From Marinagarivorans algicola (GTDB taxonomy: Bacteria; Pseudomonadota; Gammaproteobacteria; Pseudomonadales; Cellvibrionaceae): DNA of 64,000 bases. This document shows positions 1-64,000 of the stretch, piece by piece (positions within the stretch are counted from its first letter, which is position 1; each line of letters opens with the position of its first letter). A program made the translations under genes and the position numbers. The notes under the pieces are model-generated. The model was not told the DNA's origin, did not search any database, and saw only the letters and a list, made by a program, of their open reading frames with translations. The stretch covers positions 1 to 64,000 of the forward strand of contig NZ_LGAK01000009.1 in NCBI RefSeq assembly GCF_001292705.1, written 5' to 3'.

Positions 1-2
1 AA

Positions 3-1925
3 TTAATTTACGTTAAACTTGTTTATCTCATCGCGCAACGTATGAGTGAGCTTTTCCAGAGAGCTGCATTGTGATGTGAGGTTATCCGACAATGAGCTGT
101 TACTTTTAGTAATACTAGCGACCGAAGTTAAATCTACTTCAAGTGCTTTCATTGATTCAGATTGCTCAAGGCTAAGCTGCTCTAAAGTTTGAACTTGTTT
201 GGCAAAGACACCAAAATGCTTAATAATTTCTAAAAACGCCTGCTCAGTACTGCCAGAGGCCACTTGACCAACATTGATTGCGTCGAGTGACTCTTGCACT
301 AATTTTGAAGTCTCACCGGCGGCATCCCCAGTTCTTCCTGCAAGGTTTCTTACTTCATCAGCCACCACGGCAAAGCCTCGTCCGTGTTCACCTGCACGAG
401 CAGCCTCTATGGCTGCATTTAATGCAATCAGATTGGTTTGGCCGGCAATGGCGGCAATGTCTTTCATGATGTTTGATACTTTTTGACCCGACTCGTCAAT
501 ATCTTCAAACGCATGAACCATCTCGTTTATTTTACTCTTACTTTGTGTCGCTTCATTTTGGGTTTTACTCGCCTGATCGCTCATGCCCAAAATAATGGTG
601 TTCTTATTTGTTATTTCGTTTAGCAAATGAGTCAATCTATCAGATACGTTATCTATGGAGCTTTGCTGAGTCACTACTCCATCTTGCAGATCGTGACTTT
701 GTTGATTAATAAATGCTGAAGAGTTGTCCACATTGGAAACCACTTCTTTTAGCTGTTGAATGAGTCCCGTCAAATTAGCTGACATTTGGTTTAACGCTTG
801 AGCCAGTGCGTCGTCTTCACTCGCATCTATGTGTTCGGTTAAGTTACCTGCTGCAATTTTTTTGGCAAAACTGACCTTTTTAAACTGGTTTTTTATAGCA
901 TTTTGCGTTGCCCGTGCAATTTGACCAATTTCGTCAGGCTCAGCGGCTAGACCTTTGAGAGTTGTTTCATTATCAGTGAGGGACTTAATATCACCCCGCG
1001 CAAGAGCGGTAATTAAATTGACAATCTTTGCGATGCGGTTAGTAATATTTCCTGTTAGAAAATAAATAACAATAACAAGTACGATAAGAGTAGTGGTGCT
1101 CATTAAAATTGTAGTAACTACAGTATCGGTAATAATGCGGTTAACCTCTGCTTCATTAATACTGGTCACTAAATACCAGCCTGTATCAGCTTGTTTGCTC
1201 ACCGCAGCGAGATAGGTGTTTGAATCTTCGGTGAATGTTCTCACTCCTTCTTGGGAGCACAAACTTGTGTAGTCAAAGCTTATTTCCTTACCATCTTCAA
1301 GTAATGGGTGCGCTAGTGGTTTGCAATCTGAGGTAAGAATAAAAGAGTAACTTTGATTGTCTACTCGGCTAGCATCAACAAAATCTTTATACAGATTTTG
1401 CAGTGGAACGCTAAGAAATACCACATTATTAGATTGCATTGATTTGGCAAAACTGACTAGCGGGGTACCATCAATCCGACTGAAGCGGACATCAGATATA
1501 ACAACTTCAGTTGAGCTTCTTGCATCTTGGACGTATTGCATCTTGCCGTAGTTGGCTCCAACACGCTTTGCGCTACCAGCGAAAATAGCCACACCATCGG
1601 GGTTAACAAATGCGATGTTTCGGTAATCTAAACTATCATTAATATCCACTAGAGCATTATTCACTAAAGTATGATCAGCATTACCTTGCTGAGAATAAAG
1701 TTCCATGTTTGCTAACGCTGTGGTTAGATCGGTTTGAAAGCCAATCCAATTATTAATGTTCTTTTTCAGGTATTCATTTGATGTACTCACTTTCTCCGCA
1801 GATAATGACCTGACTTCATTTACCGTCGATATAGTCGACACTGTTGCCAAAGAGGCAAAGCCTAATATCAATACGGGAATTAAAGTTGTTAAAAATTTTG
1901 GACGTATTTTTTTTATATTTGCCAT
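3..1925 (-). CDS. Methyl-accepting chemotaxis protein
   Basis: Inner-membrane chemoreceptor of 640 residues. A first membrane segment lies at about residues 12-34, a periplasmic Cache-like sensor region at about 40-265 (with VNPDG and SDVRFS stretches), a second membrane segment at about 268-292, then a HAMP region and a long helical signalling domain. The conserved hairpin tip around residues 494-530 ([20 protein letters not shown], then [10 protein letters not shown]) is the CheA/CheW contact site of the family. It should pass ligand binding to a CheA array; the ligand cannot be read from sequence. The gene is complete: the stop is at the very start of the window. No clear Shine-Dalgarno site precedes the start, and a 13-bp duplication covers it. 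Confidence 0.95.
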
Positions 1926-1941
1926 TTATATTTGCCATTTA
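1916..1941. repeat. 13-bp tandem duplication over the chemoreceptor start codon
   Basis: Two exact copies of TATTTGCCATTTA lie end to end. Each carries a CAT (ATG on the minus strand), so a second ATG sits 13 bases upstream of the assumed start and is out of frame with it. Translation from the upstream ATG would run about 39 codons and overlap the receptor start. Confidence 0.9.
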
Positions 1942-1953
1942 TATTTTCTATAT

Positions 1954-2961
1954 CTAATAAGAATATTTCACAAAAGTAATTTCTGAATCTTGACAAGCAT
2001 TACCAGATTCCTCGCTGAGTATTAAGAAACTTGATTTTTCTGGGATGTTTAATACAGATTCAGGGCGGCATAATTTGCCAAACATTGCACTGTCATTAGT
2101 CAACGAAGTGAGTTGTTCTGATTTAGGTGAATAAAACCATAAAGCATAATGGTCTTTTTTCTCAACACTGCCAGAAATCAGGATATACCCCTTCATTTTA
2201 GGAATGTATTCAAGTCCACGGATCCCCTCTCCCTTTAAGTCTAAGGTAGTAATTTTGGTGCTGTAGTCACCGCTAAATGGATCGCTAACTTCTAGTAATA
2301 TTGCTTTTCCCGTATTAAGAGATAATTTTCCATCAAATTCAGGAGAGCCAAAATTATCATCATACAGTGGCGAGCGAAGACCAAACACCAAGGCTTTTTC
2401 AGATTCAGGTGAGGCGCTCAAGCCTTCTACATTTAAACCTCCACTTTTACCAAATGAGATACGCACTCGGCGAAGCCAGTCATTATTGCCAAATTTAGTT
2501 TCAAGAGCATTCAATAACATTTCACGTGCATAAACGTAACGTTCGTTAGTTACTGTACCATCATCACCTACTGTAAAAGCGGATAATACTCTGTAATCAC
2601 TGGTATCTTCATTCACTTGACTTAAACTTGACGTAACAAATACAGAATTTTTAATTTGCGTTGTCCCTTCGATATCACGTTGAATAATTTGCCGACCTAA
2701 AATTGGTGATGGATCACTAATTTTCCCTAAAGAATTATAGCGAATTTCGGGAAATTCAGAGTTTTTGCCGCCATCATAGGCCATAAATACTGTGCCATTG
2801 ACGTATGCAGAACCACTTAAGTCTTGGGAAATATTTCCATTGAATTTATATTGTGAGGTTTTACCTGAATCAATTTCTTTAACAGAAGCAGCTTGAGTTA
2901 AAGCAGGAATAAATAAGGCGAGGGAAATTATAATCGTTAATTTTTTAAACACTTTGACCAT
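1954..2961 (-). CDS. Secreted DUF3616-like protein
   Basis: A protein of 335 residues. The start is set at the methionine before a clear signal peptide (MVKVFKKLTIIISLALF, cleavage near TQAAS); the open frame extends 33 codons upstream but that part is not signal-like. The core contains stretches typical of DUF3616 proteins (NVEGLSASPESEKALVFGLR and a later GIRGLEYIPKMKGYILISG), a predicted beta-propeller-like periplasmic family of unknown function. It lies about 105 bases downstream of the porin gene on the same strand and is probably co-transcribed with it, which would suit a periplasmic partner of an outer-membrane channel. Family assignment is from remembered motifs. Confidence 0.65.
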   Translation of the reverse strand: MVKVFKKLTIIISLALFIPALTQAASVKEIDSGKTSQYKFNGNISQDLSGSAYVNGTVFMAYDGGKNSEFPEIRYNSLGKISDPSPILGRQIIQRDIEGTTQIKNSVFVTSSLSQVNEDTSDYRVLSAFTVGDDGTVTNERYVYAREMLLNALETKFGNNDWLRRVRISFGKSGGLNVEGLSASPESEKALVFGLRSPLYDDNFGSPEFDGKLSLNTGKAILLEVSDPFSGDYSTKITTLDLKGEGIRGLEYIPKMKGYILISGSVEKKDHYALWFYSPKSEQLTSLTNDSAMFGKLCRPESVLNIPEKSSFLILSEESGNACQDSEITFVKYSY

Positions 2962-3066
2962 CCAAATGAGGTTATTTACTTTCGTAGTTTTAACAATGCA
3001 CGACCATGAAAATTGAAGGCTCAAACTATGGCGATGTATATAACATCGACACTTACACAAAAAAGT

Positions 3067-4308
3067 TTAGAACAAATATTCGATTCTAAGACCGGTAATA
3101 GTAACATCATCACCACCAACAAAGTCACCGTCACCGTCAGCAAACTCATCTAACGAGGCACGAGTATGGTTCAGCCTGAATACTACGTTTGAATGGGCAT
3201 ACCAGTTTAGACCAATAGTAATATTGTCTGAACTACCACCAAATACGTCTGCGTCTGCGTCATTAAAATCGACACTACTGTAGCGAATTGCTAGCTCAAG
3301 ACCGCCATGCTCTGTGGTGGGTCGAACAGGACCAAACTCCGCATCAGACAAGTTGTACGGTCTTCCTTCTCCCCAAATCATATAAGACGCATCAACATAA
3401 TAACCACTAGTATCTACATCTTCATCATCGATGTCATTTCGAATAAAAGTGTTTTCTAGATACTCAGCTTGCAACATAAATTTATTATATCGAGCCGCTA
3501 TTTCTAAACTAATACTGCGCTGACTAGCTACTCGCTTGACTTTACCTGTATTAATTAACTCATAATCTAACACCTTGCTTTCTGGACGAACACGCAAGCG
3601 CATTTTACTTTCACCATCAGATTGAGGTTTCCAATCCATATGGTTAAGGCCTACGTGAAACATTTGAGTTGCATCGGCGTTAACAAAGGGGCGATAAACA
3701 AAACGGCCAGAATAAGAATAAGGGATGTGAACGCCAACCAGCTCGCCTTCATCGTCTTCTACTTCGGTGTTATCTACACCAAGCTCATTACCAAAGATAC
3801 TTACACCGCCAAAGAATGAATCATTGAAATAGCTGGCACTAAGTCCCATGGCTCGACCAGGGTTCGATGCGTCGGTAACCATTGGAGTTTCCATGAACGT
3901 GTACCATCGTGACGTGGTCATTTCAGCAATACTGAAAAAAGGTTTGTGATTACCAATCTTAAAATTGAAATTTTCTAAGCCTATATAAGCAATCCACATA
4001 TCTTTGATTTCAGGTTCGTGATCGGCAAAATCGATATCAAACTCACCAGCCCACTTATTATCAAACACAGTTTTAAACGCTAGACGGGCACGTCTAATGT
4101 TAGTTTTTTCAACAAAATCATTTTTGTCACTGCTAACAAAGCCAGTGTCTAACATAATGCGGCCATCAAGCCACAGTTTGAAGCTACCACTGTCACTTTT
4201 AAATTTAAGATAGGCGTTGTCATAACTCGCTTGTACTGGTTCGGTTGCATAACCATTCATAGAACCAATAGCCAAAGCCAAAATACTTAATTCACTTAAA
4301 AATTTCAT
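3067..4308 (-). CDS. Porin of the OprO/OprP (phosphate-selective) family
   Basis: Outer-membrane beta-barrel of 413 residues with an N-terminal signal peptide (MKFLSELSILALAIGSMNGYA). The start of the mature part (FKLWLDGRIMLDTG) and alternating amphipathic strands such as VVFRLNH near the C-terminus fit the porin O/P family; the chain ends in an aromatic residue (EYLF), as barrel proteins require for assembly. The middle METPMVTDASNPGRAMG stretch is also typical. Family members pass phosphate, polyphosphate or other anions, but specificity here is not determined. A ribosome site (AAGGA) sits about six bases before the start. First gene of a probable two-gene operon with the DUF3616-like gene. 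Confidence 0.9.
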   Translation of the reverse strand: MKFLSELSILALAIGSMNGYATEPVQASYDNAYLKFKSDSGSFKLWLDGRIMLDTGFVSSDKNDFVEKTNIRRARLAFKTVFDNKWAGEFDIDFADHEPEIKDMWIAYIGLENFNFKIGNHKPFFSIAEMTTSRWYTFMETPMVTDASNPGRAMGLSASYFNDSFFGGVSIFGNELGVDNTEVEDDEGELVGVHIPYSYSGRFVYRPFVNADATQMFHVGLNHMDWKPQSDGESKMRLRVRPESKVLDYELINTGKVKRVASQRSISLEIAARYNKFMLQAEYLENTFIRNDIDDEDVDTSGYYVDASYMIWGEGRPYNLSDAEFGPVRPTTEHGGLELAIRYSSVDFNDADADVFGGSSDNITIGLNWYAHSNVVFRLNHTRASLDEFADGDGDFVGGDDVTITGLRIEYLF

Positions 4309-4454
4309 CAGTAATCCTTTTTAGTTTTTGGAATTAAATTAACTATAGGTAAAATTTAGGCATTTTGGAGGAACAGTTAAATTTAATAAGGTATACTATT
4401 TAATACAATGGCATCTTTTCACACGTCAAATAATTGCCATACTAATCATAGGTC

Positions 4455-4469
4455 AAATCTACTTAGACA
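4455..4469. repeat. 15-bp direct repeat, copy 1 (copy 2 at 5054-5068)
   Basis: AAATCTACTTAGACA occurs here and again at 5054-5068, directly before the group II intron 5' end and at the point where the truncated regulator homology stops. The copies are 599 bases apart and frame the terminator and the regulator fragment, which suggests that both belong to one inserted or rearranged segment. Confidence 0.8.
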
Positions 4470-4525
4470 CAAATCTACTCTGTTTATTTAAGTTACCTCT
4501 CGACATTTTTCGAGGTGTTCGTCAG

Positions 4526-4768
4526 TTGCATGATTCGGGCATGACCCAGGGTATTGGCGAATCACTGCGGCAGCTAGAAGCGGCACGACGATTTTTCCTG
4601 TCTGCTGAACCATTGGCGCAAGTGAATAGACTTCTCGCTGGAGAGGGTTCATCGCTCAAAACTGTGGGTGGAAAAATAGAAAGTGCTTTAAAAATCACAC
4701 AGCGTGCTTTAAAGAAGTCGCATAATCGGGGACATCCACAACAAAAATCTGTTAAATCAATAAGTTAG
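4526..4768 (+). other. Short open frame of unknown origin, possibly a gene remnant
   Basis: An open frame of 80 codons from ATG; it stays open far upstream of that ATG (to about 4343) but without a good start or ribosome site. The deduced chain has a helical, charged pattern (ESLRQLEAARRFF, then a lysine-rich end) and matches no family I recognise. Its codon use looks more coding-like than the flanking AT-rich DNA, and a terminator follows within 30 bases, so it may be the 3' end of a former gene. Given the nearby debris it is listed as a possible remnant rather than as a gene. Confidence 0.3.
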
Positions 4769-4794
4769 TATTCTCAGGGTCTAAACCCAAGCCT

Positions 4795-4834
4795 AAAAGC
4801 AGCTAAAGCTTAATCGCCTTAGCTGCTTTTTTAT
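4795..4834 (+). terminator. Rho-independent terminator
   Basis: A perfect 12-bp stem (AAAAGCAGCTAA / TTAGCTGCTTTT) with a 12-base loop runs into six Ts. It lies just downstream of the 4526-4768 open frame, and the A-rich left arm would also serve transcripts from the other strand. Confidence 0.85.
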
Positions 4835-4889
4835 GGTCAAACACTATTCTAAAGGTCGAACCAAGAGTGGTTGATGGCAGGCTTCATGA

Positions 4890-5058
4890 TCAGTTCGCAA
4901 AAGCCCGTTTAGCGCTGTGCTTTAGGATTAAGCTTTCAAGCAAAGCCTTCGCTATTTTCTTGTCTTCTTCATCAAACTGTTGCAAGGCTTCAAACTGAAG
5001 CTTGAGATCATCATCGGGCCCCCGCATATCGTCCCCAAATACCAACCAATCTAAAATC
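4890..5058 (-). pseudogene. C-terminal fragment of an XRE-type regulator
   Basis: Read on the minus strand, this gives about 54 codons ending in a TGA, starting at ILDWLVFGDD and including FEALQQFDEEDKKIAKALL and LLESLILKHSAKRAF. That pattern (LDWLVFG, then Glu/Asp-rich segment, then LKHxAKR) is the C-terminal part of a common family of XRE helix-turn-helix regulators. The DNA-binding N-terminus is absent: a stop lies directly upstream and homology ends at the 15-bp repeat and intron border. It is therefore a truncated, non-functional remnant. The regulator identity is from remembered family features. Confidence 0.65.
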
Positions 5059-5072
5059 TACTTAGACAAGCA

Positions 5073-5390
5073 GTGCGCCAAGCAAAGCTGGCGATTAGAT
5101 CAAGAGGTGTAAGTCCTCTGCTCGGTAAGATGTAGCGCATCGCCGAGGCCCTAAGTCTGGGTGGTAATGGGTAACCCTTATGGCTAAGCGTTGACAGGGG
5201 AAAGCATAGGCGCAGTATTGAGCTCCGAAATCATAGTTTGAGATCGCCGACCGCGTTGTCTGATCGGGAAGGCTATAAGGATAGTCACGTTAAGCGAGTG
5301 ATTATGCTGATTTCCGGAGTCGATAGACCTGTTGCATGTGTGGATGTCTTTCGTCGGCTTGTTTGAGTAAGCCCGTGGGCAAATCTCAAA
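5073..5390 (+). mobile_element. Group II intron 5' fragment (relic)
   Basis: The segment opens with GTGCGCC, matching the GUGYG 5' end of group II introns, followed by domain I-like stems: GCCA/TGGC, AGAGG-TGTAAGT-CCTCT at about 5110-5126, and CTCGG/CCGAG. The stretches CCCTAAGTCTGG and GGCTAAGCGTTGACAGGGG also resemble bacterial group II introns. The six bases ACAAGC just upstream (5066-5071) are complementary to GCTTGT at 5357-5362, about 285 bases inside the element, where an EBS1 loop is expected. No reverse transcriptase open frame, domain V or 3' end follows, so the element is truncated; its 3' limit is approximate. It could not splice by itself. Confidence 0.7.
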
Positions 5391-5477
5391 CGCGTTTTTT
5401 TAAACTACACATTAGGAAGATAGATAGGCTCACGCCATCTATAACAATAGCACTGAACACACTATCCGTTTGCCAGC

Positions 5478-5576
5478 GCCTCAGCCTTTACTACTCAGCG
5501 GGCTATGCGGGCAGGACGCCCGCGTGCAGCCTTCAGGGATGAACTGGTAGCGGCCCTGTGTCGTGAAGGCTGAGGC
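5478..5576. repeat. Structured inverted-repeat element
   Basis: Arms GCCTCAGCCTTTAC (5478-5491) and GTGAAGGCTGAGGC (5563-5576) are inverted repeats with one mismatch. Inside lies a perfect GC-rich hairpin, GCGGGC-AGGAC-GCCCGC, at 5507-5523. It could be a MITE-like end pair or a remnant of the former intron 3' side; no transposase is near. Confidence 0.5.
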
Positions 5577-5683
5577 TGCGAGATAAATCTACGCAGTGCA
5601 AAATCGCCTCGCCCTTTAGCGTGTGCTTGGTGTGAGTGTCAATCAGTAAAAGTTTTGGCGTCGAGTATAAAGCGTTGCGCTAT

Positions 5684-6418
5684 TTATACATAGCGGGCGA
5701 GTATGCGGCTGAGGAGTTCGCTTAAATGCCGTAAAAAAAGCGTGCCGCCATTGGGCAGGTAGCGCTCTTTGTCGGGGTGGCCTACAGCAATGAGCGCGAT
5801 AGGGCGACTGCCGTGGTGCACGACACATAAAGCAGCCGAGCCAACATCTTCGGACTGCCTAAAAAGTGCGTTAATTTCGGGTTGGCTAATGCCGCTAAAG
5901 GCTGTTTTGCTGCCGTTTAAGCGTTTGTTAAGTGCGGGTTGAAATTCGGTGGTATGTAAAAATTGCGTTGTTGCTGAATTGAGTTTTTTATCGAGTACCC
6001 AAATCGCCGCGTGGGGAACTTTAAACTCTTGGTTTAAGCTGTAATTGAGTGCGTCAAAAATATCCCCAAGCTCGCTGCATTCGATTAAGGCGAGGGTTAG
6101 GCGTTGGCTAAGTTCAAATAACCTATCATTATCGCGTGCGTTACCGAGTAAGATATTTAAGCGTTCGCGAATATTACTGTTGCGCTCGCGAAAGGTGTGC
6201 ACTTGTTTTTCGATCAGTGAAATTGCGCTGCCCGAAGGGTGAGGCAGGCGAACCTGGAGCAGTAAATCGAGGTGCTTTTCAAAGAACTCAGGGTGTTGCT
6301 GTAAATACAGGGCCACTTGTTTTTCGCTTACAGGAGAGGGCGCATTTGGGAGTTCGGCAGGCGTTGGGCTATTGGGGTTGTTGTGTGTGGATTGAGCGTT
6401 TGTTGGACTATGACTCAT
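5684..6418 (-). CDS. DUF484 family protein
   Basis: Cytoplasmic protein of 244 residues, close to the usual family size. After a Pro/Asn-rich start it has the family signature YLQQHPEFFEKHLDLLLQVR and LPHPSGSAISLIEKQ, then a GAF-like half. DUF484 proteins usually sit between dapF and xerC; function is not established. Here dapF is 16 bases upstream on the same strand, so it is the last gene of an lptM-lysA-dapF-DUF484 operon, and xerC is not downstream. Confidence 0.9.
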   Translation of the reverse strand: MSHSPTNAQSTHNNPNSPTPAELPNAPSPVSEKQVALYLQQHPEFFEKHLDLLLQVRLPHPSGSAISLIEKQVHTFRERNSNIRERLNILLGNARDNDRLFELSQRLTLALIECSELGDIFDALNYSLNQEFKVPHAAIWVLDKKLNSATTQFLHTTEFQPALNKRLNGSKTAFSGISQPEINALFRQSEDVGSAALCVVHHGSRPIALIAVGHPDKERYLPNGGTLFLRHLSELLSRILARYV

Positions 6419-6434
6419 AGCTATTGGCCTGTGA

Positions 6435-7277
6435 TTAAATGCGCATTTGCCCGTGAAAGACTGTGGCTGTTGGACCGGTCATAAGTACCGGAGTATTGGC
6501 GCCTTGCCATTCAATGGTTAGACTGCCGCCTGGTAAATTGACGGTGACGATATTATCAAGCAGCCCTTGCAATTGCCCTGCCACTACAGCAGCGCAGGCG
6601 CCGGTGCCGCAAGCGAGTGTTTCGCCTGCACCGCGCTCGTAAACGCGCAAATTTATCGTATTGCGATCGATAATACTCATAAAGCCAGCATTCACTTTAT
6701 TAGGGAATTGACTATGGGCTTCTACAAGAGGGCCTATTGTGGCTACGGGGTATTGGTGTGTATCGTCAACGCAGGTTACCGCATGAGGGTTGCCCATCGA
6801 TACGGTGCCGATCGTCAGGGAATTGGCGATATTATTGGGGGGTAACGGTAGGTTATAACTGGCTTGCTGGCTATTGACCTTAAAGGGGATGCGGGTCGGG
6901 TTGAGTTCGGGCACGCCCATATCTACTGTGACGTTGTATTTGTCAACCACGTTTAATACCAGTAGGCCCGCTGCGGTTTCGGCGCGAATCGTATGGTTGC
7001 CGGTAAGTTTACGCATGCGCACAAAAATGGCAAAGCAGCGTGCACCATTACCGCAGTTTTCGACCTCTGAACCATCGCTATTAAAAATACGGTATTTAAA
7101 ATCGGCATCGGGCCGCGAAGGGGCTTCGACAATAAGAATCTGATCACAGCCTACACCAAAATTACGGTCGGCAAGTTTGCGCGCACGTTCAGGGGTAATA
7201 TTAACCTGCTGGCTAATGGCATCGATCATGACAAAGTCATTGCCTAAGCCGTGCATTTTGGTGAAGCGGATTTTCAT
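6435..7277 (-). CDS. dapF: Diaminopimelate epimerase
   Basis: Converts LL-2,6-diaminopimelate to the meso form for peptidoglycan and lysine synthesis; cytoplasmic. The 280-residue chain opens with the family signature MKIRFTKMHGLGNDFVMIDA. The two catalytic cysteines are visible: Cys75 in NCGNGARCF and Cys223 in ACGTGAC. It stands directly after lysA (gap 8 bases), the next enzyme of the pathway, in one transcription unit. Confidence 0.97.
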   Translation of the reverse strand: MKIRFTKMHGLGNDFVMIDAISQQVNITPERARKLADRNFGVGCDQILIVEAPSRPDADFKYRIFNSDGSEVENCGNGARCFAIFVRMRKLTGNHTIRAETAAGLLVLNVVDKYNVTVDMGVPELNPTRIPFKVNSQQASYNLPLPPNNIANSLTIGTVSMGNPHAVTCVDDTHQYPVATIGPLVEAHSQFPNKVNAGFMSIIDRNTINLRVYERGAGETLACGTGACAAVVAGQLQGLLDNIVTVNLPGGSLTIEWQGANTPVLMTGPTATVFHGQMRI

Positions 7278-7285
7278 AGCAAGCC

Positions 7286-8545
7286 TTATTCAGCAGTCGT
7301 AGCGTTGGCGAGAGTTGACTCTAGAGCCATTAGGTCATCAAGGGTTTCGCGTTGGCGAACAATGAAAGTGCGTGCGCCATCCACCATAATTTCACAGGCG
7401 CGTGGGCGCGAGTTGTAGTTGGAACTCATGGTAAAACCGTAAGCGCCTGATGATTTAATGGCGAGTAAATCACCTTGCTCTAATGCCAGCTTGCGATCTT
7501 TGCCTAAAAAGTCACCGGTTTCGCAGACGGGACCTACAATATCCCACGTTAAAGGGGGCGTTTTGCGCGGGTTGACGGGCACAATGTCTTGCCACGCTTG
7601 ATACAGTGCTGGGCGAATAAGATCGTTCATTGCAGCATCAACAATGGCAAAGTTTTTGTGCTCAGTGGGTTTGAGGTATTCAACTTTGGTGAGTAATATG
7701 CCGGCATTAGCGGCAATTGAGCGGCCAGGCTCAAACATTAAAGCAATATCGCGGTTGCCTAAGCGGGCCTTAATGGCATTAATATAATCGCTAATGGCAG
7801 GCGGGGTTTCATCGTTATAGGTGACACCCAAGCCGCCCCCTAAATCGAGATGGCGAATATCAATCCCTTCGCCAGCAAGGGTGTCAACCAGCTTAAGAAC
7901 GCGCTCAAGCGCATCTAAAAAGGGCTGAGTCTCAGTAAGCTGCGAGCCAATATGGCAATCTACACCATTAATGCGCAAGCCCGGCAGGCTGGCGGCGTGT
8001 TTATAAACGCTGATGGCCTCGGTGATATCAATACCAAATTTATTTTCTTTAAGGCCGGTTGAAATATAAGGGTGTGTATTGGCATCTACATCGGGGTTGA
8101 CCCGAATAGAAATAGGCGCAACGGTGTTTTGGGTGCTGGCGACTTGCGATAAGGTTTCGAGTTCGCTTTGTGACTCGACGTTAAAGCAGCCTACGCCTAC
8201 ATTCAGTGCGCGAGCTATTTCGCTGGCGCTTTTCCCTACGCCCGAAAAAACAATTTTTGCGGGGTCACCACCGGCGCGTAGCACCCGCTCAAGCTCACCA
8301 CCCGACACAATATCAAACCCTGCACCTTGCTCGGCGAGTAAGCTTAATACACCTAAGTTAGAGTTGGCTTTTACGGCATAACAAATCGCACCCGGCCAGT
8401 CACCTAGCGCGCTCGCATAGGCTTGATAGGCATCGATGAGTGCTTTGCGGCTATACACAAAGCAGGGGGTGCCGTATTGGTTGGCAAGCGTGTTTAAATT
8501 GACTTGCTCAAAATGTAAGCTGTCGTTTTCTAAAGTGAGAGACAT
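7286..8545 (-). CDS. lysA: Diaminopimelate decarboxylase
   Basis: PLP enzyme making L-lysine from meso-diaminopimelate. The 419-residue chain has Lys59 in CYAVKANSN (Schiff-base lysine), the HIGSQ motif in the barrel, a glycine-rich LDLGGGLGV phosphate-binding loop, EPGRS, and the C-terminal CETGDFLG and YGFTMSSNYN active-site pieces at the dimer interface. Length is normal. It lies 8 bases from both lptM (upstream) and dapF (downstream). Confidence 0.97.
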   Translation of the reverse strand: MSLTLENDSLHFEQVNLNTLANQYGTPCFVYSRKALIDAYQAYASALGDWPGAICYAVKANSNLGVLSLLAEQGAGFDIVSGGELERVLRAGGDPAKIVFSGVGKSASEIARALNVGVGCFNVESQSELETLSQVASTQNTVAPISIRVNPDVDANTHPYISTGLKENKFGIDITEAISVYKHAASLPGLRINGVDCHIGSQLTETQPFLDALERVLKLVDTLAGEGIDIRHLDLGGGLGVTYNDETPPAISDYINAIKARLGNRDIALMFEPGRSIAANAGILLTKVEYLKPTEHKNFAIVDAAMNDLIRPALYQAWQDIVPVNPRKTPPLTWDIVGPVCETGDFLGKDRKLALEQGDLLAIKSSGAYGFTMSSNYNSRPRACEIMVDGARTFIVRQRETLDDLMALESTLANATTAE

Positions 8546-8553
8546 CAGGAAGC

Positions 8554-8742
8554 CTAGGTATTGTTAGGGAGCTTAAATGTACTTTGTGTCGCGCTATTAT
8601 CGTGCGAATGCTGCGCTTTGGTGTCCACGGTATTGGGTTTAGGTGCCACTAATGGTCCCTTATGACCACAACCACTTAGCACCAGCGCAAGTACGCTAGC
8701 GGCTATGGACGTTGTAATGGTGGTTAAAGCCGCTTGTGTCAT
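8554..8742 (-). CDS. lptM: LptM-like small lipoprotein
   Basis: Small lipoprotein of 62 residues with a hydrophobic leader and lipobox LSGC (acylated Cys at residue 25), followed by GHKGPLVAPKP, the hallmark of the family formerly called lipopeptide LppL/YifL. In E. coli LptM assists disulphide maturation of the LPS transporter LptDE in the outer membrane. The position directly upstream of lysA is the usual one in pseudomonad relatives. First gene of the operon. Confidence 0.85.
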   Translation of the reverse strand: MTQAALTTITTSIAASVLALVLSGCGHKGPLVAPKPNTVDTKAQHSHDNSATQSTFKLPNNT

Positions 8743-8941
8743 TTATCTATACAGCGTGACGCTGCCCCCCTTATTAATGAAGCACCAGAGTATACGGGCG
8801 GGAGCCAGTGTGAACAATACTATCGCTATGGGTGAATGAGATTTTAACGGGGCGATCACCTATTTTTAAAACTTTAAGGTTCATCTTTTTCTTGAAAGCA
8901 ACGACAATAGGCCGTTATTTATTTAAGGTAATGAGGGCATT

Positions 8942-9157
8942 ATGCATTTAGCACTGGGCAAGTACAGGCATTACAAAGGGAGCTTTTATCACGTGACAGG
9001 CATCGCTAATCACAGTGAGACGCAAGAGTTATTGGTGGTATACCGTTGCTTATATGGCGATTTTAGCTTGTGGGTGCGGCCACTGGTAATGTTTACCGAG
9101 CGGGTAACGGTAGACGGTAAAGACATGCCACGCTTTGAATTTGTTGGGGATATGTAG
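8942..9157 (+). CDS. DUF1653 protein
   Basis: Small cytoplasmic protein of 71 residues. LGKYRHYKGSFYHVTGIANHSETQ, YRCLYGDFSLWVRP and a final RFEFVG are the family signature; function is unknown. A GAGGG ribosome site lies about five bases before ATG. Its TAG stop overlaps the GTG start of tadA by one base, so the two are translationally coupled. Confidence 0.9.
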   Translation: MHLALGKYRHYKGSFYHVTGIANHSETQELLVVYRCLYGDFSLWVRPLVMFTERVTVDGKDMPRFEFVGDM

Positions 9158-9705
9158 TGACACATGCCCCAAAGGCAGCGAATAAGGCCGCTACAGCACA
9201 GCAAGCGCGAAATGACACATTCTATATGCATTTGGCTTTGCAGCAAGCTCGTAAAGCGTATAGCAAAGGTGAGGTGCCCGTAGGTGCCGTGCTGGTTGCC
9301 GGTGATCAAGTGATAGGCAGTGGTTTTAATCAGCCTATTACCGCGACCGACCCAACGGCACATGCCGAGATGCAGGCTTTAAGAGCGGGCTCGCAAACGA
9401 TACATAATTACCGTTTACCGGCCACTACGCTCTATGTCACAGTCGAACCCTGTACGATGTGTTTAGGGGCTTTGATTCATGCTCGTGTGCAGCGAGTAGT
9501 ATTGGCTGCCTTGGAGCCCAAGGCGGGCCGAATCTGCAGCCATAGTTTATTAGATGATGCTTGTTTTAATCATCGATTAGAGGTGACGGTAGGGGTGTGC
9601 GCCCAAGCCGCAAGCGATTTGATGCAAGCTTTTTTTGCTGAGCGAAGGGCACTAAAAAAAAGCTTAAAGCAACGCGCTTTGTTAGCATCGCGTCATCAAG
9701 CATAA
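9157..9705 (+). CDS. tadA: tRNA-specific adenosine deaminase
   Basis: Deaminates adenosine-34 to inosine in tRNA-Arg(ACG), allowing one tRNA to read CGU, CGC and CGA. Of 182 residues; the zinc and catalytic site is complete: His69 and Glu71 in TAHAEMQAL, Cys99 and Cys102 in PCTMC. The start is a GTG overlapping the previous stop. The first ~20 residues are a variable extension before the FYMHLALQQA helix. The order tadA-mltF-purL matches Pseudomonas. Confidence 0.95.
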   Translation: MTHAPKAANKAATAQQARNDTFYMHLALQQARKAYSKGEVPVGAVLVAGDQVIGSGFNQPITATDPTAHAEMQALRAGSQTIHNYRLPATTLYVTVEPCTMCLGALIHARVQRVVLAALEPKAGRICSHSLLDDACFNHRLEVTVGVCAQAASDLMQAFFAERRALKKSLKQRALLASRHQA

Positions 9706-9707
9706 GA

Positions 9708-9742
9708 CAATGTAATCAGTGCAACGCCCACTGATTACATTG
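9708..9742. terminator. Perfect 14-bp hairpin between convergent tadA and mltF
   Basis: CAATGTAATCAGTG and CACTGATTACATTG form a mismatch-free 14-bp stem with a 7-base loop. There is no T tract, but the place between two convergent genes suggests a bidirectional terminator or barrier. The right arm overlaps the stop codon and last codons of mltF. Confidence 0.65.
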
Positions 9743-11234
9743 CATTAATGTCTTCTAGCTCTTCTAGGGCACTGCTAATGATTGATTCGTAGCTGTGATC
9801 GGGCTGGGGCGATGACGTCTCATCGCTCATCGAGTCCTTGGTGTTGTCGGCTTGCTTCCAAGCAATAACATTATAAAAATTGCGAATGTTATTGACGTAG
9901 CTAACGGCCTCGTGGCCTCGGGCATAGCCGTAACGGGTTTTCTTGTAATATTGACGCTTGGTTAAAAGCGGCAATCGCTCGCGTACATCGCTCCATAAAT
10001 TGGGGTTCCCGCCTTGATCTTGAGTGATTTTACGCGCATCTTGTAGATGCAAAAAACCGATATTATAAGCCGCTAATGCTAGCCATGTTCGGTCGGGCTC
10101 GGTGATATCATCACTTAAGCGGTCATACATTTTACGGAAATATTTAGCACCACCTTCAATGCTCTGGAGAGGGTCTAACCGGCTTTTGACCCCCATTTCT
10201 TTTGACGTGTTTAATGTGAGCATCATAAAGCCGCGTACCCCTGTACGCGATTTGGCTTTGGGGTTCCAGTGCGATTCTTGATAGCTTAATGCTGCGAGTA
10301 ATTGCCAGTCGAGATCATATTTTTGAGCGGCGGCTTGCAAAGCAGCTTGCCATTTAGGGAGCCGCGTGCGTAGGCGCTTGGTAAAAATAAGCGCCCCACT
10401 GTAATCAATATGGCCAACATGACCGTAAAAGCTCTCGGTGATTTCGGCGAGTTTGCCACTGCTTTGCAGCGTTTTCAGGTAGTGATTAGCTGCATTGACT
10501 AGGCTGTTATCTTCCATTTTAGGCAGTGCCCAAGCAAGCGACTCGGGCTCGCTAATATCAAATGCCGCTAGGGCTCGAGGATAGGCGCTGCTATTCATCT
10601 CTAGTGCATTGGAGTCGACAATGGCATAAGTGACTTTTTGATTATGTACACTTTCCATAAGATCTAGCATTTCTATGTCGTACTGCTCTTGCCATACGAG
10701 ATCGGGGTATTGTTTTTTGATGGCGCGTAGGCGCTCGGCATGGCTGCTGTTGCCAATCACTAAGATGTCTTTACCGATAATATCGCTGATGCCAGCGGGT
10801 TTGGGAGAGTTTGATCGGTAAATCAGTTGCTGAGTCACCTGCAAGTAAGGCTCGCTAAAATGAACGAGTTGCTGGCGCTTTGGGGTAACGGTTAGGCCCG
10901 CGGCTGCCATGTGTACAGTGCGTCGATTAATGGCTTTAAAAATGAGCCCTAAATCTTCGATTTCAATAACCTGTAGCGTTACACCTATTGACTCGGCAAA
11001 GCCGCGTAGTAGTTCATAATCAAAACCGGTATATCCTTCGTTATCTTGATAATAGGTGGTTGGACCATTGCGCGAGGCAACCGTTAAGGTGCCCGAGAGT
11101 TTAATGCGCTCGAGCAGTGTGGGCCAATGGCTCGCTTGCAGTGGATAACACAAAAGGCAGACACAGGTCACCATAATCACATGATTGGTTACTCTGTAGC
11201 TAATTTCGCGAATAATGTGTTGCCATTTATGCAT
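9735..11234 (-). CDS. mltF: Membrane-bound lytic murein transglycosylase F
   Basis: Cleaves peptidoglycan glycan strands with formation of 1,6-anhydro-muramic ends. The 499-residue chain has a hydrophobic leader (about residues 18-34), a periplasmic solute-binding-like domain (about 45-270; SRNGPTTYYQDNEGYTGFDY) and a C-terminal SLT domain with catalytic Glu320 in SYQESHWNP, plus GVRGFMMLT and AAYNIG motifs. A long acidic tail (SSPQPDHSYESI onward) extends the family core. Convergent with tadA and divergent from purL, as in Pseudomonas. Confidence 0.93.
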   Translation of the reverse strand: MHKWQHIIREISYRVTNHVIMVTCVCLLCYPLQASHWPTLLERIKLSGTLTVASRNGPTTYYQDNEGYTGFDYELLRGFAESIGVTLQVIEIEDLGLIFKAINRRTVHMAAAGLTVTPKRQQLVHFSEPYLQVTQQLIYRSNSPKPAGISDIIGKDILVIGNSSHAERLRAIKKQYPDLVWQEQYDIEMLDLMESVHNQKVTYAIVDSNALEMNSSAYPRALAAFDISEPESLAWALPKMEDNSLVNAANHYLKTLQSSGKLAEITESFYGHVGHIDYSGALIFTKRLRTRLPKWQAALQAAAQKYDLDWQLLAALSYQESHWNPKAKSRTGVRGFMMLTLNTSKEMGVKSRLDPLQSIEGGAKYFRKMYDRLSDDITEPDRTWLALAAYNIGFLHLQDARKITQDQGGNPNLWSDVRERLPLLTKRQYYKKTRYGYARGHEAVSYVNNIRNFYNVIAWKQADNTKDSMSDETSSPQPDHSYESIISSALEELEDINAM

Positions 11235-11700
11235 AGGTCGGTGCGTCTATTTATTTTTAAGCTAAAATCGGGTGAGTAAAGGGCTTAACAGGGGTATCGC
11301 CACATGCGGTTTACCATAAGTTTTGGCTACAGCGCGGCGTTACGCCACTGCTGTGTTAAACCATTTTGAACTTAAAAGCTCCAGCCGGAATGCCATTAAA
11401 GTTGAGCCTTAAGGGTGATCTTAGAATTAACGTTTTGTTATATCTCCGGTCTCTTTTGGGTCCAAGTATCTTGCTTTTGCGGGCGTAATTGCGTTGATGT
11501 TACCGCGTATACGCAGCGGCGGGAAGCTTGTTACGTCATAATGGATGATTGGCGCGCCATATTGAGGTTGTTGCTAAGCGATAGAGATTGATAATAACCG
11601 ACATCAAATTGACGCCTTTTGCTGCGACTCGAGAGGAAATCGAGTACAATGCGCGCTTTTTTCGATCACACGTTTAGCAGACTTTGAGACTGATTCCTCT
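11235..11700. promoter_or_regulatory. Divergent mltF/purL intergenic region
   Basis: No gene or RNA was recognised in this 466-base spacer. It must hold promoters for both flanking genes. A TACAAT hexamer at about 11645-11650 could be the purL -10 box but has no well-spaced -35 partner. An imperfect stem (CTCGAG-AGGAAAT-CGAG) precedes it. No riboswitch-like pattern was seen. Confidence 0.35.
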
Positions 11701-14700
11701 ATGTTGATTTTGCCCGGTGCGCCAGCGCTTTCTGAATTTCGAACCCAAAAACTTCTTTCTACTTTGCAGGCTACTGAGCCAAGTATCTTGGCGGTTTATG
11801 CCGAATATGTGCATTTTGCGGATTTAAGTGAAACGCTCAATGCTATTGATACTGAGGTCCTTGCTCGACTCCTGACCTACGGCCCAAAGGCCGATAAAAA
11901 AGCGTCTGCCGGTCAATTGTTACTATCTGTGCCGCGCCCGGGGACTATTTCGCCTTGGTCTTCTAAGGCGACTGATATCGCGCATAATGCAGGCCTGAGT
12001 CAAGTGAACCGCATTGAGCGAGGTGTCGTCTACCATTTAGAAGGGGATTTTGACTTAAATAGGGTCGCGCATTTACTGCATGATCGTATGACCGAAGTGA
12101 CCTATGGCAGTCTTGATGAGGCCGAAGCGTTATTTGCTAAGCATGAGCCTAAGCCGCTATTTCATATTGACATTCTAGGGGGGGGTAAAATCGCTTTAGA
12201 GGCGGCCAATATTTCATTGGGCTTAGCATTAGCCGATGATGAAATCGATTATTTGGTGGCGAGCTTTACCGATTTAGCGCGTAACCCTACCGATGTTGAA
12301 TTGATGATGTTTGCACAAGCAAACAGTGAGCACTGCCGCCATAAAATCTTCAACGCGAGCTGGACGATTGATGGCGAAGAAAAAGACTTATCGTTATTTA
12401 AAATGATTAAAAACACCTATGCATTAGGTGGTGAAGATGTACTGTCGGCCTATGCCGATAATGCCTCTGTGATTACGGGTACGGTTGCTGGGCGCTTTTA
12501 CCCCAATCCAGACACCCACATCTACGGTTACAATCAAGAACCTGTTCATATCTTAATGAAGGTTGAAACCCATAACCATCCCACCGCCATTGCGCCTAAC
12601 CCTGGCGCGGGAACCGGCTCTGGCGGTGAAATTCGTGACGAAGGCGCTGTGGGTAAAGGCTCTAAACCCAAAGTGGGCCTGAATGGTTTCACTGTTTCTA
12701 ATTTGCAAATTCCCGGTTATAACCAGCCCTGGGAGCAAGATTACGGTAAGCCCGATCGCATTGTGAATGCACTCGATATTATGCTTGAAGGGCCCATTGG
12801 CGGCGCGGCGTTTAATAACGAATTTGGCCGCCCCAATATTTGTGGTTACTTCCGGACGTTTGAGCAAGATTTTGATGGTGAGCGCCGCGGTTACCATAAG
12901 CCTATTATGCTAGCGGGTGGTTATGGCAATATCAAAGAAGAGCATATTGCACAAGAAGAGTTTGCACCGGGTTGTCACCTCATTGCCTTGGGTGGCCCAG
13001 CTATGCTCATTGGTTTGGGTGGTGGCGCGGCTTCATCTATGGCATCGGGTACTTCCTCAGAAGATCTCGATTTTGCCTCTGTACAGCGGCAAAATCCCGA
13101 GATGGAGCGCCGCTGCCAAGAAGTTATCGATCAGTGTTGGCAGCTTGGCACGAATAACCCGATTGCATTTATTCACGATGTGGGTGCTGGCGGTTTATCA
13201 AACGCTTTTCCTGAGCTTGCCAAAGATGGCGGCTGTGGTGCTAACTTTGAATTGCGCGATGTACCTAATGATGAGCCAGGCATGTCACCGTTAGAAATTT
13301 GGTGTAACGAGTCGCAAGAGCGCTATGTGATGGCTGTTGCGCCAGAGTGCTTGGCGCGCTTTAAGGCAATTTGTGAGCGTGAGCGCTGTCCTTATGCTGT
13401 GGTAGGCGAAGCCATTAGCGAGCAAGTGCTACGTGTCAATGATCGCGATTTTGACGCAAAGCCTGTTGATTTACCGATGAATATCCTTTTTGGTAAAGCT
13501 CCTAAAATGCACCGCGAAGCCACCACCTACAATGCACCATTAACCCCTTTACGTATTGATTTAAGTGTCAGTGATGCCGCTGAGCGAGTGTTGCAACACC
13601 CTACGGTCGCGAGCAAGCAATTCTTAATTACTATTGGCGATCGCTCGGTGACCGGTATGGTGGTACGCGATCAAATGGTTGGGCCTTGGCAGGTCCCTGT
13701 GGCCGATTGCGCAGTGACTACGGCAACTTTTGATAGTTATGCTGGTGAAGTTATGAGTATGGGCGAGCGTACGCCTATCGCCTTGATTAATGCAGCGGCG
13801 TCGGGCCGTATGGCTGTGGCTGAGTCGATTACCAATATTGCTGCCACGCCGATTGCCCGCTTGCGTGATATTAAGCTGTCGGCGAATTGGATGTGTGCTG
13901 CTGGCCATAAAGGTGAAGATGCTAAGTTGTACGAAACGGTGACTGCTGTAGGTATGGATATTTGTCCGGCATTGGGCTTAACGATCCCAGTGGGTAAAGA
14001 CTCGATGAGTATGCGTACGGCCTGGCAAGATGATGGTCAAGAAAAGGCGGTGACTTCGCCTTTGTCGGTCGTTATTTCGGCTTTTGCACCAGTGACGGAT
14101 GTGCGAAAAACCTTAACGCCCGAAATCAATGCTGCCGAAGGTAATCAGTTGGTATTGATTGATTTAGCCGCTGGCAAGCAGCGTCTGGGTGGCTCTATTT
14201 TGGCGCAAAGTTGCAATCAAATGGGTGACGACTGTGCCGATGTTGAAGATGCGAGCGCACTCAAGGCATTTTTTGAAGGCATGCAGGCCTGCTTAGAGGC
14301 CGGCACGATTGGCGCTTACCATGATCGCAGCGATGGTGGTTTATTAGCGGCTGTCGCTGAAATGGCATTTGCTGGTCGCTGTGGTTTGGCCCTTGATGTG
14401 ACTGCTTTGGGGAGTGACCCGATGGCAGCGCTCTTTAATGAAGAGTTGGGCGCTGTTATTCAGGTTACCGGTGAGCACCTTAATGTTGTACGAGATGCGT
14501 TTAGCGCCGCAGGGTTTACCGGTGAGTTAATTGTGCTCGGTCAAGCCACTAAAGATGAGGCCATTGTATTGCGTGCGGGCGAGCAAGTGCTTATTGATAC
14601 AACGCGTGCTCACTGGCAGCAACTATGGAGCAAAACCAGTTTTCATATGCAATCTTTGCGCGACAATGTTGATTGTGCTGAGCAGGAGTTTGCCAGCATT

Positions 14701-15558
14701 GCAGCGCCAGACCCTGGGTTGAGCACGCAGTTAACGTATGATCCGAGCAATAATATAGCAGCGCCGTTTATTGCAACCGGTGTACGTCCTAAAGTGGCTA
14801 TCTTGCGTGAGCAAGGTGTGAATAGCCAGCTAGAAATGGCGGCGGGTTTTGAGCGCGCCGGTTTTACAGCTGTTGATGTACATATGAGTGATGTGCTGAA
14901 CGGTCGTGTACGCTTAGAGGATTTTAAAGGCTTAGCCGCTTGCGGTGGCTTTAGTTATGGCGATGTTTTAGGTGCTGGCGAAGGTTGGGCAAAAACCGTC
15001 TTATTTAACGGGATTGCACGCGATCAATTTGAGGCTTTTTTCCATCGTAATGATACTTTCAGTTTAGGCGTATGTAATGGTTGTCAAATGATGTCTAATC
15101 TTAAAGACTTGATTCCCGGTGCCGATTTGTGGCCGCATTTTGTACGCAATATGTCTGAGCAGTTTGAAGCGCGTGTAGCGCTTGTCAAAGTGGAAGAATC
15201 TAACTCGATTTTGTATCAAGGTATGGCTGGTTCGCATTTGCCAGTGGCGGTTGCACACGGTGAAGGCCGTGCCGAATTTGCCGATAAAGCTGCTTTTGAA
15301 GCCTGCAATACTAGTGGTCAAGTGGCAGTCAGATTTATTGATAACAACCTCAATGTCACTGAGGCGTATCCTGCCAACCCGAATGGTTCGCAAGCGGGTA
15401 TTACCAGCTTAACCAGTACTGATGGTCGCGCGACTATTTTAATGCCTCACCCTGAGCGCGTATTCCGCACAGTGGCAAACTCTTGGAAGCCAAGTGATTG
15501 GAATGAAGATGGTGGTTGGTTGCGCATCTTCCGCAATGCCCGTGTTTTTGTGGGTTAA
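11701..15558 (+). CDS. purL: Phosphoribosylformylglycinamidine synthase
   Basis: Fourth step of purine synthesis: FGAR + glutamine + ATP to FGAM. The single-chain form of 1285 residues, typical of proteobacteria. It opens with [18 protein letters not shown] as in E. coli; the ATP and FGAR site stretches [20 protein letters not shown] and [13 protein letters not shown] are intact; the C-terminal glutaminase domain (from about residue 1030, [16 protein letters not shown]) has nucleophile Cys1125 in [10 protein letters not shown] and the HPERVFR end. No frameshift is seen. Confidence 0.98.
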
Positions 15559-15628
15559 AGGTGGCGGTTTTAGTGAGGCCTATAATTAAAATCGATGCAA
15601 AGCTTGACCTGCAGCAATAAAACAAATA

Positions 15629-15644
15629 CTGTATGCGCATACAG
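15629..15644. promoter_or_regulatory. LexA (SOS) box upstream of yebG
   Basis: CTGTATGCGCATACAG is a perfect 16-bp palindrome matching the gammaproteobacterial SOS box CTGT-N8-ACAG. It lies 20 bases before the yebG start, a place where LexA would block transcription until DNA damage. Confidence 0.9.
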
Positions 15645-15664
15645 TTAATGATGAGGATACATTT

Positions 15665-15949
15665 ATGGCAGTAATTGCTGTTTGGCAATGTGATCGGGAT
15701 GGGGCTATGTTCAAAAACAAAAAAGATGCCGACGACCATGATAAAATGCTTGAGCTGGCTGAGAATATTACAGCCCTCATTGAGCAAAATATTAAAGGGA
15801 TAGACGAAGCGCAAGCCGAAGCTGTGGGCTTATTGCTTGCTAAGCGTCGCGATATTTTGGCGCGCGCCTGTAAAGGTAAGCCAGAGCTTCTATTAGAAGA
15901 AGAGCCAGAAGAGCACAATGATGGCGACGTATTTGATGTTGAAGCCTAG
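15665..15949 (+). CDS. yebG: YebG family SOS-response protein
   Basis: Small protein of 94 residues. MAVIAVWQCDRDGAMF, KNKKDADDHDKMLELAENI and LLLAKRRDILARACKGKP match the YebG family, DNA-damage-inducible in E. coli; molecular role not established. The preceding perfect LexA box supports SOS control. An acidic tail (LLEEEPEEHNDGD) ends the chain. A strong terminator follows, so it is a single-gene unit. Confidence 0.93.
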   Translation: MAVIAVWQCDRDGAMFKNKKDADDHDKMLELAENITALIEQNIKGIDEAQAEAVGLLLAKRRDILARACKGKPELLLEEEPEEHNDGDVFDVEA

Positions 15950-15988
15950 TGTGTGATATGGAAGTTTAGCTACTCATTAAGTAGCCAT

Positions 15989-16026
15989 AAAAAAACCCTC
16001 AAAGCTTAGCTTTGGGGGTTTTTTTA
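15989..16026 (+). terminator. Rho-independent terminator of yebG
   Basis: AAAAAACCCTCAAAGC-TTA-GCTTTGGGGGTTTTTT forms a long stem (one wobble pair) with a T run of seven. The A-rich left side would also work on the opposite strand. Confidence 0.9.
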
Positions 16027-16206
16027 TGGGCGTTAGTTTTTTGTTGTTTGATGCTTGAGGGGTATTAAAATACTGACAGGGTCGCCCTTGTCTGGTGTCT
16101 TGTAATTCTTTGTGCGATTATGCCGACTTTAAATTGTGCCTGCAGTTGCTGTGCTTGGCTATTTTGCGGGTAAAAACATAAGCCTATTTAGATAAGAGTG
16201 ATATTT

Positions 16207-17076
16207 ATGAGTCAAGTGGAAGTTGCCCTTAAAATAAAAGCAAGTTTAGGTGAGTGTCCGCGCTGGGATGAACAAGAGCAATTATTGTATTGGCTGGATA
16301 TCAATGCAGGACAGCTACATTGCTTAGACCCGGCAACGGGCGAGGATCGCTTTTTACAATTTGATGAAGAAATTGGTTGTTTTGCTTTGCGAGAAAAGGG
16401 CGGTTTTGTGTTGGCGATGCGCACAGGGCTATATACTATTGATGGCTGGAATACACAGCGAACCTTTATTGCAGACCCTGAGCAAGGCATGGAGAAAAAC
16501 CGCTTTAATGACGGGCGTTGTGATGATAAAGGCCGTTTATTTGCTGGCAGCGTATACCCGCCAAAAGATTATGGCGGTGCTAGTATTTATTCACTAAGTG
16601 CTGAAGGTGAAGTGAAGTGTTGGGTTAAAGATTTATTAACCGCGAACGGTATTGCTTTTAGCCCCGATAATAAAACGTTTTACTATGCCGACACTCCAAG
16701 CCATGCCATTACTCGCTGCGATTATGATTTAGACTCGGGCGAGGTGAGTAATTGTTCAGTTTTACACCAGTTTGAGCATGGCTGTGGTCGCCCTGATGGT
16801 GCCGCCGTTGACAGTGAAGGCTACTACTGGAGTGCGCTGTATGAGGGAGGACGCATAGTGCGTGTTAGTCCTCAAGGTGAGATTGTGCAAGAAATTGCTG
16901 TGCCAGCTAAATGCCCCACAATGGTTGCTTTTGGTGGTGAAGATCTTAAAACGATTTATATTACGACTGTGGGCGGGCGCCCTGATGAAGAGTTGTTAGC
17001 CTACCCTGATTCTGGCGCGGTCTTTAGTGTGCGTGTTGAGGTTGCTGGCCGAATCGAAAACCGCTTTGCTGGCTAG
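16207..17076 (+). CDS. SMP-30/gluconolactonase family protein
   Basis: Six-bladed propeller enzyme of 289 residues, probably a sugar-acid lactonase. Metal ligands of the family are recognisable: Glu in LGECPRW near the start, Asn in NRFNDGRCD, Asn in LLTANGIAFSPD and Asp in GRPDGAAVDSEGYYWSA. The ATG is preferred to an in-frame GTG three codons upstream, which has worse spacing to the AAGAG ribosome site. No sugar catabolic gene is adjacent, so the substrate is unknown. A terminator follows. Confidence 0.88.
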   Translation: MSQVEVALKIKASLGECPRWDEQEQLLYWLDINAGQLHCLDPATGEDRFLQFDEEIGCFALREKGGFVLAMRTGLYTIDGWNTQRTFIADPEQGMEKNRFNDGRCDDKGRLFAGSVYPPKDYGGASIYSLSAEGEVKCWVKDLLTANGIAFSPDNKTFYYADTPSHAITRCDYDLDSGEVSNCSVLHQFEHGCGRPDGAAVDSEGYYWSALYEGGRIVRVSPQGEIVQEIAVPAKCPTMVAFGGEDLKTIYITTVGGRPDEELLAYPDSGAVFSVRVEVAGRIENRFAG

Positions 17077-17090
17077 TGCTGGCTTGGCAT

Positions 17091-17118
17091 GCGCTATAAA
17101 AGCGCTTGATATTTTTTT
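17091..17118 (+). terminator. Terminator after the SMP-30 gene
   Basis: GCGCT-ATAAA-AGCGC is a short perfect stem followed, after TTGATA, by a run of seven Ts. Weak to moderate by shape. Confidence 0.55.
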
Positions 17119-17418
17119 GTGACTATTCACTAGGCTGACAAACTTCACTGATTAGAGTGCTGATGGATTATTTTCTGGGCATTGAAGCGCAAGGAGCGCT
17201 TATAGTGCGCGATGGGTGGCTTGAAAGGCCCAGTCAATAGTTTATGAGTGCTCAATGTTGATATTTCTGAAAAGTGACTGCTTTTTAGCTACACCACTTT
17301 TTAGCTATATAGCATTGCTTTAAATATGCCATTTTATTTTAAAGAGTGAGGCGTTTTGCTCGTTCTTTTTGGGTGATTACTTGTAATATTGGTACTCGAT
17401 AAACATACAGAGGTCACA

Positions 17419-18204
17419 GTGAATTCTACAGTTAAGAAGCTCTTTTCGGCGGGAATTTTTTCTTTATCGAGCGTTTTTTTGGCGTTTGGCTTAGCTTGGT
17501 CGCTGCTCTATCATATTGATTTTTCGTATGGCCGCTGGCATGACGTGGGTGGAATTGGTGCCGCTATTGAAAAGTATGCCCCGCAAAACTATTACCGTTC
17601 AGGCTTTGCCGATACAACTAAAGCGCAGCGTGAGTCTCTCTTTCAGCAAATTAATTATAGTGTTCACCATGATGCTGTCGGGCTAGAAAGCATTGTGTAC
17701 TCAGTACCCGGTCACCCCACACAAACACTATTAACCGCCGATGAGGTTGGGCATTTGACTGACGTAGCTATTTTGGTTAATAAAGTAGAATGGTTGGTGA
17801 TTCTAGGGGCATTGGGTTGGCTGGCCATGGCAATTCATTATTATCGGGCTCGTATACGCCCCCCTTCTGTGCTGAACCAGTGTTTGGCCTTATTGATTTT
17901 GATGGCGGTGTTCGTACTCGTTTTACTGGTGATTGGCCCAACTAAGGCATTTAGCCAAATGCACGAATGGGTTTTTCCACCAGGGCATCCGTGGTTTTTT
18001 TATTATCAGCAATCACTGATGTCGACAATGATGTGGGCGCCGGTGCTATTTGGCTGGATTGCTTTTGAATGGGCGGTGTTGACGCTGTTTTTTTTTGGTT
18101 TATTACAGTTTTCGGTGAGTCGCATTTTGCGTCGATGCGTGGCTGTTACACTCGCCGATATTGACCCTAATCCTAACCCTAGCCCTAATACTGATAAGGC
18201 TTAA
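17419..18204 (+). CDS. Four-span membrane protein, DUF1461-like
   Basis: Inner-membrane protein of about 261 residues. A GTG start is chosen because GAGG lies seven bases upstream; the frame continues ten codons further to a TTG without a ribosome site. Hydrophobic segments lie near the N-terminus, at two central positions (KVEWLVILGALGWLAMAI; CLALLILMAVFVLVLLVI) and near the C-terminus (AFEWAVLTLFFFGLLQF). The loop before the last span, WVFPPGHPWFFYYQQSLM, resembles the FFPxGxWxF region of DUF1461 proteins; that assignment is tentative. A short tail of Asn-Pro repeats ends it. The 340 bases upstream show no other gene. Confidence 0.6.
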   Translation: MNSTVKKLFSAGIFSLSSVFLAFGLAWSLLYHIDFSYGRWHDVGGIGAAIEKYAPQNYYRSGFADTTKAQRESLFQQINYSVHHDAVGLESIVYSVPGHPTQTLLTADEVGHLTDVAILVNKVEWLVILGALGWLAMAIHYYRARIRPPSVLNQCLALLILMAVFVLVLLVIGPTKAFSQMHEWVFPPGHPWFFYYQQSLMSTMMWAPVLFGWIAFEWAVLTLFFFGLLQFSVSRILRRCVAVTLADIDPNPNPSPNTDKA

Positions 18205-18473
18205 TTTGGGATAAAGTGCTAAAAGGCAGTGACCTATCGCTTGTGCTCAGTAGTCTCGATTTGCTTAGGCTATCGGCAGATTAGGGGCGTCTATCATATA
18301 GTGGGCACTGATCGTATTTTGTTCAAAAGTCAGTAATCTTGCCAACTTCGTCACTGAATGTGGCACTTGAATTTGCTATTATTAGCCAATAAATAAATAT
18401 TAGCATGTTAATTTTTATCACAAGTTTACACTACTGTTTTGTGAATCTCTTTGAGGTTTGCCTATGAGGAATA

Positions 18474-21218
18474 ATGATGAATAGACTTCTAACGATAGGG
18501 TTGATATCGGCCGCCCTAGCTGCCTGTGGTGGCGAGCCAGAACCAGATAAGGGGACGGATCCAGTGACACCGGTCTCTAGCGTTTCTGAGGCAACGACTC
18601 CAAGCTCTTCTAGCGCGCCGGTTGTTAGTTCGGTGAGCTCGGTAATGAGCAGTGTGGCTGTTTCCTCTGTTGCGTCGTCTATTCCTGCGTCGTCGTCGGT
18701 CTCTGCTCCGTCATCGGCTCCGGTTGCATCTTCAAGTGCGCCGTCGGGTTTTGATGGCGACGCAACTAATGGCTTGGCTTTGTTTTCATCAAAACTCTGC
18801 GTTGGTTGCCATTTAGACCTTGATGGTGATGGTTTCTTTAGCGATAAAGCCAACCATTTTGACCCTGATAGCTTTGGTAATGCCGGAGCGTTAGGCACTT
18901 ATGATGCGAGTACGCCATCGGGTGTGGCGACATTTATTAAGGGCTTTATGTCGGCTTTTGCCGCTGGTGGCTGTGACGAGCAGTGCAGTAAAGATATCGC
19001 CGCTTATTTATGGTCACAAAAAAATGGCGTAGTAGGGCCTTTGGGCGAAGCCGTCTCTTGTGCGAACCCTGCCGCCGATGCTATTCATTATGGTCGTCGA
19101 GCGCTGCATGTGCTGACTTCTTATGAATATCACAATTCGCTTTCTAAGCTCTTTGGCGAAGCACTACCTGCTGATTACTCATCAGCCTCAAAGGTCAGTG
19201 TTGATACCGAGCTGGCTCGCTTACCTAACCATATTAGCGAAAATATTTCTGAAACACGTTTAAACGGCTACTATGATAATGCCGTTGAATTAGCTGATTG
19301 GGCGATTGCAACACCTGGTGCACTGGCGTTTGATTGCAGCGATGCCGATTCATGTGCAACCAATGTGATTAGCGAATTTGCCTATGAGGCTTACAGACGC
19401 TTGTTGACACCAGAGGAACGCACTGAATTTAGAGACATGATTGGCGGTGCGACTGACTTGAATACAGGTTTAAAGTGGGCAATTACGACCGTATTGAGCT
19501 CGCCGCATTTTCTTTATCGCTCTGAGTTAGGTCGTACTGTTGCTGATGCGTTAGTTGAAAAACCTATCGAGCCCGACCCTAATCAAATCGCTATTGCCAA
19601 TCCTATTTTTATTGAATTTGGTGAAGTCACCTACGATGCAAAAGGTTTTGGTGGTTTTGGTGCGCATAAATACGTAGGTACAACTCCCAATTACAACTGG
19701 ACGGGTAACGATGTTGTTAAGGTTACTGTAAGCGGAACAGGTAAGTTTGGTTTAAAAGTTGATAATAAAATTGTGACCGAAATGGAGCTGACCTCTAGTG
19801 CGCCTAAGACATTAACCTTTAAAGTCACTCATGCAATGGGTTCGGGCAAATATGTACAGGCCTATAATGCCAGTGGTAACCCTATTAAAGTGAGCAAGGT
19901 GACAATTGGCACAGTCGCTGTTGCTGAGCCACCGGCCCAAGAAGATAAAACTTTACTGGCAAAAGCAGATCCTGATGCCTATGTCTTGAACTCATTTGAA
20001 TATGCGTCGGCCTTATCTTTTGCCTTGACCGGTAGTGCACCTTCTCGTCAATTGCTTGATGCCGCAAAGGCGGGCGAGCTCTTTGATGCGGCTAAACTAG
20101 ATGGGCATATCGATGCGCTAATCGATTCTGACCTCGGTAAGGCGCACATTGAGCGTTTAGCGGGTAAGTGGTTCCGTACCGATAAGCTCCCTACGCGCAC
20201 ACGTAATGTAGCCGAGTTTACACCCGAAGTTCGCGACTCGATGATGCAAGAAATCCGCGAAATCTATAAGCATGTTTTTTATAATGGTGACTTCCCAAGC
20301 ATGTACGCGGGTGACTTTACCTACTTAGATAGCACGCTTGCCAGTTTTTATGGCATGGCCGGTCAAGGGGGGGCGAGCAATGGTGACTTTAGTTGGGTCG
20401 ATACCAGCGGCGAATTGCGCGGTGGCATTATTGCCTCTGGTGGCTTTATGGCCTACAACGCACATATGGATTACACCTCACCTATTCAGCGTGCCGCACA
20501 CTTCCGTCAAGATGTTTTGTGCCAGGCGATTCCTCAGCCGACTAACTTGGAAGATTCTGATGAGCGCGATAAAGCGGGCTTACGTGCTGCCGAGCGAGCC
20601 AAAGCTGGCACAATTACGACTGCCGAGTACTATGATATTCAAACTAACGTTGAAGGCTCTTCATGCGCGGGTTGTCACAATGCCATTCTTAACCCTTTAT
20701 TTGGTTTAGATGACTTTGATAACGTTGGTCGCTTACGCAAGCGTGTGAATGGCGACGTTGTGCAAGATGGTTTGATTATTGTCAATGGCGTTGCGGTACC
20801 GAAGGGTGAAGCCGATTTGGCCATTGATTTTGTGAATAAAGATGGCTACCTCTTTTCACCAAAAATTGTGGGTACTTTATCGACTAAGCAAGCAGACATC
20901 GATAAAGCTGCTGGCGAAGGCCTTAAATTTAGTGGCGCTAAAGACTTGGGCCAAAAAATTGTTGCCGAAGATGTACCGGGTATCTCTGCGTGTTTGATCG
21001 AGAAAACTACACGCTATGCCATGGGCTATACCCTGCGCAAGGACCTTCTGGAAGATGCAGAATTAAAAGGTGCGAGCTACTTAAATATTACTGATGCACA
21101 AGAAGCGGAGTTTGTGTGTGTACAAGATGAACTCAATGCAGCTTACAACGTGGCTAAAAGCCCTCGCGATGTTTTAAAAGCGCTGGTTAAGTCTTCTGCT
21201 TTCCGCTTCCGTAAATAA
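18474..21218 (+). CDS. Haem-motif lipoprotein with DUF1587/1595/1592/1588/1585 domains (copy 1)
   Basis: Exported lipoprotein of 914 residues (lipobox ALAAC, Cys18 counting from the first Met). A serine-rich linker (about 30-92) typical of Cellvibrio-type secreted proteins leads to a cytochrome-c-like region with CVGCH at 109-113. Then follow DUF1587-like (RALHVLTSYEYHNSLSKLFG), DUF1595-like (AYRRLLTPEERTEF), an inserted beta-rich stretch at about 365-485, DUF1592-like (NSFEYASALSFAL), DUF1588-like with a second haem motif CAGCH at 731-735 (NPLFGLDDFDNVGR), and DUF1585-like (YAMGYTL). The family is abundant in planctomycetes; function unknown, redox chemistry is inferred. Pairs with the DUF1552 gene 63 bases downstream. 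Confidence 0.85.
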   Translation: MMNRLLTIGLISAALAACGGEPEPDKGTDPVTPVSSVSEATTPSSSSAPVVSSVSSVMSSVAVSSVASSIPASSSVSAPSSAPVASSSAPSGFDGDATNGLALFSSKLCVGCHLDLDGDGFFSDKANHFDPDSFGNAGALGTYDASTPSGVATFIKGFMSAFAAGGCDEQCSKDIAAYLWSQKNGVVGPLGEAVSCANPAADAIHYGRRALHVLTSYEYHNSLSKLFGEALPADYSSASKVSVDTELARLPNHISENISETRLNGYYDNAVELADWAIATPGALAFDCSDADSCATNVISEFAYEAYRRLLTPEERTEFRDMIGGATDLNTGLKWAITTVLSSPHFLYRSELGRTVADALVEKPIEPDPNQIAIANPIFIEFGEVTYDAKGFGGFGAHKYVGTTPNYNWTGNDVVKVTVSGTGKFGLKVDNKIVTEMELTSSAPKTLTFKVTHAMGSGKYVQAYNASGNPIKVSKVTIGTVAVAEPPAQEDKTLLAKADPDAYVLNSFEYASALSFALTGSAPSRQLLDAAKAGELFDAAKLDGHIDALIDSDLGKAHIERLAGKWFRTDKLPTRTRNVAEFTPEVRDSMMQEIREIYKHVFYNGDFPSMYAGDFTYLDSTLASFYGMAGQGGASNGDFSWVDTSGELRGGIIASGGFMAYNAHMDYTSPIQRAAHFRQDVLCQAIPQPTNLEDSDERDKAGLRAAERAKAGTITTAEYYDIQTNVEGSSCAGCHNAILNPLFGLDDFDNVGRLRKRVNGDVVQDGLIIVNGVAVPKGEADLAIDFVNKDGYLFSPKIVGTLSTKQADIDKAAGEGLKFSGAKDLGQKIVAEDVPGISACLIEKTTRYAMGYTLRKDLLEDAELKGASYLNITDAQEAEFVCVQDELNAAYNVAKSPRDVLKALVKSSAFRFRK

Positions 21219-21229
21219 ATAACCTAGGG

Positions 21230-21244
21230 GGGAGCTATGCTCCC
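21230..21244 (+). other. Intercistronic stem-loop
   Basis: GGGAGC-TAT-GCTCCC is a tight six-pair hairpin between the DUF1592-type and DUF1552 genes, followed by a second weaker one (TGTAT...ATACA). No T tract, so it looks like an mRNA stability or processing element rather than a terminator. Confidence 0.45.
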
Positions 21245-21281
21245 TCTGTATGAAATGCATACACAGTAAAGGGTTGCAACT

Positions 21282-22574
21282 ATGAATTTTTCAAAAAATG
21301 ATAAGCCAAATGATAAGGCTGTAGAATCTCAGAAGCGGCATGTGCAAAAAGCGCGCCGTGGTTTTTTAGATATGGTGAGCAAAGCGGGTATCGCATCATC
21401 GACACTGCGCTACTCCAGTTTGTTAGGTGGCGTCATGACTGCGCGCTACGCACAGGCCGCTGATAGCCCAAAGCGTGTTGTCTTTTGTTATATACACAGT
21501 GGCGCGCCAGAAAATGATTTTCGCCCCACGTCGGCCACTAATATGGCTGGCGGTACTTACCATTACGGCCCCCAAGGGCATGATATTGCGGGTATTTGTA
21601 AGTTTCGCGGTGTTGATACAGGGGTGGCTGTACACGGTGGTACGCGTCAAGCGTTAGGTGGCGGGTACAATGGCAATACCATTGATGTCGACTTAGGTAA
21701 TGTACTGGGTGCGACTAGCTATTACTCGACCATATTTTTAGGCTCGAATGCAACAGCAGCCGGTACTGGCCCCGGTATTATTGTGAGCTCTGGCGGCCAG
21801 CCTATCGAGCAGCCTACAGCGGCAGTCGAAAAGTTTTTTGGTGCATTGCCTGATCTAGGTAATGATGAAACCTATAAAAAGTCGTTTGCAGCGCAAAAAG
21901 CGGCGGTTGAAGCCGTGAAGAAAAAGCTAGGTACCGAAGAGCAGGCTCGCTTAAGTACACACTTTAAAGCACTTGAAAAGCTTGAGTCGCGCATTACTGA
22001 GTTAAGTAGTGCACAAGCCCCTGATTTAAATGCGTGTAAGCCGAATATTGCTAGTGACCCAGATGATGGCCAGAACGCCGGCATGGTGACACATGCTAAA
22101 TTACAAGCCGATGTGATTACAGCGGCATTTGCTTGTGATATTACGCGCGTTGCGGTAATGCAAATTGGTAACCATCAAGGTGGCGGTTGGAACTATAAAG
22201 GTTTTGATGGTCACAGTGCCGGGCATTCTGGTGGCGCTTCTGTTTGGAATGCCATGATGACTGAAAAGTTTGAGGTGCCGGCATACTTGATTAAAAAGCT
22301 GAGCGAAACTAATGACTCTAATGGCCAGCCATTAATTAATAGCACGGCATTTTGCCAAGTGAGCTGCGCAGGTAATGGTTTATCGCACAGCTCTGCGGAT
22401 TCACCGTTTATGTTAGCGACTAAGCTCCCCGAATTTGGTGGCGGCTCGTTCTCTTCTAAAGGCACAGCAGCGAGCGCTAAAAATTTCTTATCTGAAGTAA
22501 CTAAAGGCTTGGGCGTTGACCCCAGTGCGACGATTGTTGGCGCTAGCGGCGGTGATGTTGATCTACTCAGCTAA
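21282..22574 (+). CDS. DUF1552 exported protein (copy 1)
   Basis: Protein of 430 residues with an N-terminal KARRGFLDMVSKAGIAS segment and a cleavage-like MTARYAQAADS; the Arg-Arg followed by a hydrophobic stretch suggests export, possibly by Tat. The body carries features of DUF1552 proteins (KRVVFCYIHSGAPENDF near the start; an Asn-His-Gln-Gly-Gly-Gly stretch; a late GHSGG). DUF1552 genes commonly follow DUF1592-type genes; together they are thought to act in the periplasm, but no reaction is known. A terminator follows immediately, closing a two-gene operon. Confidence 0.82.
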   Translation: MNFSKNDKPNDKAVESQKRHVQKARRGFLDMVSKAGIASSTLRYSSLLGGVMTARYAQAADSPKRVVFCYIHSGAPENDFRPTSATNMAGGTYHYGPQGHDIAGICKFRGVDTGVAVHGGTRQALGGGYNGNTIDVDLGNVLGATSYYSTIFLGSNATAAGTGPGIIVSSGGQPIEQPTAAVEKFFGALPDLGNDETYKKSFAAQKAAVEAVKKKLGTEEQARLSTHFKALEKLESRITELSSAQAPDLNACKPNIASDPDDGQNAGMVTHAKLQADVITAAFACDITRVAVMQIGNHQGGGWNYKGFDGHSAGHSGGASVWNAMMTEKFEVPAYLIKKLSETNDSNGQPLINSTAFCQVSCAGNGLSHSSADSPFMLATKLPEFGGGSFSSKGTAASAKNFLSEVTKGLGVDPSATIVGASGGDVDLLS

Positions 22575-22607
22575 AAGCTGCACGATACTTTAGTTGTTAT
22601 TTGCCCT

Positions 22608-22645
22608 AAAAGCCCTACTTTTTGCAGTAGGGCTTTTTTTTTTTG
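22608..22645 (+). terminator. Strong terminator after DUF1552 copy 1
   Basis: AAAAGCCCTACT-TTTTGC-AGTAGGGCTTTTTTTTTTT: a 10-11 bp stem with an 11-T tract. It decides the start of the next gene, since a longer frame would begin inside this hairpin. Confidence 0.95.
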
Positions 22646-22677
22646 GCTTTTCGTTATTCAAATGTTGGAGTTGCTTT

Positions 22678-24066
22678 GTGACACAAAAATGTGAATTTAA
22701 TTTTCCTGCTGATTTATTGATTTGCCCCATCTGCGCGACTGAACTTACCCATACACACTGTGATGGCTGTCAGAATGAGTATTTTATACTTGCCGATATC
22801 CCTTGTGTATTCCCATCGGGGCTGCAGCAAAAAGTGTTATGGGAGCATCAGATGGCTATGATGGCCGCGCAAGGTGGCGAGGCTTTGGCTAGCCTAGACA
22901 ACATGCTGCAAGGTTATGATGTATCGGCGTTAACGCGTGACCGCCTAGAAATTGCATATGCCGCTATGGCGCAAAGTTTAAAAAGTATTATGACGTTGTT
23001 AGAAGAGGGTGGGTTACGGGCTAAACGCGATGCGCGTTTTGATCAGGCTGAAATAGATAACCCTACGGAATATTATCACCATATTTTGCGTGATTGGGCG
23101 TGGGACAACGAGAAAAGCCAGTATTTTGAAACACATGCCAATGATGCCAATTTGCAGCGCGTTTTGGCCGTGTGGCAAAATCCTAAGCCAGGAAAAATGT
23201 TGGTTTTAGGTGCTGGGGCGGGGCGATTAAGTTGGGATTTGCATACTCACCTTGATGCACCCTTAACCCTTGCCTCGGATATCAACCCCTTTTTGTTGGC
23301 CAGTGCACAGCGCTTAATTCAAGAGCGTCGAGCGATCTCTTTACCCGAGTTATATACCTATCCGCAAATAGGTTATTCTTTTGCAAAGTCATGGAACATG
23401 GTGCCACCGACAGATGAGCATGCTGCGCGTAAGCGTTGGTTTGCGCTGGGCTCGGATGTTTGGAATATGCCACTCAAAGAAGCCAGTATGGATACTATTG
23501 TGACCTCTTGGTTACTTGATGTCACAGGTGGTGATGTTAAGGATTTAATTAGCGTTATTGCTTACTTGTTGAAGCCTGGTGGGCGCTGGATTAATACTGG
23601 GCCGCTTTTATATTCACGCAACTTATCTTTCGATAAAAAATATTCAGCAGAGGAAATCATTGATTTTGCCTGTATGGCAGGCTTTGATGTGCAGATGCAA
23701 TCGGTTGATGAAATTGCACATATGGTGTCGCCGCTTAATGCACGATTTCATCATGAGCAAATATTCTCGTTTAATGCCTATAAACAGCCAGAGCCTCAAG
23801 CCTTACCTAAACCCTCGAATACTCCACAATGGTTAACCCCTGGCTGGCTCGTTATGCATCACTTACCAATCCCTCAAATAACCTTTGAATGCGAGCGAGG
23901 GCATGAGTTTATTACACGCGTATTAGAGCTTGTCGATGGGCAGCGTAGCCTTTATTTAATCAGTCAGCTGGTGCAATCTTCTTTGCCTGAGGGGGTCGAC
24001 GCAAAAGAGGCTGTAGTGGCTGTATTTGGTCAAATACTTGAAGGTATGGCCCGCTCGGCACCGTAA
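22678..24066 (+). CDS. SAM-dependent methyltransferase with N-terminal zinc-binding segment
   Basis: Protein of 462 residues. The GTG start is chosen because TTGGAG lies seven bases upstream and the longer frame overlaps a terminator. The N-terminus has two CxxC-type pairs (CPICATELTHTHCDGC) like a Trm112 or rubredoxin-type zinc site. The SAM-binding motif I is LVLGAGAGRLSWDLH, with acidic motif II near ASDINPF; a later stretch GGRWINTGPLLYSR resembles N2227/carnosine N-methyltransferase-like proteins. Substrate unknown. It stands alone between the two DUF1592/DUF1552 pairs, with no sign of co-transcription. Confidence 0.75.
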   Translation: MTQKCEFNFPADLLICPICATELTHTHCDGCQNEYFILADIPCVFPSGLQQKVLWEHQMAMMAAQGGEALASLDNMLQGYDVSALTRDRLEIAYAAMAQSLKSIMTLLEEGGLRAKRDARFDQAEIDNPTEYYHHILRDWAWDNEKSQYFETHANDANLQRVLAVWQNPKPGKMLVLGAGAGRLSWDLHTHLDAPLTLASDINPFLLASAQRLIQERRAISLPELYTYPQIGYSFAKSWNMVPPTDEHAARKRWFALGSDVWNMPLKEASMDTIVTSWLLDVTGGDVKDLISVIAYLLKPGGRWINTGPLLYSRNLSFDKKYSAEEIIDFACMAGFDVQMQSVDEIAHMVSPLNARFHHEQIFSFNAYKQPEPQALPKPSNTPQWLTPGWLVMHHLPIPQITFECERGHEFITRVLELVDGQRSLYLISQLVQSSLPEGVDAKEAVVAVFGQILEGMARSAP

Positions 24067-24338
24067 CTCGATATTGTATTTATCATTACTCAGCGATCGT
24101 GCAGTGCTGTCGTTAATGGTATTGACCGGAGTACACAGGTGAATAGAGTAATCTATTGTGGATATCGCTGTGTTTTTGAGTGTCGTAGTTTTTTACATTG
24201 GCTGTGCGGTATGATGCTAAATTACAATGTGATAAAAAATTCGACACTCGATTTTTTAACGTGTTATCGGATTGTTTGAAGTGCCCGCAGTGCTATTTTT
24301 TAACGTACAATGTAGGGATATTTTTTAGGAGAGCTACA

Positions 24339-25013
24339 GTGTCTGAATCTAATTTTATTATTGCCCCCTCTATTTTGTCAGCAGACTTTGCACGTTTAGG
24401 TGAAGAGGCCCAAGCTGTGATTGACGCAGGTGCTGATATGATTCATTTTGATGTTATGGATAATCATTATGTGCCTAATTTAACGTTTGGGCCAATGGTG
24501 TGTAAAGCGTTGCGCCAGTATGGCATTACAGCACCTATTGATGTACATCTAATGGTCGAGCCTGTTGATGATTTAATTACTCAATTTATTGATGCGGGAG
24601 CCAGCTATATTACCTTTCACCCTGAGGCTACCAAGCATTTAGACCGCTCTCTTAAATTGGTTCAATCAGCGGGTCTTAAGTGCGGATTAGTATTAAATCC
24701 AGCTACATCGGTTTCATCAGTTGCGCATTTATTGGATCAATTGGATATGTTACTACTTATGTCAGTGAATCCAGGTTTTGGGGGGCAATCATTTATCCCC
24801 TATGTACTAGATAAAGTCCGAGAGGCTCGGCAGTTGATAGATTCGCGGGGGTTGAATGTACGTCTTGAAATTGATGGCGGCGTTAAAGTTGATAATATTG
24901 CAAAAATTGCTGCTGCAGGAGCCGATACTTTTGTTGCTGGTTCAGCTATTTTTGGCGCAGAGGATTACCGTGATGTGATTACTCAGATGAGGCAGGCGTT
25001 AACACAGCAATAG
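24339..25013 (+). CDS. rpe: Ribulose-phosphate 3-epimerase
   Basis: Pentose phosphate pathway TIM-barrel enzyme interconverting ribulose-5-P and xylulose-5-P. The 224-residue product starts at GTG ([20 protein letters not shown]), with AGGAG nine bases upstream; the frame extends 47 codons further but without homology. Metal-binding HFDVMD and DVHLMV, the catalytic [12 protein letters not shown] loop and EIDGGV are all intact. Not followed by gph or trp genes as in some relatives. Confidence 0.96.
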
Positions 25014-25290
25014 CATGGCAGTATGACAAATATGTGAATGCTTGAAGGTGGTGCATCGGCTTTTTTATGGTGCACTCGTAATAACATCATTTTTAAGTAA
25101 CTTATCACATTAAATTTATTTATAGCATTAATTTTAATTATTTTTCTGGGTATCGGCTTATTTATTTTTAGACTTCTGCTACTCTAGTTATAAAATCAAC
25201 ACTGTCTTAATATATTCTGCGTTTTTGTGTGTTATGGAATATGAGATTCTTACTAAAGCCTGAGCTTTTAAAGCTTAATCAGAGGTTTTT

Positions 25291-28227
25291 ATGTCACCCT
25301 TTCAAATTTGCTCTATTGCCCTTGGACTGACTGCTGTTATTGCGGTTACCGGGTGCGGCGCCACTCAAGAATCTAGATCATCGCAAGCTAATAATGTCTC
25401 CTCTTCGTTGAATGATTCAAACTCTAGTCGTTCGCAAATAAATGAGGCATCCTCGAGTGCCATGAGTTCGGCTTCGGTAAGTTCAAATACGGGCTCAACG
25501 ACGAGTTCAATGCCTAGCCTAGGCAGTGCTATTGATATTCTTCAAGGCTACTGTACTAGCTGTCATTTTGATACTCACATGCAATGGGAAAACTACACAA
25601 CCGATGCACTGTGGCTCAATGCGCAAAATGCAAAAGGCGAAAGTTATATTAATGAGCTTGATCCCGAAAATTCGCTGTTGTTAAAGCGCATGACTTTTTA
25701 TCGTATGGGCGCAAAAGATATGCCCATGGATAATGCCAATCAAACTGAACCGTTTACGCGTGCGCATTATCAAAAAGTACATGACTGGGTGGTTGCGCTG
25801 GCAGGCCGAACCGTTGAGCCAGTTGGAGATGATTCGGTGAAGGTGAGCCAAGTATTTGATGAAAATGGTCTTAAGCTAGCGCTCGAATGCAGTGCAGTCA
25901 GTGCTCAGCCGCTTGAGGTGCTAATTTCAGATCCAGAGCGTTTTAATGCGTCAACGATTGCCGGATATGAGGGCATTAAAGTGCGTGCAGAGGGTGAAAG
26001 CTCTGTCGGGATACAGGCATTAACAGATGTGGCCGCTGATGATAGTTTTTGGTTAACCGGAGAGGGTTTAGATATTTGGGAGTCGAAAATCTATTTTAAT
26101 GCACTCTCTACGGCAATTACACATAATGGCGATATCAATATGACACTTGATGTTCATCAGGTTGAAGGTTTGTCGCATGAATTTGCAAAAGTAGGTTTAT
26201 TGGTGTCGAGTAGTGATGATTTAACCGGTGAACTCGTTTTTGTACACTGGGCTGGCCAGCATGGTTTAGCCGAAGATAGTGGTGAGGCTAAACTCGATAC
26301 TTATAGGCAAATTGAAAAAAATATCGACACCAGTGTAGCAACTACCCTACCGGTACGTTTAAAAGTGGTGTATGAAAACGAAACGTTAAAAGTGGGTGGG
26401 TGTTATCACTGTGATAGCCCAGCAGTAGGGTTACCGAAAAAATTCAATTTTAAACCTAAGCGTATTTATATTGTGGCGTCCTCGCATGCACCGACACCAC
26501 TCAAAGCGCGCTTAAGTCTTATTGATGGTCAAGCCAGTAAAGACTCATTTAAAACAGTGCATACCGCCACCGCCGATTGTACCAGTGGTGCAGCACGCTT
26601 AAGTATTCCATCGGCTGCATTAGCTAATCTTGAGCGATTACGGATTGAAGTGCGGCGCGGTGAGACTTTAGTGGCTGGAGCCTCACCAATTAAGTCGTAT
26701 TCGGCAAACGCCAGTTGTGCTGCGCAAGGTGCTTTATTGGAGCCAAAGCTGCGGCGTTTATCTGAATTACAAATCAAAAATTCAGTGGTCGATATTTTTG
26801 GTAATATTTTTAATGACAATGTGTGGCCCAAGTTAGAAGATGGTGCCAAGTTAATCGGCATGAATAGTAATGCTGATAAGTTGAATATTAATAATATTAA
26901 TTTTGAACGCATGCTGGACTTCTCAAAAGCGATGACTGAAACCCTATTGGCTCAGCATCCTGTTATTACAGCTTGTGCGCGCGAAACCGATGAGGTGTGC
27001 GTTACTACTGTTTTGACTACTTATGGGAAGCGGCTGTGGCGTAGGCCTTTGTCCACCGATGAGCTTGCCGCATTTACATCGGCCTTAAATAATATCACCG
27101 GCAACGCTGAAAAATTAGCATTTACATTGCATGCATTAGTTCTAAGCTCTAATTTTTTGTTTAGAAGTGAAATTGGAGTGCCGCTAGACGGTACAGCGCA
27201 GTATGAGTTAACTAATTTTGAGGTGGTTGCTGTCCTGTCATATGCACTATTGAATAGTACTCCAGATGATGAATTACTGGAGCTGGCGAGCCAAACCGCG
27301 GCCATTAGTCGTTCTCAGCTAGAGGAACAGGTGACTCGTCTCTTTCAGTCGCCTAACGCGAGCGCTTCAATGATGGAGGTATACAAAGATTACCTTAAAC
27401 TAGATTTGGTACGCTCTAGGCCAAAAGATGAAAGCTTGGGTTTTTCGGATGATATTAGACGTGATTTACTTGATAGTGCAGAATTGATGCTGATCGATAA
27501 TATTGAAAAAAATCGCTCTTTTACAAATGTATTTTCCGGTAGCCGATATGTAGTGAATGATAAAACAGCTGATATATTTGGTGTTGATTATCGCGATAGC
27601 CAGCAAGGCTGGGTGGATATAGACAGTGCGCAGCGCTCGGGCCTTTTTAATCACCCCGCTTTTTTAGCGGTGCATTCTACACTGGCAAAATCAGGTATTG
27701 TTAAACGAGGTGTTTTCACATTAGAGCAGCTGTTATGCCAAGAGCTGCCCGATGCGCCGGGTGATGTTATGCCTGTCCCTTTACCTGAAGGCATCGATCC
27801 ATCGATAACATCCGAAAGAGAACTATTACAGCTTACCCATAGTGCGCAAGCGGCTTGTATAGGCTGCCATCAGGTGATTGACCCCGCCGGTTTTGGTTTT
27901 GAAAACTTTGATACTATTGGGCGTTATCGCACCGTTGAAAAAGGCTCGGTCCCCATTGATGCGTCAGGGGTCATGGATAATATTGGGCGCTATGTTTTAA
28001 GTTACGGCACGAGTGCTGAATTCTCACGGGAGCTGATCGACTCCCCGCAATTAAAAGCATGTGTAGCGACGCGCTTTTTAGAGAATTTTTTAGGACAAGA
28101 ATTAGCACCTAGCGATTGTGAAGCAACAAAATATAATGACCTGATTGATGCCAGTGGATCGGCGGTACAAGATTTACTGTTATCCTTAATTCAACTAGAA
28201 AGCTTTACGCGTAGAGAGCTTAAGTGA
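25291..28227 (+). CDS. Haem-motif lipoprotein with DUF1587/1595/1592/1588/1585 domains (copy 2)
   Basis: Paralogue of the gene at 18.5 kb; 978 residues, lipobox AVTGC (Cys22), serine-rich linker, and first haem motif CTSCH at 88-92. Residues about 170-400 form an extra beta-rich module (FAKVGLLVSSSDDLTGE) that looks like a concanavalin/laminin-G-type lectin fold; this is inference. Then DUF1587-like (RRLSELQIKNSVVDIFG), DUF1595-like (YGKRLWRRPLSTDEL), DUF1592-like (NFEVVAVLSYALL), DUF1588-like with CIGCH at 856-860 (DPAGFGFENFDTIGR) and DUF1585-like (CVATRFLENFLGQEL). The accessory modules of the two copies differ in kind and place, so they may bind different substrates. Confidence 0.83.
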   Translation: MSPFQICSIALGLTAVIAVTGCGATQESRSSQANNVSSSLNDSNSSRSQINEASSSAMSSASVSSNTGSTTSSMPSLGSAIDILQGYCTSCHFDTHMQWENYTTDALWLNAQNAKGESYINELDPENSLLLKRMTFYRMGAKDMPMDNANQTEPFTRAHYQKVHDWVVALAGRTVEPVGDDSVKVSQVFDENGLKLALECSAVSAQPLEVLISDPERFNASTIAGYEGIKVRAEGESSVGIQALTDVAADDSFWLTGEGLDIWESKIYFNALSTAITHNGDINMTLDVHQVEGLSHEFAKVGLLVSSSDDLTGELVFVHWAGQHGLAEDSGEAKLDTYRQIEKNIDTSVATTLPVRLKVVYENETLKVGGCYHCDSPAVGLPKKFNFKPKRIYIVASSHAPTPLKARLSLIDGQASKDSFKTVHTATADCTSGAARLSIPSAALANLERLRIEVRRGETLVAGASPIKSYSANASCAAQGALLEPKLRRLSELQIKNSVVDIFGNIFNDNVWPKLEDGAKLIGMNSNADKLNINNINFERMLDFSKAMTETLLAQHPVITACARETDEVCVTTVLTTYGKRLWRRPLSTDELAAFTSALNNITGNAEKLAFTLHALVLSSNFLFRSEIGVPLDGTAQYELTNFEVVAVLSYALLNSTPDDELLELASQTAAISRSQLEEQVTRLFQSPNASASMMEVYKDYLKLDLVRSRPKDESLGFSDDIRRDLLDSAELMLIDNIEKNRSFTNVFSGSRYVVNDKTADIFGVDYRDSQQGWVDIDSAQRSGLFNHPAFLAVHSTLAKSGIVKRGVFTLEQLLCQELPDAPGDVMPVPLPEGIDPSITSERELLQLTHSAQAACIGCHQVIDPAGFGFENFDTIGRYRTVEKGSVPIDASGVMDNIGRYVLSYGTSAEFSRELIDSPQLKACVATRFLENFLGQELAPSDCEATKYNDLIDASGSAVQDLLLSLIQLESFTRRELK

Positions 28228-28239
28228 TGGGTGTTTTTT

Positions 28240-29589
28240 ATGACACAATTTAAGACGTTAAATCGCCGTAGTCTCATCAAGGCTTTAAGTGCCGCAGGCT
28301 TGCTAAGTGCATCAAGTGTTGAGCGAGCTTTGGCGGCCACTGAAGCGCCTCTGCGGGTACTAACAATAGTCCTGCAGCACGGTTGGGGGTTGTCGGGTAC
28401 GAGTAATCGCTTTATGAGCGAAGATACCAATGGCTTTGTGTTTCCTGATGGTTTAGACCCATTTAATAGCATTAAAGAGCACTGCACGGTGATTGATGGT
28501 TTATTGGGTTTAGGTGAGTGGGGGAATAACCACGACTTATCTTATGCTGATATTCTGACGGCTGGCGTGCCCTTTGGTCAGCAAAGCTCTTCTTATGATC
28601 AGCATATGCCGTTATCGGTAACACCATCGATCGACTATTTATTGCAAGAGCACAGTGGTAAAGCGGCTTTTAGGTTTAGTGCGGCTTATCGCTCTTGGGG
28701 TGTGCAATACCACCCATTGAGCTTCGATCGCAATTCAAGCATTTTGCCGTTTTATACCAAAGCGAGCGATGCTTATAATAGTATCTATAAGGGTTTGCCG
28801 ACTCTAGAAATGCCTGGCCTTGGTGGGAGTGATAGCACTGAAACGCGTCTACTGAATCAAGTTTTTGAATTTATTAAAAACCCCGCACAGCAACAGTATG
28901 ATCTGATTCCGGTATCGGAGAAAGACAAACTCGATCGTTATTTGTTGGCAGTGAAGCATTTAGAAGATAAGTATTCGGTTACCGTAGGGTACAGTGGTAC
29001 AGAGCGCCTGGCAGAGATCCCAAAACTTGGGCAAAGCTCACTGGATGATTTTAGTAGTTATCTCGATATGGTGAAGGTCGGCTTTGCCAATAATCTGACA
29101 ACCTCGGCTGTTGTGGGTGTCGGTGATATTATCCCGTTAAGTGACTTCCATCATGTACATGCACATACCAATAGCAGTACTTACTGGAATACGCGCAGAA
29201 CTTACGCCCAAGCCATTGTGAAAATGGTCATTGAAATGTCTAAGGTGGTCGATTTTGATGATAATAGCTTGCTTGATAATACGCTAATTGTATTGACTGG
29301 CGAAGTGGGTGATGGTCGTCATAATGTGGTTAAAAAAGGTCATATATTAATTGGCGGTGGCAATCATTTTGATGTAGGGCGCTTAATTCATGTTCCTGTT
29401 GTGACCGGAAGTGCTAAAGACGGCCTACGGCGTGAAGATATTAACGGTACCTTGCAGGGCAATGTGCGCTGGTCCCGCTCTGCTAGTGATAGAACAAATG
29501 CTGACTTATGGCGTGAAGTGGGCATTAAAGCTGGCCTTAGCCTGACTGAATTTGGTTTACCCTCTCAAAATAGAGGCGATATTCTATAA
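28240..29589 (+). CDS. DUF1552 exported protein (copy 2)
   Basis: Protein of 449 residues starting 13 bases after the preceding stop; ATG is preferred to a GTG three codons upstream. NRRSLIKALSAAGLLSASS is a twin-arginine-type leader with cleavage near ALAAT. The core LRVLTIVLQHGWGLSG and a late VVDFDDNSLLDNTLIVLTGEVGDG fit DUF1552/DUF1501-like proteins. Co-transcribed with the haem lipoprotein upstream, as in the first pair. Periplasmic role unknown. Confidence 0.8.
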   Translation: MTQFKTLNRRSLIKALSAAGLLSASSVERALAATEAPLRVLTIVLQHGWGLSGTSNRFMSEDTNGFVFPDGLDPFNSIKEHCTVIDGLLGLGEWGNNHDLSYADILTAGVPFGQQSSSYDQHMPLSVTPSIDYLLQEHSGKAAFRFSAAYRSWGVQYHPLSFDRNSSILPFYTKASDAYNSIYKGLPTLEMPGLGGSDSTETRLLNQVFEFIKNPAQQQYDLIPVSEKDKLDRYLLAVKHLEDKYSVTVGYSGTERLAEIPKLGQSSLDDFSSYLDMVKVGFANNLTTSAVVGVGDIIPLSDFHHVHAHTNSSTYWNTRRTYAQAIVKMVIEMSKVVDFDDNSLLDNTLIVLTGEVGDGRHNVVKKGHILIGGGNHFDVGRLIHVPVVTGSAKDGLRREDINGTLQGNVRWSRSASDRTNADLWREVGIKAGLSLTEFGLPSQNRGDIL

Positions 29590-29625
29590 ACATATGTCAA
29601 TAAAACCGACAATACCCCTCGTTCG

Positions 29626-29651
29626 TTCGGTCAACAACTTTGTTGGCTGAA
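29626..29651 (+). other. Stem-loop after DUF1552 copy 2
   Basis: TTCGGTCAACAA and TTGTTGGCTGAA pair over 11-12 positions with two wobbles. Lacking a T tract, it may be a weak terminator. The rest of the 401-base spacer before the polysaccharide export gene shows no gene, apart from the sigma-54-like promoter. Confidence 0.45.
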
Positions 29652-29904
29652 TGTGTCATGCGTTAATATTGCTCCAGTACGCTTTTTACTCTCTTCTATA
29701 CCCGAATTGTCACGATGAATTGACTATGATTGACCTGTATGGCATTGATGGCTTTTATTTTGGCGGTTAAGCCCTCTTGATGAGGCTACTGCTGGGTGTT
29801 TGGCTGCGTTATTTGTTTACTCTTCAATGTTTCGAGGTTAAAAGCGTCGATATCAAGTAGCCCCTTCACTATTGAATCGTTTTGGCTAGTCAATTGACAT
29901 GTTT

Positions 29905-29921
29905 TTGGCGCATAATTTGCT
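29905..29921 (+). promoter_or_regulatory. Candidate sigma-54 (-24/-12) promoter of the polysaccharide locus
   Basis: TTGGCGC-ATAAT-TTGCT fits the RpoN consensus TGGCAC-N5-TTGCW with exact GG-N10-GC spacing; only the fifth base of the -24 element differs. It lies about 70 bases before the first gene of the export operon. Exosortase/PEP-CTERM loci in other proteobacteria are often driven by RpoN with the PrsK/PrsR pair, which makes the match biologically sensible. Confidence 0.65.
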
Positions 29922-29990
29922 GTAGGGTTGCAGGTGCTATAATAGGGGCATTGAATGCGTGAAGTTAATTGTATTTTTTGGGGAAAATAA

Positions 29991-30608
29991 GTGAAGTATT
30001 ATACTAGTGCTATGATGAGCTTGATCTTGCTTGCCTTAACGGCTTGTTCGAGCTACCAAGAGGGCAAGCAGCCCATACCCAATATCGTTTATAATGCGGT
30101 GCCTGAATACTTTCTTGGTGTGGGTGATGAAATTTCTATTCAGGTTTGGAAATCCCCTGAATTATCCATTACCTTACCTGTAAGGCCAGATGGTAAAATA
30201 TCAGCACCACTGGTTGGCGACATTATGGTGGCAGGCAAAAGCGCAAGCATGCTGACGGCTGATCTCACTCAAAAATTCTCAAATTATATTCGTAACCCTC
30301 AAGTCACGGTTTTGGTGATTGATCCTGTCAGCGCGACTTACCTACGTCGAGTGCGCTTAACGGGCGCTGTAGTACAGCCGGTCAGTCTTAACTACCACCA
30401 AGGTATGACGATATTAGATTTAGTACTGGAGGGCGGAGGCCTTTCGGATTTTGCTAATGCGAATAAGACTAAGCTTTATCGCACTGTTGGCGATAAAGTA
30501 GAAATTTACCCTATTAGGTTAAAAGATATACTCGATAAGGGCTTGCTTGAAACCAATTATCATTTAGCGCCCTCAGATATTCTTACTGTGCCCGAACGTA
30601 TTTTTTAG
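29991..30608 (+). CDS. Polysaccharide export lipoprotein (Wza-like, exosortase-locus type)
   Basis: Outer-membrane export protein of 205 residues. A lipoprotein signal (lipobox LTAC, Cys19) is followed by YFLGVGDEISIQVWKSPELS, the Poly_export (PES) domain with VRPDGKISAPLVGDI, and a SLBB-type second half (VRLTGAVVQPVSLNY, ILDLVLEGGGL). The size and make-up fit the short export proteins of PEP-CTERM/EPS loci rather than full-length Wza. GTG start with GGGG upstream. First gene of the locus. Confidence 0.88.
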   Translation: MKYYTSAMMSLILLALTACSSYQEGKQPIPNIVYNAVPEYFLGVGDEISIQVWKSPELSITLPVRPDGKISAPLVGDIMVAGKSASMLTADLTQKFSNYIRNPQVTVLVIDPVSATYLRRVRLTGAVVQPVSLNYHQGMTILDLVLEGGGLSDFANANKTKLYRTVGDKVEIYPIRLKDILDKGLLETNYHLAPSDILTVPERIF

Positions 30609-30616
30609 GATTAGCT

Positions 30617-31342
30617 TTGGAAAATTTAAGCAAAAAGAGTTTGACTGCAATAAAGCGTTCCACCGGAACCTTAAGTTCTATGGCTGAGGTGAAGCCTTTT
30701 TCGGTGGCTGAGCTTCAGGCGCTAAAATTAATACATGCAGGTGTTGGTGAGTCTAAGGAAATTAAAGCTTTTAGAGATTTGCGAACTCGCTTGTTAGGTT
30801 TGAGTAAGGGCAAAAGTTTTTCATGTTTAGTCGTTCCTTTAGAATCTGGCGGCGGCTCACATGTCGCTATTAATTTGGCCGCCGCCTTTGCTTTAGATAA
30901 AACAAAAAGCTCGCTGGTTGTTGATTGTAATTTGTATAACCCTTCGGTCGAGCGCTACATGCCAGCCGGTGCTAATTATGGCCTGACAGACTATTTGGAT
31001 GACGAGTCATTGCTGTGCCGGGATGTGGTTTACGGCTCGGGATTGGCGCGTGTTAGGTTAGTACCGGTTGGTAATAATTGTGAGGGCGGTACTGAGAAAC
31101 TAGGCTCCAAGCGCATGAAGCAAATTATGGGTGAGCTAAATAGTCGTTACGACGATCGCTTTATTTTTGTGGATGCACCACCGTCATCACACTATGAATC
31201 TGAAATCTCTATTTTGGCTGAATTATGTGATTTTATTCTGGTTGTTATTCCCTATGGTAAAGTGATGGGTGGACAAGTTATGACTCAGATTGACAAACTT
31301 GATCCACAAAAATTGGCAGGTATAGTGTTTAATGAGTGTTAG
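30617..31342 (+). CDS. Tyrosine-kinase-like protein with degenerate P-loop
   Basis: Cytoplasmic protein of 241 residues in the place where exosortase loci carry a BY-kinase/ParA-like partner of the chain-length protein. The fold is recognisable: FRDLRTRLL, a P-loop position at about 74-84, VVDCNLYNPSVERY (Walker A' region, normally VDADLRRP) and IFVDAPP (Walker B, Asp186). But the P-loop reads PLESGGGSHVA, without the GK[ST] lysine, and no tyrosine-rich tail is present. It may be a nucleotide-independent scaffold or regulator of polymer length. TTG start with AGGA upstream. Nine bases after the export gene. Confidence 0.72.
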   Translation: MENLSKKSLTAIKRSTGTLSSMAEVKPFSVAELQALKLIHAGVGESKEIKAFRDLRTRLLGLSKGKSFSCLVVPLESGGGSHVAINLAAAFALDKTKSSLVVDCNLYNPSVERYMPAGANYGLTDYLDDESLLCRDVVYGSGLARVRLVPVGNNCEGGTEKLGSKRMKQIMGELNSRYDDRFIFVDAPPSSHYESEISILAELCDFILVVIPYGKVMGGQVMTQIDKLDPQKLAGIVFNEC

Positions 31343-31536
31343 TCGATTTACAGTTTGTAGTCTGCTTTAAACGCTTTATATTATTTTTTGTAACTATTCA
31401 GAGATACTGAAGCTTGGCGCTACTGAATTATTAGCTAGGCCGCTTAAGCCACCTGTGACTTTGTACTTTTGCAGTGTTTATTTTGCAAGCAATGTTGGAG
31501 TTGGACGTACTGCAAGTGCTCTGGTCATTATCGATT

Positions 31537-31554
31537 GGCGCTAAAGATAGCGCC
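31537..31554 (+). other. Stem-loop in the spacer before the chain-length gene
   Basis: GGCGCT-AAAGAT-AGCGCC, a six-pair perfect hairpin without a T tract, in a 260-base spacer that otherwise shows nothing recognisable. It may partly terminate or protect the mRNA. Confidence 0.4.
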
Positions 31555-31602
31555 TTGAATAGTTGCAGGTTTTTTCAATTGTTATTGTGATTAGGTTGGT
31601 TT

Positions 31603-33138
31603 GTGGACTCTATTCAGCTTTATAAAGAGCTAATTATTGCAGCGAAGCGCGAATTAGTTAAATTCCGTTTTTTAGCGGCTTTTATATCGACACTTTTATT
31701 TTTTGCTATTTATATTATTGCTCTTAATTGGCCACAAGTTTATCGCTCTACAGCGATTATTACTTTGGACCACACTAACGTTATTGAACCACTTTTGCGC
31801 GGCGCTGTAGGTGTCACTGACACTGAAGTTAATGAGCGAGTGGCTGATTTAATGCTTTCGAGGCGTATCATTGAAGCGGCTATCCGCAAGGGTGCTGATA
31901 AATTGGGCGTTGAATATTCGGCTGAGCAGCTAGAGCGGCGTGTTCGTTACTTTCGTCAAAATATTACTGTAGAAGCACAAGCTAGAAATCGTGCAATTAC
32001 CCATGTGAGTTTTATGGCGGCAACACAAGATGATGCCTATGAAAGCTTGGAGGCTATAGTATCGGTGTTCTTAGCCGATCGAGCAGCAGAAAAGCAAAAA
32101 GATAGTTTTGAAGCATATAACTTTATTGACACGCAGGTCAGTAAATATAAAGCCCAGTTAGAAGAGGCTGAAAATAATCTAAAACACTTTAAAGAAAATA
32201 GTGCAGACGTGACAGAGGTGTCAGTAAAAAAACGTATTGCCGATTTATCTTCAGCAGTCAAAGATCTTGAAATGGGTATAGAAGAGTCTATCGAGGCTTT
32301 AAAAGCAACCAAAAAACAATTAGAAGAGGAGGGGCGCTTTTTAACTCTCAGAACCAAGGTTGTCGCTTTGGAGGAGCGCAAAGCTTTATTGATGGAGGAA
32401 TTAGATCGACTGAGATTATCCTTTCAAGATGGCTATCCGGATATAGTCATGCTTAAATCTCAAGTGCTAGAAATAGAAAATGAAATTTCTTATGCAATGT
32501 CATCAGTAAAAGGGAGTACAGCGGGTGATATTTCTGAGCTGCCACTCTATGAAGAGTTACGAAAGCAGTATGCTGATATCGGTTTGAAACTTTCAACTCA
32601 AAAGCGCAGATTGACGAGCATGCAGAAACTATTAGAAGAGGAACGGTTATTAGCCGACGAGGTTGCGGGCAATCAAGCTGAGTTATCTGACTTGACACGG
32701 GATTACAATGTAACCAAAAAACATTATGAAGAGATGTTAGTCAGAAAAGAAAATGCCAAATTAACTATGGCGTTGAACAATGAAGGTCAAGGCGAAAATT
32801 ATAAATTAGCGCAGCCGCCTGTTTACCCTTTAAAGGCGGAAGGGATTAATCCTGTCGCTATTTTATTGCTGGCCCCTTTTATTGCTGTTTTAGCGCCGAT
32901 CGGCTTGGCCTTGGTGTATGTATTTATTGACCCCCGCATACGGCTGGCTAGTCGACTGCGTACTGTACTTCCCAGTCATGTTGCATTGCTCGCCGTGATC
33001 CCGCACCAAGGATCGCTACTAAGCACCCGCTTATTAAAAAAGGATATGGTTGTACTCCTTTTTTGGGCATTTTTATTGATTGCATTCTATTGTTATGCCG
33101 TATTGCAATTCTTACTCGACTACAATTGGAGTAGCTAA
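31603..33138 (+). CDS. Wzz/GumC-like polysaccharide chain-length protein
   Basis: Inner-membrane polysaccharide co-polymerase of 511 residues. A first membrane span (about 22-44), a Wzz-type region (YRSTAIITLDHTNVIEPLL), a long periplasmic coiled coil (about 160-360, rich in Glu/Lys heptads) and a second span near AEGINPVAILLLAPFIAVL; a third hydrophobic segment ends the chain. No kinase domain is fused, so the separate kinase-like protein upstream would be its partner. It matches the exosortase-associated chain-length family. GTG start. Confidence 0.88.
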   Translation: MDSIQLYKELIIAAKRELVKFRFLAAFISTLLFFAIYIIALNWPQVYRSTAIITLDHTNVIEPLLRGAVGVTDTEVNERVADLMLSRRIIEAAIRKGADKLGVEYSAEQLERRVRYFRQNITVEAQARNRAITHVSFMAATQDDAYESLEAIVSVFLADRAAEKQKDSFEAYNFIDTQVSKYKAQLEEAENNLKHFKENSADVTEVSVKKRIADLSSAVKDLEMGIEESIEALKATKKQLEEEGRFLTLRTKVVALEERKALLMEELDRLRLSFQDGYPDIVMLKSQVLEIENEISYAMSSVKGSTAGDISELPLYEELRKQYADIGLKLSTQKRRLTSMQKLLEEERLLADEVAGNQAELSDLTRDYNVTKKHYEEMLVRKENAKLTMALNNEGQGENYKLAQPPVYPLKAEGINPVAILLLAPFIAVLAPIGLALVYVFIDPRIRLASRLRTVLPSHVALLAVIPHQGSLLSTRLLKKDMVVLLFWAFLLIAFYCYAVLQFLLDYNWSS

Positions 33139-33139
33139 A

Positions 33140-34108
33140 GTGGCCGGTATAATACAATCTGATAACTGTGATAATAAGGTCGCCATTATTACTGTGACAT
33201 ATAATGCGAGTGGTTTTATTCGTGCCTATTTAGATTCCGTTGCTGCCTTGATTGCTTCAGATTCACGTTTTTCAGTTTTTATTGTCGACAACAACTCGCC
33301 TGATCATACTGCTGAAATCGTTACCGAATATATCAGTGAAAAAGGGTTGGATGGGGCAGTGAACTTTCATCTTGCGGCTGAAAATGCTGGCTTTGGTGCA
33401 GGCTGTAATCTTGGAGCCTCTTTAGCTGGCGATGCAGATTATTATTGGTTTTTGAATCCTGATACGGAGTTTTCGCTAGAGGCGGGTACACAGTTATTAA
33501 ATGGCTTGATAAACCATAAACACATTGCAGCATTAGGGAGTGTATTGCAGAATATGGATGGTCGTATTGTTGTGGGCGCTTTTCGGTTCCCTTTTGCGAT
33601 GACAACTTTTTTGAGTCATGCCTGCATTGGCGTATTTGATAAAATGTTTTCCAATAAAACATTACATTACAGTAATGATGGCGATAGTGCCGATTGGCTA
33701 ACAGGTGCTTCTTTTATGATGAGGCGCGAGGCTTTTTGTGCGGTTGATGGTTTTGATGAAAGATTTTTTCTATACTTTGAAGAGGTGGATCTTTTCTATC
33801 GGCTAAAGCAGTTGGGTTATAGGTCACAAATTTCTGTAGGGAGTGTCGTGCATCATATTGCAGGTGCCTCTACTGGAGTGACTGAGCATACGACACAAAA
33901 TCACCTGCCGCGTAAACCGGCTTACTGGTTTGAGTCGAGACGTTATTTTTATCTCAAAAATTTTGGCAGAACCTACCTTATTTTTATTGATGTAATTTTT
34001 GTATTTGCAAATTTATTACATAGATTAAAGAATCTGTTAACTGGGCGGCATGTAGCGCGGCCTGAGCGCTTATTGCGAGACATAATCGCTTTTAGTGGCT
34101 GGCGGTGA
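33140..34108 (+). CDS. Glycosyltransferase family 2 (rhamnosyltransferase-like)
   Basis: About 322 residues from a GTG one base after the preceding stop; GGAG lies upstream. GT-A fold motifs: AIITVTYNASGF, VDNNSPDHT, NAGFGAGCNLG, WFLNPDTE (metal-binding DxD-type position) and FDERFFLYFEEVDLFYRL. This pattern is common in WbbL-type rhamnosyltransferases, but the sugar is not determined. Probably cytoplasmic and peripheral to the membrane, adding a sugar to the lipid-linked repeat unit. Confidence 0.88.
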   Translation: MAGIIQSDNCDNKVAIITVTYNASGFIRAYLDSVAALIASDSRFSVFIVDNNSPDHTAEIVTEYISEKGLDGAVNFHLAAENAGFGAGCNLGASLAGDADYYWFLNPDTEFSLEAGTQLLNGLINHKHIAALGSVLQNMDGRIVVGAFRFPFAMTTFLSHACIGVFDKMFSNKTLHYSNDGDSADWLTGASFMMRREAFCAVDGFDERFFLYFEEVDLFYRLKQLGYRSQISVGSVVHHIAGASTGVTEHTTQNHLPRKPAYWFESRRYFYLKNFGRTYLIFIDVIFVFANLLHRLKNLLTGRHVARPERLLRDIIAFSGWR

Positions 34109-34111
34109 AGT

Positions 34112-34672
34112 TTAATTGTTAGTGCGCGTAATGATAGTAGGAGTGGCTGGGTAGACTGTAGAGTAAGGTGGAATATCTTGGTAAACAACAGTATTGGGCC
34201 CTATTACACAGTGGTCTCCGATTGTAATATCACCGACGATGACAGCTCCAGCACCTATTGATACGGAGTTACCAATGTGAGGTTTACCTTCGAGGTTATT
34301 TAAGTTTTTGATTCCCATTGTTGTATTTTGTCGAATGATAACGTCGTCACCGATCGTGTTGGCGCCTATAATCATTCCGCCAAAATGCTCAATTTTTACC
34401 CGGCGACCTAACTTGACGGTATAGTCAAGCTTTATACCGCAGGTTATTTGGATGAGTTTTTTGTGTGTATTGTAAAGTACTGTAAAAGGGATTCGAATGA
34501 TTTTGTATTTTAATTTCATTCGCCAATTACCCAGCCGATGATTAAATACAGCCCAAAACCCTTGAGAAAAAAAATCGCATTCATGTGTTTTAAAATCTTC
34601 TTTTATCAATGCGTAAAAGCTGAGTGAAGAGGGATTGGTATTTGTTGAACCCTTAGCCGGTATTGGTGACAT
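34112..34672 (-). CDS. Serine acetyltransferase-like hexapeptide transferase
   Basis: Protein of 186 residues. N-terminal helical part (ALIKEDFKTHEC) then hexapeptide repeats forming a left-handed beta-helix: IIGANTIGDDVIIRQNTTMG, IGNSVSIGAGAVIVGDITIG and IGDHCVIGPNTVV. This is the layout of CysE and of CysE-like O-acetyltransferases in polysaccharide clusters. Here acetylation of the polymer or of a sugar precursor is more likely than cysteine synthesis. It lies on the minus strand inside an otherwise plus-strand run, three bases from the end of the previous gene. Confidence 0.8.
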   Translation of the reverse strand: MSPIPAKGSTNTNPSSLSFYALIKEDFKTHECDFFSQGFWAVFNHRLGNWRMKLKYKIIRIPFTVLYNTHKKLIQITCGIKLDYTVKLGRRVKIEHFGGMIIGANTIGDDVIIRQNTTMGIKNLNNLEGKPHIGNSVSIGAGAVIVGDITIGDHCVIGPNTVVYQDIPPYSTVYPATPTIITRTNN

Positions 34673-34763
34673 AAAGTATTACCTAATAAAATGCTATGAA
34701 TAGAGATGATTATACTAATGAGTCAGTGCGTAGGTCGAGTATTTGATTTTGGAGAAAATAGCG

Positions 34764-35744
34764 GTGAATAAATTAAGCGGCCCCATTGGTGTTGTTATTA
34801 TAGGGCGTAATGAAGGCGCACGACTGATACGCTGTCTAGAGTCTATTCCTCATGGCACACCTATTGTTTATGTTGATTCGGGATCGAGTGATAACAGTGT
34901 TGTCAACGCCGTGAGTCATGGCGCTATCGTTGTGGCGCTAGATACTCAATTGCCTTTTACCGCCGCAAGAGCAAGAAATTTAGGCTGGAAAAAGCTATTG
35001 TCTGCTTTTAATGACCTTGAGTATGTACAGTTTATCGATGGCGATTGTTATTTTGATGATCACTGGTTTGGTGCAGCCAAACAGTTTTTAGATGATCATA
35101 AAGAATATGCGGTATGTTGCGGTCGCCGACAAGAAATGTACCCCAACGCCTCTGTGTACAACGCATTGTGTGATATAGAGTGGAATACCCCTTGTGGTGA
35201 TGCAAAAAGTTGTGGCGGCGATGCTTTAATTCGAGTGTCGGCGCTTATGCGTGTTAATGGTTATCTAGATCACTTAATTGCCGGTGAAGAGCCTGAAATG
35301 TGTATTCGTTTAAGGCGCGAAGGTTTTGCTATTCGACGTCTAGACTGTGCGATGACGTGGCATGATGCAGCCATTCATCACTTTTCACAGTGGTGGCAGC
35401 GCAGTGTGCGCTGCGGATTTGCTTATGCCAATGGAGTTGCACTGCATGGCTTTTCACCTGAAAAGCACTGGCTTAAAGAAACCGCGAGAGCTTTATTTTG
35501 GGGGGCATTATTGCCTTGTGTGATTGTTGCGCTAGCATTTTTAGATGTGCGCAGCTTGTGGCTAGTATTAGTTTATCCATTACAGATGCTAAAAGTATTT
35601 CTAGCGGCCGGCAGTATTAAAGAGATAAAACTGCAGTGGTCTTTTTTTATGGTTGTTTCAAAGTTTTCTGAATGCTATGGGATTTTAAAGTACCTCATAG
35701 GTAGGATGTTTAGACGTACTTCTCGGATTATCGAATATAAGTAA
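34764..35744 (+). CDS. Glycosyltransferase family 2
   Basis: About 326 residues; the GTG at 34764 has GGAG nine bases upstream and gives MNKLSGPIGVVIIGRNEGARL, a better start than a TTG seven codons earlier. GT-A motifs: VIIGRNEG, YVDSGSSDNS, FIDGDCYFD (DxD position) and GEEPEMCIRLRREG. The C-terminal part holds two hydrophobic segments (LFWGALLPCVIVALAF and following), suggesting membrane attachment. Confidence 0.85.
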   Translation: MNKLSGPIGVVIIGRNEGARLIRCLESIPHGTPIVYVDSGSSDNSVVNAVSHGAIVVALDTQLPFTAARARNLGWKKLLSAFNDLEYVQFIDGDCYFDDHWFGAAKQFLDDHKEYAVCCGRRQEMYPNASVYNALCDIEWNTPCGDAKSCGGDALIRVSALMRVNGYLDHLIAGEEPEMCIRLRREGFAIRRLDCAMTWHDAAIHHFSQWWQRSVRCGFAYANGVALHGFSPEKHWLKETARALFWGALLPCVIVALAFLDVRSLWLVLVYPLQMLKVFLAAGSIKEIKLQWSFFMVVSKFSECYGILKYLIGRMFRRTSRIIEYK

Positions 35745-35767
35745 TCCCAGTATTAGGTAGAGTTAAT

Positions 35768-36964
35768 GTGAATATTTGTTATCTGATTAATCAGTATCCT
35801 AAGGTGAGCCATACTTTTATTCGGCGTGAAATACAAGCGCTTGAGCGCTTGGGAGCAAAGGTCTCCCGAGTAACGGTACGGGGTGTTGATGAAGGCATCG
35901 TGAGTGAAGAGGATAAAGCCGAGCTGGATAAAACGGTCTGTATTATTGGTTCAAGTACGCTTCAGTCTTTGATCTTTTTAATGATTGGCGTACTGCTGTG
36001 TATAACGCGTTTGCCTAAGGTTTTGCGTCTTTGGGTAAAGCTATCATCCGCGGCCAATGGAACCTATGTTAAGCATTTTATTTATGTGATGGAGGCGTGC
36101 TGGCTACTGCGTTTTTGCCGTAAAAATGATATTCATCATGTACATGCACACTTTGGAACTAACCCAGCGGCGGTGGCACTTTTTTGCCGTATACTCGGCG
36201 GGCCTGAATATAGCTTTACAGTACATGGTCCGGAAGAGTTTGATTCACCCGTGGCATTATCGTTACGCGAGAAAATACATTATTCAAAATTTACAGTCGC
36301 TATCACTGCCTATTGCACCAGCCAGCTGTATCGTTGGGCAGACTTCGATGACTGGTCTAAAGTTGTGGAAGTCCATTGTGCGGTAGATGAGGCATTGTTG
36401 CTAGAGGGTAGCCCCTTATTTGAGAACGCTTATCGGCTAGTATCCATTGGGCGTTTATGTGAGCAAAAAGGCCAGTGGCTTTTGCTGCAAGCGTTAGCCG
36501 AGCTTGTTCTTACGTATCCTCAAATTGAATTACACCTTATTGGTGATGGTGAATTAAAAGATGCTCTGCAAGCATATGTTGCGACGCATCGCCTAGAGAA
36601 CAATGTAATTTTTTATGGCTGGCAAGGTGAGAGTGCCATAAAAGCGCAATTAGATGCCGCGAAAGCCATGATTTTGCCAAGTTTTGCTGAGGGTTTACCT
36701 GTTGTTATTATGGAAGCCTTTGCAAGAAAAAAACCGGTCGTATCTACCTTTATTGCGGGTATTCCTGAACTGGTTAATCAAGAGAATGGCTGGCTAATTC
36801 CTGCTGGATCTGTTGATCACCTGGTTGCAGCGATTGAGTCTGTATTGGTGATGCCTAATGAATGCTTGGCCCAAAAAGGAGAGCAGGGGTACAAAGCGAT
36901 ACAAGAGCGTCATAGCGCCGGTGCACAGGCGCATACGTTATATCAAAAGATGGGTGGTCTGTAA
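35768..36964 (+). CDS. Glycosyltransferase family 4
   Basis: GT-B transferase of 398 residues, GTG start. MNICYLINQYPKVSHTFIRR is typical of the WcaL/EpsF-like branch found in colanic-acid and exosortase loci. Donor-binding half: SIGRLCEQKGQWLLL and PSFAEGLPVVIMEAFARK, with the catalytic-site E-x7-E region intact. An internal hydrophobic segment (LQSLIFLMIGVLLC) may bind the membrane. Its stop overlaps the next start (TAATG). Confidence 0.9.
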   Translation: MNICYLINQYPKVSHTFIRREIQALERLGAKVSRVTVRGVDEGIVSEEDKAELDKTVCIIGSSTLQSLIFLMIGVLLCITRLPKVLRLWVKLSSAANGTYVKHFIYVMEACWLLRFCRKNDIHHVHAHFGTNPAAVALFCRILGGPEYSFTVHGPEEFDSPVALSLREKIHYSKFTVAITAYCTSQLYRWADFDDWSKVVEVHCAVDEALLLEGSPLFENAYRLVSIGRLCEQKGQWLLLQALAELVLTYPQIELHLIGDGELKDALQAYVATHRLENNVIFYGWQGESAIKAQLDAAKAMILPSFAEGLPVVIMEAFARKKPVVSTFIAGIPELVNQENGWLIPAGSVDHLVAAIESVLVMPNECLAQKGEQGYKAIQERHSAGAQAHTLYQKMGGL

Positions 36965-38187
36965 TGGCCTATGTATTTATCTGGAGCTTTGCAATTTTAC
37001 TCTTTCCCTTGCTGTTGTTTTGCCTAGAAGTGGTTGTGGGTTGTTTTAGGTATGCGATAGCTCGGCGAGCGACGGAATCTCTACGGATCGTGCCTGCGTT
37101 AGATCAAACGCTAAAGGGCGTTGTGTTAGTTCCGGCACATAATGAGCACAGTGTGATTGGCGCTACACTAGAGTCTTTACTCAGTGCCTGTAGTCAGAAC
37201 ATGCGTATTATTGTGATTGCCGATAATTGCTCAGATGATACAGCAGTTATAGCGCGACAGTATCACTGCGAGGTTATTGAACGTACTCACGCACAAGACA
37301 GAGGCAAAGGCTTTGCATTAGCCTTTGGGCTTGAGCATTGCCGCGCAGATAATCCCGATGTTGTTATGGTTGTGGATGCCGATTGCACTGTAAATGCTAA
37401 CGCTTTAAGTGACTTAATGCGGTGTGCCGATCATTATCAAACGATTGTACAAGGCGCCTATACTTTAGTGGCTCCTGAGCATGCCAAGCCCGCCACTCGA
37501 ATATCGGCATTTGCCGTGTTTATTAAAAATATTATTAGGCCTTTAGGTTTGGCCAAGCTTGGAGGGAGCGTGCCTATTACGGGGTCGGGCTTTGCTATTG
37601 CTGGCGCTTTAATTGATCACATTGATCTAGCCTCAGGTGAAATTGTTGAAGATATGAAATTGGGCTTGGATTTGGCGCTGCTAGGTCGAAAGGTCGAGTT
37701 TGTATTGCCGGCTAAAATTACTAGTGTACTCCCGACTGATAATCAAACCTCGCAGGTGCAACGCGCGCGATGGGAGCATGGCCATATTGGTATGATCACA
37801 AAATATGTGCCTAAATTGTTACTGTTTTCGCTGAAAGAACTACGTTGGGCGTCATTGATAACGGCATTAGATCTTTGCATATTACCTTTTATCGTATTGC
37901 TGACTTTAAGCGCAGGCCTGTCGATTATTTTAGGCAGTGCGATGTATCTTATTGGGTGGAGCGTGTTTGTATATTGGATTGTAGGGTTGAATATTATGCT
38001 GCTAGTGGCTTTAATAGTCGCGAATGCGTTGAGAGGCTCTGATCGATTACAGCTAAAAGATGTGTATGCTTTAAGTGAGTATGCTTTGAATAAAATCGGC
38101 TTATATCGAGCTTTAACGTCAGGCAAGCGCTCGCGCTGGCATAAAACTCAGCGTGAGTTACCCGCTCAACCGCCTAAAAAAAAGTAG
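36964..38187 (+). CDS. Membrane-bound processive-type glycosyltransferase family 2
   Basis: 407 residues with a membrane span at each end. N-terminal span, then GT-A motifs VLVPAHNEHSVIGATL, VIADNCSDDT and MVVDADCTVN, GSGFAIAG acceptor area, and QVQRARWEHGH, the QxxRW motif of processive transferases; C-terminal spans follow (LDLCILPFIVLLTL and FVYWIVGLNIMLLVALIV). Likely builds the polymer backbone or adds one sugar. Translationally coupled to the preceding GT4 gene. Confidence 0.88.
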   Translation: MAYVFIWSFAILLFPLLLFCLEVVVGCFRYAIARRATESLRIVPALDQTLKGVVLVPAHNEHSVIGATLESLLSACSQNMRIIVIADNCSDDTAVIARQYHCEVIERTHAQDRGKGFALAFGLEHCRADNPDVVMVVDADCTVNANALSDLMRCADHYQTIVQGAYTLVAPEHAKPATRISAFAVFIKNIIRPLGLAKLGGSVPITGSGFAIAGALIDHIDLASGEIVEDMKLGLDLALLGRKVEFVLPAKITSVLPTDNQTSQVQRARWEHGHIGMITKYVPKLLLFSLKELRWASLITALDLCILPFIVLLTLSAGLSIILGSAMYLIGWSVFVYWIVGLNIMLLVALIVANALRGSDRLQLKDVYALSEYALNKIGLYRALTSGKRSRWHKTQRELPAQPPKKK

Positions 38188-38222
38188 TCGTCGTATGGTT
38201 TTTTTTAACGGGGTAATGTTAG

Positions 38223-39584
38223 GTGCCTAATTTACTCGCGTATTTAGCGCTGATTGCATGGCCCTTTTTAGCTAGAATCATTAAGCAAAAAATGCAATTA
38301 GTTGATGCCGCTATTCTTCTTTTTTTGCTACCTTACTTGCTGCTGCCGGTTAAAACAGCATTTGATTTTCCAGTGTTACCTGCCATCAATAAAGATTCGC
38401 TAGCGTCGATTATGGCGTTTTTGTTGTTGTATCGTGTTTCTTTAGATAATGCCAAAATTAAATTCGGTAGAGTTTATCGATTGTGTTTGGTGGGTTTTTT
38501 GTTTGGCCCAGTTATCACCATTTTTTTAAACTCTGAGCCATTGGAGTTTGCGGATAATTATTTGCCAGGCTTAAAAGCTTGGGATTTTATTGGTGTTTTT
38601 TTTATCAAAACAACCTCTATTGTTATCCCTTTTTGTGTGGGCTATTTAGTCTTAAATACTGCGTATGCGCATCGTCGTATTGTTTATTGGATTGCCTTTT
38701 GTGCGGTATTTTATACGCTACCAATGCTCTGGGAAATAAGAATGAGCCCGCAGCTACATGCGCAAATTTATGGTTTTTTTCCACATCAATTTGCCCAACA
38801 AGTTCGGGCCGGCGGTTTTAGGCCTGTTGTATTTTTAGGGCACGGTTTGCTCGTTGCCTTTTTTGCCTATACCGCTTGTATGTGTGCATTTGTTTTAATG
38901 AAAAATAAAGTCATTATTTGGAAAATACCCGCTCGCTATGTATTTATTGGGTTGTTTGTGGTGGTTTTTTTATGTAAAACCATGGGCGTTGTCTTGTATT
39001 TATTTTTGCTGCTAACCCTCTTATTGCTGTTTAAGCCTAAAAATCAGTTTTTAATGGCTACAATATTTGTTTTTTTTGTCACCTGTTATCCGGCTATTCG
39101 AGAAGCATCATCGCCCCAGCTACGTAGTTTTACTCAGTTGGTGAGTCAGTACAACGAGGACCGCGCCCAATCTTTTGCGTTTCGCTTAAATAATGAAGAC
39201 GATCTATTGGCTAAAGCGAGTGAGCGTAAGTGGTTTGGCTGGGGCAGCTGGGGACGCAATTTGATTTATGACTACAGCGGTCAAAAACTCAGTGTTATCG
39301 ATGGACAGTGGATTATTATATTTAGCTCGTGGGGATGGGTGGGGTATTTGAGTTTTTTTGGATTGTTTTTTGTTCCGCTGTATCGCTGGTTCTTAATATT
39401 AAAAGAAGCGGATAGGCATAAAGTACCTATAGAGTCTGCTGACTATTCGGCCGTAATAGGATTGATTTTAATGAGTAATATGATTGATTTTATTCCTAAT
39501 TCATCGTTGTCGAGTGTGACACTGCTAATGGCTGGCGCGCTAGCAGGACGAGCAGTACTGCTAAAACGGGATGCGAAAGCATAA
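38223..39584 (+). CDS. O-antigen ligase/polymerase-like membrane protein
   Basis: Very hydrophobic chain of 453 residues with about 10-12 spans and a larger periplasmic loop (about 290-360; RAQSFAFRLNNEDDLLAKA, then KWFGWGSWGRN), the arrangement of Wzy polymerases and WaaL-type ligases. GTG start. In this locus it is the likely polymerase that joins repeat units in the periplasm. Sequence motifs alone do not separate polymerase from ligase. Confidence 0.75.
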   Translation: MPNLLAYLALIAWPFLARIIKQKMQLVDAAILLFLLPYLLLPVKTAFDFPVLPAINKDSLASIMAFLLLYRVSLDNAKIKFGRVYRLCLVGFLFGPVITIFLNSEPLEFADNYLPGLKAWDFIGVFFIKTTSIVIPFCVGYLVLNTAYAHRRIVYWIAFCAVFYTLPMLWEIRMSPQLHAQIYGFFPHQFAQQVRAGGFRPVVFLGHGLLVAFFAYTACMCAFVLMKNKVIIWKIPARYVFIGLFVVVFLCKTMGVVLYLFLLLTLLLLFKPKNQFLMATIFVFFVTCYPAIREASSPQLRSFTQLVSQYNEDRAQSFAFRLNNEDDLLAKASERKWFGWGSWGRNLIYDYSGQKLSVIDGQWIIIFSSWGWVGYLSFFGLFFVPLYRWFLILKEADRHKVPIESADYSAVIGLILMSNMIDFIPNSSLSSVTLLMAGALAGRAVLLKRDAKA

Positions 39585-39758
39585 AGATACCCATATTATT
39601 TAAGCGAACTATTGCCCATTAATCAAAAATAGGATAACTCTTTAAGTGCTTCCTATTTAAGCGTTGCTAGCGCCGAAATGCCAAAAAATCATCCACAGAC
39701 CTTTAGTGAGGTTTATCAGCTAATCTGATGTGTACCTTACGGTGAGCGATACTGAAGA

Positions 39759-41450
39759 TTAGTTGGCGATAGCACAGGCCGCCCACCAGCACGGTATTTG
39801 TGTGTTGAATGTTTGAATAGCGTCCCATTTAGGCGAGGAAACCTGATCGACACGTTTAAGTGCGCCCCAGCTGCCCCACTTGGTGGGGGCGCCTATATCG
39901 ACAAATAATACGTTTAACTCTCCGCCTAGCTGTTGCCATTTGGCTAAGTGATTGGTATAGATTGCAGTCATTTTAGGGTCTTCGTTAATCGCTTGATGAA
40001 ATTGCGTGATAGCCGAATTATCCTGCAGTAAATGCCCATTGGCGGTAATGTGTTGCCCGCCTTCGTAGGCGACCAAAGCTAATTGATATTTTTGAGCAAC
40101 GCTGCGCCAGTAAGCCATATTCTTCTCGAGTTGTTTCTCGATGCCTTGGTAGTCTTTAAAAGCGGGTAGATGCTGTAAGGGCTTTCCTGTTTGTAACTGA
40201 GTAAACGCTTGCTCAATGCCTTTGTCACCGCTAGAGGCCCATTGCTTTAATTGGTTTGAATATGCAGGGTTTTCTGACTTAACGGGACCGTTGAGTTTCC
40301 CATTAAAGTAGGTCGTTATCCCGATGTAATCAATGCCATGACTGTAACATGGTGCATTGCCTTCTTTTACCCACTCGGGGCATTCGAGCGCGGCAGTTTC
40401 TAAGCCGTGCCAGCCTGTTTGGGTGCCTAGCACGCACTTTATTGTGGGTTGCTTCGGTGTTGTAGCAGTAATACTTTGTGCGCTCTGTGAGTGCTTTGGT
40501 TCGGGACGTTTAAATATATCGCAAATTTGGGCGGTTCGCATACCATGCCATTGCATGTAGGCAGTCCCTATACCTTGCCAGCGTTGACGTCCTACTGTAT
40601 TGGCATATTGCGCCTGTTTAAATTGCCAGTTCCATACCTCGTTACTGTGTTCTATGTAAACCTTGAGAGTATGCTTTAGCGTGCGCTTGACGACCTTGGC
40701 AAATTCCGTAATGTAGTGTTGATCAGCAAGGTGGGGAATGTTGAACCACGGATTGCTAGATGTGATATTGCTAAGCTCAATCATGACCTCTAAGGGTACG
40801 CCTGCAGATGCCCAGCTTCTGTGTGTTATTAAGGGGCGATTGCGCCACTGGCTTTGGGTTGAATGGTTGGTTTGCATCCAATCCATAAAGCGTAATGTGT
40901 TGAAGTTTTTAATGCGTTTTAGCCAATCGGGATTAAATATATGGCCAGCTAAATAGAGTTTAATGTGTTTTTCTGGAATAATTTTAATATTGCGTAAAAA
41001 ATTAGTCGGGTGAGTTTTTGATATTTCTAATAAATTGTTGCCCGGTGAAACAGTAATCATGTCTCTGCCGGGACGCGATTCTTGGCGTATTTTTTTTGCG
41101 CCCCAGCGATAATTAATCACACCCTCGCCGTCATAAAGGACAACGTACCGCTGATAAATAACGGGTTCATTACGCGGGGAAACTAAAAAAACGGTGCCTG
41201 CCGTCTGCCCTTTTTTGAGGGTTTTAATCCAGTCGTTTTCATCGGTATCAAAACTCACTTCTTTATTGGCTTTTGCATTCCAGTCTTGCCATGCTCGAGC
41301 TTGCTTCATTAAATCTAAAAAAGGCATTTGGGTTGACCAATCGGCAATGCCATTAAGCCCCATGCCTAGCGATGAGCGCTTGAGATTTTTGGCATCAGCG
41401 CTTGCCGTCATACTGGCAAATAAACAGATGAAAAAAATAATGACTCTCAT
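39759..41450 (-). CDS. Secreted glycosidase-like protein (clan A type)
   Basis: Exported protein of 563 residues with a signal peptide (cleavage near ASADA). Two conserved glutamates fit a TIM-barrel retaining glycosidase: Glu271 in EHSNEVWNW (Asn-Glu acid/base pair) and Glu463 in LVAYEGGQH (nucleophile strand). The N-terminal 150 residues look beta-rich, with LSNITSSNPWFNIPHLAD further on. I recognise such proteins in exopolysaccharide loci, often annotated only as hypothetical or cellulose-binding. A role in trimming the exported polymer is inferred. Substrate unknown. Confidence 0.65.
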   Translation of the reverse strand: MRVIIFFICLFASMTASADAKNLKRSSLGMGLNGIADWSTQMPFLDLMKQARAWQDWNAKANKEVSFDTDENDWIKTLKKGQTAGTVFLVSPRNEPVIYQRYVVLYDGEGVINYRWGAKKIRQESRPGRDMITVSPGNNLLEISKTHPTNFLRNIKIIPEKHIKLYLAGHIFNPDWLKRIKNFNTLRFMDWMQTNHSTQSQWRNRPLITHRSWASAGVPLEVMIELSNITSSNPWFNIPHLADQHYITEFAKVVKRTLKHTLKVYIEHSNEVWNWQFKQAQYANTVGRQRWQGIGTAYMQWHGMRTAQICDIFKRPEPKHSQSAQSITATTPKQPTIKCVLGTQTGWHGLETAALECPEWVKEGNAPCYSHGIDYIGITTYFNGKLNGPVKSENPAYSNQLKQWASSGDKGIEQAFTQLQTGKPLQHLPAFKDYQGIEKQLEKNMAYWRSVAQKYQLALVAYEGGQHITANGHLLQDNSAITQFHQAINEDPKMTAIYTNHLAKWQQLGGELNVLFVDIGAPTKWGSWGALKRVDQVSSPKWDAIQTFNTQIPCWWAACAIAN

Positions 41451-41543
41451 GCTGGGCCTATATCAAGTGAATAGTTAAATGATGTATCGCTTTGGGTTAT
41501 TGAGTGTGCGTGGTCAACGATAATAGGTGTTAGGCGCGATAAA

Positions 41544-42302
41544 TTACCAAGGCTTTTTGTAGAGTCCTAAACGTTGTTTGGTATAAAGCCAGAGAAAGGG
41601 TAAATCATCAATCAGGTAGCGCTTAGCCAAGCGCTTGGGTTCTTGGCACAGACGATAAAGCCATTCAAGCCCCATTTTGGTCATCCACTGTGGTGAGCGT
41701 TTGAGCGAGCCGCTTTGGAACTCGATGGTGGCGCCGATTGCAAAATGTATTTTAATATTTGTTAGCCGCTCTTTATGCTTAAAAATCCAGTTTTCTTGTT
41801 TGGGTGAGCCTACACCTACAGCGAGTACGGTGGCCTCAGACTGGCTAATTCGCTGTATAATTCTCTCGCTTTCAGCGTCTGATTGCTCAAAGCCAAAAGG
41901 AGGCGAGTAGTAATCACACACAATGTCGCGGCCATTACTCGCATTAATATTATGCGCGGCTGTTTTAACGGACTCTTCACTGCCGCCGAGTAGAAATATT
42001 TTGATGTCAGTATTTTTTTTATGGTAGTTACAAAAAGCAGGGAAGAGATCGGAGCCTGTAATTTGTGCTTTTAGATGCCGCTTGGGGTAAAACAGTTTAC
42101 ACAGCATAAAAATGATGCGGCTATCACAGACGCGGTAGTCGGCTTGCGTGTAAAGGCGGTGAAACTCCGGATCTTTTTGGAGTCTCATTAAATGATCGAT
42201 GTTAGGTGTAACAACAACGCCTTGCGTCAGTTGCTCTAGTAGTTCTTGCTGACTTAAATTGTGTATTTGACAATTAAGAATGGCGATTTCATCTATAGGC
42301 AT
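41544..42302 (-). CDS. WecB/TagA/CpsF family glycosyltransferase
   Basis: GT26 enzyme of 252 residues. The family features are VTPNIDHLMRLQKDPEFHRL, a YRVCDSRIIFMLCKLF stretch (Asp at the catalytic-base position), GSDLFPAFC, IFLLGGSEESV, AVGVGSPKQENWIF and GATIEFQSGSLKRSPQWM. Such enzymes add the second sugar to an undecaprenyl-diphosphate-linked first sugar. The start is set at ATG with a short spacer to the phosphodiesterase gene; same-strand neighbours suggest one operon. Confidence 0.92.
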   Translation of the reverse strand: MPIDEIAILNCQIHNLSQQELLEQLTQGVVVTPNIDHLMRLQKDPEFHRLYTQADYRVCDSRIIFMLCKLFYPKRHLKAQITGSDLFPAFCNYHKKNTDIKIFLLGGSEESVKTAAHNINASNGRDIVCDYYSPPFGFEQSDAESERIIQRISQSEATVLAVGVGSPKQENWIFKHKERLTNIKIHFAIGATIEFQSGSLKRSPQWMTKMGLEWLYRLCQEPKRLAKRYLIDDLPFLWLYTKQRLGLYKKPW

Positions 42303-42391
42303 TGCAATGACTTTCTTTTTGGGTGAATGGTATTGTTGTTGAGTTTGTAGACATTGTAGGGCGATATGTATTTTGCACTAAAAACAAACCA

Positions 42392-44029
42392 CTATATAAG
42401 CGGTTTGCCTTGCATGGTTAGGGGAATAGGAGCGCCTAAGCGTTGTAGTATGGTGGGGCCTACATCGAGGGCGTGTCCTTGCACCGAGAGGCCTACGGGT
42501 AGTTTACCACCTGCCGCCATAAAAAATCCGCTATGCCTATGGCTGCCAGCTCTAAAGTGAGGCGCAGGGCCAATCAGGCCGTAGCTCGGGTGGCGCACGC
42601 TGTCACTGGCGAACGTCTCTTGCCAGCCAATCACAAGATCGGCATCACTTAATTTGGGATTGGTATCCATAGGGTCTTTGCGTGTGCGCACTATTTTTTT
42701 AATCATGGGGGTTCCCGAGCGTGCGCAGACAAGCCCTTCTAATGCGGCACAAATCGCATCGAGCTCTTGATGGTACTGCTCGGGCTCAACAATGCCATGA
42801 GTTTCTCGCCCCTTAACGTTAATGCGAATGTAACCATCGGAGAAGCTCGGTAGGGCGTAGGCCCGCATGGTAGGCCAGAGGTTAGCGTACCACAGGGTGG
42901 GCTGATACCAGGGTTTGCCAGCATTCACTTTGGCCGAGGTGCGCGGGCTCATAGGATAGCCATCTACATCATCGCCGACTATCGGGGCAAGCAGGTTGTA
43001 TAGCTTGCTGCGCAGTTTTTGTCGCGACCAGCGCGCGATAGCGCTGCCTACACTGAGTGACGACCAGATATGGCGCTCCCAGTCATTCCATTTTTGCGCG
43101 GTGAGGGGCTCTTTTGTGAGTTCTCCGTTGCCGTCTACACCATTACACAGTGCTGGGCGATTAAAATTGTACCGGTACAGAAATTCCGGTAAAAACAAAC
43201 AAGAGGGGAGATCCATGGTGTTCATGCCCATGCCATGGGCGGAAAAGACAATGATCTCACTGTCTTTGGGGCTGTTTTCGATGATGCGCCCAATCTGCTG
43301 ATCCATCGCCATGTAGGTATCTTTTAATGGATCTTTGGGTAAGAGGTTTTTGTTTGCTATATCCGCGTGGTACAACGGGTGCTCGGGTTGAAATTGCCAA
43401 AAATTATGCCCTGCGCCATGGGCTTCACCAAAAACGGTGATGAATAAATCCCAGTTTTCTTTTTTGAGCAGCTCGATGCAAGCATCGCCACGGTACTCAA
43501 TACCCGTCATCAGCATGTTGTAAACTTGCAGAGTGCTTTTCATGTTTAAGGCATGAGCATAATCGCGGTGTAATCCTGGGTGCCAGCCAACGCTCGCTCG
43601 TATTTGTGCAAGCGCTTGTGGCGGCGAAGATTCTTGCTCAATTTGCGGTGAGTGAGCACCCCAGGCGTTAATCTGAATCCCTTTAAGTTCGGGTTGCAGC
43701 CGGACTTGAGGAATATCAAACGAGCACACGCGATAGTCATCACCTAGGGCATAAAAGGCCGGATATTCGTCATACTCATAAGCAGCGCGGGTTTCAATAC
43801 GATAGTCGGGTGAGTATTTTAAGGGCGTCCAGTAGCCTGTATTTTCGGGGGTGGTACCCGTTGCAAAGGTGGTCCAAGGGAGTTCGGCGGCGAATAAATC
43901 GTAGTTGTCTAGTCTTCCGTAAACGCCACTGTTTTTCAGGTTTTGCATGTTGGGCAGTGAGCCGTCAGCCATCCATTGTTCTATGAGACGGGGTTCGGCA
44001 GAATCTAAACCAATAACGATGACAGGCAT
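42392..44029 (-). CDS. Alkaline phosphatase superfamily protein (type I phosphodiesterase-like)
   Basis: Protein of 545 residues without a signal peptide. VIGLDSAEPRLIEQW carries the first metal aspartate; PWTTFATGTTPENTGYW carries the nucleophile threonine; IVFSAHGMGMN and SHRHSGFFM supply the later metal histidines. This is the nucleotide pyrophosphatase/phosphodiesterase pattern. In exosortase and O-antigen loci such proteins may act on lipid-linked intermediates or nucleotide sugars; the substrate here is not known. Upstream of the TagA-like gene on the same strand. Confidence 0.8.
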   Translation of the reverse strand: MPVIVIGLDSAEPRLIEQWMADGSLPNMQNLKNSGVYGRLDNYDLFAAELPWTTFATGTTPENTGYWTPLKYSPDYRIETRAAYEYDEYPAFYALGDDYRVCSFDIPQVRLQPELKGIQINAWGAHSPQIEQESSPPQALAQIRASVGWHPGLHRDYAHALNMKSTLQVYNMLMTGIEYRGDACIELLKKENWDLFITVFGEAHGAGHNFWQFQPEHPLYHADIANKNLLPKDPLKDTYMAMDQQIGRIIENSPKDSEIIVFSAHGMGMNTMDLPSCLFLPEFLYRYNFNRPALCNGVDGNGELTKEPLTAQKWNDWERHIWSSLSVGSAIARWSRQKLRSKLYNLLAPIVGDDVDGYPMSPRTSAKVNAGKPWYQPTLWYANLWPTMRAYALPSFSDGYIRINVKGRETHGIVEPEQYHQELDAICAALEGLVCARSGTPMIKKIVRTRKDPMDTNPKLSDADLVIGWQETFASDSVRHPSYGLIGPAPHFRAGSHRHSGFFMAAGGKLPVGLSVQGHALDVGPTILQRLGAPIPLTMQGKPLI

Positions 44030-44256
44030 AATAGGCTTCCCATAATCATCACATCTGCTCGCGCAAGTGCGATGATGAATGTTTTAATGAATTCGAGCAT
44101 TGTGTATTTAGCTGGCAGGCCCGCGGTACTCAGAGAATAATGACTAAGTTGGACGGTTGAGTCATGATGAAACCTTTTAACGAGCCACTTTGTATATAAT
44201 AATTCGATACTTAAAATGTTAGTTTATTGAGCTCACACTGAGCGGATTATATTTCA

Positions 44257-44733
44257 ATGGAAAAAATCTCGACAACTGAGCCTGACTGGTCTCGCGAGTA
44301 CTGCACAACCTTTTGGCAGCCCAGTAAGCAGCTGTTGCGGGCCATACGAGGTTATCAGAGAGCCCAAGCCAGTACAGGCTTTATCGCCACATTACGCGCC
44401 AAATGGTGGGTTTTTTGCCATCGTTTTTGGTCTGTGATTTGTGCATGCGATATTCCCATTAATTGCCAAATAGGGGGCGGATTATTACTCATACACCCTG
44501 TGGGCGTGGTCATTCACCCTGATGCAATAATTGGTCCGAACTGCCTTATTTTGCAAAATACAACAATAGTCGGGGGTGTTGTGCTTGGTGGGCATGTTGA
44601 TATTGGTGCGGGTGCAAAAATTATTGCACCGGTGGCCATTGGTGATGATGCGCGAATTGGTGCGAATGCTGTGGTAACCAAGCCGGTTGCTGCGGGTACC
44701 ACAGTGGTAGGGATTCCGGCGCGGGTTATTTAG
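44257..44733 (+). CDS. CysE-like serine acetyltransferase/hexapeptide transferase
   Basis: Short protein of 158 residues. The hexapeptide region IGGGLLLIHPVGVVIHPDA, IGPNCLILQNTTIVGG and VDIGAGAKIIAPVAIGDDA forms a beta-helix; His in LIHPVG and the NCLILQNTTIG-like loop match the CysE active site. It lacks the full N-terminal helical domain of CysE, as do polysaccharide O-acetyltransferases. A TATAAT box at 44195-44200 is a possible -10 element. Second acetyltransferase of the locus. Confidence 0.78.
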   Translation: MEKISTTEPDWSREYCTTFWQPSKQLLRAIRGYQRAQASTGFIATLRAKWWVFCHRFWSVICACDIPINCQIGGGLLLIHPVGVVIHPDAIIGPNCLILQNTTIVGGVVLGGHVDIGAGAKIIAPVAIGDDARIGANAVVTKPVAAGTTVVGIPARVI

Positions 44734-44777
44734 TCGCCGTTAGTGTGGAGGGCTTATAGCGAGGCAAGCGTGTTGAT

Positions 44778-45905
44778 CTAAACGGCAGTTGCTGTGTGAA
44801 GTACGTGTTTTGCCCAAGCCGACCACGTGAGATTGTGCTGGTAAAAGCTAAAACTTCGCTCAGAGAGCCCCTTGTAGCGTTTGGCATCATTTATAAATGT
44901 GATTATTTTTTGGGCATAATCATCGCCTGTAGCGTCGCGCGGCAATAAAAACCCATTGTCATTATTACTGATAAGGCTGGGTATACCACCTACATCAGAC
45001 GCGAGTGCTGGGCAGCTAAAAGCGTTAGCTTCAGCAATCACCATAGGAGTACAGTCTGCACGTGTTGGTAGTAATAAAAAGTGCGCCTGGCTCAACAAGT
45101 CATGGTATTGCGCTTGTTGAGCAGGTTTGTTTTTATCCAAAAAAGGAATAACAGTGCACAGTGCTGAGTCTAAAGTGATAGGCGGCGTGCAACCAATAAT
45201 GGTGAGCTGGCAGGCAATGCCTTGCCGCTGCAAAGTTTGGGCAGCTTCAACAGCAATAATGCCGCCTTTCCTTTCCCACTCTTTTCCAATAAAAACCAGT
45301 TTCACAGGGCTTGGTGGGGCTTTTGGGGTTATGGTTTTGGGGGGGCTGTCTAAATTAAGACCAAATCTGACCACGTCTATTTTATCGTTGATATCGTGAA
45401 TACTGCTAAATTCAGTCCGCGCTTTGGAGGCCATAAAGGCCGAGGAATACAGCGTTTTAAATGATTTTTGAATGCAGCGCATTTCTTTATCGTACATACC
45501 TTGGTTAGGCTGTTGCTGGTACTCTTGTGCAATGTATGCAGGAGTCGCATCGGTGACAAAAATTAATTTTTGATTATGCAGTGTGAGTGTGGCAACAACC
45601 CCAGAGTTAACCGGGGCTATCAGCAAGTCAAAGGTTGTGGTATCGATGACGTTTTGCACTGTTAAGCTGTAGCGTTTTTTAATAGAACTTAACACCTTTG
45701 CGTGTATGTTAGGTGCGATAGCCTTTAGCATTGATAGGCTCTTTCGACTGATTTTTTGTTGTAAAGCATTCACTTTTTTTGGATGCCCTATTGCTGTGAT
45801 TAGCGTGTCAGGCTCTTCGGATAATGCTTGATACATATAAAACAGTGTGCCGCTAAAATTGCCGCGATCAAAAGGGGTTTCTACGCTAATAAAGCCTATT
45901 TTCAT
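44778..45905 (-). CDS. Glycosyltransferase family 4
   Basis: About 375 residues from MKIGFISVETPFDRGNFSGT; the frame extends 34 codons upstream, but that part is unlike GT4 N-termini. Donor-site motifs: KLVFIGKEWERKGG and LLPTRADCTPMVIAEANAFSCPALASDVGG, the latter equivalent to the usual E-x7-E segment. The N-terminal GNFSGTLFYM glycine loop binds the acceptor in GT-B folds. Sugar unknown. Confidence 0.88.
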   Translation of the reverse strand: MKIGFISVETPFDRGNFSGTLFYMYQALSEEPDTLITAIGHPKKVNALQQKISRKSLSMLKAIAPNIHAKVLSSIKKRYSLTVQNVIDTTTFDLLIAPVNSGVVATLTLHNQKLIFVTDATPAYIAQEYQQQPNQGMYDKEMRCIQKSFKTLYSSAFMASKARTEFSSIHDINDKIDVVRFGLNLDSPPKTITPKAPPSPVKLVFIGKEWERKGGIIAVEAAQTLQRQGIACQLTIIGCTPPITLDSALCTVIPFLDKNKPAQQAQYHDLLSQAHFLLLPTRADCTPMVIAEANAFSCPALASDVGGIPSLISNNDNGFLLPRDATGDDYAQKIITFINDAKRYKGLSERSFSFYQHNLTWSAWAKHVLHTATAV

Positions 45906-45939
45906 AATTGAATCTCTAGTCGGCATAGCGCTTTTATTA

Positions 45940-47301
45940 TTAGTGTATGAGCGCTTGCGGGAAGTTAATTGTAATAGCGAGCCAGGCAATAATGATGACG
46001 CAAACAATATAGGCGATATCTGTCTTAATGAGCAGTATGTTGTGTTTTGACGCTAAAATAATCGCTAAAATGTAGGTCCCGGTAGAGGCAAAAATAGAGC
46101 CTGAAACCATCCCTATAATACCAGCAATATTGAAGCCAATAAAAACACTGATCACTTGTAAAAAAGCATTACTGGCGGTGATGTAAAAGCTTTCTTTACT
46201 GAGGCCCTTTGATAGTAAGGCATCGCTGTACATTGATGCAATAACCGCCATTAGGCCGCCAATCGCATAGAGTGTTAAATATTGATGAGAGACAAAATAG
46301 CGCTCATCATAAAGTAGGTTGATAATGTGCATCGATAATAAAGCGAGCAACCCGTAACCTATCAGTGCGGCCAGTAGAAGCTTAGAGGATAATTTTTGGA
46401 ATACGGGTGTAAAAAGGGTGGGGGTTTCGCGCTGTATTCGACTGAGCTTCGGAAAGAGTACTTTGGAGCGTAAGGCACTGATGAGCTCGCGAATACTTAA
46501 AGCCATGGTGGTTGCAATTTGCAAAAACGCAACATCTTCTAAGGTGATAAAAGTCGCCTCTATGGCTTTAATGCCGTGCCCACCGACAAAAGTAAAGAGC
46601 GTACTGGCCATAATCCATCGGCCAAAGCTTTTCATTTCTTGCCAGCTTTGTGTATGCCAGAGTATTTTGTGTTTGTGCGGTGTTAAAAATAAATGGCTCA
46701 GCACGCAAGTGACAAAGGCGGTAATAATATTGCCGAGTACCAATGACCATACCGATTGCATGCTCAGTGCCAAACCAATGGTGATACACATGGTAAGCAT
46801 TTGCGCGCTGAGCTCAATTAAAGTAACACGTTTGAGTGCCATGTCTCGCTCGGCGGTTGCCATCGCTATACTACAAAAGCCTTTAGCGATTGTAGTGGTT
46901 GCACAGGCGCAAATCATAGCGGTTAATACAGGTTGCTCATACAATATGGCAAGGGGCCAAGCAAGGCTGCAGGCGACTAAAAACAAAATAAAGCCACGAA
47001 TAATCTGTACCGTCCAGGCGGTATTTAAAAAGGTATCCTCGTGGCCTCTGGGATGCTGAATAATCGCTGGTTTTAAGCCTATATCGCTTAGCATAGCAAG
47101 GCCAATTAACACTACATTTACAATAACCATTAAGCCAAAGGCTTCAGGAAATAAAATACGAGTGAGTATAATATTGGATACTAATTGAATAACTTTGCCT
47201 GAGCCAAAGCCGAGGATAGTCCAAAGTGCTGCTTTAATAGAGACCGAAGCTGTTTTGGCGCGAAGTTGATCAAGAATAGATGTTTTATAAGGAGGTATCA
47301 T
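45940..47301 (-). CDS. Wzx-type oligosaccharide flippase
   Basis: MOP-superfamily membrane protein of 453 residues with about 12-14 hydrophobic segments. The start IKAALWTILGFGSGKVIQLVSN and ILTRILFPEAFGLMVI is the family hallmark. It should move the lipid-linked repeat unit across the inner membrane before polymerisation. A GGAGG ribosome site is poorly placed on the opposite strand; the start is by homology. It lies 34 bases upstream of the GT4 gene on the minus strand. Confidence 0.9.
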   Translation of the reverse strand: MIPPYKTSILDQLRAKTASVSIKAALWTILGFGSGKVIQLVSNIILTRILFPEAFGLMVIVNVVLIGLAMLSDIGLKPAIIQHPRGHEDTFLNTAWTVQIIRGFILFLVACSLAWPLAILYEQPVLTAMICACATTTIAKGFCSIAMATAERDMALKRVTLIELSAQMLTMCITIGLALSMQSVWSLVLGNIITAFVTCVLSHLFLTPHKHKILWHTQSWQEMKSFGRWIMASTLFTFVGGHGIKAIEATFITLEDVAFLQIATTMALSIRELISALRSKVLFPKLSRIQRETPTLFTPVFQKLSSKLLLAALIGYGLLALLSMHIINLLYDERYFVSHQYLTLYAIGGLMAVIASMYSDALLSKGLSKESFYITASNAFLQVISVFIGFNIAGIIGMVSGSIFASTGTYILAIILASKHNILLIKTDIAYIVCVIIIAWLAITINFPQALIH

Positions 47302-47429
47302 TGGGGTACTTTAGCGAGGCTATGAGTCATATTAGGTGCTTGGTGTAATTTAAAGCAAGAGTCTATCGGCTTTTTGGTACTTTGCTAGTTTTGTATGGCA
47401 TATAGAATAAATCTATCGCATTTTGGCCA

Positions 47430-47597
47430 TTATTCAGCAAGGCCTAGTTGGCGGCGCTGTAACAAAATCGGTAAAAAGACCAAGTGAGCAAGCGCCATTA
47501 AAAGACCCAGCGCGGATCCTATAAATCGTCTTTTGCTTTTTATAATGACAACATAAGGTGTGCAAGAAGCTATTTTTTGAACCCTGTAAAATAATTT
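47430..47597 (-). pseudogene. Possible 5'-truncated membrane-protein remnant upstream of the flippase
   Basis: On the minus strand a frame without start codon runs about 55 codons and ends in TAA. Its end reads like a real membrane protein: KRRFIGSALGLLMALAHLVF, followed by LPILLQRRQLGLAE. The hydrophobic segment and basic flank are convincing, but no family is recognised, and only an internal ATG is available. It might be the tail of a lost locus gene, or chance. Confidence 0.35.
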
Positions 47598-47642
47598 TCA
47601 GTATGATCAACGTTAAGATCCCTGAGTAAACCGAGTTTTAAT

Positions 47643-49232
47643 ATGCCGATATCGCACGACATGAAAAGCAGAGCACTTAAAGGAATAAGCGGCGCAGGTC
47701 TCAAAACAGAAATACCACGTATTTTTGTCAGTATGTGGGTGTTGTTTGTCTTTACTTATTTATCTTTTGGAGCACTGCTTGAGCTCGCTCGACGCTGGAG
47801 TGACGAGCCGGAGTACGGTCACGGTTGGCTAGTGCCGTTTATAGTGGCTTATCTCTGTGCGCAATACCGTGAGCACGTGCACCGCCAGCCGCCCAGTGCA
47901 ATGGCGGTAGTATTAATGATTGTAGCAAGTTTAATGACGTTTATAGGAATGGTAAGCGGCCTCTTTTTGTTGGTACAACTAGCGCTGGTGATTGTTATCA
48001 TGGCCTTGGTGGCGCTGTGGTTGGGTGTTGCGGGTCTTCGTCTGTTGTTATGGCCATTGGGCTTTCTTATTTTTTGTATCCCTCTACCTTATGTTATCGA
48101 GGTGGCTTTTACTGCTAAATTGCAGCTGTTGTCATCACGTATTGCTGTTGATGTTATACGCATGATGGGCATTGTGGTGTATTTGTCGGGTAATGTTATT
48201 GATTTAGGGCCGGTCAAATTACAGGTTGTTGAGGCCTGTAGCGGCCTGCGTTATTTATACCCATTAATGAGCCTAGGGTATTTGGCCGCTTATTGTTATC
48301 AGGGGTCGCTATGGATTCGGGGAGTTATTTTTGTCGCGACTATTCCTATTACGGTCGTGCTTAACAGTTTGCGTATTGCGGTGATGGCTTGGTTGGTTGA
48401 GCATTTTGGCCTTGCTGTTGCTGAGGGTTTTTTTCATGATTTTGAAGGCTGGCTGATCTTTGCGCTGTGTATGGTGTTGCTGGCTTTATTATTGTGGGCC
48501 CTTAATGCTATTTTTACGCGACATTCAATATGGCAATACCTAGGTGTAACCTCGAGTGAGTCTGTAGCTTATACCGCGCGCTCAATCAGTCGTCCCCGAT
48601 CGCGGGCCGCTTTGGGTGGTGTAGCGCTATTAAGCGCTTTAACATTAATTGCGGGTTATGCCGTCGCTCATCGTCAACTGGTTATTCCGCCTGCGGTTCA
48701 TATGTCGAGCTTTCCGTTGGAGTGGGGTGATTGGCGCGGTGAGCATCGACCCTTATCGACAGGGGTGGCAGAGTCTTTAGGGATTGATGATTATCTGTTT
48801 ATTAATTTCTCAGCGACAAAGGCGCAGGTACCTGTTAATTTTTATGTCGCGTATTATGCTAATCAACGAGCGGGTCAATCACCGCACTCACCTAAGGTAT
48901 GTATTCCCGGTGGCGGTTGGCAAATAGAGACTATCACGAGAATAATGGTGCAAGGGCAAGCTGTTAATCGCGTGGTGATTGCACGTCAGGGTGTTAAGCA
49001 ACTTGTGTATTATGGGTTTATGGAGCGTGGCCAGTGGGCGGCAGATGAATATTGGCGCAAGTGGCTTTTACTCAAAGATTTTTTAGTCTATGGGCGCTCT
49101 GATGGTGCTTTAATTCGGCTTACTACGCCATTGCATACTCAAGAGCGCATAGAGGATGCCGATGCGCGCCTAACCGATTTGTTTATACATTTACGTGTTG
49201 GTATTACAGCCTATTTACCAGCACCGCCGTAA
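47643..49232 (+). CDS. xrtD: Exosortase fused to EpsI domain (XrtD type)
   Basis: Membrane transpeptidase-like enzyme of 529 residues that should cleave the C-terminal sorting tag of exported proteins. About eight spans carry the exosortase triad: Cys199 in VEACSGLRYL, Arg244 in NSLRIAVMAWLVEHFG and His265 in FFHDFEGWLIF. From about residue 350 an EpsI (DUF3485) domain follows: PLEWGDWRGEHRPLS, YVAYYANQRAG and SPKVCIPGGGW. Fusion of exosortase and EpsI is a mark of the VPLPA-CTERM-specific type XrtD, and the PLPA-tailed protein nearby supports this. A stretch of 341 bases upstream holds only the remnant described separately. Confidence 0.87.
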   Translation: MPISHDMKSRALKGISGAGLKTEIPRIFVSMWVLFVFTYLSFGALLELARRWSDEPEYGHGWLVPFIVAYLCAQYREHVHRQPPSAMAVVLMIVASLMTFIGMVSGLFLLVQLALVIVIMALVALWLGVAGLRLLLWPLGFLIFCIPLPYVIEVAFTAKLQLLSSRIAVDVIRMMGIVVYLSGNVIDLGPVKLQVVEACSGLRYLYPLMSLGYLAAYCYQGSLWIRGVIFVATIPITVVLNSLRIAVMAWLVEHFGLAVAEGFFHDFEGWLIFALCMVLLALLLWALNAIFTRHSIWQYLGVTSSESVAYTARSISRPRSRAALGGVALLSALTLIAGYAVAHRQLVIPPAVHMSSFPLEWGDWRGEHRPLSTGVAESLGIDDYLFINFSATKAQVPVNFYVAYYANQRAGQSPHSPKVCIPGGGWQIETITRIMVQGQAVNRVVIARQGVKQLVYYGFMERGQWAADEYWRKWLLLKDFLVYGRSDGALIRLTTPLHTQERIEDADARLTDLFIHLRVGITAYLPAPP

Positions 49233-49286
49233 GGGGCTTCAAAATGATAGGGCTTCACTTTAAGATTTTAGCCGTTGGATTAAATT

Positions 49287-51707
49287 ATGTATAAATTAAA
49301 AGTATTAGGTATTGTCTGGGTGACTGTTATGGGCCTCAGCGTCGGAGGGTGTTTTAAGCGGGAAATGACAGCCCAGCAATACCTAGAAAGTGCAAAAGCT
49401 TTTTATGCCGAAGCTGACTATGCACGTGCGCGCGTGCAATTGCGCAACGCCTTGCGCAAAAAAGAAACCTTAGCACAAGCCTATTATTATTTAGCCCTAG
49501 TGGCCGAAAAAGATGACAATATTTTTATTGCATTCGCCGATATTAATCGTGCCCAAGAGCTAGCTCCTGAAGACACTGATATTGCAATAAAGGCCGCTGA
49601 ATATTGGGTGCTGACAGTGCAATTTAAAAAAGCTGTGGCGGCCATGACAAGCTTACTTAAACAGCCTGATCGCCTATCGCAAGATCAATACGCCAAGGCT
49701 TACCCTGTCTTGATTGCTGGGCTTATTGGTTTGCAGCAGTACCCTCAGGCATTGCAATCAGTCGATGAGGGCTTACTGAAAGTGGACGCCCAAGATGATA
49801 ATGCTCTACACGAATTACGCGCGTTAAAAATAGTCGCCTTAAAATTTTTGGCGCGTTTTGATGAGGCTTTAGAACTGGTAAATCGTTTACGCGCTGCGCG
49901 CCCTGATGATATTAATGCTGAGCTACTGCGTTTAGAAATTAATGAACTAAAGGGTGATACTAGTGGTGTTGAGGCAGCACTACAGCGGCTAATGGTGTTA
50001 GATCCGGAGCAAGCGCGCTACCCCTTGGCATTGGCGCAGCGCTTTTATCAGCGCCAGCGTGTTGATGAGGCTATTAACATACTCGAGCAATACAATCAGC
50101 AGCAACCTACAAATACCCTTGTTAAAAGAGCATTATTAGAGGTGCTCGAGCACCAAGAGCCCGGTCGTGCTTCGGCGCTGCTCAATACGTTCTTAGAACA
50201 GTTGCCAAACGATACCGGTCTTATCTTTTATCGTGCGGGGTTACTGCTGCGGGGTAATCAGTTGGCTGATGCAGGGGCTGCACTGCAGTCATTGGTGGCA
50301 TCACCGCAGCTCGATATTCACACGCAGGCTAAAGCACAATTATTATTGGCTAGTGTATTACGCGCTGAAGGTAAACAATCCCAAGCGCTAACGTTATTAA
50401 ATGATGCACTAAGCTCAAGCCCCTTAAATGCCGATTTATTAGCATTGCGCGCTCGTGTGGCGCTAGATTTGCAGCGCTATGATATCGCTTTAAAAGATGC
50501 CCAAAGCGTATTGAGTCAACAGGTTGATAATATTGAAGCGCTTGAATTAACTGGGCATATTTATGGTGTGCTCGGCGATAAAGTACGCGAAGCTAAAACC
50601 TATGAGCATATTTTGCAACTGGCACCAAACCACGCCAAAGCGCGTAGCATACATATTCGCGAGTTAATTAAAGCGCAAAAATTTTCTGCAGCGCAGCGTT
50701 ACTTGTCGTCGGTTACGCCGGCTGATCGGCAAACGGCCGATTGGCAGCTGCGCCATCTCGAGTTGTTGATGGCCCAAAAACTATGGCCACAAGCCTCTGT
50801 GCAGTTAGATGCCCTAGAGCAAAGTACAGTACTGGATTGGCGGTTGGTTTTTTTGCGCGCAAAAATTGCACTAGGGCAAGGTGAGTTAGCGCACGCTAAA
50901 GCGTTGTTTCAGCAGGTGCTTCAAGAGCAGCCCGCTTATGTAGAAGCGTACAGCGGTTTGGCCAGCGTTGTTGAGAATAATAAGGGTGTTGAGAGCGTTG
51001 AGGTTATTCGTTGGTTGGCAAAATTAATTGAGCAGAATCCCACCGCGGTGCCTGCCTATGCACTCAAAGCCAAGCTTGAGCGCAGCGTGGGGCGTAATGC
51101 GGTAGCGACTTTCCGGCAAGGTGTATTGCACAACGTTAACTGGCTGCAAGGGTATAAATTATTAGCCGATGAGCAGTTGTTTAATGGCCGCCATCAAGCG
51201 GCTATCGATGTATACAATCAAGCATTAGAGCAACACCCACTCAATGGGTTTTTATTATTGTCGCAAGCGCTTTTGTATCAAAAAGTAAAACAATACTCGC
51301 GCGCGCAAGAAAATTACGAAACCTTACTCACGCAATCTAATAGTTTGGTGGTTCGAAATAACTATGCTTTATTGTTAGTCGATACCCCCGCATTACGCAA
51401 TGAGCAGAGTATCCGAAAAGCGGTCCAAATAACCGCTGACTTTGTCGATACCGATCGCTATGAATTCCTCGATACTTATGGTTGGGTGCAGTTTTGGGCT
51501 GGTGATTTAAAAGCCGCCGAGCACACGTTAAGGGTGGCCCTTAAAAACACCGCCCACCTTGATGTGAAATACCACTTGGCGCGTGTTTATCAGGCGCAAA
51601 AAAACGACTCGGCATTAGAGCAATTATTGCACGAGTTACCGCTGGAGCAGTTACCTGAGCAACAGCAGGTTCGCTTTAAGGCGTTGATGTTAACTAAAAC
51701 TGAATAA
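49287..51707 (+). CDS. PEP-CTERM system TPR lipoprotein (PrsT type)
   Basis: Lipoprotein of 806 residues (lipobox SVGGC, Cys22). Nearly the entire mature chain is tetratricopeptide repeats, from QQYLESAKAFYAEADYARAR onward (e.g. ALNLGQGELAHAKALFQQVL-like units through 560). Such TPR proteins are regular neighbours of exosortases in EPS loci and are thought to hold periplasmic or outer-membrane components together. It starts 55 bases after xrtD, so the two are probably co-transcribed. Confidence 0.9.
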   Translation: MYKLKVLGIVWVTVMGLSVGGCFKREMTAQQYLESAKAFYAEADYARARVQLRNALRKKETLAQAYYYLALVAEKDDNIFIAFADINRAQELAPEDTDIAIKAAEYWVLTVQFKKAVAAMTSLLKQPDRLSQDQYAKAYPVLIAGLIGLQQYPQALQSVDEGLLKVDAQDDNALHELRALKIVALKFLARFDEALELVNRLRAARPDDINAELLRLEINELKGDTSGVEAALQRLMVLDPEQARYPLALAQRFYQRQRVDEAINILEQYNQQQPTNTLVKRALLEVLEHQEPGRASALLNTFLEQLPNDTGLIFYRAGLLLRGNQLADAGAALQSLVASPQLDIHTQAKAQLLLASVLRAEGKQSQALTLLNDALSSSPLNADLLALRARVALDLQRYDIALKDAQSVLSQQVDNIEALELTGHIYGVLGDKVREAKTYEHILQLAPNHAKARSIHIRELIKAQKFSAAQRYLSSVTPADRQTADWQLRHLELLMAQKLWPQASVQLDALEQSTVLDWRLVFLRAKIALGQGELAHAKALFQQVLQEQPAYVEAYSGLASVVENNKGVESVEVIRWLAKLIEQNPTAVPAYALKAKLERSVGRNAVATFRQGVLHNVNWLQGYKLLADEQLFNGRHQAAIDVYNQALEQHPLNGFLLLSQALLYQKVKQYSRAQENYETLLTQSNSLVVRNNYALLLVDTPALRNEQSIRKAVQITADFVDTDRYEFLDTYGWVQFWAGDLKAAEHTLRVALKNTAHLDVKYHLARVYQAQKNDSALEQLLHELPLEQLPEQQQVRFKALMLTKTE

Positions 51708-51887
51708 TTGGTTGGTGAAGGTTAAATGACTACAATCCAAACTGACCGAACCGAAGGCTTTGCGATGGGCCATCTATGATGAGTGCTTGGCGATTCGTTT
51801 GTGCGTATGTGGTAGATAGGCACTGAGTCAACCAGCGTTTTATTTGATACATCTGTGCTAGCAATGCTTGATTGAGTCGGCACAAAA

Positions 51888-51911
51888 AAGCCTGCTGGTG
51901 CAGGCTTTTGA
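51888..51911. terminator. Bidirectional terminator
   Basis: AAAAGCCTGC-TGGT-GCAGGCTTTT: a perfect 10-bp stem with A and T tracts on both sides, between the convergent PrsT-type and sorted-protein genes. Confidence 0.85.
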
Positions 51912-52021
51912 GCGATATGAGCTAGACGATTACATGTCAGCGCTAAACACTGTAATACTAAACACTGCAATGCGACATACTAAGCTCATACATAAAAGAA
52001 TTTAAAGCGCGATCTGATTCA

Positions 52022-52960
52022 TTATTGAGCTTGGAGCTTCTTTTTACGTAATCTACGGGCAAAAAGAACGCCAGCAAGGCCCATTAACATAAACTGAATA
52101 GAGGCAGGTAATGGCGCCTCTGAAGGTGGCGTAAAAGTATAGTTGTGTATTTGAGAGTCCTGAATAAACGACTTTGCCGCAATAGACCCATCAATAGTGC
52201 CAATACTTAACAAGTTGGCGCCCATAGCCAATACAGAGCCTTTTACTTTAAGATCTTGTAAGTCTAGGTTTTTAGCATCGTAAAAGTTCCACAAAATGTT
52301 GCTGGCAGTTTGCGTATTAAAGCCGTTACCAAAATTGATACCATTGGGTGCTAAAAAATCAAAACCCATTGACTGGCTCTGTGTCGAAATATTAAACACT
52401 ACTGTTTCAGCATTGCCTGGGTCTAGTTGTAAAAACGAGTTCTGAAAGAAAATATCACTCGCATTAACGTCAAAGACAGCTGTGTTAGCGGTGCCTGTAT
52501 AGTTAAATGTTGTGTTATTTCCATTCTTGTTGAGCTGACCATTGCTGGCGGTTTGTGCATATGTTTTAGATGTTTGCTTGAGCTCGTTGACAATACTGTT
52601 GCGTTCTTGCTTAAGGGCCTTACGGCCTACGTCGGTTGCGCTACCGCCACCGTTAAAGCTCACGTTGGCTTTGAGTTTGCCACCATAAACAATATCGCCT
52701 GCTTGAATATTAAAGGTGTTACCTTTAATGTTGCCAGCGACTGTCAATGTGGGTAATGAGCTATCGTTACCTAGACGGGTACCAAATTCGCCACCGTGAG
52801 TGGTCATGTTGCCGCCAATAAAGGTACGGCCCCATACGGCAGAGCTATGATGATAGTCTTTTTCAACAATAAGACTATATTCAGACAACGGCATAGCGTG
52901 GCTAGCAGCACTGAGTAGTAGTGATGCCGCTAAGCTGCCGCTCAGTAATAAACCTTTCAT
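52022..52960 (-). CDS. Choice-of-anchor A secreted protein with PLPA-type exosortase tail
   Basis: Protein of 312 residues, predicted substrate of the neighbouring exosortase. Start MKGLLLSGSLAASLLLSAAS is a signal peptide (GAGGA ribosome site six bases before ATG; the upstream extension of 31 codons is rejected). The body matches choice-of-anchor A proteins (YSLIVEKDYHHSSAVWGRT, FIGGNMTTHGG, and a later VFNIS and GINFGNGF). The tail has the tripartite sorting signal: SEAPLPAS, a hydrophobic stretch (IQFMLMGLAGVLFA) and basic RRLRKKK. The motif APLPA is a variant of VPLPA. Role of the domain: surface or biofilm protein, inferred. Confidence 0.85.
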   Translation of the reverse strand: MKGLLLSGSLAASLLLSAASHAMPLSEYSLIVEKDYHHSSAVWGRTFIGGNMTTHGGEFGTRLGNDSSLPTLTVAGNIKGNTFNIQAGDIVYGGKLKANVSFNGGGSATDVGRKALKQERNSIVNELKQTSKTYAQTASNGQLNKNGNNTTFNYTGTANTAVFDVNASDIFFQNSFLQLDPGNAETVVFNISTQSQSMGFDFLAPNGINFGNGFNTQTASNILWNFYDAKNLDLQDLKVKGSVLAMGANLLSIGTIDGSIAAKSFIQDSQIHNYTFTPPSEAPLPASIQFMLMGLAGVLFARRLRKKKLQAQ

Positions 52961-53352
52961 TATAAATCCTCTGGTGAGTGGCTTTGGCTGGACCACATAA
53001 AAGTGTGCGTAGTGACAGGTGCAGCCGATAGTGAGATAAATAGCATTATCCATGGGTCACATAAGCATGAAGCATGCCTATTTTATACAATAAAAGGTAT
53101 CTCTTTGTTTTTAAATGGTGTTTTTATTTTTAATGGTAGTTTTAGAGAGCGCTGGAGGAGTATGCAAAAGATTATTGTGAGCGCCGCGCTGCGGTGTAAA
53201 GAGTATCGACAATCGACATCTTTGAGCGCTTTATGCTCCAATGATGGCCTTTTACGGTGTTTATGCACGCAATGTTAAGTGGTTTATTCCAAAAAAGAGT
53301 GGCGAATAGCCGTGAATAAACAAAAATCGATATCAAATCGAGAGGATTGAGG

Positions 53353-54720
53353 GTGATTAGCTATTGTTTTGCAGGGGGTGCGAGCCGTTTACAGCCTTTA
53401 AGCACCAAGTTTGTACTGCTTTGCGTGCTATTGATAAGTTTACCGCTCAGTGCACAAACAGGGAGTGGCTTTGAGCTTTTAGCCGGTGTGGCCTTTGAGG
53501 ATGTGACCAATGCTAATCGCGAGGCTGAGCCGACACGAATGATTGATGAATATCAATGGCGACCATCGCTGACGGCTAATGGCGTATTGGTGGGTAGTCT
53601 TATGCGTCTAGAGATTGATGGCTCTTACGAAATGAGGCGATTTTCTGAGCAAAAAGTGCAAGATCATGAATTGTTTTTAGGCGATCTTACGTGGTTTTTA
53701 GGTTCGTCAACGAGCCGTTTTATGGCTGATATTAGTCACCGCTCGGCAGAGTTATTGATTGACCCCAGTCAAGGGGATGCGCCTGATAATTTAGATCGTC
53801 GCAATAGTACCAGTGCCACAGGCTGGCTGCGTTTAGGCTCGCCGCAATCTCAATGGCTACTTGACATTAATACGTCAAAAGTCGCATTTGATTTAGCCCA
53901 GGCAAGTAATTCGCACCGGCAAGGCGGCGGTATTCGCTACGACCGAGGCATAAGCCCGATAAGCCGCTTTGGCGTTGAGCTTTCTGGGTACCAGTTAAAA
54001 TATGACAACACAACGGACCAGTTGATGGTACCTGTCGCTGAACAGATATCACAAGAGACTTTTAACTATTCACGCGCTGCCTTATCGTGGTCTACATCAC
54101 TTGAGCGTTTGCAGTATTCTTTGAGTATAGGTCGCAACAAGACGGATGGTGGTTCTGGTTCTGCGCTGTATGATATTCAAATAGAGTATCTCGGTGATAC
54201 GCACGAGCTTAGTACGGCTTTTAGGCAGTGGATTACCGATACATCACAAGGCGCCGGCGCACAGGCGCTGACAAGTGAAGGCGGGGAATTAGATGGTCGA
54301 GTGGGTGTACTTGATCAATACAAGCGTCGCGACGGCCATGTAGAATGGCTGTATCGTGCGCTGTGCTCGCGATGTGCACTGGCTGTTACACTCGGCGCTC
54401 AGCGTGAGGATTATCAGCAAGCCACACAATTTGATAGCACTGAGCTGTTTGGTCACTTGCAGTTAAATTATCGGCAGAGCCGTCATGGCTACCTGAACAC
54501 AAGTTACCGTGTCATTGAGGTCGACTTTACACATACCCAAGGCGATTATGACGAAGCGCTATGGCGTGTTGAGGTTGGTCTTAATTCACTGGTGCGCCAC
54601 GGCACACTCCGCTTTTATGCTCAGCACGCCGATCGACGAAATCATCATGACGGCGCGGCCAATAACTACAGTAGGGGCTTGATAGGTGTGGCATTTGATT
54701 ATGTGTTATACCGCCGTTAA
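53353..54720 (+). CDS. Outer-membrane beta-barrel protein of the exosortase locus
   Basis: About 455 residues with a signal-like hydrophobic leader (FVLLCVLLISLPLSAQ) and then alternating amphipathic strands with many aromatic girdle residues; the chain ends LIGVAFDYVLYRR, consistent with a barrel. The opening GFELLAGVAFEDVTNANRE and the SRFMADISHRSAELLIDPSQ part resemble the PEP-CTERM-associated outer-membrane family (TIGR03016). GTG start with GAGG seven bases upstream. It probably takes part in polymer passage or anchoring; not shown. Confidence 0.65.
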   Translation: MISYCFAGGASRLQPLSTKFVLLCVLLISLPLSAQTGSGFELLAGVAFEDVTNANREAEPTRMIDEYQWRPSLTANGVLVGSLMRLEIDGSYEMRRFSEQKVQDHELFLGDLTWFLGSSTSRFMADISHRSAELLIDPSQGDAPDNLDRRNSTSATGWLRLGSPQSQWLLDINTSKVAFDLAQASNSHRQGGGIRYDRGISPISRFGVELSGYQLKYDNTTDQLMVPVAEQISQETFNYSRAALSWSTSLERLQYSLSIGRNKTDGGSGSALYDIQIEYLGDTHELSTAFRQWITDTSQGAGAQALTSEGGELDGRVGVLDQYKRRDGHVEWLYRALCSRCALAVTLGAQREDYQQATQFDSTELFGHLQLNYRQSRHGYLNTSYRVIEVDFTHTQGDYDEALWRVEVGLNSLVRHGTLRFYAQHADRRNHHDGAANNYSRGLIGVAFDYVLYRR

Positions 54721-54850
54721 ATGAATGGACTATGCCAAGAGTGCTTAAGCGTAGATGCGATGTTTTTTGTTGAAAGCACTAAAGTTTTGAGTGGATGCGC
54801 CGTTACATCGGGTTATGAAAGTTGTCGCTTAATAAAGAGTCTTAGCCCTT

Positions 54851-55228
54851 ATGAATCATCAAACTGCTTTAAAATCATATGCCAAAGTACAGTACCGCAG
54901 CGATGTTGAAATTGCCTCGCCTCATCGTTTGATTGACATGCTTTATCAAGGCGCCATAGAGCGTATTGTGCAGGCAAAAGGGGCTATGCAGTTTGGCAAT
55001 ACCGAACTCAAAGGCAAAAAAATTAATAGCGCGGTGAGTATTGTGGGTGGCTTGCGTGAAAGCCTTAATACGCACGAAGGGGGGGATTTGGCGCACAATC
55101 TTGATAATCTGTATGTTTATATACAACGTGTTTTAGCTAATGCACACAGTAAAAACGACCCATTATTACTCGATGAAGCCGCTACGCTACTGGGCGACTT
55201 ACAAAGTGCTTGGAAGCAAATAGGTTAG
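54851..55228 (+). CDS. fliS: Flagellar export chaperone FliS
   Basis: Cytoplasmic chaperone of 125 residues that binds the flagellin C-terminus and prevents early polymerisation. NHQTALKSYAKVQYRSDVEIASPHRLIDMLYQGAIERIVQAKGAM (in two parts) is typical, as is LNTHEGGDLAHNLDNLYVYI. No flagellin or fliD gene is in the window; a FliT-like gene follows about 2.8 kb downstream. Confidence 0.92.
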   Translation: MNHQTALKSYAKVQYRSDVEIASPHRLIDMLYQGAIERIVQAKGAMQFGNTELKGKKINSAVSIVGGLRESLNTHEGGDLAHNLDNLYVYIQRVLANAHSKNDPLLLDEAATLLGDLQSAWKQIG

Positions 55229-55952
55229 TTGAATGGCAACTATTAACCAAGCTGACACACCTCCTCTTCATAGGATGCTGATAATAATAGGGTGCTGATG
55301 ATTATCTTCCTGGTATTTCAGCGCCCAACACCAGCATGGATGCGCGAGCGGTAGACTTTGCAGGCGCACAAAGCCTCAGATGACTTGCGTTTATGATGAT
55401 TTTTTTGCAGGGTTTTCTATTCGTTAATCGCTTATCTTTACTATTGATGCTCAAATTTTTTGTATTAAAACAAGATATTAAAACAAGATATTAACATAAA
55501 GCATTAAAAAGCAGCATGTGCTTGTGCTTTATTGGGTAACCTGCATGTTTACCTTGATAAGGGGTGCTTTTAGCGAGCATTTCAACACAATAGACGGTGG
55601 TCAGATTCAGTGTGCATTAGGTGCTGCCTCGCCTCGTTTCTCTTCTTTTTTGGCTTAAGTTGCGGAGCAAGATTATTAGCGCTGGTTTTTCATAAACCTA
55701 ACGCATGGCAAGTGCTAGAGTTTATGGCGGCTTGATGATGCTATTGATTGCTTTAGTCTTGGCGCTAGAGCATCGTGCTGCAAGGCGGTGTCATATAAGG
55801 CTGCGTCAAAAATAGCACGTGCACTGCTGACGGTTTAACGATGAGTGATGTCTCACGTGTTATGGGTGAGTGGCTTATTCAGGTTATATTAACTTAAGCG
55901 CTATATTCTTAGCTGGCTTAGTCATTAAATTTTTCTTTCAGGAATAGGTCTT
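55229..55952. other. 724-base gap with a decayed gene
   Basis: No intact gene. It holds a 13-bp tandem duplication at 55464-55489 (ATTAAAACAAGAT twice) and, from about 55600, traces of a frameshifted membrane-protein gene (listed separately). Nothing else was recognised. Confidence 0.6.
55600..55815 (+). pseudogene. Frameshifted remnant of a small membrane-protein gene
   Basis: One frame gives CCLASFLFFFGLSCGARLL, then ALVFHKPNAWQVLEF and a stop; a shift at about 55723 gives YGGLMMLLIALVLALEHRAARR and a stop at 55813. The two pieces join as one hydrophobic protein, resembling the DUF4345-type pattern (a GxRLL...HKP turn between spans), but no start codon is found. It is read as a decayed gene, and the family is only a suggestion. 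Confidence 0.35.
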
Positions 55953-56651
55953 ATGATATCTCGTCTATTATCAGCGTGTTTATTTAACGTTCGCGTTTAT
56001 TGTTTAGTCGTAGTCGCGATTGCTTCGGGTTGTGCCTCTCAAACCAGTTTTAAAACCATAGATGCGCCTACCGTTGCGTCATACAATACAGCTTATAGTG
56101 GTGCAAAAACGACGTTGGTTGTCGGCAATTTTGATAATCGCTCTGACTATGCTCGTGGTTTGTTCTCGACTGGTATAGACCCTTTAGCTGGTCAAGCGAA
56201 AACAGTACTCAAAACACACTTGCAGCAGACTAATCGCTTTCGATTGGTCGATCGTGACAGCGCGAATGAAGCGCAAGTTGAGGCTAAATATCTTGCCAAA
56301 ACACAAAAAATTAAAGGCGCTAATTTTGTTGTAGCAGGGGCGGTGACTGAATTTGGCCGCAAGCAAGTCGGCGATCGTTTGCTATTTGGTATTTTGGGTG
56401 CCGGTAAGCAGCAAATTGCGTATGCCAAAGTACAGCTTAATGTGATTAATGTTTTAACTTCGGAAGTGATCTACAGCACGCAAGGTGCTGGCGAGTACGC
56501 GTTAAGCGAACGTGAGGTTTTAGGCTTTGGCTCAAAAGCTGGTTATGATGCGACCTTAAATGGCAAAGTATTAGATTTAGCGGTACGTGAAGCGGTGAAT
56601 CGTTTAGTTGAAGGCCTAGAAACCGAGCGCTTTTCTATCACATCAAACTAA
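55953..56651 (+). CDS. CsgG/HfaB-family outer-membrane lipoprotein
   Basis: Lipoprotein of 232 residues (lipobox IASGC, Cys27). The CsgG-like core: KTTLVVGNFDNRSDYARGLF, LKTHLQQTNRFRLVDRDS, NFVVAGAVTEFGRKQ and VLDLAVREAVNRLVEGLE. CsgG forms the curli secretion pore, but many relatives have other roles. Here it heads an operon with DUF4810 and DUF799 lipoproteins, a recurring trio of unknown function found across Neisseria, Vibrio and others; it is therefore not a curli gene in context. Confidence 0.85.
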   Translation: MISRLLSACLFNVRVYCLVVVAIASGCASQTSFKTIDAPTVASYNTAYSGAKTTLVVGNFDNRSDYARGLFSTGIDPLAGQAKTVLKTHLQQTNRFRLVDRDSANEAQVEAKYLAKTQKIKGANFVVAGAVTEFGRKQVGDRLLFGILGAGKQQIAYAKVQLNVINVLTSEVIYSTQGAGEYALSEREVLGFGSKAGYDATLNGKVLDLAVREAVNRLVEGLETERFSITSN

Positions 56652-56677
56652 TTCACAGTCAATAAATGCAGGTCAAT

Positions 56678-57094
56678 ATGGGTTTTCAATGGCTTAAAGG
56701 TCAGCAATGGGCGACGATGGTGATATCTTTCGCTATAGGCGGTGTGTTGTTAGGTGCCATGACTGGCTGTGTGACAACCACTAGCGGGTTGTACTATTGG
56801 GGGGAGTACGAAAATGTATTGCATACCCAGTTGACCAAACCGGACAAAATGACTGCGCGTAGACAAGTAGAGATTCTGGAGCGCGATATTACAAAGGCCA
56901 CACAGCTTGGGCAAAAGGTTGCCCCAGGGGTTTATGCACAGCTAGGTTTAGCGCTGGCCGAGCTTGGTCAGCGCGATGGGGCTAAAGCGGCGTTTGATCG
57001 AGAGATAATCCTGTACCCTGAATCGGCTATTTTGCTTAAAGGCATGATGCAGCGCGGTGATGAAGCGATGAAGTTGCAAGGAGTTCGGCAATGA
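56678..57094 (+). CDS. DUF4810 lipoprotein
   Basis: About 138 residues from the ATG preceded by AGGT; a methionine four codons earlier lacks a ribosome site. A lipoprotein signal ends at MTGC (VTTTSGLYYWGEYENVLH follows). The second half has a TPR-like helix pair (YAQLGLALAELGQRDGAKAAFD). Middle gene of the CsgG-DUF4810-DUF799 operon; its stop overlaps the next start (ATGA). Confidence 0.85.
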   Translation: MGFQWLKGQQWATMVISFAIGGVLLGAMTGCVTTTSGLYYWGEYENVLHTQLTKPDKMTARRQVEILERDITKATQLGQKVAPGVYAQLGLALAELGQRDGAKAAFDREIILYPESAILLKGMMQRGDEAMKLQGVRQ

Positions 57095-57720
57095 AGTTTT
57101 TTTTGAGCCTATTTGGGTGCTTGCTATTAGCAGGGTGCGCCAGTGCGCCTCACACGCCAAGAGCTGATATCGTGATGCCGCGTTCTATTTTGGTGTTGCC
57201 GCCAGTGAATGATTCGGTTGAAGTCGATGCCCCATCGATTTTTTTATCGACGGTATCAAAGCCTTTAGCTGAACGTGGTTACTATGTGTTTCCTGTTGAT
57301 GTGGTGGCCCGCTTGATGCGTGATAACGGGATGCATACGGCTGTCCAAATGCATCAAGTACCGCTCGATTTATTAAAGCAGCATACAGGCGCAGAGGCTG
57401 TGTTGTACGTTAATATTCGGCAATGGGGGCAAAAGTATCAGGTTGTGAGCTCTCAAGCAGTAGTTAAAGCTGACATGAAATTAGTACTCAGTAGTACAGG
57501 CGCTACTATTTGGCGTGGTACGGCCAGAGCTAGTCATGACTCGGCAAGCAATCACAATAATCTTGCCGAGGCGCTTATTGGAGCAGTGGTGACGCAAATT
57601 AGCGGTACTTTATACGATCAAACCTATGAGTTATCGCGTGAAGCTATAGAGCGCTCGCTAGGCACATTACAAGAAGGCCCTTTGTTGCAAGAAGCGCAAT
57701 ACCTGAAAGGAAACCGATAG
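57091..57720 (+). CDS. DUF799 (GNA1162-like) lipoprotein
   Basis: 209 residues, lipobox LLLAGC (Cys16). SILVLPPVNDSVEVDAPSIF, LAERGYYVFPVDVVARLMRDNG and GAEAVLYVNIRQWGQKYQVV are family features; the Neisseria member GNA1162 is a surface-associated TolB-like lipoprotein. Translationally coupled to DUF4810. The trio probably forms an outer-membrane complex. Confidence 0.87.
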   Translation: MKFFLSLFGCLLLAGCASAPHTPRADIVMPRSILVLPPVNDSVEVDAPSIFLSTVSKPLAERGYYVFPVDVVARLMRDNGMHTAVQMHQVPLDLLKQHTGAEAVLYVNIRQWGQKYQVVSSQAVVKADMKLVLSSTGATIWRGTARASHDSASNHNNLAEALIGAVVTQISGTLYDQTYELSREAIERSLGTLQEGPLLQEAQYLKGNR

Positions 57721-57774
57721 CCTGCAAGAGGTCTTTGAGTTATACCGCCTCAGCATTATGCGTCGCATGGTGCT

Positions 57775-57803
57775 GCCCAAAGCAGCCCGAATTCCCTTTG
57801 GGC
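57775..57803 (+). terminator. Hairpin after the lipoprotein trio
   Basis: GCCCAAAG and CTTTGGGC, a perfect 8-bp stem with a 13-base loop, followed by TGTTTAC. T tract short; a plausible terminator. Confidence 0.5.
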
Positions 57804-58002
57804 TGTTTACAAAACGGGTAGTCGATAGTCGATAGTGATTGACTTATGACAAATACAGCATGTGTGGTAAATACAGGATACGGATTGCGCGCATTTTCCT
57901 AGTGGTGACGTATGCAAAATTTAATGCTGATAAAAGCCTTCAAGTTTTACATGCCATGGCCGTTATTGAAGGTTATGTAAATAAGCTGTGAGGATTGCCA
58001 CC

Positions 58003-58266
58003 ATGCGATTAGTCTGTTCTTCTTTAGTGGATGTTATTCGTACCCGTAAAGCCATGCAAACCGCCTTTGAATGCGGTAACTGGGAGGGTGTTAAAGCGTG
58101 CGATGAGCGCTTAGGGCGCATGTTAGATGCGGCGTTTTCAGATGATACGCGTGATAATGCATCGCTTGTTGCCGAGCTAGAAAAAGTATTAGCGCTTTAT
58201 GCTCGGGTGGTGACCTATTTGCCTGAAGCGACCGCTTCGCGCTGGCTGAGTGCGGTCCCGACATAG
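58003..58266 (+). CDS. Small helical protein, FliT-like
   Basis: 87 residues from ATG (GAGG nine bases upstream; a GTG five codons earlier is less well supported). All-helical, with VIRTRKAMQTAFECGNWEGVKACDERL resembling the helix pair of FliT-type flagellar chaperones, which usually lie next to fliS. The assignment rests on this pattern and on the fliS gene about 2.8 kb upstream. It may also be an unrelated small protein. Confidence 0.5.
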   Translation: MRLVCSSLVDVIRTRKAMQTAFECGNWEGVKACDERLGRMLDAAFSDDTRDNASLVAELEKVLALYARVVTYLPEATASRWLSAVPT

Positions 58267-58396
58267 CACTGAATATCGTTAATATACCGGCTTCTGACAC
58301 CGATGATGCAGTCAATAAAATTTGGTCAGGGTTTAAATGTTAGCTGAGCTTGACTAACATTTAAACTCAATGAATAACAGGCAATGGATGTGCACA

Positions 58397-58801
58397 ATGA
58401 CACAACCCTACGCAGAATATAAAAGCCCCGATGGTGCGCCTAATGTACGCTTTATTTCCGCTAAAGTTAGGGAGCAAGCAGCTTTAGCGCAATACAGCCA
58501 AGCCTTGACACGCTTATTTAACCTGAGCGTTAAAATGCTTCTACTGTCTAAAAATACGGCGATTACACAGCAAGCCGATACCCAAATTGGTGTAGCCCTT
58601 AAAGAGACTCAGCAGGTGTGCGAGCAGTTATGTATTTGCTCGCAGGTAGCTAAGGGTGTGCATACCAGCGGTAATTTATTCCGTTATTTAACCTATCTGC
58701 TGACCAAAGCCGAAACAACACCTGCTATTGAGGTATTTTACGAAATTGCCTCACTCTCTGAAGTATTAGCAGAAGGTTTTAACGCTGCGCGGGTGAGTTA
58801 A
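58397..58801 (+). CDS. Hypothetical protein
   Basis: About 134 residues, helical, charged and without signal peptide or membrane segment. I do not recognise the family. MTQPYAEYKSPDGAPNVRF is taken as the start since a GGA lies nearby; an ATG nine codons earlier is possible. It contains four cysteines in the middle (QVCEQLCICSQV). It ends 46 bases before ccoS, yet no link with cytochrome oxidase assembly is evident. Confidence 0.55.
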   Translation: MTQPYAEYKSPDGAPNVRFISAKVREQAALAQYSQALTRLFNLSVKMLLLSKNTAITQQADTQIGVALKETQQVCEQLCICSQVAKGVHTSGNLFRYLTYLLTKAETTPAIEVFYEIASLSEVLAEGFNAARVS

Positions 58802-58847
58802 GCCGTACATTGGGTATAATGCGCGCTTTATTAACAAGGGCGCGATA

Positions 58848-59060
58848 ATGGAAAGTCTCTATTTACTCATTCCTATTGCGATTATTATCGTGGCGATAGC
58901 GGTGGCGGTGTTTTTTTGGGCTGTAAAATCTGGCCAATACGACGACCTTGATACTGAGGCAAGCCGTATTTTGTTTGACGAGCCCGATCAACCGCTACCT
59001 GACACGGCTTCATTAAACGATGCGCAAGCGTCGAAATCTTCGAGCCATCAGCATGATTGA
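58848..59060 (+). CDS. ccoS: cbb3-type cytochrome oxidase maturation protein CcoS
   Basis: Small inner-membrane protein of 70 residues: one membrane span (LLIPIAIIIVAIAVAVFFWAV) followed by KSGQYDDLDTEASRILFD, the CcoS signature. It is needed for loading cofactors into the cbb3 oxidase, together with the copper ATPase CcoI. Its stop overlaps the next gene by 8 bases. The ccoNOP and ccoI genes are not in the window. Confidence 0.95.
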   Translation: MESLYLLIPIAIIIVAIAVAVFFWAVKSGQYDDLDTEASRILFDEPDQPLPDTASLNDAQASKSSSHQHD

Positions 59061-59865
59061 GCTGGCCATTACTGCTGTATTATTGGGTTTGATGGGGGCT
59101 GGCCATTGCTTAGGTATGTGTGGTGGTTTTGCGGCTGCCTTGGCCTACGCAATTCCCTCAGAGCAAAAAATAAGCCGTTTAACGTTATTGCTCAGCTATA
59201 ACCTTGGGCGCATGAGTAGCTATGCGGTACTCGGCGCCATTGTCGCGGCTGGGCAAAATGCAGGTTTTGACTCGGGTTATCCTTTAGCGCGTACATTGGC
59301 TGGGCTTTTACTGGTGGCAACGGGCCTTTATTTGGCCAATATCTGGCGCGGTATTACTTGGCTTGAGCGTGGTGGTCAAAAAGTTTGGCGCTTTATTCAG
59401 CCTATGAGTCAGCGCTTGTTACCCGTTTATACAGTACCTAAGGCTTTATTATTGGGTATGCTGTGGGGGTGGCTGCCTTGTGGCTTGGTATATTCGATGT
59501 TAGTGCTAGCGGCTACTCAGTCAAGCGCTGCCATGGGTGCATTGACAATGGCCGCTTTTGGTCTTGGCACTTTACCGGCAGTGTTAGCCGGTGGTTTAGC
59601 TGCACACTGGGTGCGCCAGTGGCTAGTTAAGCATTGGTTTCAACGTAGCCTGGCATTTGCCTTTATAGCTTTTGGTTTCTGGACTTTTGGTGTTGCTTGG
59701 TACCATCATTTTCACCATGCAAACCATGCAAACCATGCAAACCATGCAAACCATGCAAACCATGCAAACCATGCAAACCATGCAAACCATGCAAACTCTT
59801 CTTTACATCCTACTGCAACTGATCATTCAAATACGTCGTCTTTATCGACTCATGAGCATCATTAA
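59053..59865 (+). CDS. Sulfite exporter TauE/SafE-type (CcoH-associated) membrane protein with His-rich tail
   Basis: About 270 residues. ATG at 59053 gives MIELAITAVLLGLMGAGHCLGMCGGF, the DsbD_2/SafE start; the longer frame is not family-like. MCGG and a later PCGLVYSML are conserved Cys-containing segments of this branch, next to ccoS in many proteobacteria and probably in copper handling for cbb3 oxidase. About six spans. The C-terminal tail is unusual: HHFHH, nine His-Ala-Asn repeats, and a final HEHH, likely metal-binding. Confidence 0.85.
   Translation: MIELAITAVLLGLMGAGHCLGMCGGFAAALAYAIPSEQKISRLTLLLSYNLGRMSSYAVLGAIVAAGQNAGFDSGYPLARTLAGLLLVATGLYLANIWRGITWLERGGQKVWRFIQPMSQRLLPVYTVPKALLLGMLWGWLPCGLVYSMLVLAATQSSAAMGALTMAAFGLGTLPAVLAGGLAAHWVRQWLVKHWFQRSLAFAFIAFGFWTFGVAWYHHFHHANHANHANHANHANHANHANHANHANSSLHPTATDHSNTSSLSTHEHH
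59716..59796 (+). repeat. Nine-copy 9-bp tandem repeat encoding His-Ala-Asn
   Basis: CATGCAAAC occurs nine times without a mismatch. The unit is three codons, so copy-number changes by slippage keep the reading frame. It lies in the C-terminal tail of the SafE-like protein. Confidence 0.97.
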
Positions 59866-59874
59866 GGAATCAAT

Positions 59875-60261
59875 ATGCGATTTTTACATACCATGTTACG
59901 TGTGGGCGATTTAGCCGCATCACTCAATTTTTATGTTGATATCTTGGGTATGCGCTTGTTGCGCCAACAAGACTTCCCTGATGGTCGTTTTACATTGGTC
60001 TTTTTAGGTTATACCGATGAGGCCAGTGGAACGGTATTGGAGTTGACCCACAACTGGGACACACAAGACTACGATCTTGGCAACGGCTATGGCCATATTG
60101 CCATTGGTGTTGAAGATGTTTATGCCGCCGCAAATAAAATTAAAGCGGCTGGTGGCAAAATTGTGCGAGAAGCGGGGCCCATGCTGCATGGTCAAACAGT
60201 ACTGGCTTTTGTCGAAGACCCCGATGGCTATAAGATTGAATTATTAAGTATCGATGCTTAG
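59875..60261 (+). CDS. gloA: Lactoylglutathione lyase (glyoxalase I)
   Basis: Converts the methylglyoxal-glutathione hemithioacetal to S-lactoylglutathione. 128 residues: MRFLHTMLRVGDLAASLNFY, GMRLLRQQDFPDGRFTLVFLGY, LELTHNWDTQ, GYGHIAIGVEDV and FVEDPDGYKIELL carry the four metal ligands (His5, Glu, His, Glu). Normal length and a good ribosome site (AAGGA). Confidence 0.96.
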   Translation: MRFLHTMLRVGDLAASLNFYVDILGMRLLRQQDFPDGRFTLVFLGYTDEASGTVLELTHNWDTQDYDLGNGYGHIAIGVEDVYAAANKIKAAGGKIVREAGPMLHGQTVLAFVEDPDGYKIELLSIDA

Positions 60262-60397
60262 TGCGATGAGTGTAAGTCAGTCGATCACAGCTTGGTCACA
60301 TGGGGCGTATTGGCTGACTCAATAGAGACGCATTTTTAACGTATTGAAACGCGCTTATATAATGATGTGCGTTTAGTTTTATTTGGATGTAATTTGC

Positions 60398-62296
60398 ATG
60401 ATCAAACTCACTAGCGCAAGCTTGCAGCGTGGCCATAAAGTATTATTAGAACAAGCCTCTTTAACTGTGCATATTGGCGAAAAACTGGGCATTATTGGTG
60501 CCAACGGCAGTGGTAAATCCAGTGTATTTAAATTATTGATTGGCGAGCTAGCGGTTGATGCCGGTGACTTACATGTGCCGGCAGGTTGGCAAATATCGCA
60601 CATGGCGCAAGAGGTGGGTGCGGGTGAGCGCACAGCGCTGGATTATGTACAAGATGGCGATAAAGAACTACGGGCTATTGAACAGCAAATTGCCACTATC
60701 GCCGACGACGGCGAAAAGCTAGCCAATTGCTATGCACAGTATGAGCATATTGATGGTTATACGGCGTCAGCGCGTGCAATGCAACTGTTGGCAGGCTTAG
60801 GGTTTGCCCCTACCGATGGTGAGCGACCAGTGTCCGACTTTTCGGGTGGGTGGCGTATACGTCTCAACTTAGCGCAAGCACTTATGTGCCGCTCCGACTT
60901 AATGTTACTTGATGAGCCTACCAACCATCTCGATCTTGATGCAACACTGTGGCTGGAGCAGCGCTTGCGACAATACGATGGTACCTTGTTAATTATTTCT
61001 CATGACCGAGATTTTTTAGATAACGTCGTCACAGGTATTGCCAATTTTGAGAATAAACAATTAATTAGCTATAGCGGTAATTACAGCGCTTATGAGCGCC
61101 AAAAAGCAGAGCGCTTAGCGCAGCAGCAAGTTGCCTATGAAAAACAGCAAGAGCGTATTGGTGAAATTGAAAGTTTTGTGCGTCGCTTTAGGGCTAAGGC
61201 CACAAAGGCCAAGCAGGCACAAAGCCGCTTAAAAGAGTTAGAGCGCATGGAGCAGTTATCGCCTGCGCATGTTGATTCTCCTTTTAGCTTCCGCTTTCCT
61301 GCCCCGGAGCGCGTACCCCAACAATTAATAACTCTGAGTGATGCTGATTTAGGCTATGGCGATAAGGTTCTGCTAAAAAAAGTGCAATTGAGCTTGCATG
61401 GGCATTCGCGTTTAGGGTTATTAGGGGCTAACGGCGCGGGCAAGTCCACCCTTATGAAAACGCTGGTTGACGGCACTAAAGGAACCTTGCTAGCCGGTGA
61501 TCGTATAGAGGGTGCGCATTTACGTATTGGTTACTTTAATCAGCATCAATTAGAGGCGCTAGATATGGAAGCCTCTTGCGCCATGCATTTGCAGCGTTTA
61601 ACTCCTAAGGCGAGCGAACAAGAAATTCGTAATTTTTTGGGAAGCTTTGATTTCCAAGGCGATAGAGCGTTTGAGCCTATTCGGCATTTTTCAGGGGGTG
61701 AAAAAGCGCGCCTCGCTTTAGCTATTGTGGCTTGGCAAAAACCCAACTTATTATTACTCGATGAGCCCACAAACCATCTCGACTTAGAGGTGCGCCACTC
61801 TTTAACGTTGGCATTGCAAAGTTTTGAAGGCGCAGTGGTTTTGGTCTCACACGATCGCCACCTATTGCGCAATAGCGTAGAGGAGTTTTTATTAGTTGAT
61901 GAGGGTAAAGTAACATTATTTGATGGCGATCTACACGACTATGAACGGTGGTTAGCCACTAAAAATAATAGCACTGCACAGGCTCGCGGCGAGGCTCCAG
62001 CGCCGGTAGGTCATAAACCCGATAAAAAAACGGAGCGCCAAAATAGCGCAGCACTACGCGCCCAATTAAAACCATTAACGAATGCGATCAAAAATTTAGA
62101 AAAAAAAATAAACCAATTACAAAAGCAGCTAGATGAGGCTCAAAAGATACTGGCGGATCCTGATATTTATAGTCGAGGCGGTAATGATTTAGCCAATGCA
62201 CTAAAAGCTGAGGCAGATGTTAATAAAAAATTAATGGAATACGAAGAGCAGTGGATGGAAAAAAGTGAAGAGTTAGAGGCTTTAACGCAAGACTAG
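60398..62296 (+). CDS. yheS: ABC-F family ATPase (YheS type)
   Basis: Cytoplasmic, ribosome-associated ABC-F protein of 632 residues. ATG chosen (GGATG upstream) as MIKLTSASLQRGHKVLL matches YheS; a TTG five codons earlier is rejected. Two ATP-binding domains: Walker A GANGSGKSSVF with signature SGGWRIR, and GANGAGKSTLM with SGGEKAR; LLLDEPTNHLDL occurs twice. The inter-domain linker is Arg/Lys-rich (FVRRFRAKATKAKQAQSRLK), and the C-terminus is a coiled coil (about 560-632). Assists translation of difficult sequences in E. coli. Confidence 0.9.
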   Translation: MIKLTSASLQRGHKVLLEQASLTVHIGEKLGIIGANGSGKSSVFKLLIGELAVDAGDLHVPAGWQISHMAQEVGAGERTALDYVQDGDKELRAIEQQIATIADDGEKLANCYAQYEHIDGYTASARAMQLLAGLGFAPTDGERPVSDFSGGWRIRLNLAQALMCRSDLMLLDEPTNHLDLDATLWLEQRLRQYDGTLLIISHDRDFLDNVVTGIANFENKQLISYSGNYSAYERQKAERLAQQQVAYEKQQERIGEIESFVRRFRAKATKAKQAQSRLKELERMEQLSPAHVDSPFSFRFPAPERVPQQLITLSDADLGYGDKVLLKKVQLSLHGHSRLGLLGANGAGKSTLMKTLVDGTKGTLLAGDRIEGAHLRIGYFNQHQLEALDMEASCAMHLQRLTPKASEQEIRNFLGSFDFQGDRAFEPIRHFSGGEKARLALAIVAWQKPNLLLLDEPTNHLDLEVRHSLTLALQSFEGAVVLVSHDRHLLRNSVEEFLLVDEGKVTLFDGDLHDYERWLATKNNSTAQARGEAPAPVGHKPDKKTERQNSAALRAQLKPLTNAIKNLEKKINQLQKQLDEAQKILADPDIYSRGGNDLANALKAEADVNKKLMEYEEQWMEKSEELEALTQD

Positions 62297-62346
62297 CGTT
62301 GAATGTAATTATAGTGAGTATGCCAAAATAAAATTAAGGGTTTAAA

Positions 62347-62976
62347 ATGGCCAATAGTGAGACTGTCGACAAGATTTTACATTCTGCGACACTTTTGTTT
62401 GCTGAGCGTGGGTTTGCTGAAACATCATTACGTACAATAACCAGTATGGCTGATGTTAATTTGGCAGCTGTTAATTATCATTTTGGCTCGAAAAAAGCAT
62501 TGATTCAAGCTGTATTTACACGCTTTTTAGAACCTTTTTGCCAAGAGCTAAATAGTAATTTGAATGCATTATGTAAAAGCTTAAAGGGTGAAGCACCAAC
62601 GGCACGTCAAATATTATTGGCTATGGGTGAAGCATTTATCTCAACACAAAAAATAGTGGGCGAACGTCCTGAGCGCTTTGCCTGCTTGATGATGATGGCC
62701 TATGCGCAATCACAAGAGCATTTGCGGGAGTATTGTGGCGAACGCTACGGTAGTACGCTGACCCGATTTATAGAGTTGTTACAAACAACCGCACCCGATG
62801 TCGATTTTATGAAATTCTATTGGCGAATGAACTTTATGCTGGGTGCTTCTTTATTTACTTTAACAAGCTTTGACTCGATCACCTCGATGTTAGGTAAAGA
62901 TCCCAAAGAAGCATCAATTGATGAATTGCTAAAATATTTAGTTCCAGCCATGAGCGGTATGCTGCAAAGTGACTAA
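62347..62976 (+). CDS. psrA: TetR-family regulator PsrA
   Basis: 209 residues. The DNA-binding part (ETVDKILHSATLLFAERGFA, then TSLRTITSMADVNLAAVNYH and FGSKKALIQAVFTRFLEPFC) is very close to Pseudomonas PsrA, which senses long-chain fatty acids and controls beta-oxidation and rpoS. The psrA-nagZ order is also as in Pseudomonas aeruginosa. AAGGG ribosome site. No clear PsrA palindrome was found in its own short upstream spacer. Confidence 0.85.
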   Translation: MANSETVDKILHSATLLFAERGFAETSLRTITSMADVNLAAVNYHFGSKKALIQAVFTRFLEPFCQELNSNLNALCKSLKGEAPTARQILLAMGEAFISTQKIVGERPERFACLMMMAYAQSQEHLREYCGERYGSTLTRFIELLQTTAPDVDFMKFYWRMNFMLGASLFTLTSFDSITSMLGKDPKEASIDELLKYLVPAMSGMLQSD

Positions 62977-63048
62977 AGTAAAGAAGTGTAGGGCTTTTTT
63001 TGAGATGACTATTGATTCAATACGACGACAAATAGTTTAGGGTGGCTT

Positions 63049-64000
63049 GTGAAATACTCGCAGTTAGGGCATGTAATGCTGGATGTGCAGGGAACCTCTT
63101 TGAGCGCGCAAGAACGAGAGGTGATTGCGCATCCACAAGTAGGTGGTGTCATTTTATTTGCGCGCAATTACGAGAGCGTGCAGCAATTGATTGACCTAAA
63201 TCGTCAGATACGCGCGTGTAAGCCTAATATTTTGATTGCTGTCGATCATGAAGGTGGCAGAGTTCAGCGCTTTAAGGAGGGGTTTACCCGTATTCCGTCG
63301 ATGTATAAATTGGCCCAAGCGGCACCCACCTTACTCGGTCCTACAGCACAGCTCATGGCACTAGAGCTAATGGCGGTAGGTATTGATTTTACGTTTGCCC
63401 CGGTACTTGATCGGTTTAATCCTGAGAGCGGGGTGATTGGCGATCGCGCTTTTAGTGAGAGTCCTGCTAACATTATTGAGTATGCGGGCCAATTTATTGA
63501 GGGGTTAAATGCCGAGGGTATGGCAGCGGTGGGCAAGCACTTTCCTGGTCATGGCGGTGTCGACGGTGACACGCACCTAGAAGGTGCTGTTGATTCTCGT
63601 GATTTTCAGGACATTGAGCGAACAGACTTACAGCCGTTTAAACAACTTGCCGCTAAATTACAAGGGATTATGCCGGCGCATGTTATCTTTCCTTGTGTGA
63701 GTGAAAACCCTGTGGGTTTTAGTCGACAGTGGCTAGAGGGCATTTTAAGGCAGCAGCTTCATTTTACAGGGGCTATATTGAGCGATGATTTATCGATGGT
63801 TGCTGCACATATTGCCGGTGATCCGCTCGAGCGTGGCTTAGCAGCGATTAATGCGGGCTGCTCTATGGCTTTAATGTGTAATAATCCCGACGGTGCGATA
63901 GCTTTGATCGAAGGCCTAGAGAAGCAAGGCTTAGTAGCCAATGAGACACGCTTACACCCATTAAGTGCCCATAAGCGTCGCGCGCAACACGGTTTTAATT
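63049..64000 (+). CDS. nagZ: beta-N-acetylhexosaminidase NagZ (partial, runs off the window)
   Basis: GH3 enzyme of peptidoglycan recycling, cleaving GlcNAc-1,6-anhydro-MurNAc products. GTG start gives MKYSQLGHVMLDVQGTSLS; 317 codons are present and the frame is open to the end. AVDHEGGRVQRF, KHFPGHGGVDGDTH (catalytic His) and ILSDDLSM (nucleophile Asp) are complete. A complete protein would be about 330-340 residues. Downstream of psrA by 72 bases. Confidence 0.96.
   Translation, partial: MKYSQLGHVMLDVQGTSLSAQEREVIAHPQVGGVILFARNYESVQQLIDLNRQIRACKPNILIAVDHEGGRVQRFKEGFTRIPSMYKLAQAAPTLLGPTAQLMALELMAVGIDFTFAPVLDRFNPESGVIGDRAFSESPANIIEYAGQFIEGLNAEGMAAVGKHFPGHGGVDGDTHLEGAVDSRDFQDIERTDLQPFKQLAAKLQGIMPAHVIFPCVSENPVGFSRQWLEGILRQQLHFTGAILSDDLSMVAAHIAGDPLERGLAAINAGCSMALMCNNPDGAIALIEGLEKQGLVANETRLHPLSAHKRRAQHGFN

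Follow-up and report, generated by a model that had tools for sequence, protein, structure and literature searches.

The closest described counterparts of the protein studied here are VC1435 of Vibrio cholerae and SO2357 of Shewanella oneidensis, which like it belong to PF13386 and are placed after ccoS (PMC3899249; plasmid locus of Shewanella baltica). In PMC3899249, VC1435 is stated to be required for cbb3 oxidase assembly, with Braun and Thony-Meyer 2005 as the cited source. For Campylobacter jejuni, PMC8267372 reports that deletion of ccoS nearly abolished cbb3 activity, which was partly restored by added copper. Searches of an open-access library otherwise turned up few studies dealing directly with the CcoS-linked DsbD_2 protein and no description of the tail that is the subject of this study.

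We analyzed a 64-kb stretch of the genome of Marinagarivorans algicola, hereafter the window, in which the gene following ccoS encodes such a protein with a repeat-built C-terminal tail. This genome is denoted G000, and G001 and G002 are sister species of the same genus. The features concerned are the following.

58848..59060, plus strand: ccoS, cbb3 oxidase assembly protein (PF03597, E 4.9e-23; TIGR00847, 61.8 bits, cut-off 28.35)
59053..59865, plus strand: DsbD_2-type membrane protein, 270 residues and stop codon (PF13386; AlphaFold2 model)
59104..59121, plus strand: HCLGMC motif in helix 1, comprising H18, C19, M22 and C23 (50-protein alignment)
59470..59484, plus strand: WLPCG motif at the break of helix 4 (alignment; helix break in the model)
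59701..59862, plus strand: His-rich C-terminal tail of 54 residues including 17 His, predicted to be disordered at its end and to be periplasmic
59716..59796, plus strand: nine copies of CATGCAAAC encoding (His-Ala-Asn)9 (sequence; TRF)

The nine copies of CATGCAAAC matched each other at 100%, and inspection of the sequence and TRF agreed on what the initial annotation had described, namely nine perfect 9-bp copies in frame within a C-terminal tail. With a TRF score of 166 the array ranked first among the eight rows of the window, the next scoring 70, and a search of the 4.06-Mb genome for the two-copy CATGCAAAC pattern with at most two mismatches returned, apart from the array, a single degenerate site located on a different contig. 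A chance origin of the array is excluded by inspection. In frame, YHHFH precedes the array and SSLHPTATDHSNTSSLSTHEHH with a stop codon follows it; the flanking HHFHH previously pointed out is thus present, but its last His is already the first His of the array. An open reading frame of MQT repeats in another frame (59672-59914), which overlaps the array, was dismissed as a by-product of the repeat. The Ala codon was GCA in all nine copies of G000 as against GCC in both of the full HAN copies of G001, which points to expansion or homogenization since the two split and fits the recent expansion that had been proposed.

The protein matched PF13386 over profile positions 1-199 of 199 (E 1.5e-51; 175.6 bits against a gathering score of 24.9), and the gene, with its ATG at 59053, shares 8 bases with the 3' end of ccoS. 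Plasmid-borne relatives carry the annotation TauE/SafE, and the one NCBIfam model listed, ArsG permease (NF040495), reached 22 bits against a cut-off of 200, so far below that the ArsG name does not apply. Comparisons below use a set of 50 proteins and their loci, being the 51 matches of a search among relatives minus that of G047, where the gene is in fragments. Nine bases after the gene lies one for lactoylglutathione lyase (glyoxalase I; 59875-60261; TIGR00068, 159.5 bits, cut-off 120); such a gene followed at no more than 100 bp in 9 of the 50 loci, and in four others it was about 2 kb distant. Upstream of ccoS is a gene for a GNA1162-like lipoprotein (57091-57720; PF05643, E 6.4e-54), the position of which is only loosely conserved in the host genus (G000 and G001 among the 50 loci). 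Of the relatives located on plasmids, that of S. baltica pSbal01 had a cco operon as its neighbor and that of Halomonas a thiol and metal cluster, with nothing telling nearby in Magnetococcus.

In the alignment of the 50 proteins, M22, C23, P142 and C143 were found in every sequence and H18, C19 and M166 in 49. The AlphaFold2 model, based on 80 aligned sequences, had a mean pLDDT of 83.7 and a pTM of 0.73, with ten helical segments, a break at WLPCG and a low-confidence C-terminal end; the ten segments may be read as six membrane helices. In all 50 proteins K+R exceeded D+E in the loops between helices 3 and 4 and between helices 5 and 6. The charge count of the tails showed that K and R are scarce there, with D+E in excess in 37 proteins and K+R in excess in two, and by the positive-inside rule both ends of the protein are predicted to be periplasmic. 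Comparison with the PDB gave no Foldseek match at E ≤ 0.001 and no phmmer match to PDB sequences up to E 1. Using VIA-align, the highest rows for the predicted core in the model of 59056-59862 were those of NqrE/RnfE (Z 8.9, 137 residues, 5.0 Å), although at 10% identity, and a Z score of this kind between helical bundles may reflect common arrangement alone. A weak fold likeness was also seen to the CcdA/DsbD core in the form of the CcdA NMR structure 5vkv (Z 4.2, 166 residues, 16% identity), from which the host protein is set apart by its conserved HCxGMCGG motif and long tail. Both structural matches can serve as leads only.

The genetic link to cbb3 oxidase assembly runs through ccoS. Among 58 related genomes the DsbD_2 gene and FixS (ccoS) occurred in the same 51 and were both absent from the same seven (G003, G008, G038, G044, G048, G049 and G056). 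FixO departed from this pattern in four genomes, as G008 and G049 have it but lack the pair, and G019 and G055 have the pair with no FixO match; absences count for little in G003, G019 and G038 because these genomes are 68-75% complete. Directly upstream of the DsbD_2 gene, ccoS was found in 49 of the 50 loci (tblastn located 48 of these and the FixS model the one in G057), the exception being G023, with the two genes on separate contigs. In both adjacency and co-occurrence the gene accordingly behaves as a counterpart of VC1435. The oxidase genes of G000 are on contig C20, which carries ccoN (736 bits), ccoO (287 bits), ccoP (294 bits) and ccoG (521 bits), all above cut-off, together with a copper-type P-ATPase (TIGR01511, 461 against a cut-off of 397), and the ccoS/DsbD_2 pair is on C103, so the physical link is to ccoS and not to the oxidase genes. 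Pair and ccoO were likewise apart in G001 (C18 versus C34) and G002 (4.67 versus 2.93 Mb), the pair thus staying together away from the oxidase genes, and they were on different contigs in a few other relatives, such as G036 and G040. The cbb3 link given in the initial annotation is hence upheld by the pairing with ccoS and by the statement on VC1435 in PMC3899249, with the qualification that the oxidase genes themselves lie elsewhere in the genome.

To the 50 proteins we added 105 from a search of the host's taxonomic family, giving 155 in total: 140 of them belong to that family, and the other 15 to different families within the same order. The gene was present in 140 of the 144 genomes of the family. 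At least four His were found in the tails of 134 of these 140 proteins, and His was the last residue in 104; a few tails were short or poor in His, six of them having fewer than four. Within the set of 50, His made up 27% of tail residues in the host's family (n = 35) and 21% in other families (n = 15), as compared with 1.2% in the cores. When the tail DNA of all 155 was translated in each frame, His amounted to 24.1% in the coding frame versus 1.8% and 2.6% in the other two. Unlike the host protein, all 8 homologues from Shewanella and all 12 from Photobacterium sampled among the best 80 named loci are without the His tail, which indicates that it is not needed for the basic role but is a lineage trait on a core able to do without it.

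Tandem arrays, defined by a TRF score of at least 50 with lower-scoring rows dropped, were present in 32 of the 155 tails. All 49 tail rows had periods divisible by 3, ranging from 9 to 60, and the units were diverse, including HAN, HAE, SSH, HST, DHQ, DHS, DHDM, NHEGM and MDHSx. The best array held His in 31 of the 32 tails; the tail of G144 (locus L186) had the sole array without His, of AEGSSS/ADGSLS-like units with a period of 18 bp. The cores, at 100.8 kb against 20.9 kb of tail, gave eight TRF rows; the rows in G122 and G146 lay where core and tail meet. On the tree of 50 cores, where the short CAC-rich array of G028 (TRF score 46) was left out of the array label, the arrays of nine proteins required eight changes, six of them forced by starred branches. 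On a rough FastTree of the 155, array presence required at least 22 changes, 16 of them forced; shuffled labels required 29.4, with none of 500 shuffles as low as 22, so some arrays are common to relatives. As read from these trees and units, the tails are rebuilt many times, by species, through short DNA repeats, and the (HAN)9 array fits as one recent expansion within this wider pattern. The emphasis of the initial annotation on the HAN unit should therefore be widened: the array is real, but it is the entire His-rich tail, present in most of the family and with a variety of repeat units, that forms the meaningful unit. Far from the gene, a perfect hexamer array of 14.7 copies of AACCAG was also noted in G002 (L125, 10859-10946; reverse complement 56-143).

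Several closely related species, with one genome compared for each, differed by whole repeats in frame. SSH was present in nine copies in G119 and two in G122, which have cores of equal length and 97.7% identity, and HST in one copy in G095 and four in G096 (cores 97.7% identical). The TRF copy numbers of G012, G148 and G150 (cores 96.3-97.7% identical) were 8.2, 11.2 and 6.7, and HAN numbered nine in G000 and two in G001 (cores 90.7% identical). Where core identity reached 80% or more (365 pairs), tail length was equal in 22 and core length in 236, figures that are descriptive because the pairs overlap. The in-frame length change by whole repeats that had been anticipated was thereby observed between species, and instead of the constant copy number named at the outset as evidence to the contrary, copy numbers differed. 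We infer replication slippage to be the mutational process behind the tail arrays. An on/off phase-variable locus was considered and rejected, as the 9-bp unit keeps the frame and every tail row in the 32 proteins has a period divisible by 3; judged by these periods, the tail is not an on/off phase-variable switch.

Tails of G004, G011, G042, G077 and G081 contained runs of MDHSxM, which presumably resemble the Met/His repeats of the periplasmic copper-resistance proteins CopA/CopB. Here, unlike in CopA/CopB, the repeats are on a membrane protein, and the HAN unit of G000 has no Met. The MDHSxM motif was not found in the literature searched for this likeness, and tblastn of a DHSxM-rich peptide against plasmids, with low-complexity filtering on, gave no match.

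Taken with the pairing with ccoS, the tails of the family make it reasonably probable, in our judgement, that a periplasmic His/Met tail binds metal, likely copper, on a cbb3 assembly factor, with its ligands kept as its sequence turns over. The DsbD_2-type membrane protein would be a partner of CcoS in oxidase assembly, with a core of six membrane helices, the first and fourth of which have conserved Cys, Met and His. From this core a flexible C-terminal tail, His-rich or in some species His/Met-rich, would extend into the periplasm, where it most likely binds copper and would pass it either to the His-Cys-Met-Cys site of the core or to the assembling oxidase. Short frame-keeping repeats would expand and contract by replication slippage, thereby allowing tail length to shift quickly with ligand content kept. 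His, often together with Met and Asp/Glu, would suit copper, and the firm genetic partner is ccoS; the copper handling suggested in the initial annotation is thus plausible. A repeat-built ligand tail is, as far as sequence comparison goes, real and recurrent, and it is probably functional.

It would alternatively be conceivable that the tail, as a disordered end, evolves almost neutrally, with slippage tolerated and His frequent merely from early seeds. The fast change of length and sequence in the 365 pairs, the His-free array of G144 and the Shewanella and Photobacterium species that manage without a tail would all agree with such a view. We nonetheless find it unlikely, as His is high across the 140 family members in spite of unrelated units and ends 104 of their tails, neither of the other frames is rich in His, K and R are few, and tail His showed no dependence on base composition (Spearman -0.18, p 0.20, 50 loci).

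His-rich stretches are in general good binders of nickel and zinc, and lactoylglutathione lyase is a kind of enzyme often dependent on one of these metals. With the lyase gene close downstream in 9 of 50 loci, the tail might thus instead be a periplasmic store or buffer for nickel or zinc having no direct part in cbb3 assembly. The strict partner is however ccoS, the lyase gene is non-adjacent in most loci and the Met-rich MDHSx tails of several relatives would suit copper better, leaving this a quite improbable reading. We consider it highly improbable that, as the initial annotation had it, the array forms a within-population contingency locus, with copy number varying among the cells of a clone and thereby tuning the protein; a perfect array of 81 bp and the different copy numbers of close species would be in line with that, but a 9-bp unit cannot toggle the gene on and off, and nine copies of it may mutate slowly.

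Returning to the proposed copper-binding tail, the host genus shows an additional peculiarity, since cbb3 genes are present in G000, G001 and G002 without matches to Sco (PF02630), PCuAC (PF04314), Cox11 (PF04442) or CoxB (TIGR02866). None of these four was found in G032 either, which clusters with the three on a branch of the tree that is not starred (support 85/87), nor in G003 (72% complete) or G051, the latter with all four absent and yet only 2 His in its tail. The aa3-type oxidase module and both periplasmic copper chaperones have thus apparently been lost in the host genus, where cbb3 oxidase appears to be assembled without Sco and PCuAC, both known as chaperones for copper in the periplasm. 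Median tail His was 13 in species without PCuAC (n = 10) versus 7 in those with it (n = 40), at a one-sided p of 0.015 that ignores kinship. The same comparison was not significant within the host's family (n = 7 versus 28, p 0.10). For absence of Sco, CoxB and Cox11 the p values were 0.09, 0.08 and 0.44, again not significant, and the three independent pairs were too few to decide. From the absence of all four in the genus one may speculate that the tail helps to make up for copper chaperones that were lost. A further step, which we regard as doubtful, would be to see in the tail an evolvable copper antenna that, once enlarged, replaced Sco and PCuAC in feeding copper to cbb3 oxidase in this genus.

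If true, this last reading would mean that slippage sets the count of periplasmic copper ligands on a cbb3 assembly factor. A genus having cbb3 oxidase and no detected Sco, PCuAC, Cox11 or CoxB would also offer a simple background for testing such tails, and the way in which copper is delivered to the active site of cbb3 oxidase is incompletely understood. The tails of the family constitute a natural series of lengths and unit chemistries, as well as an example of slippage giving in-frame quantitative change instead of on/off switching. Their repeated rebuilding from different units, with the ligands kept, is a strong hint that metal binding matters at this DsbD_2 protein.
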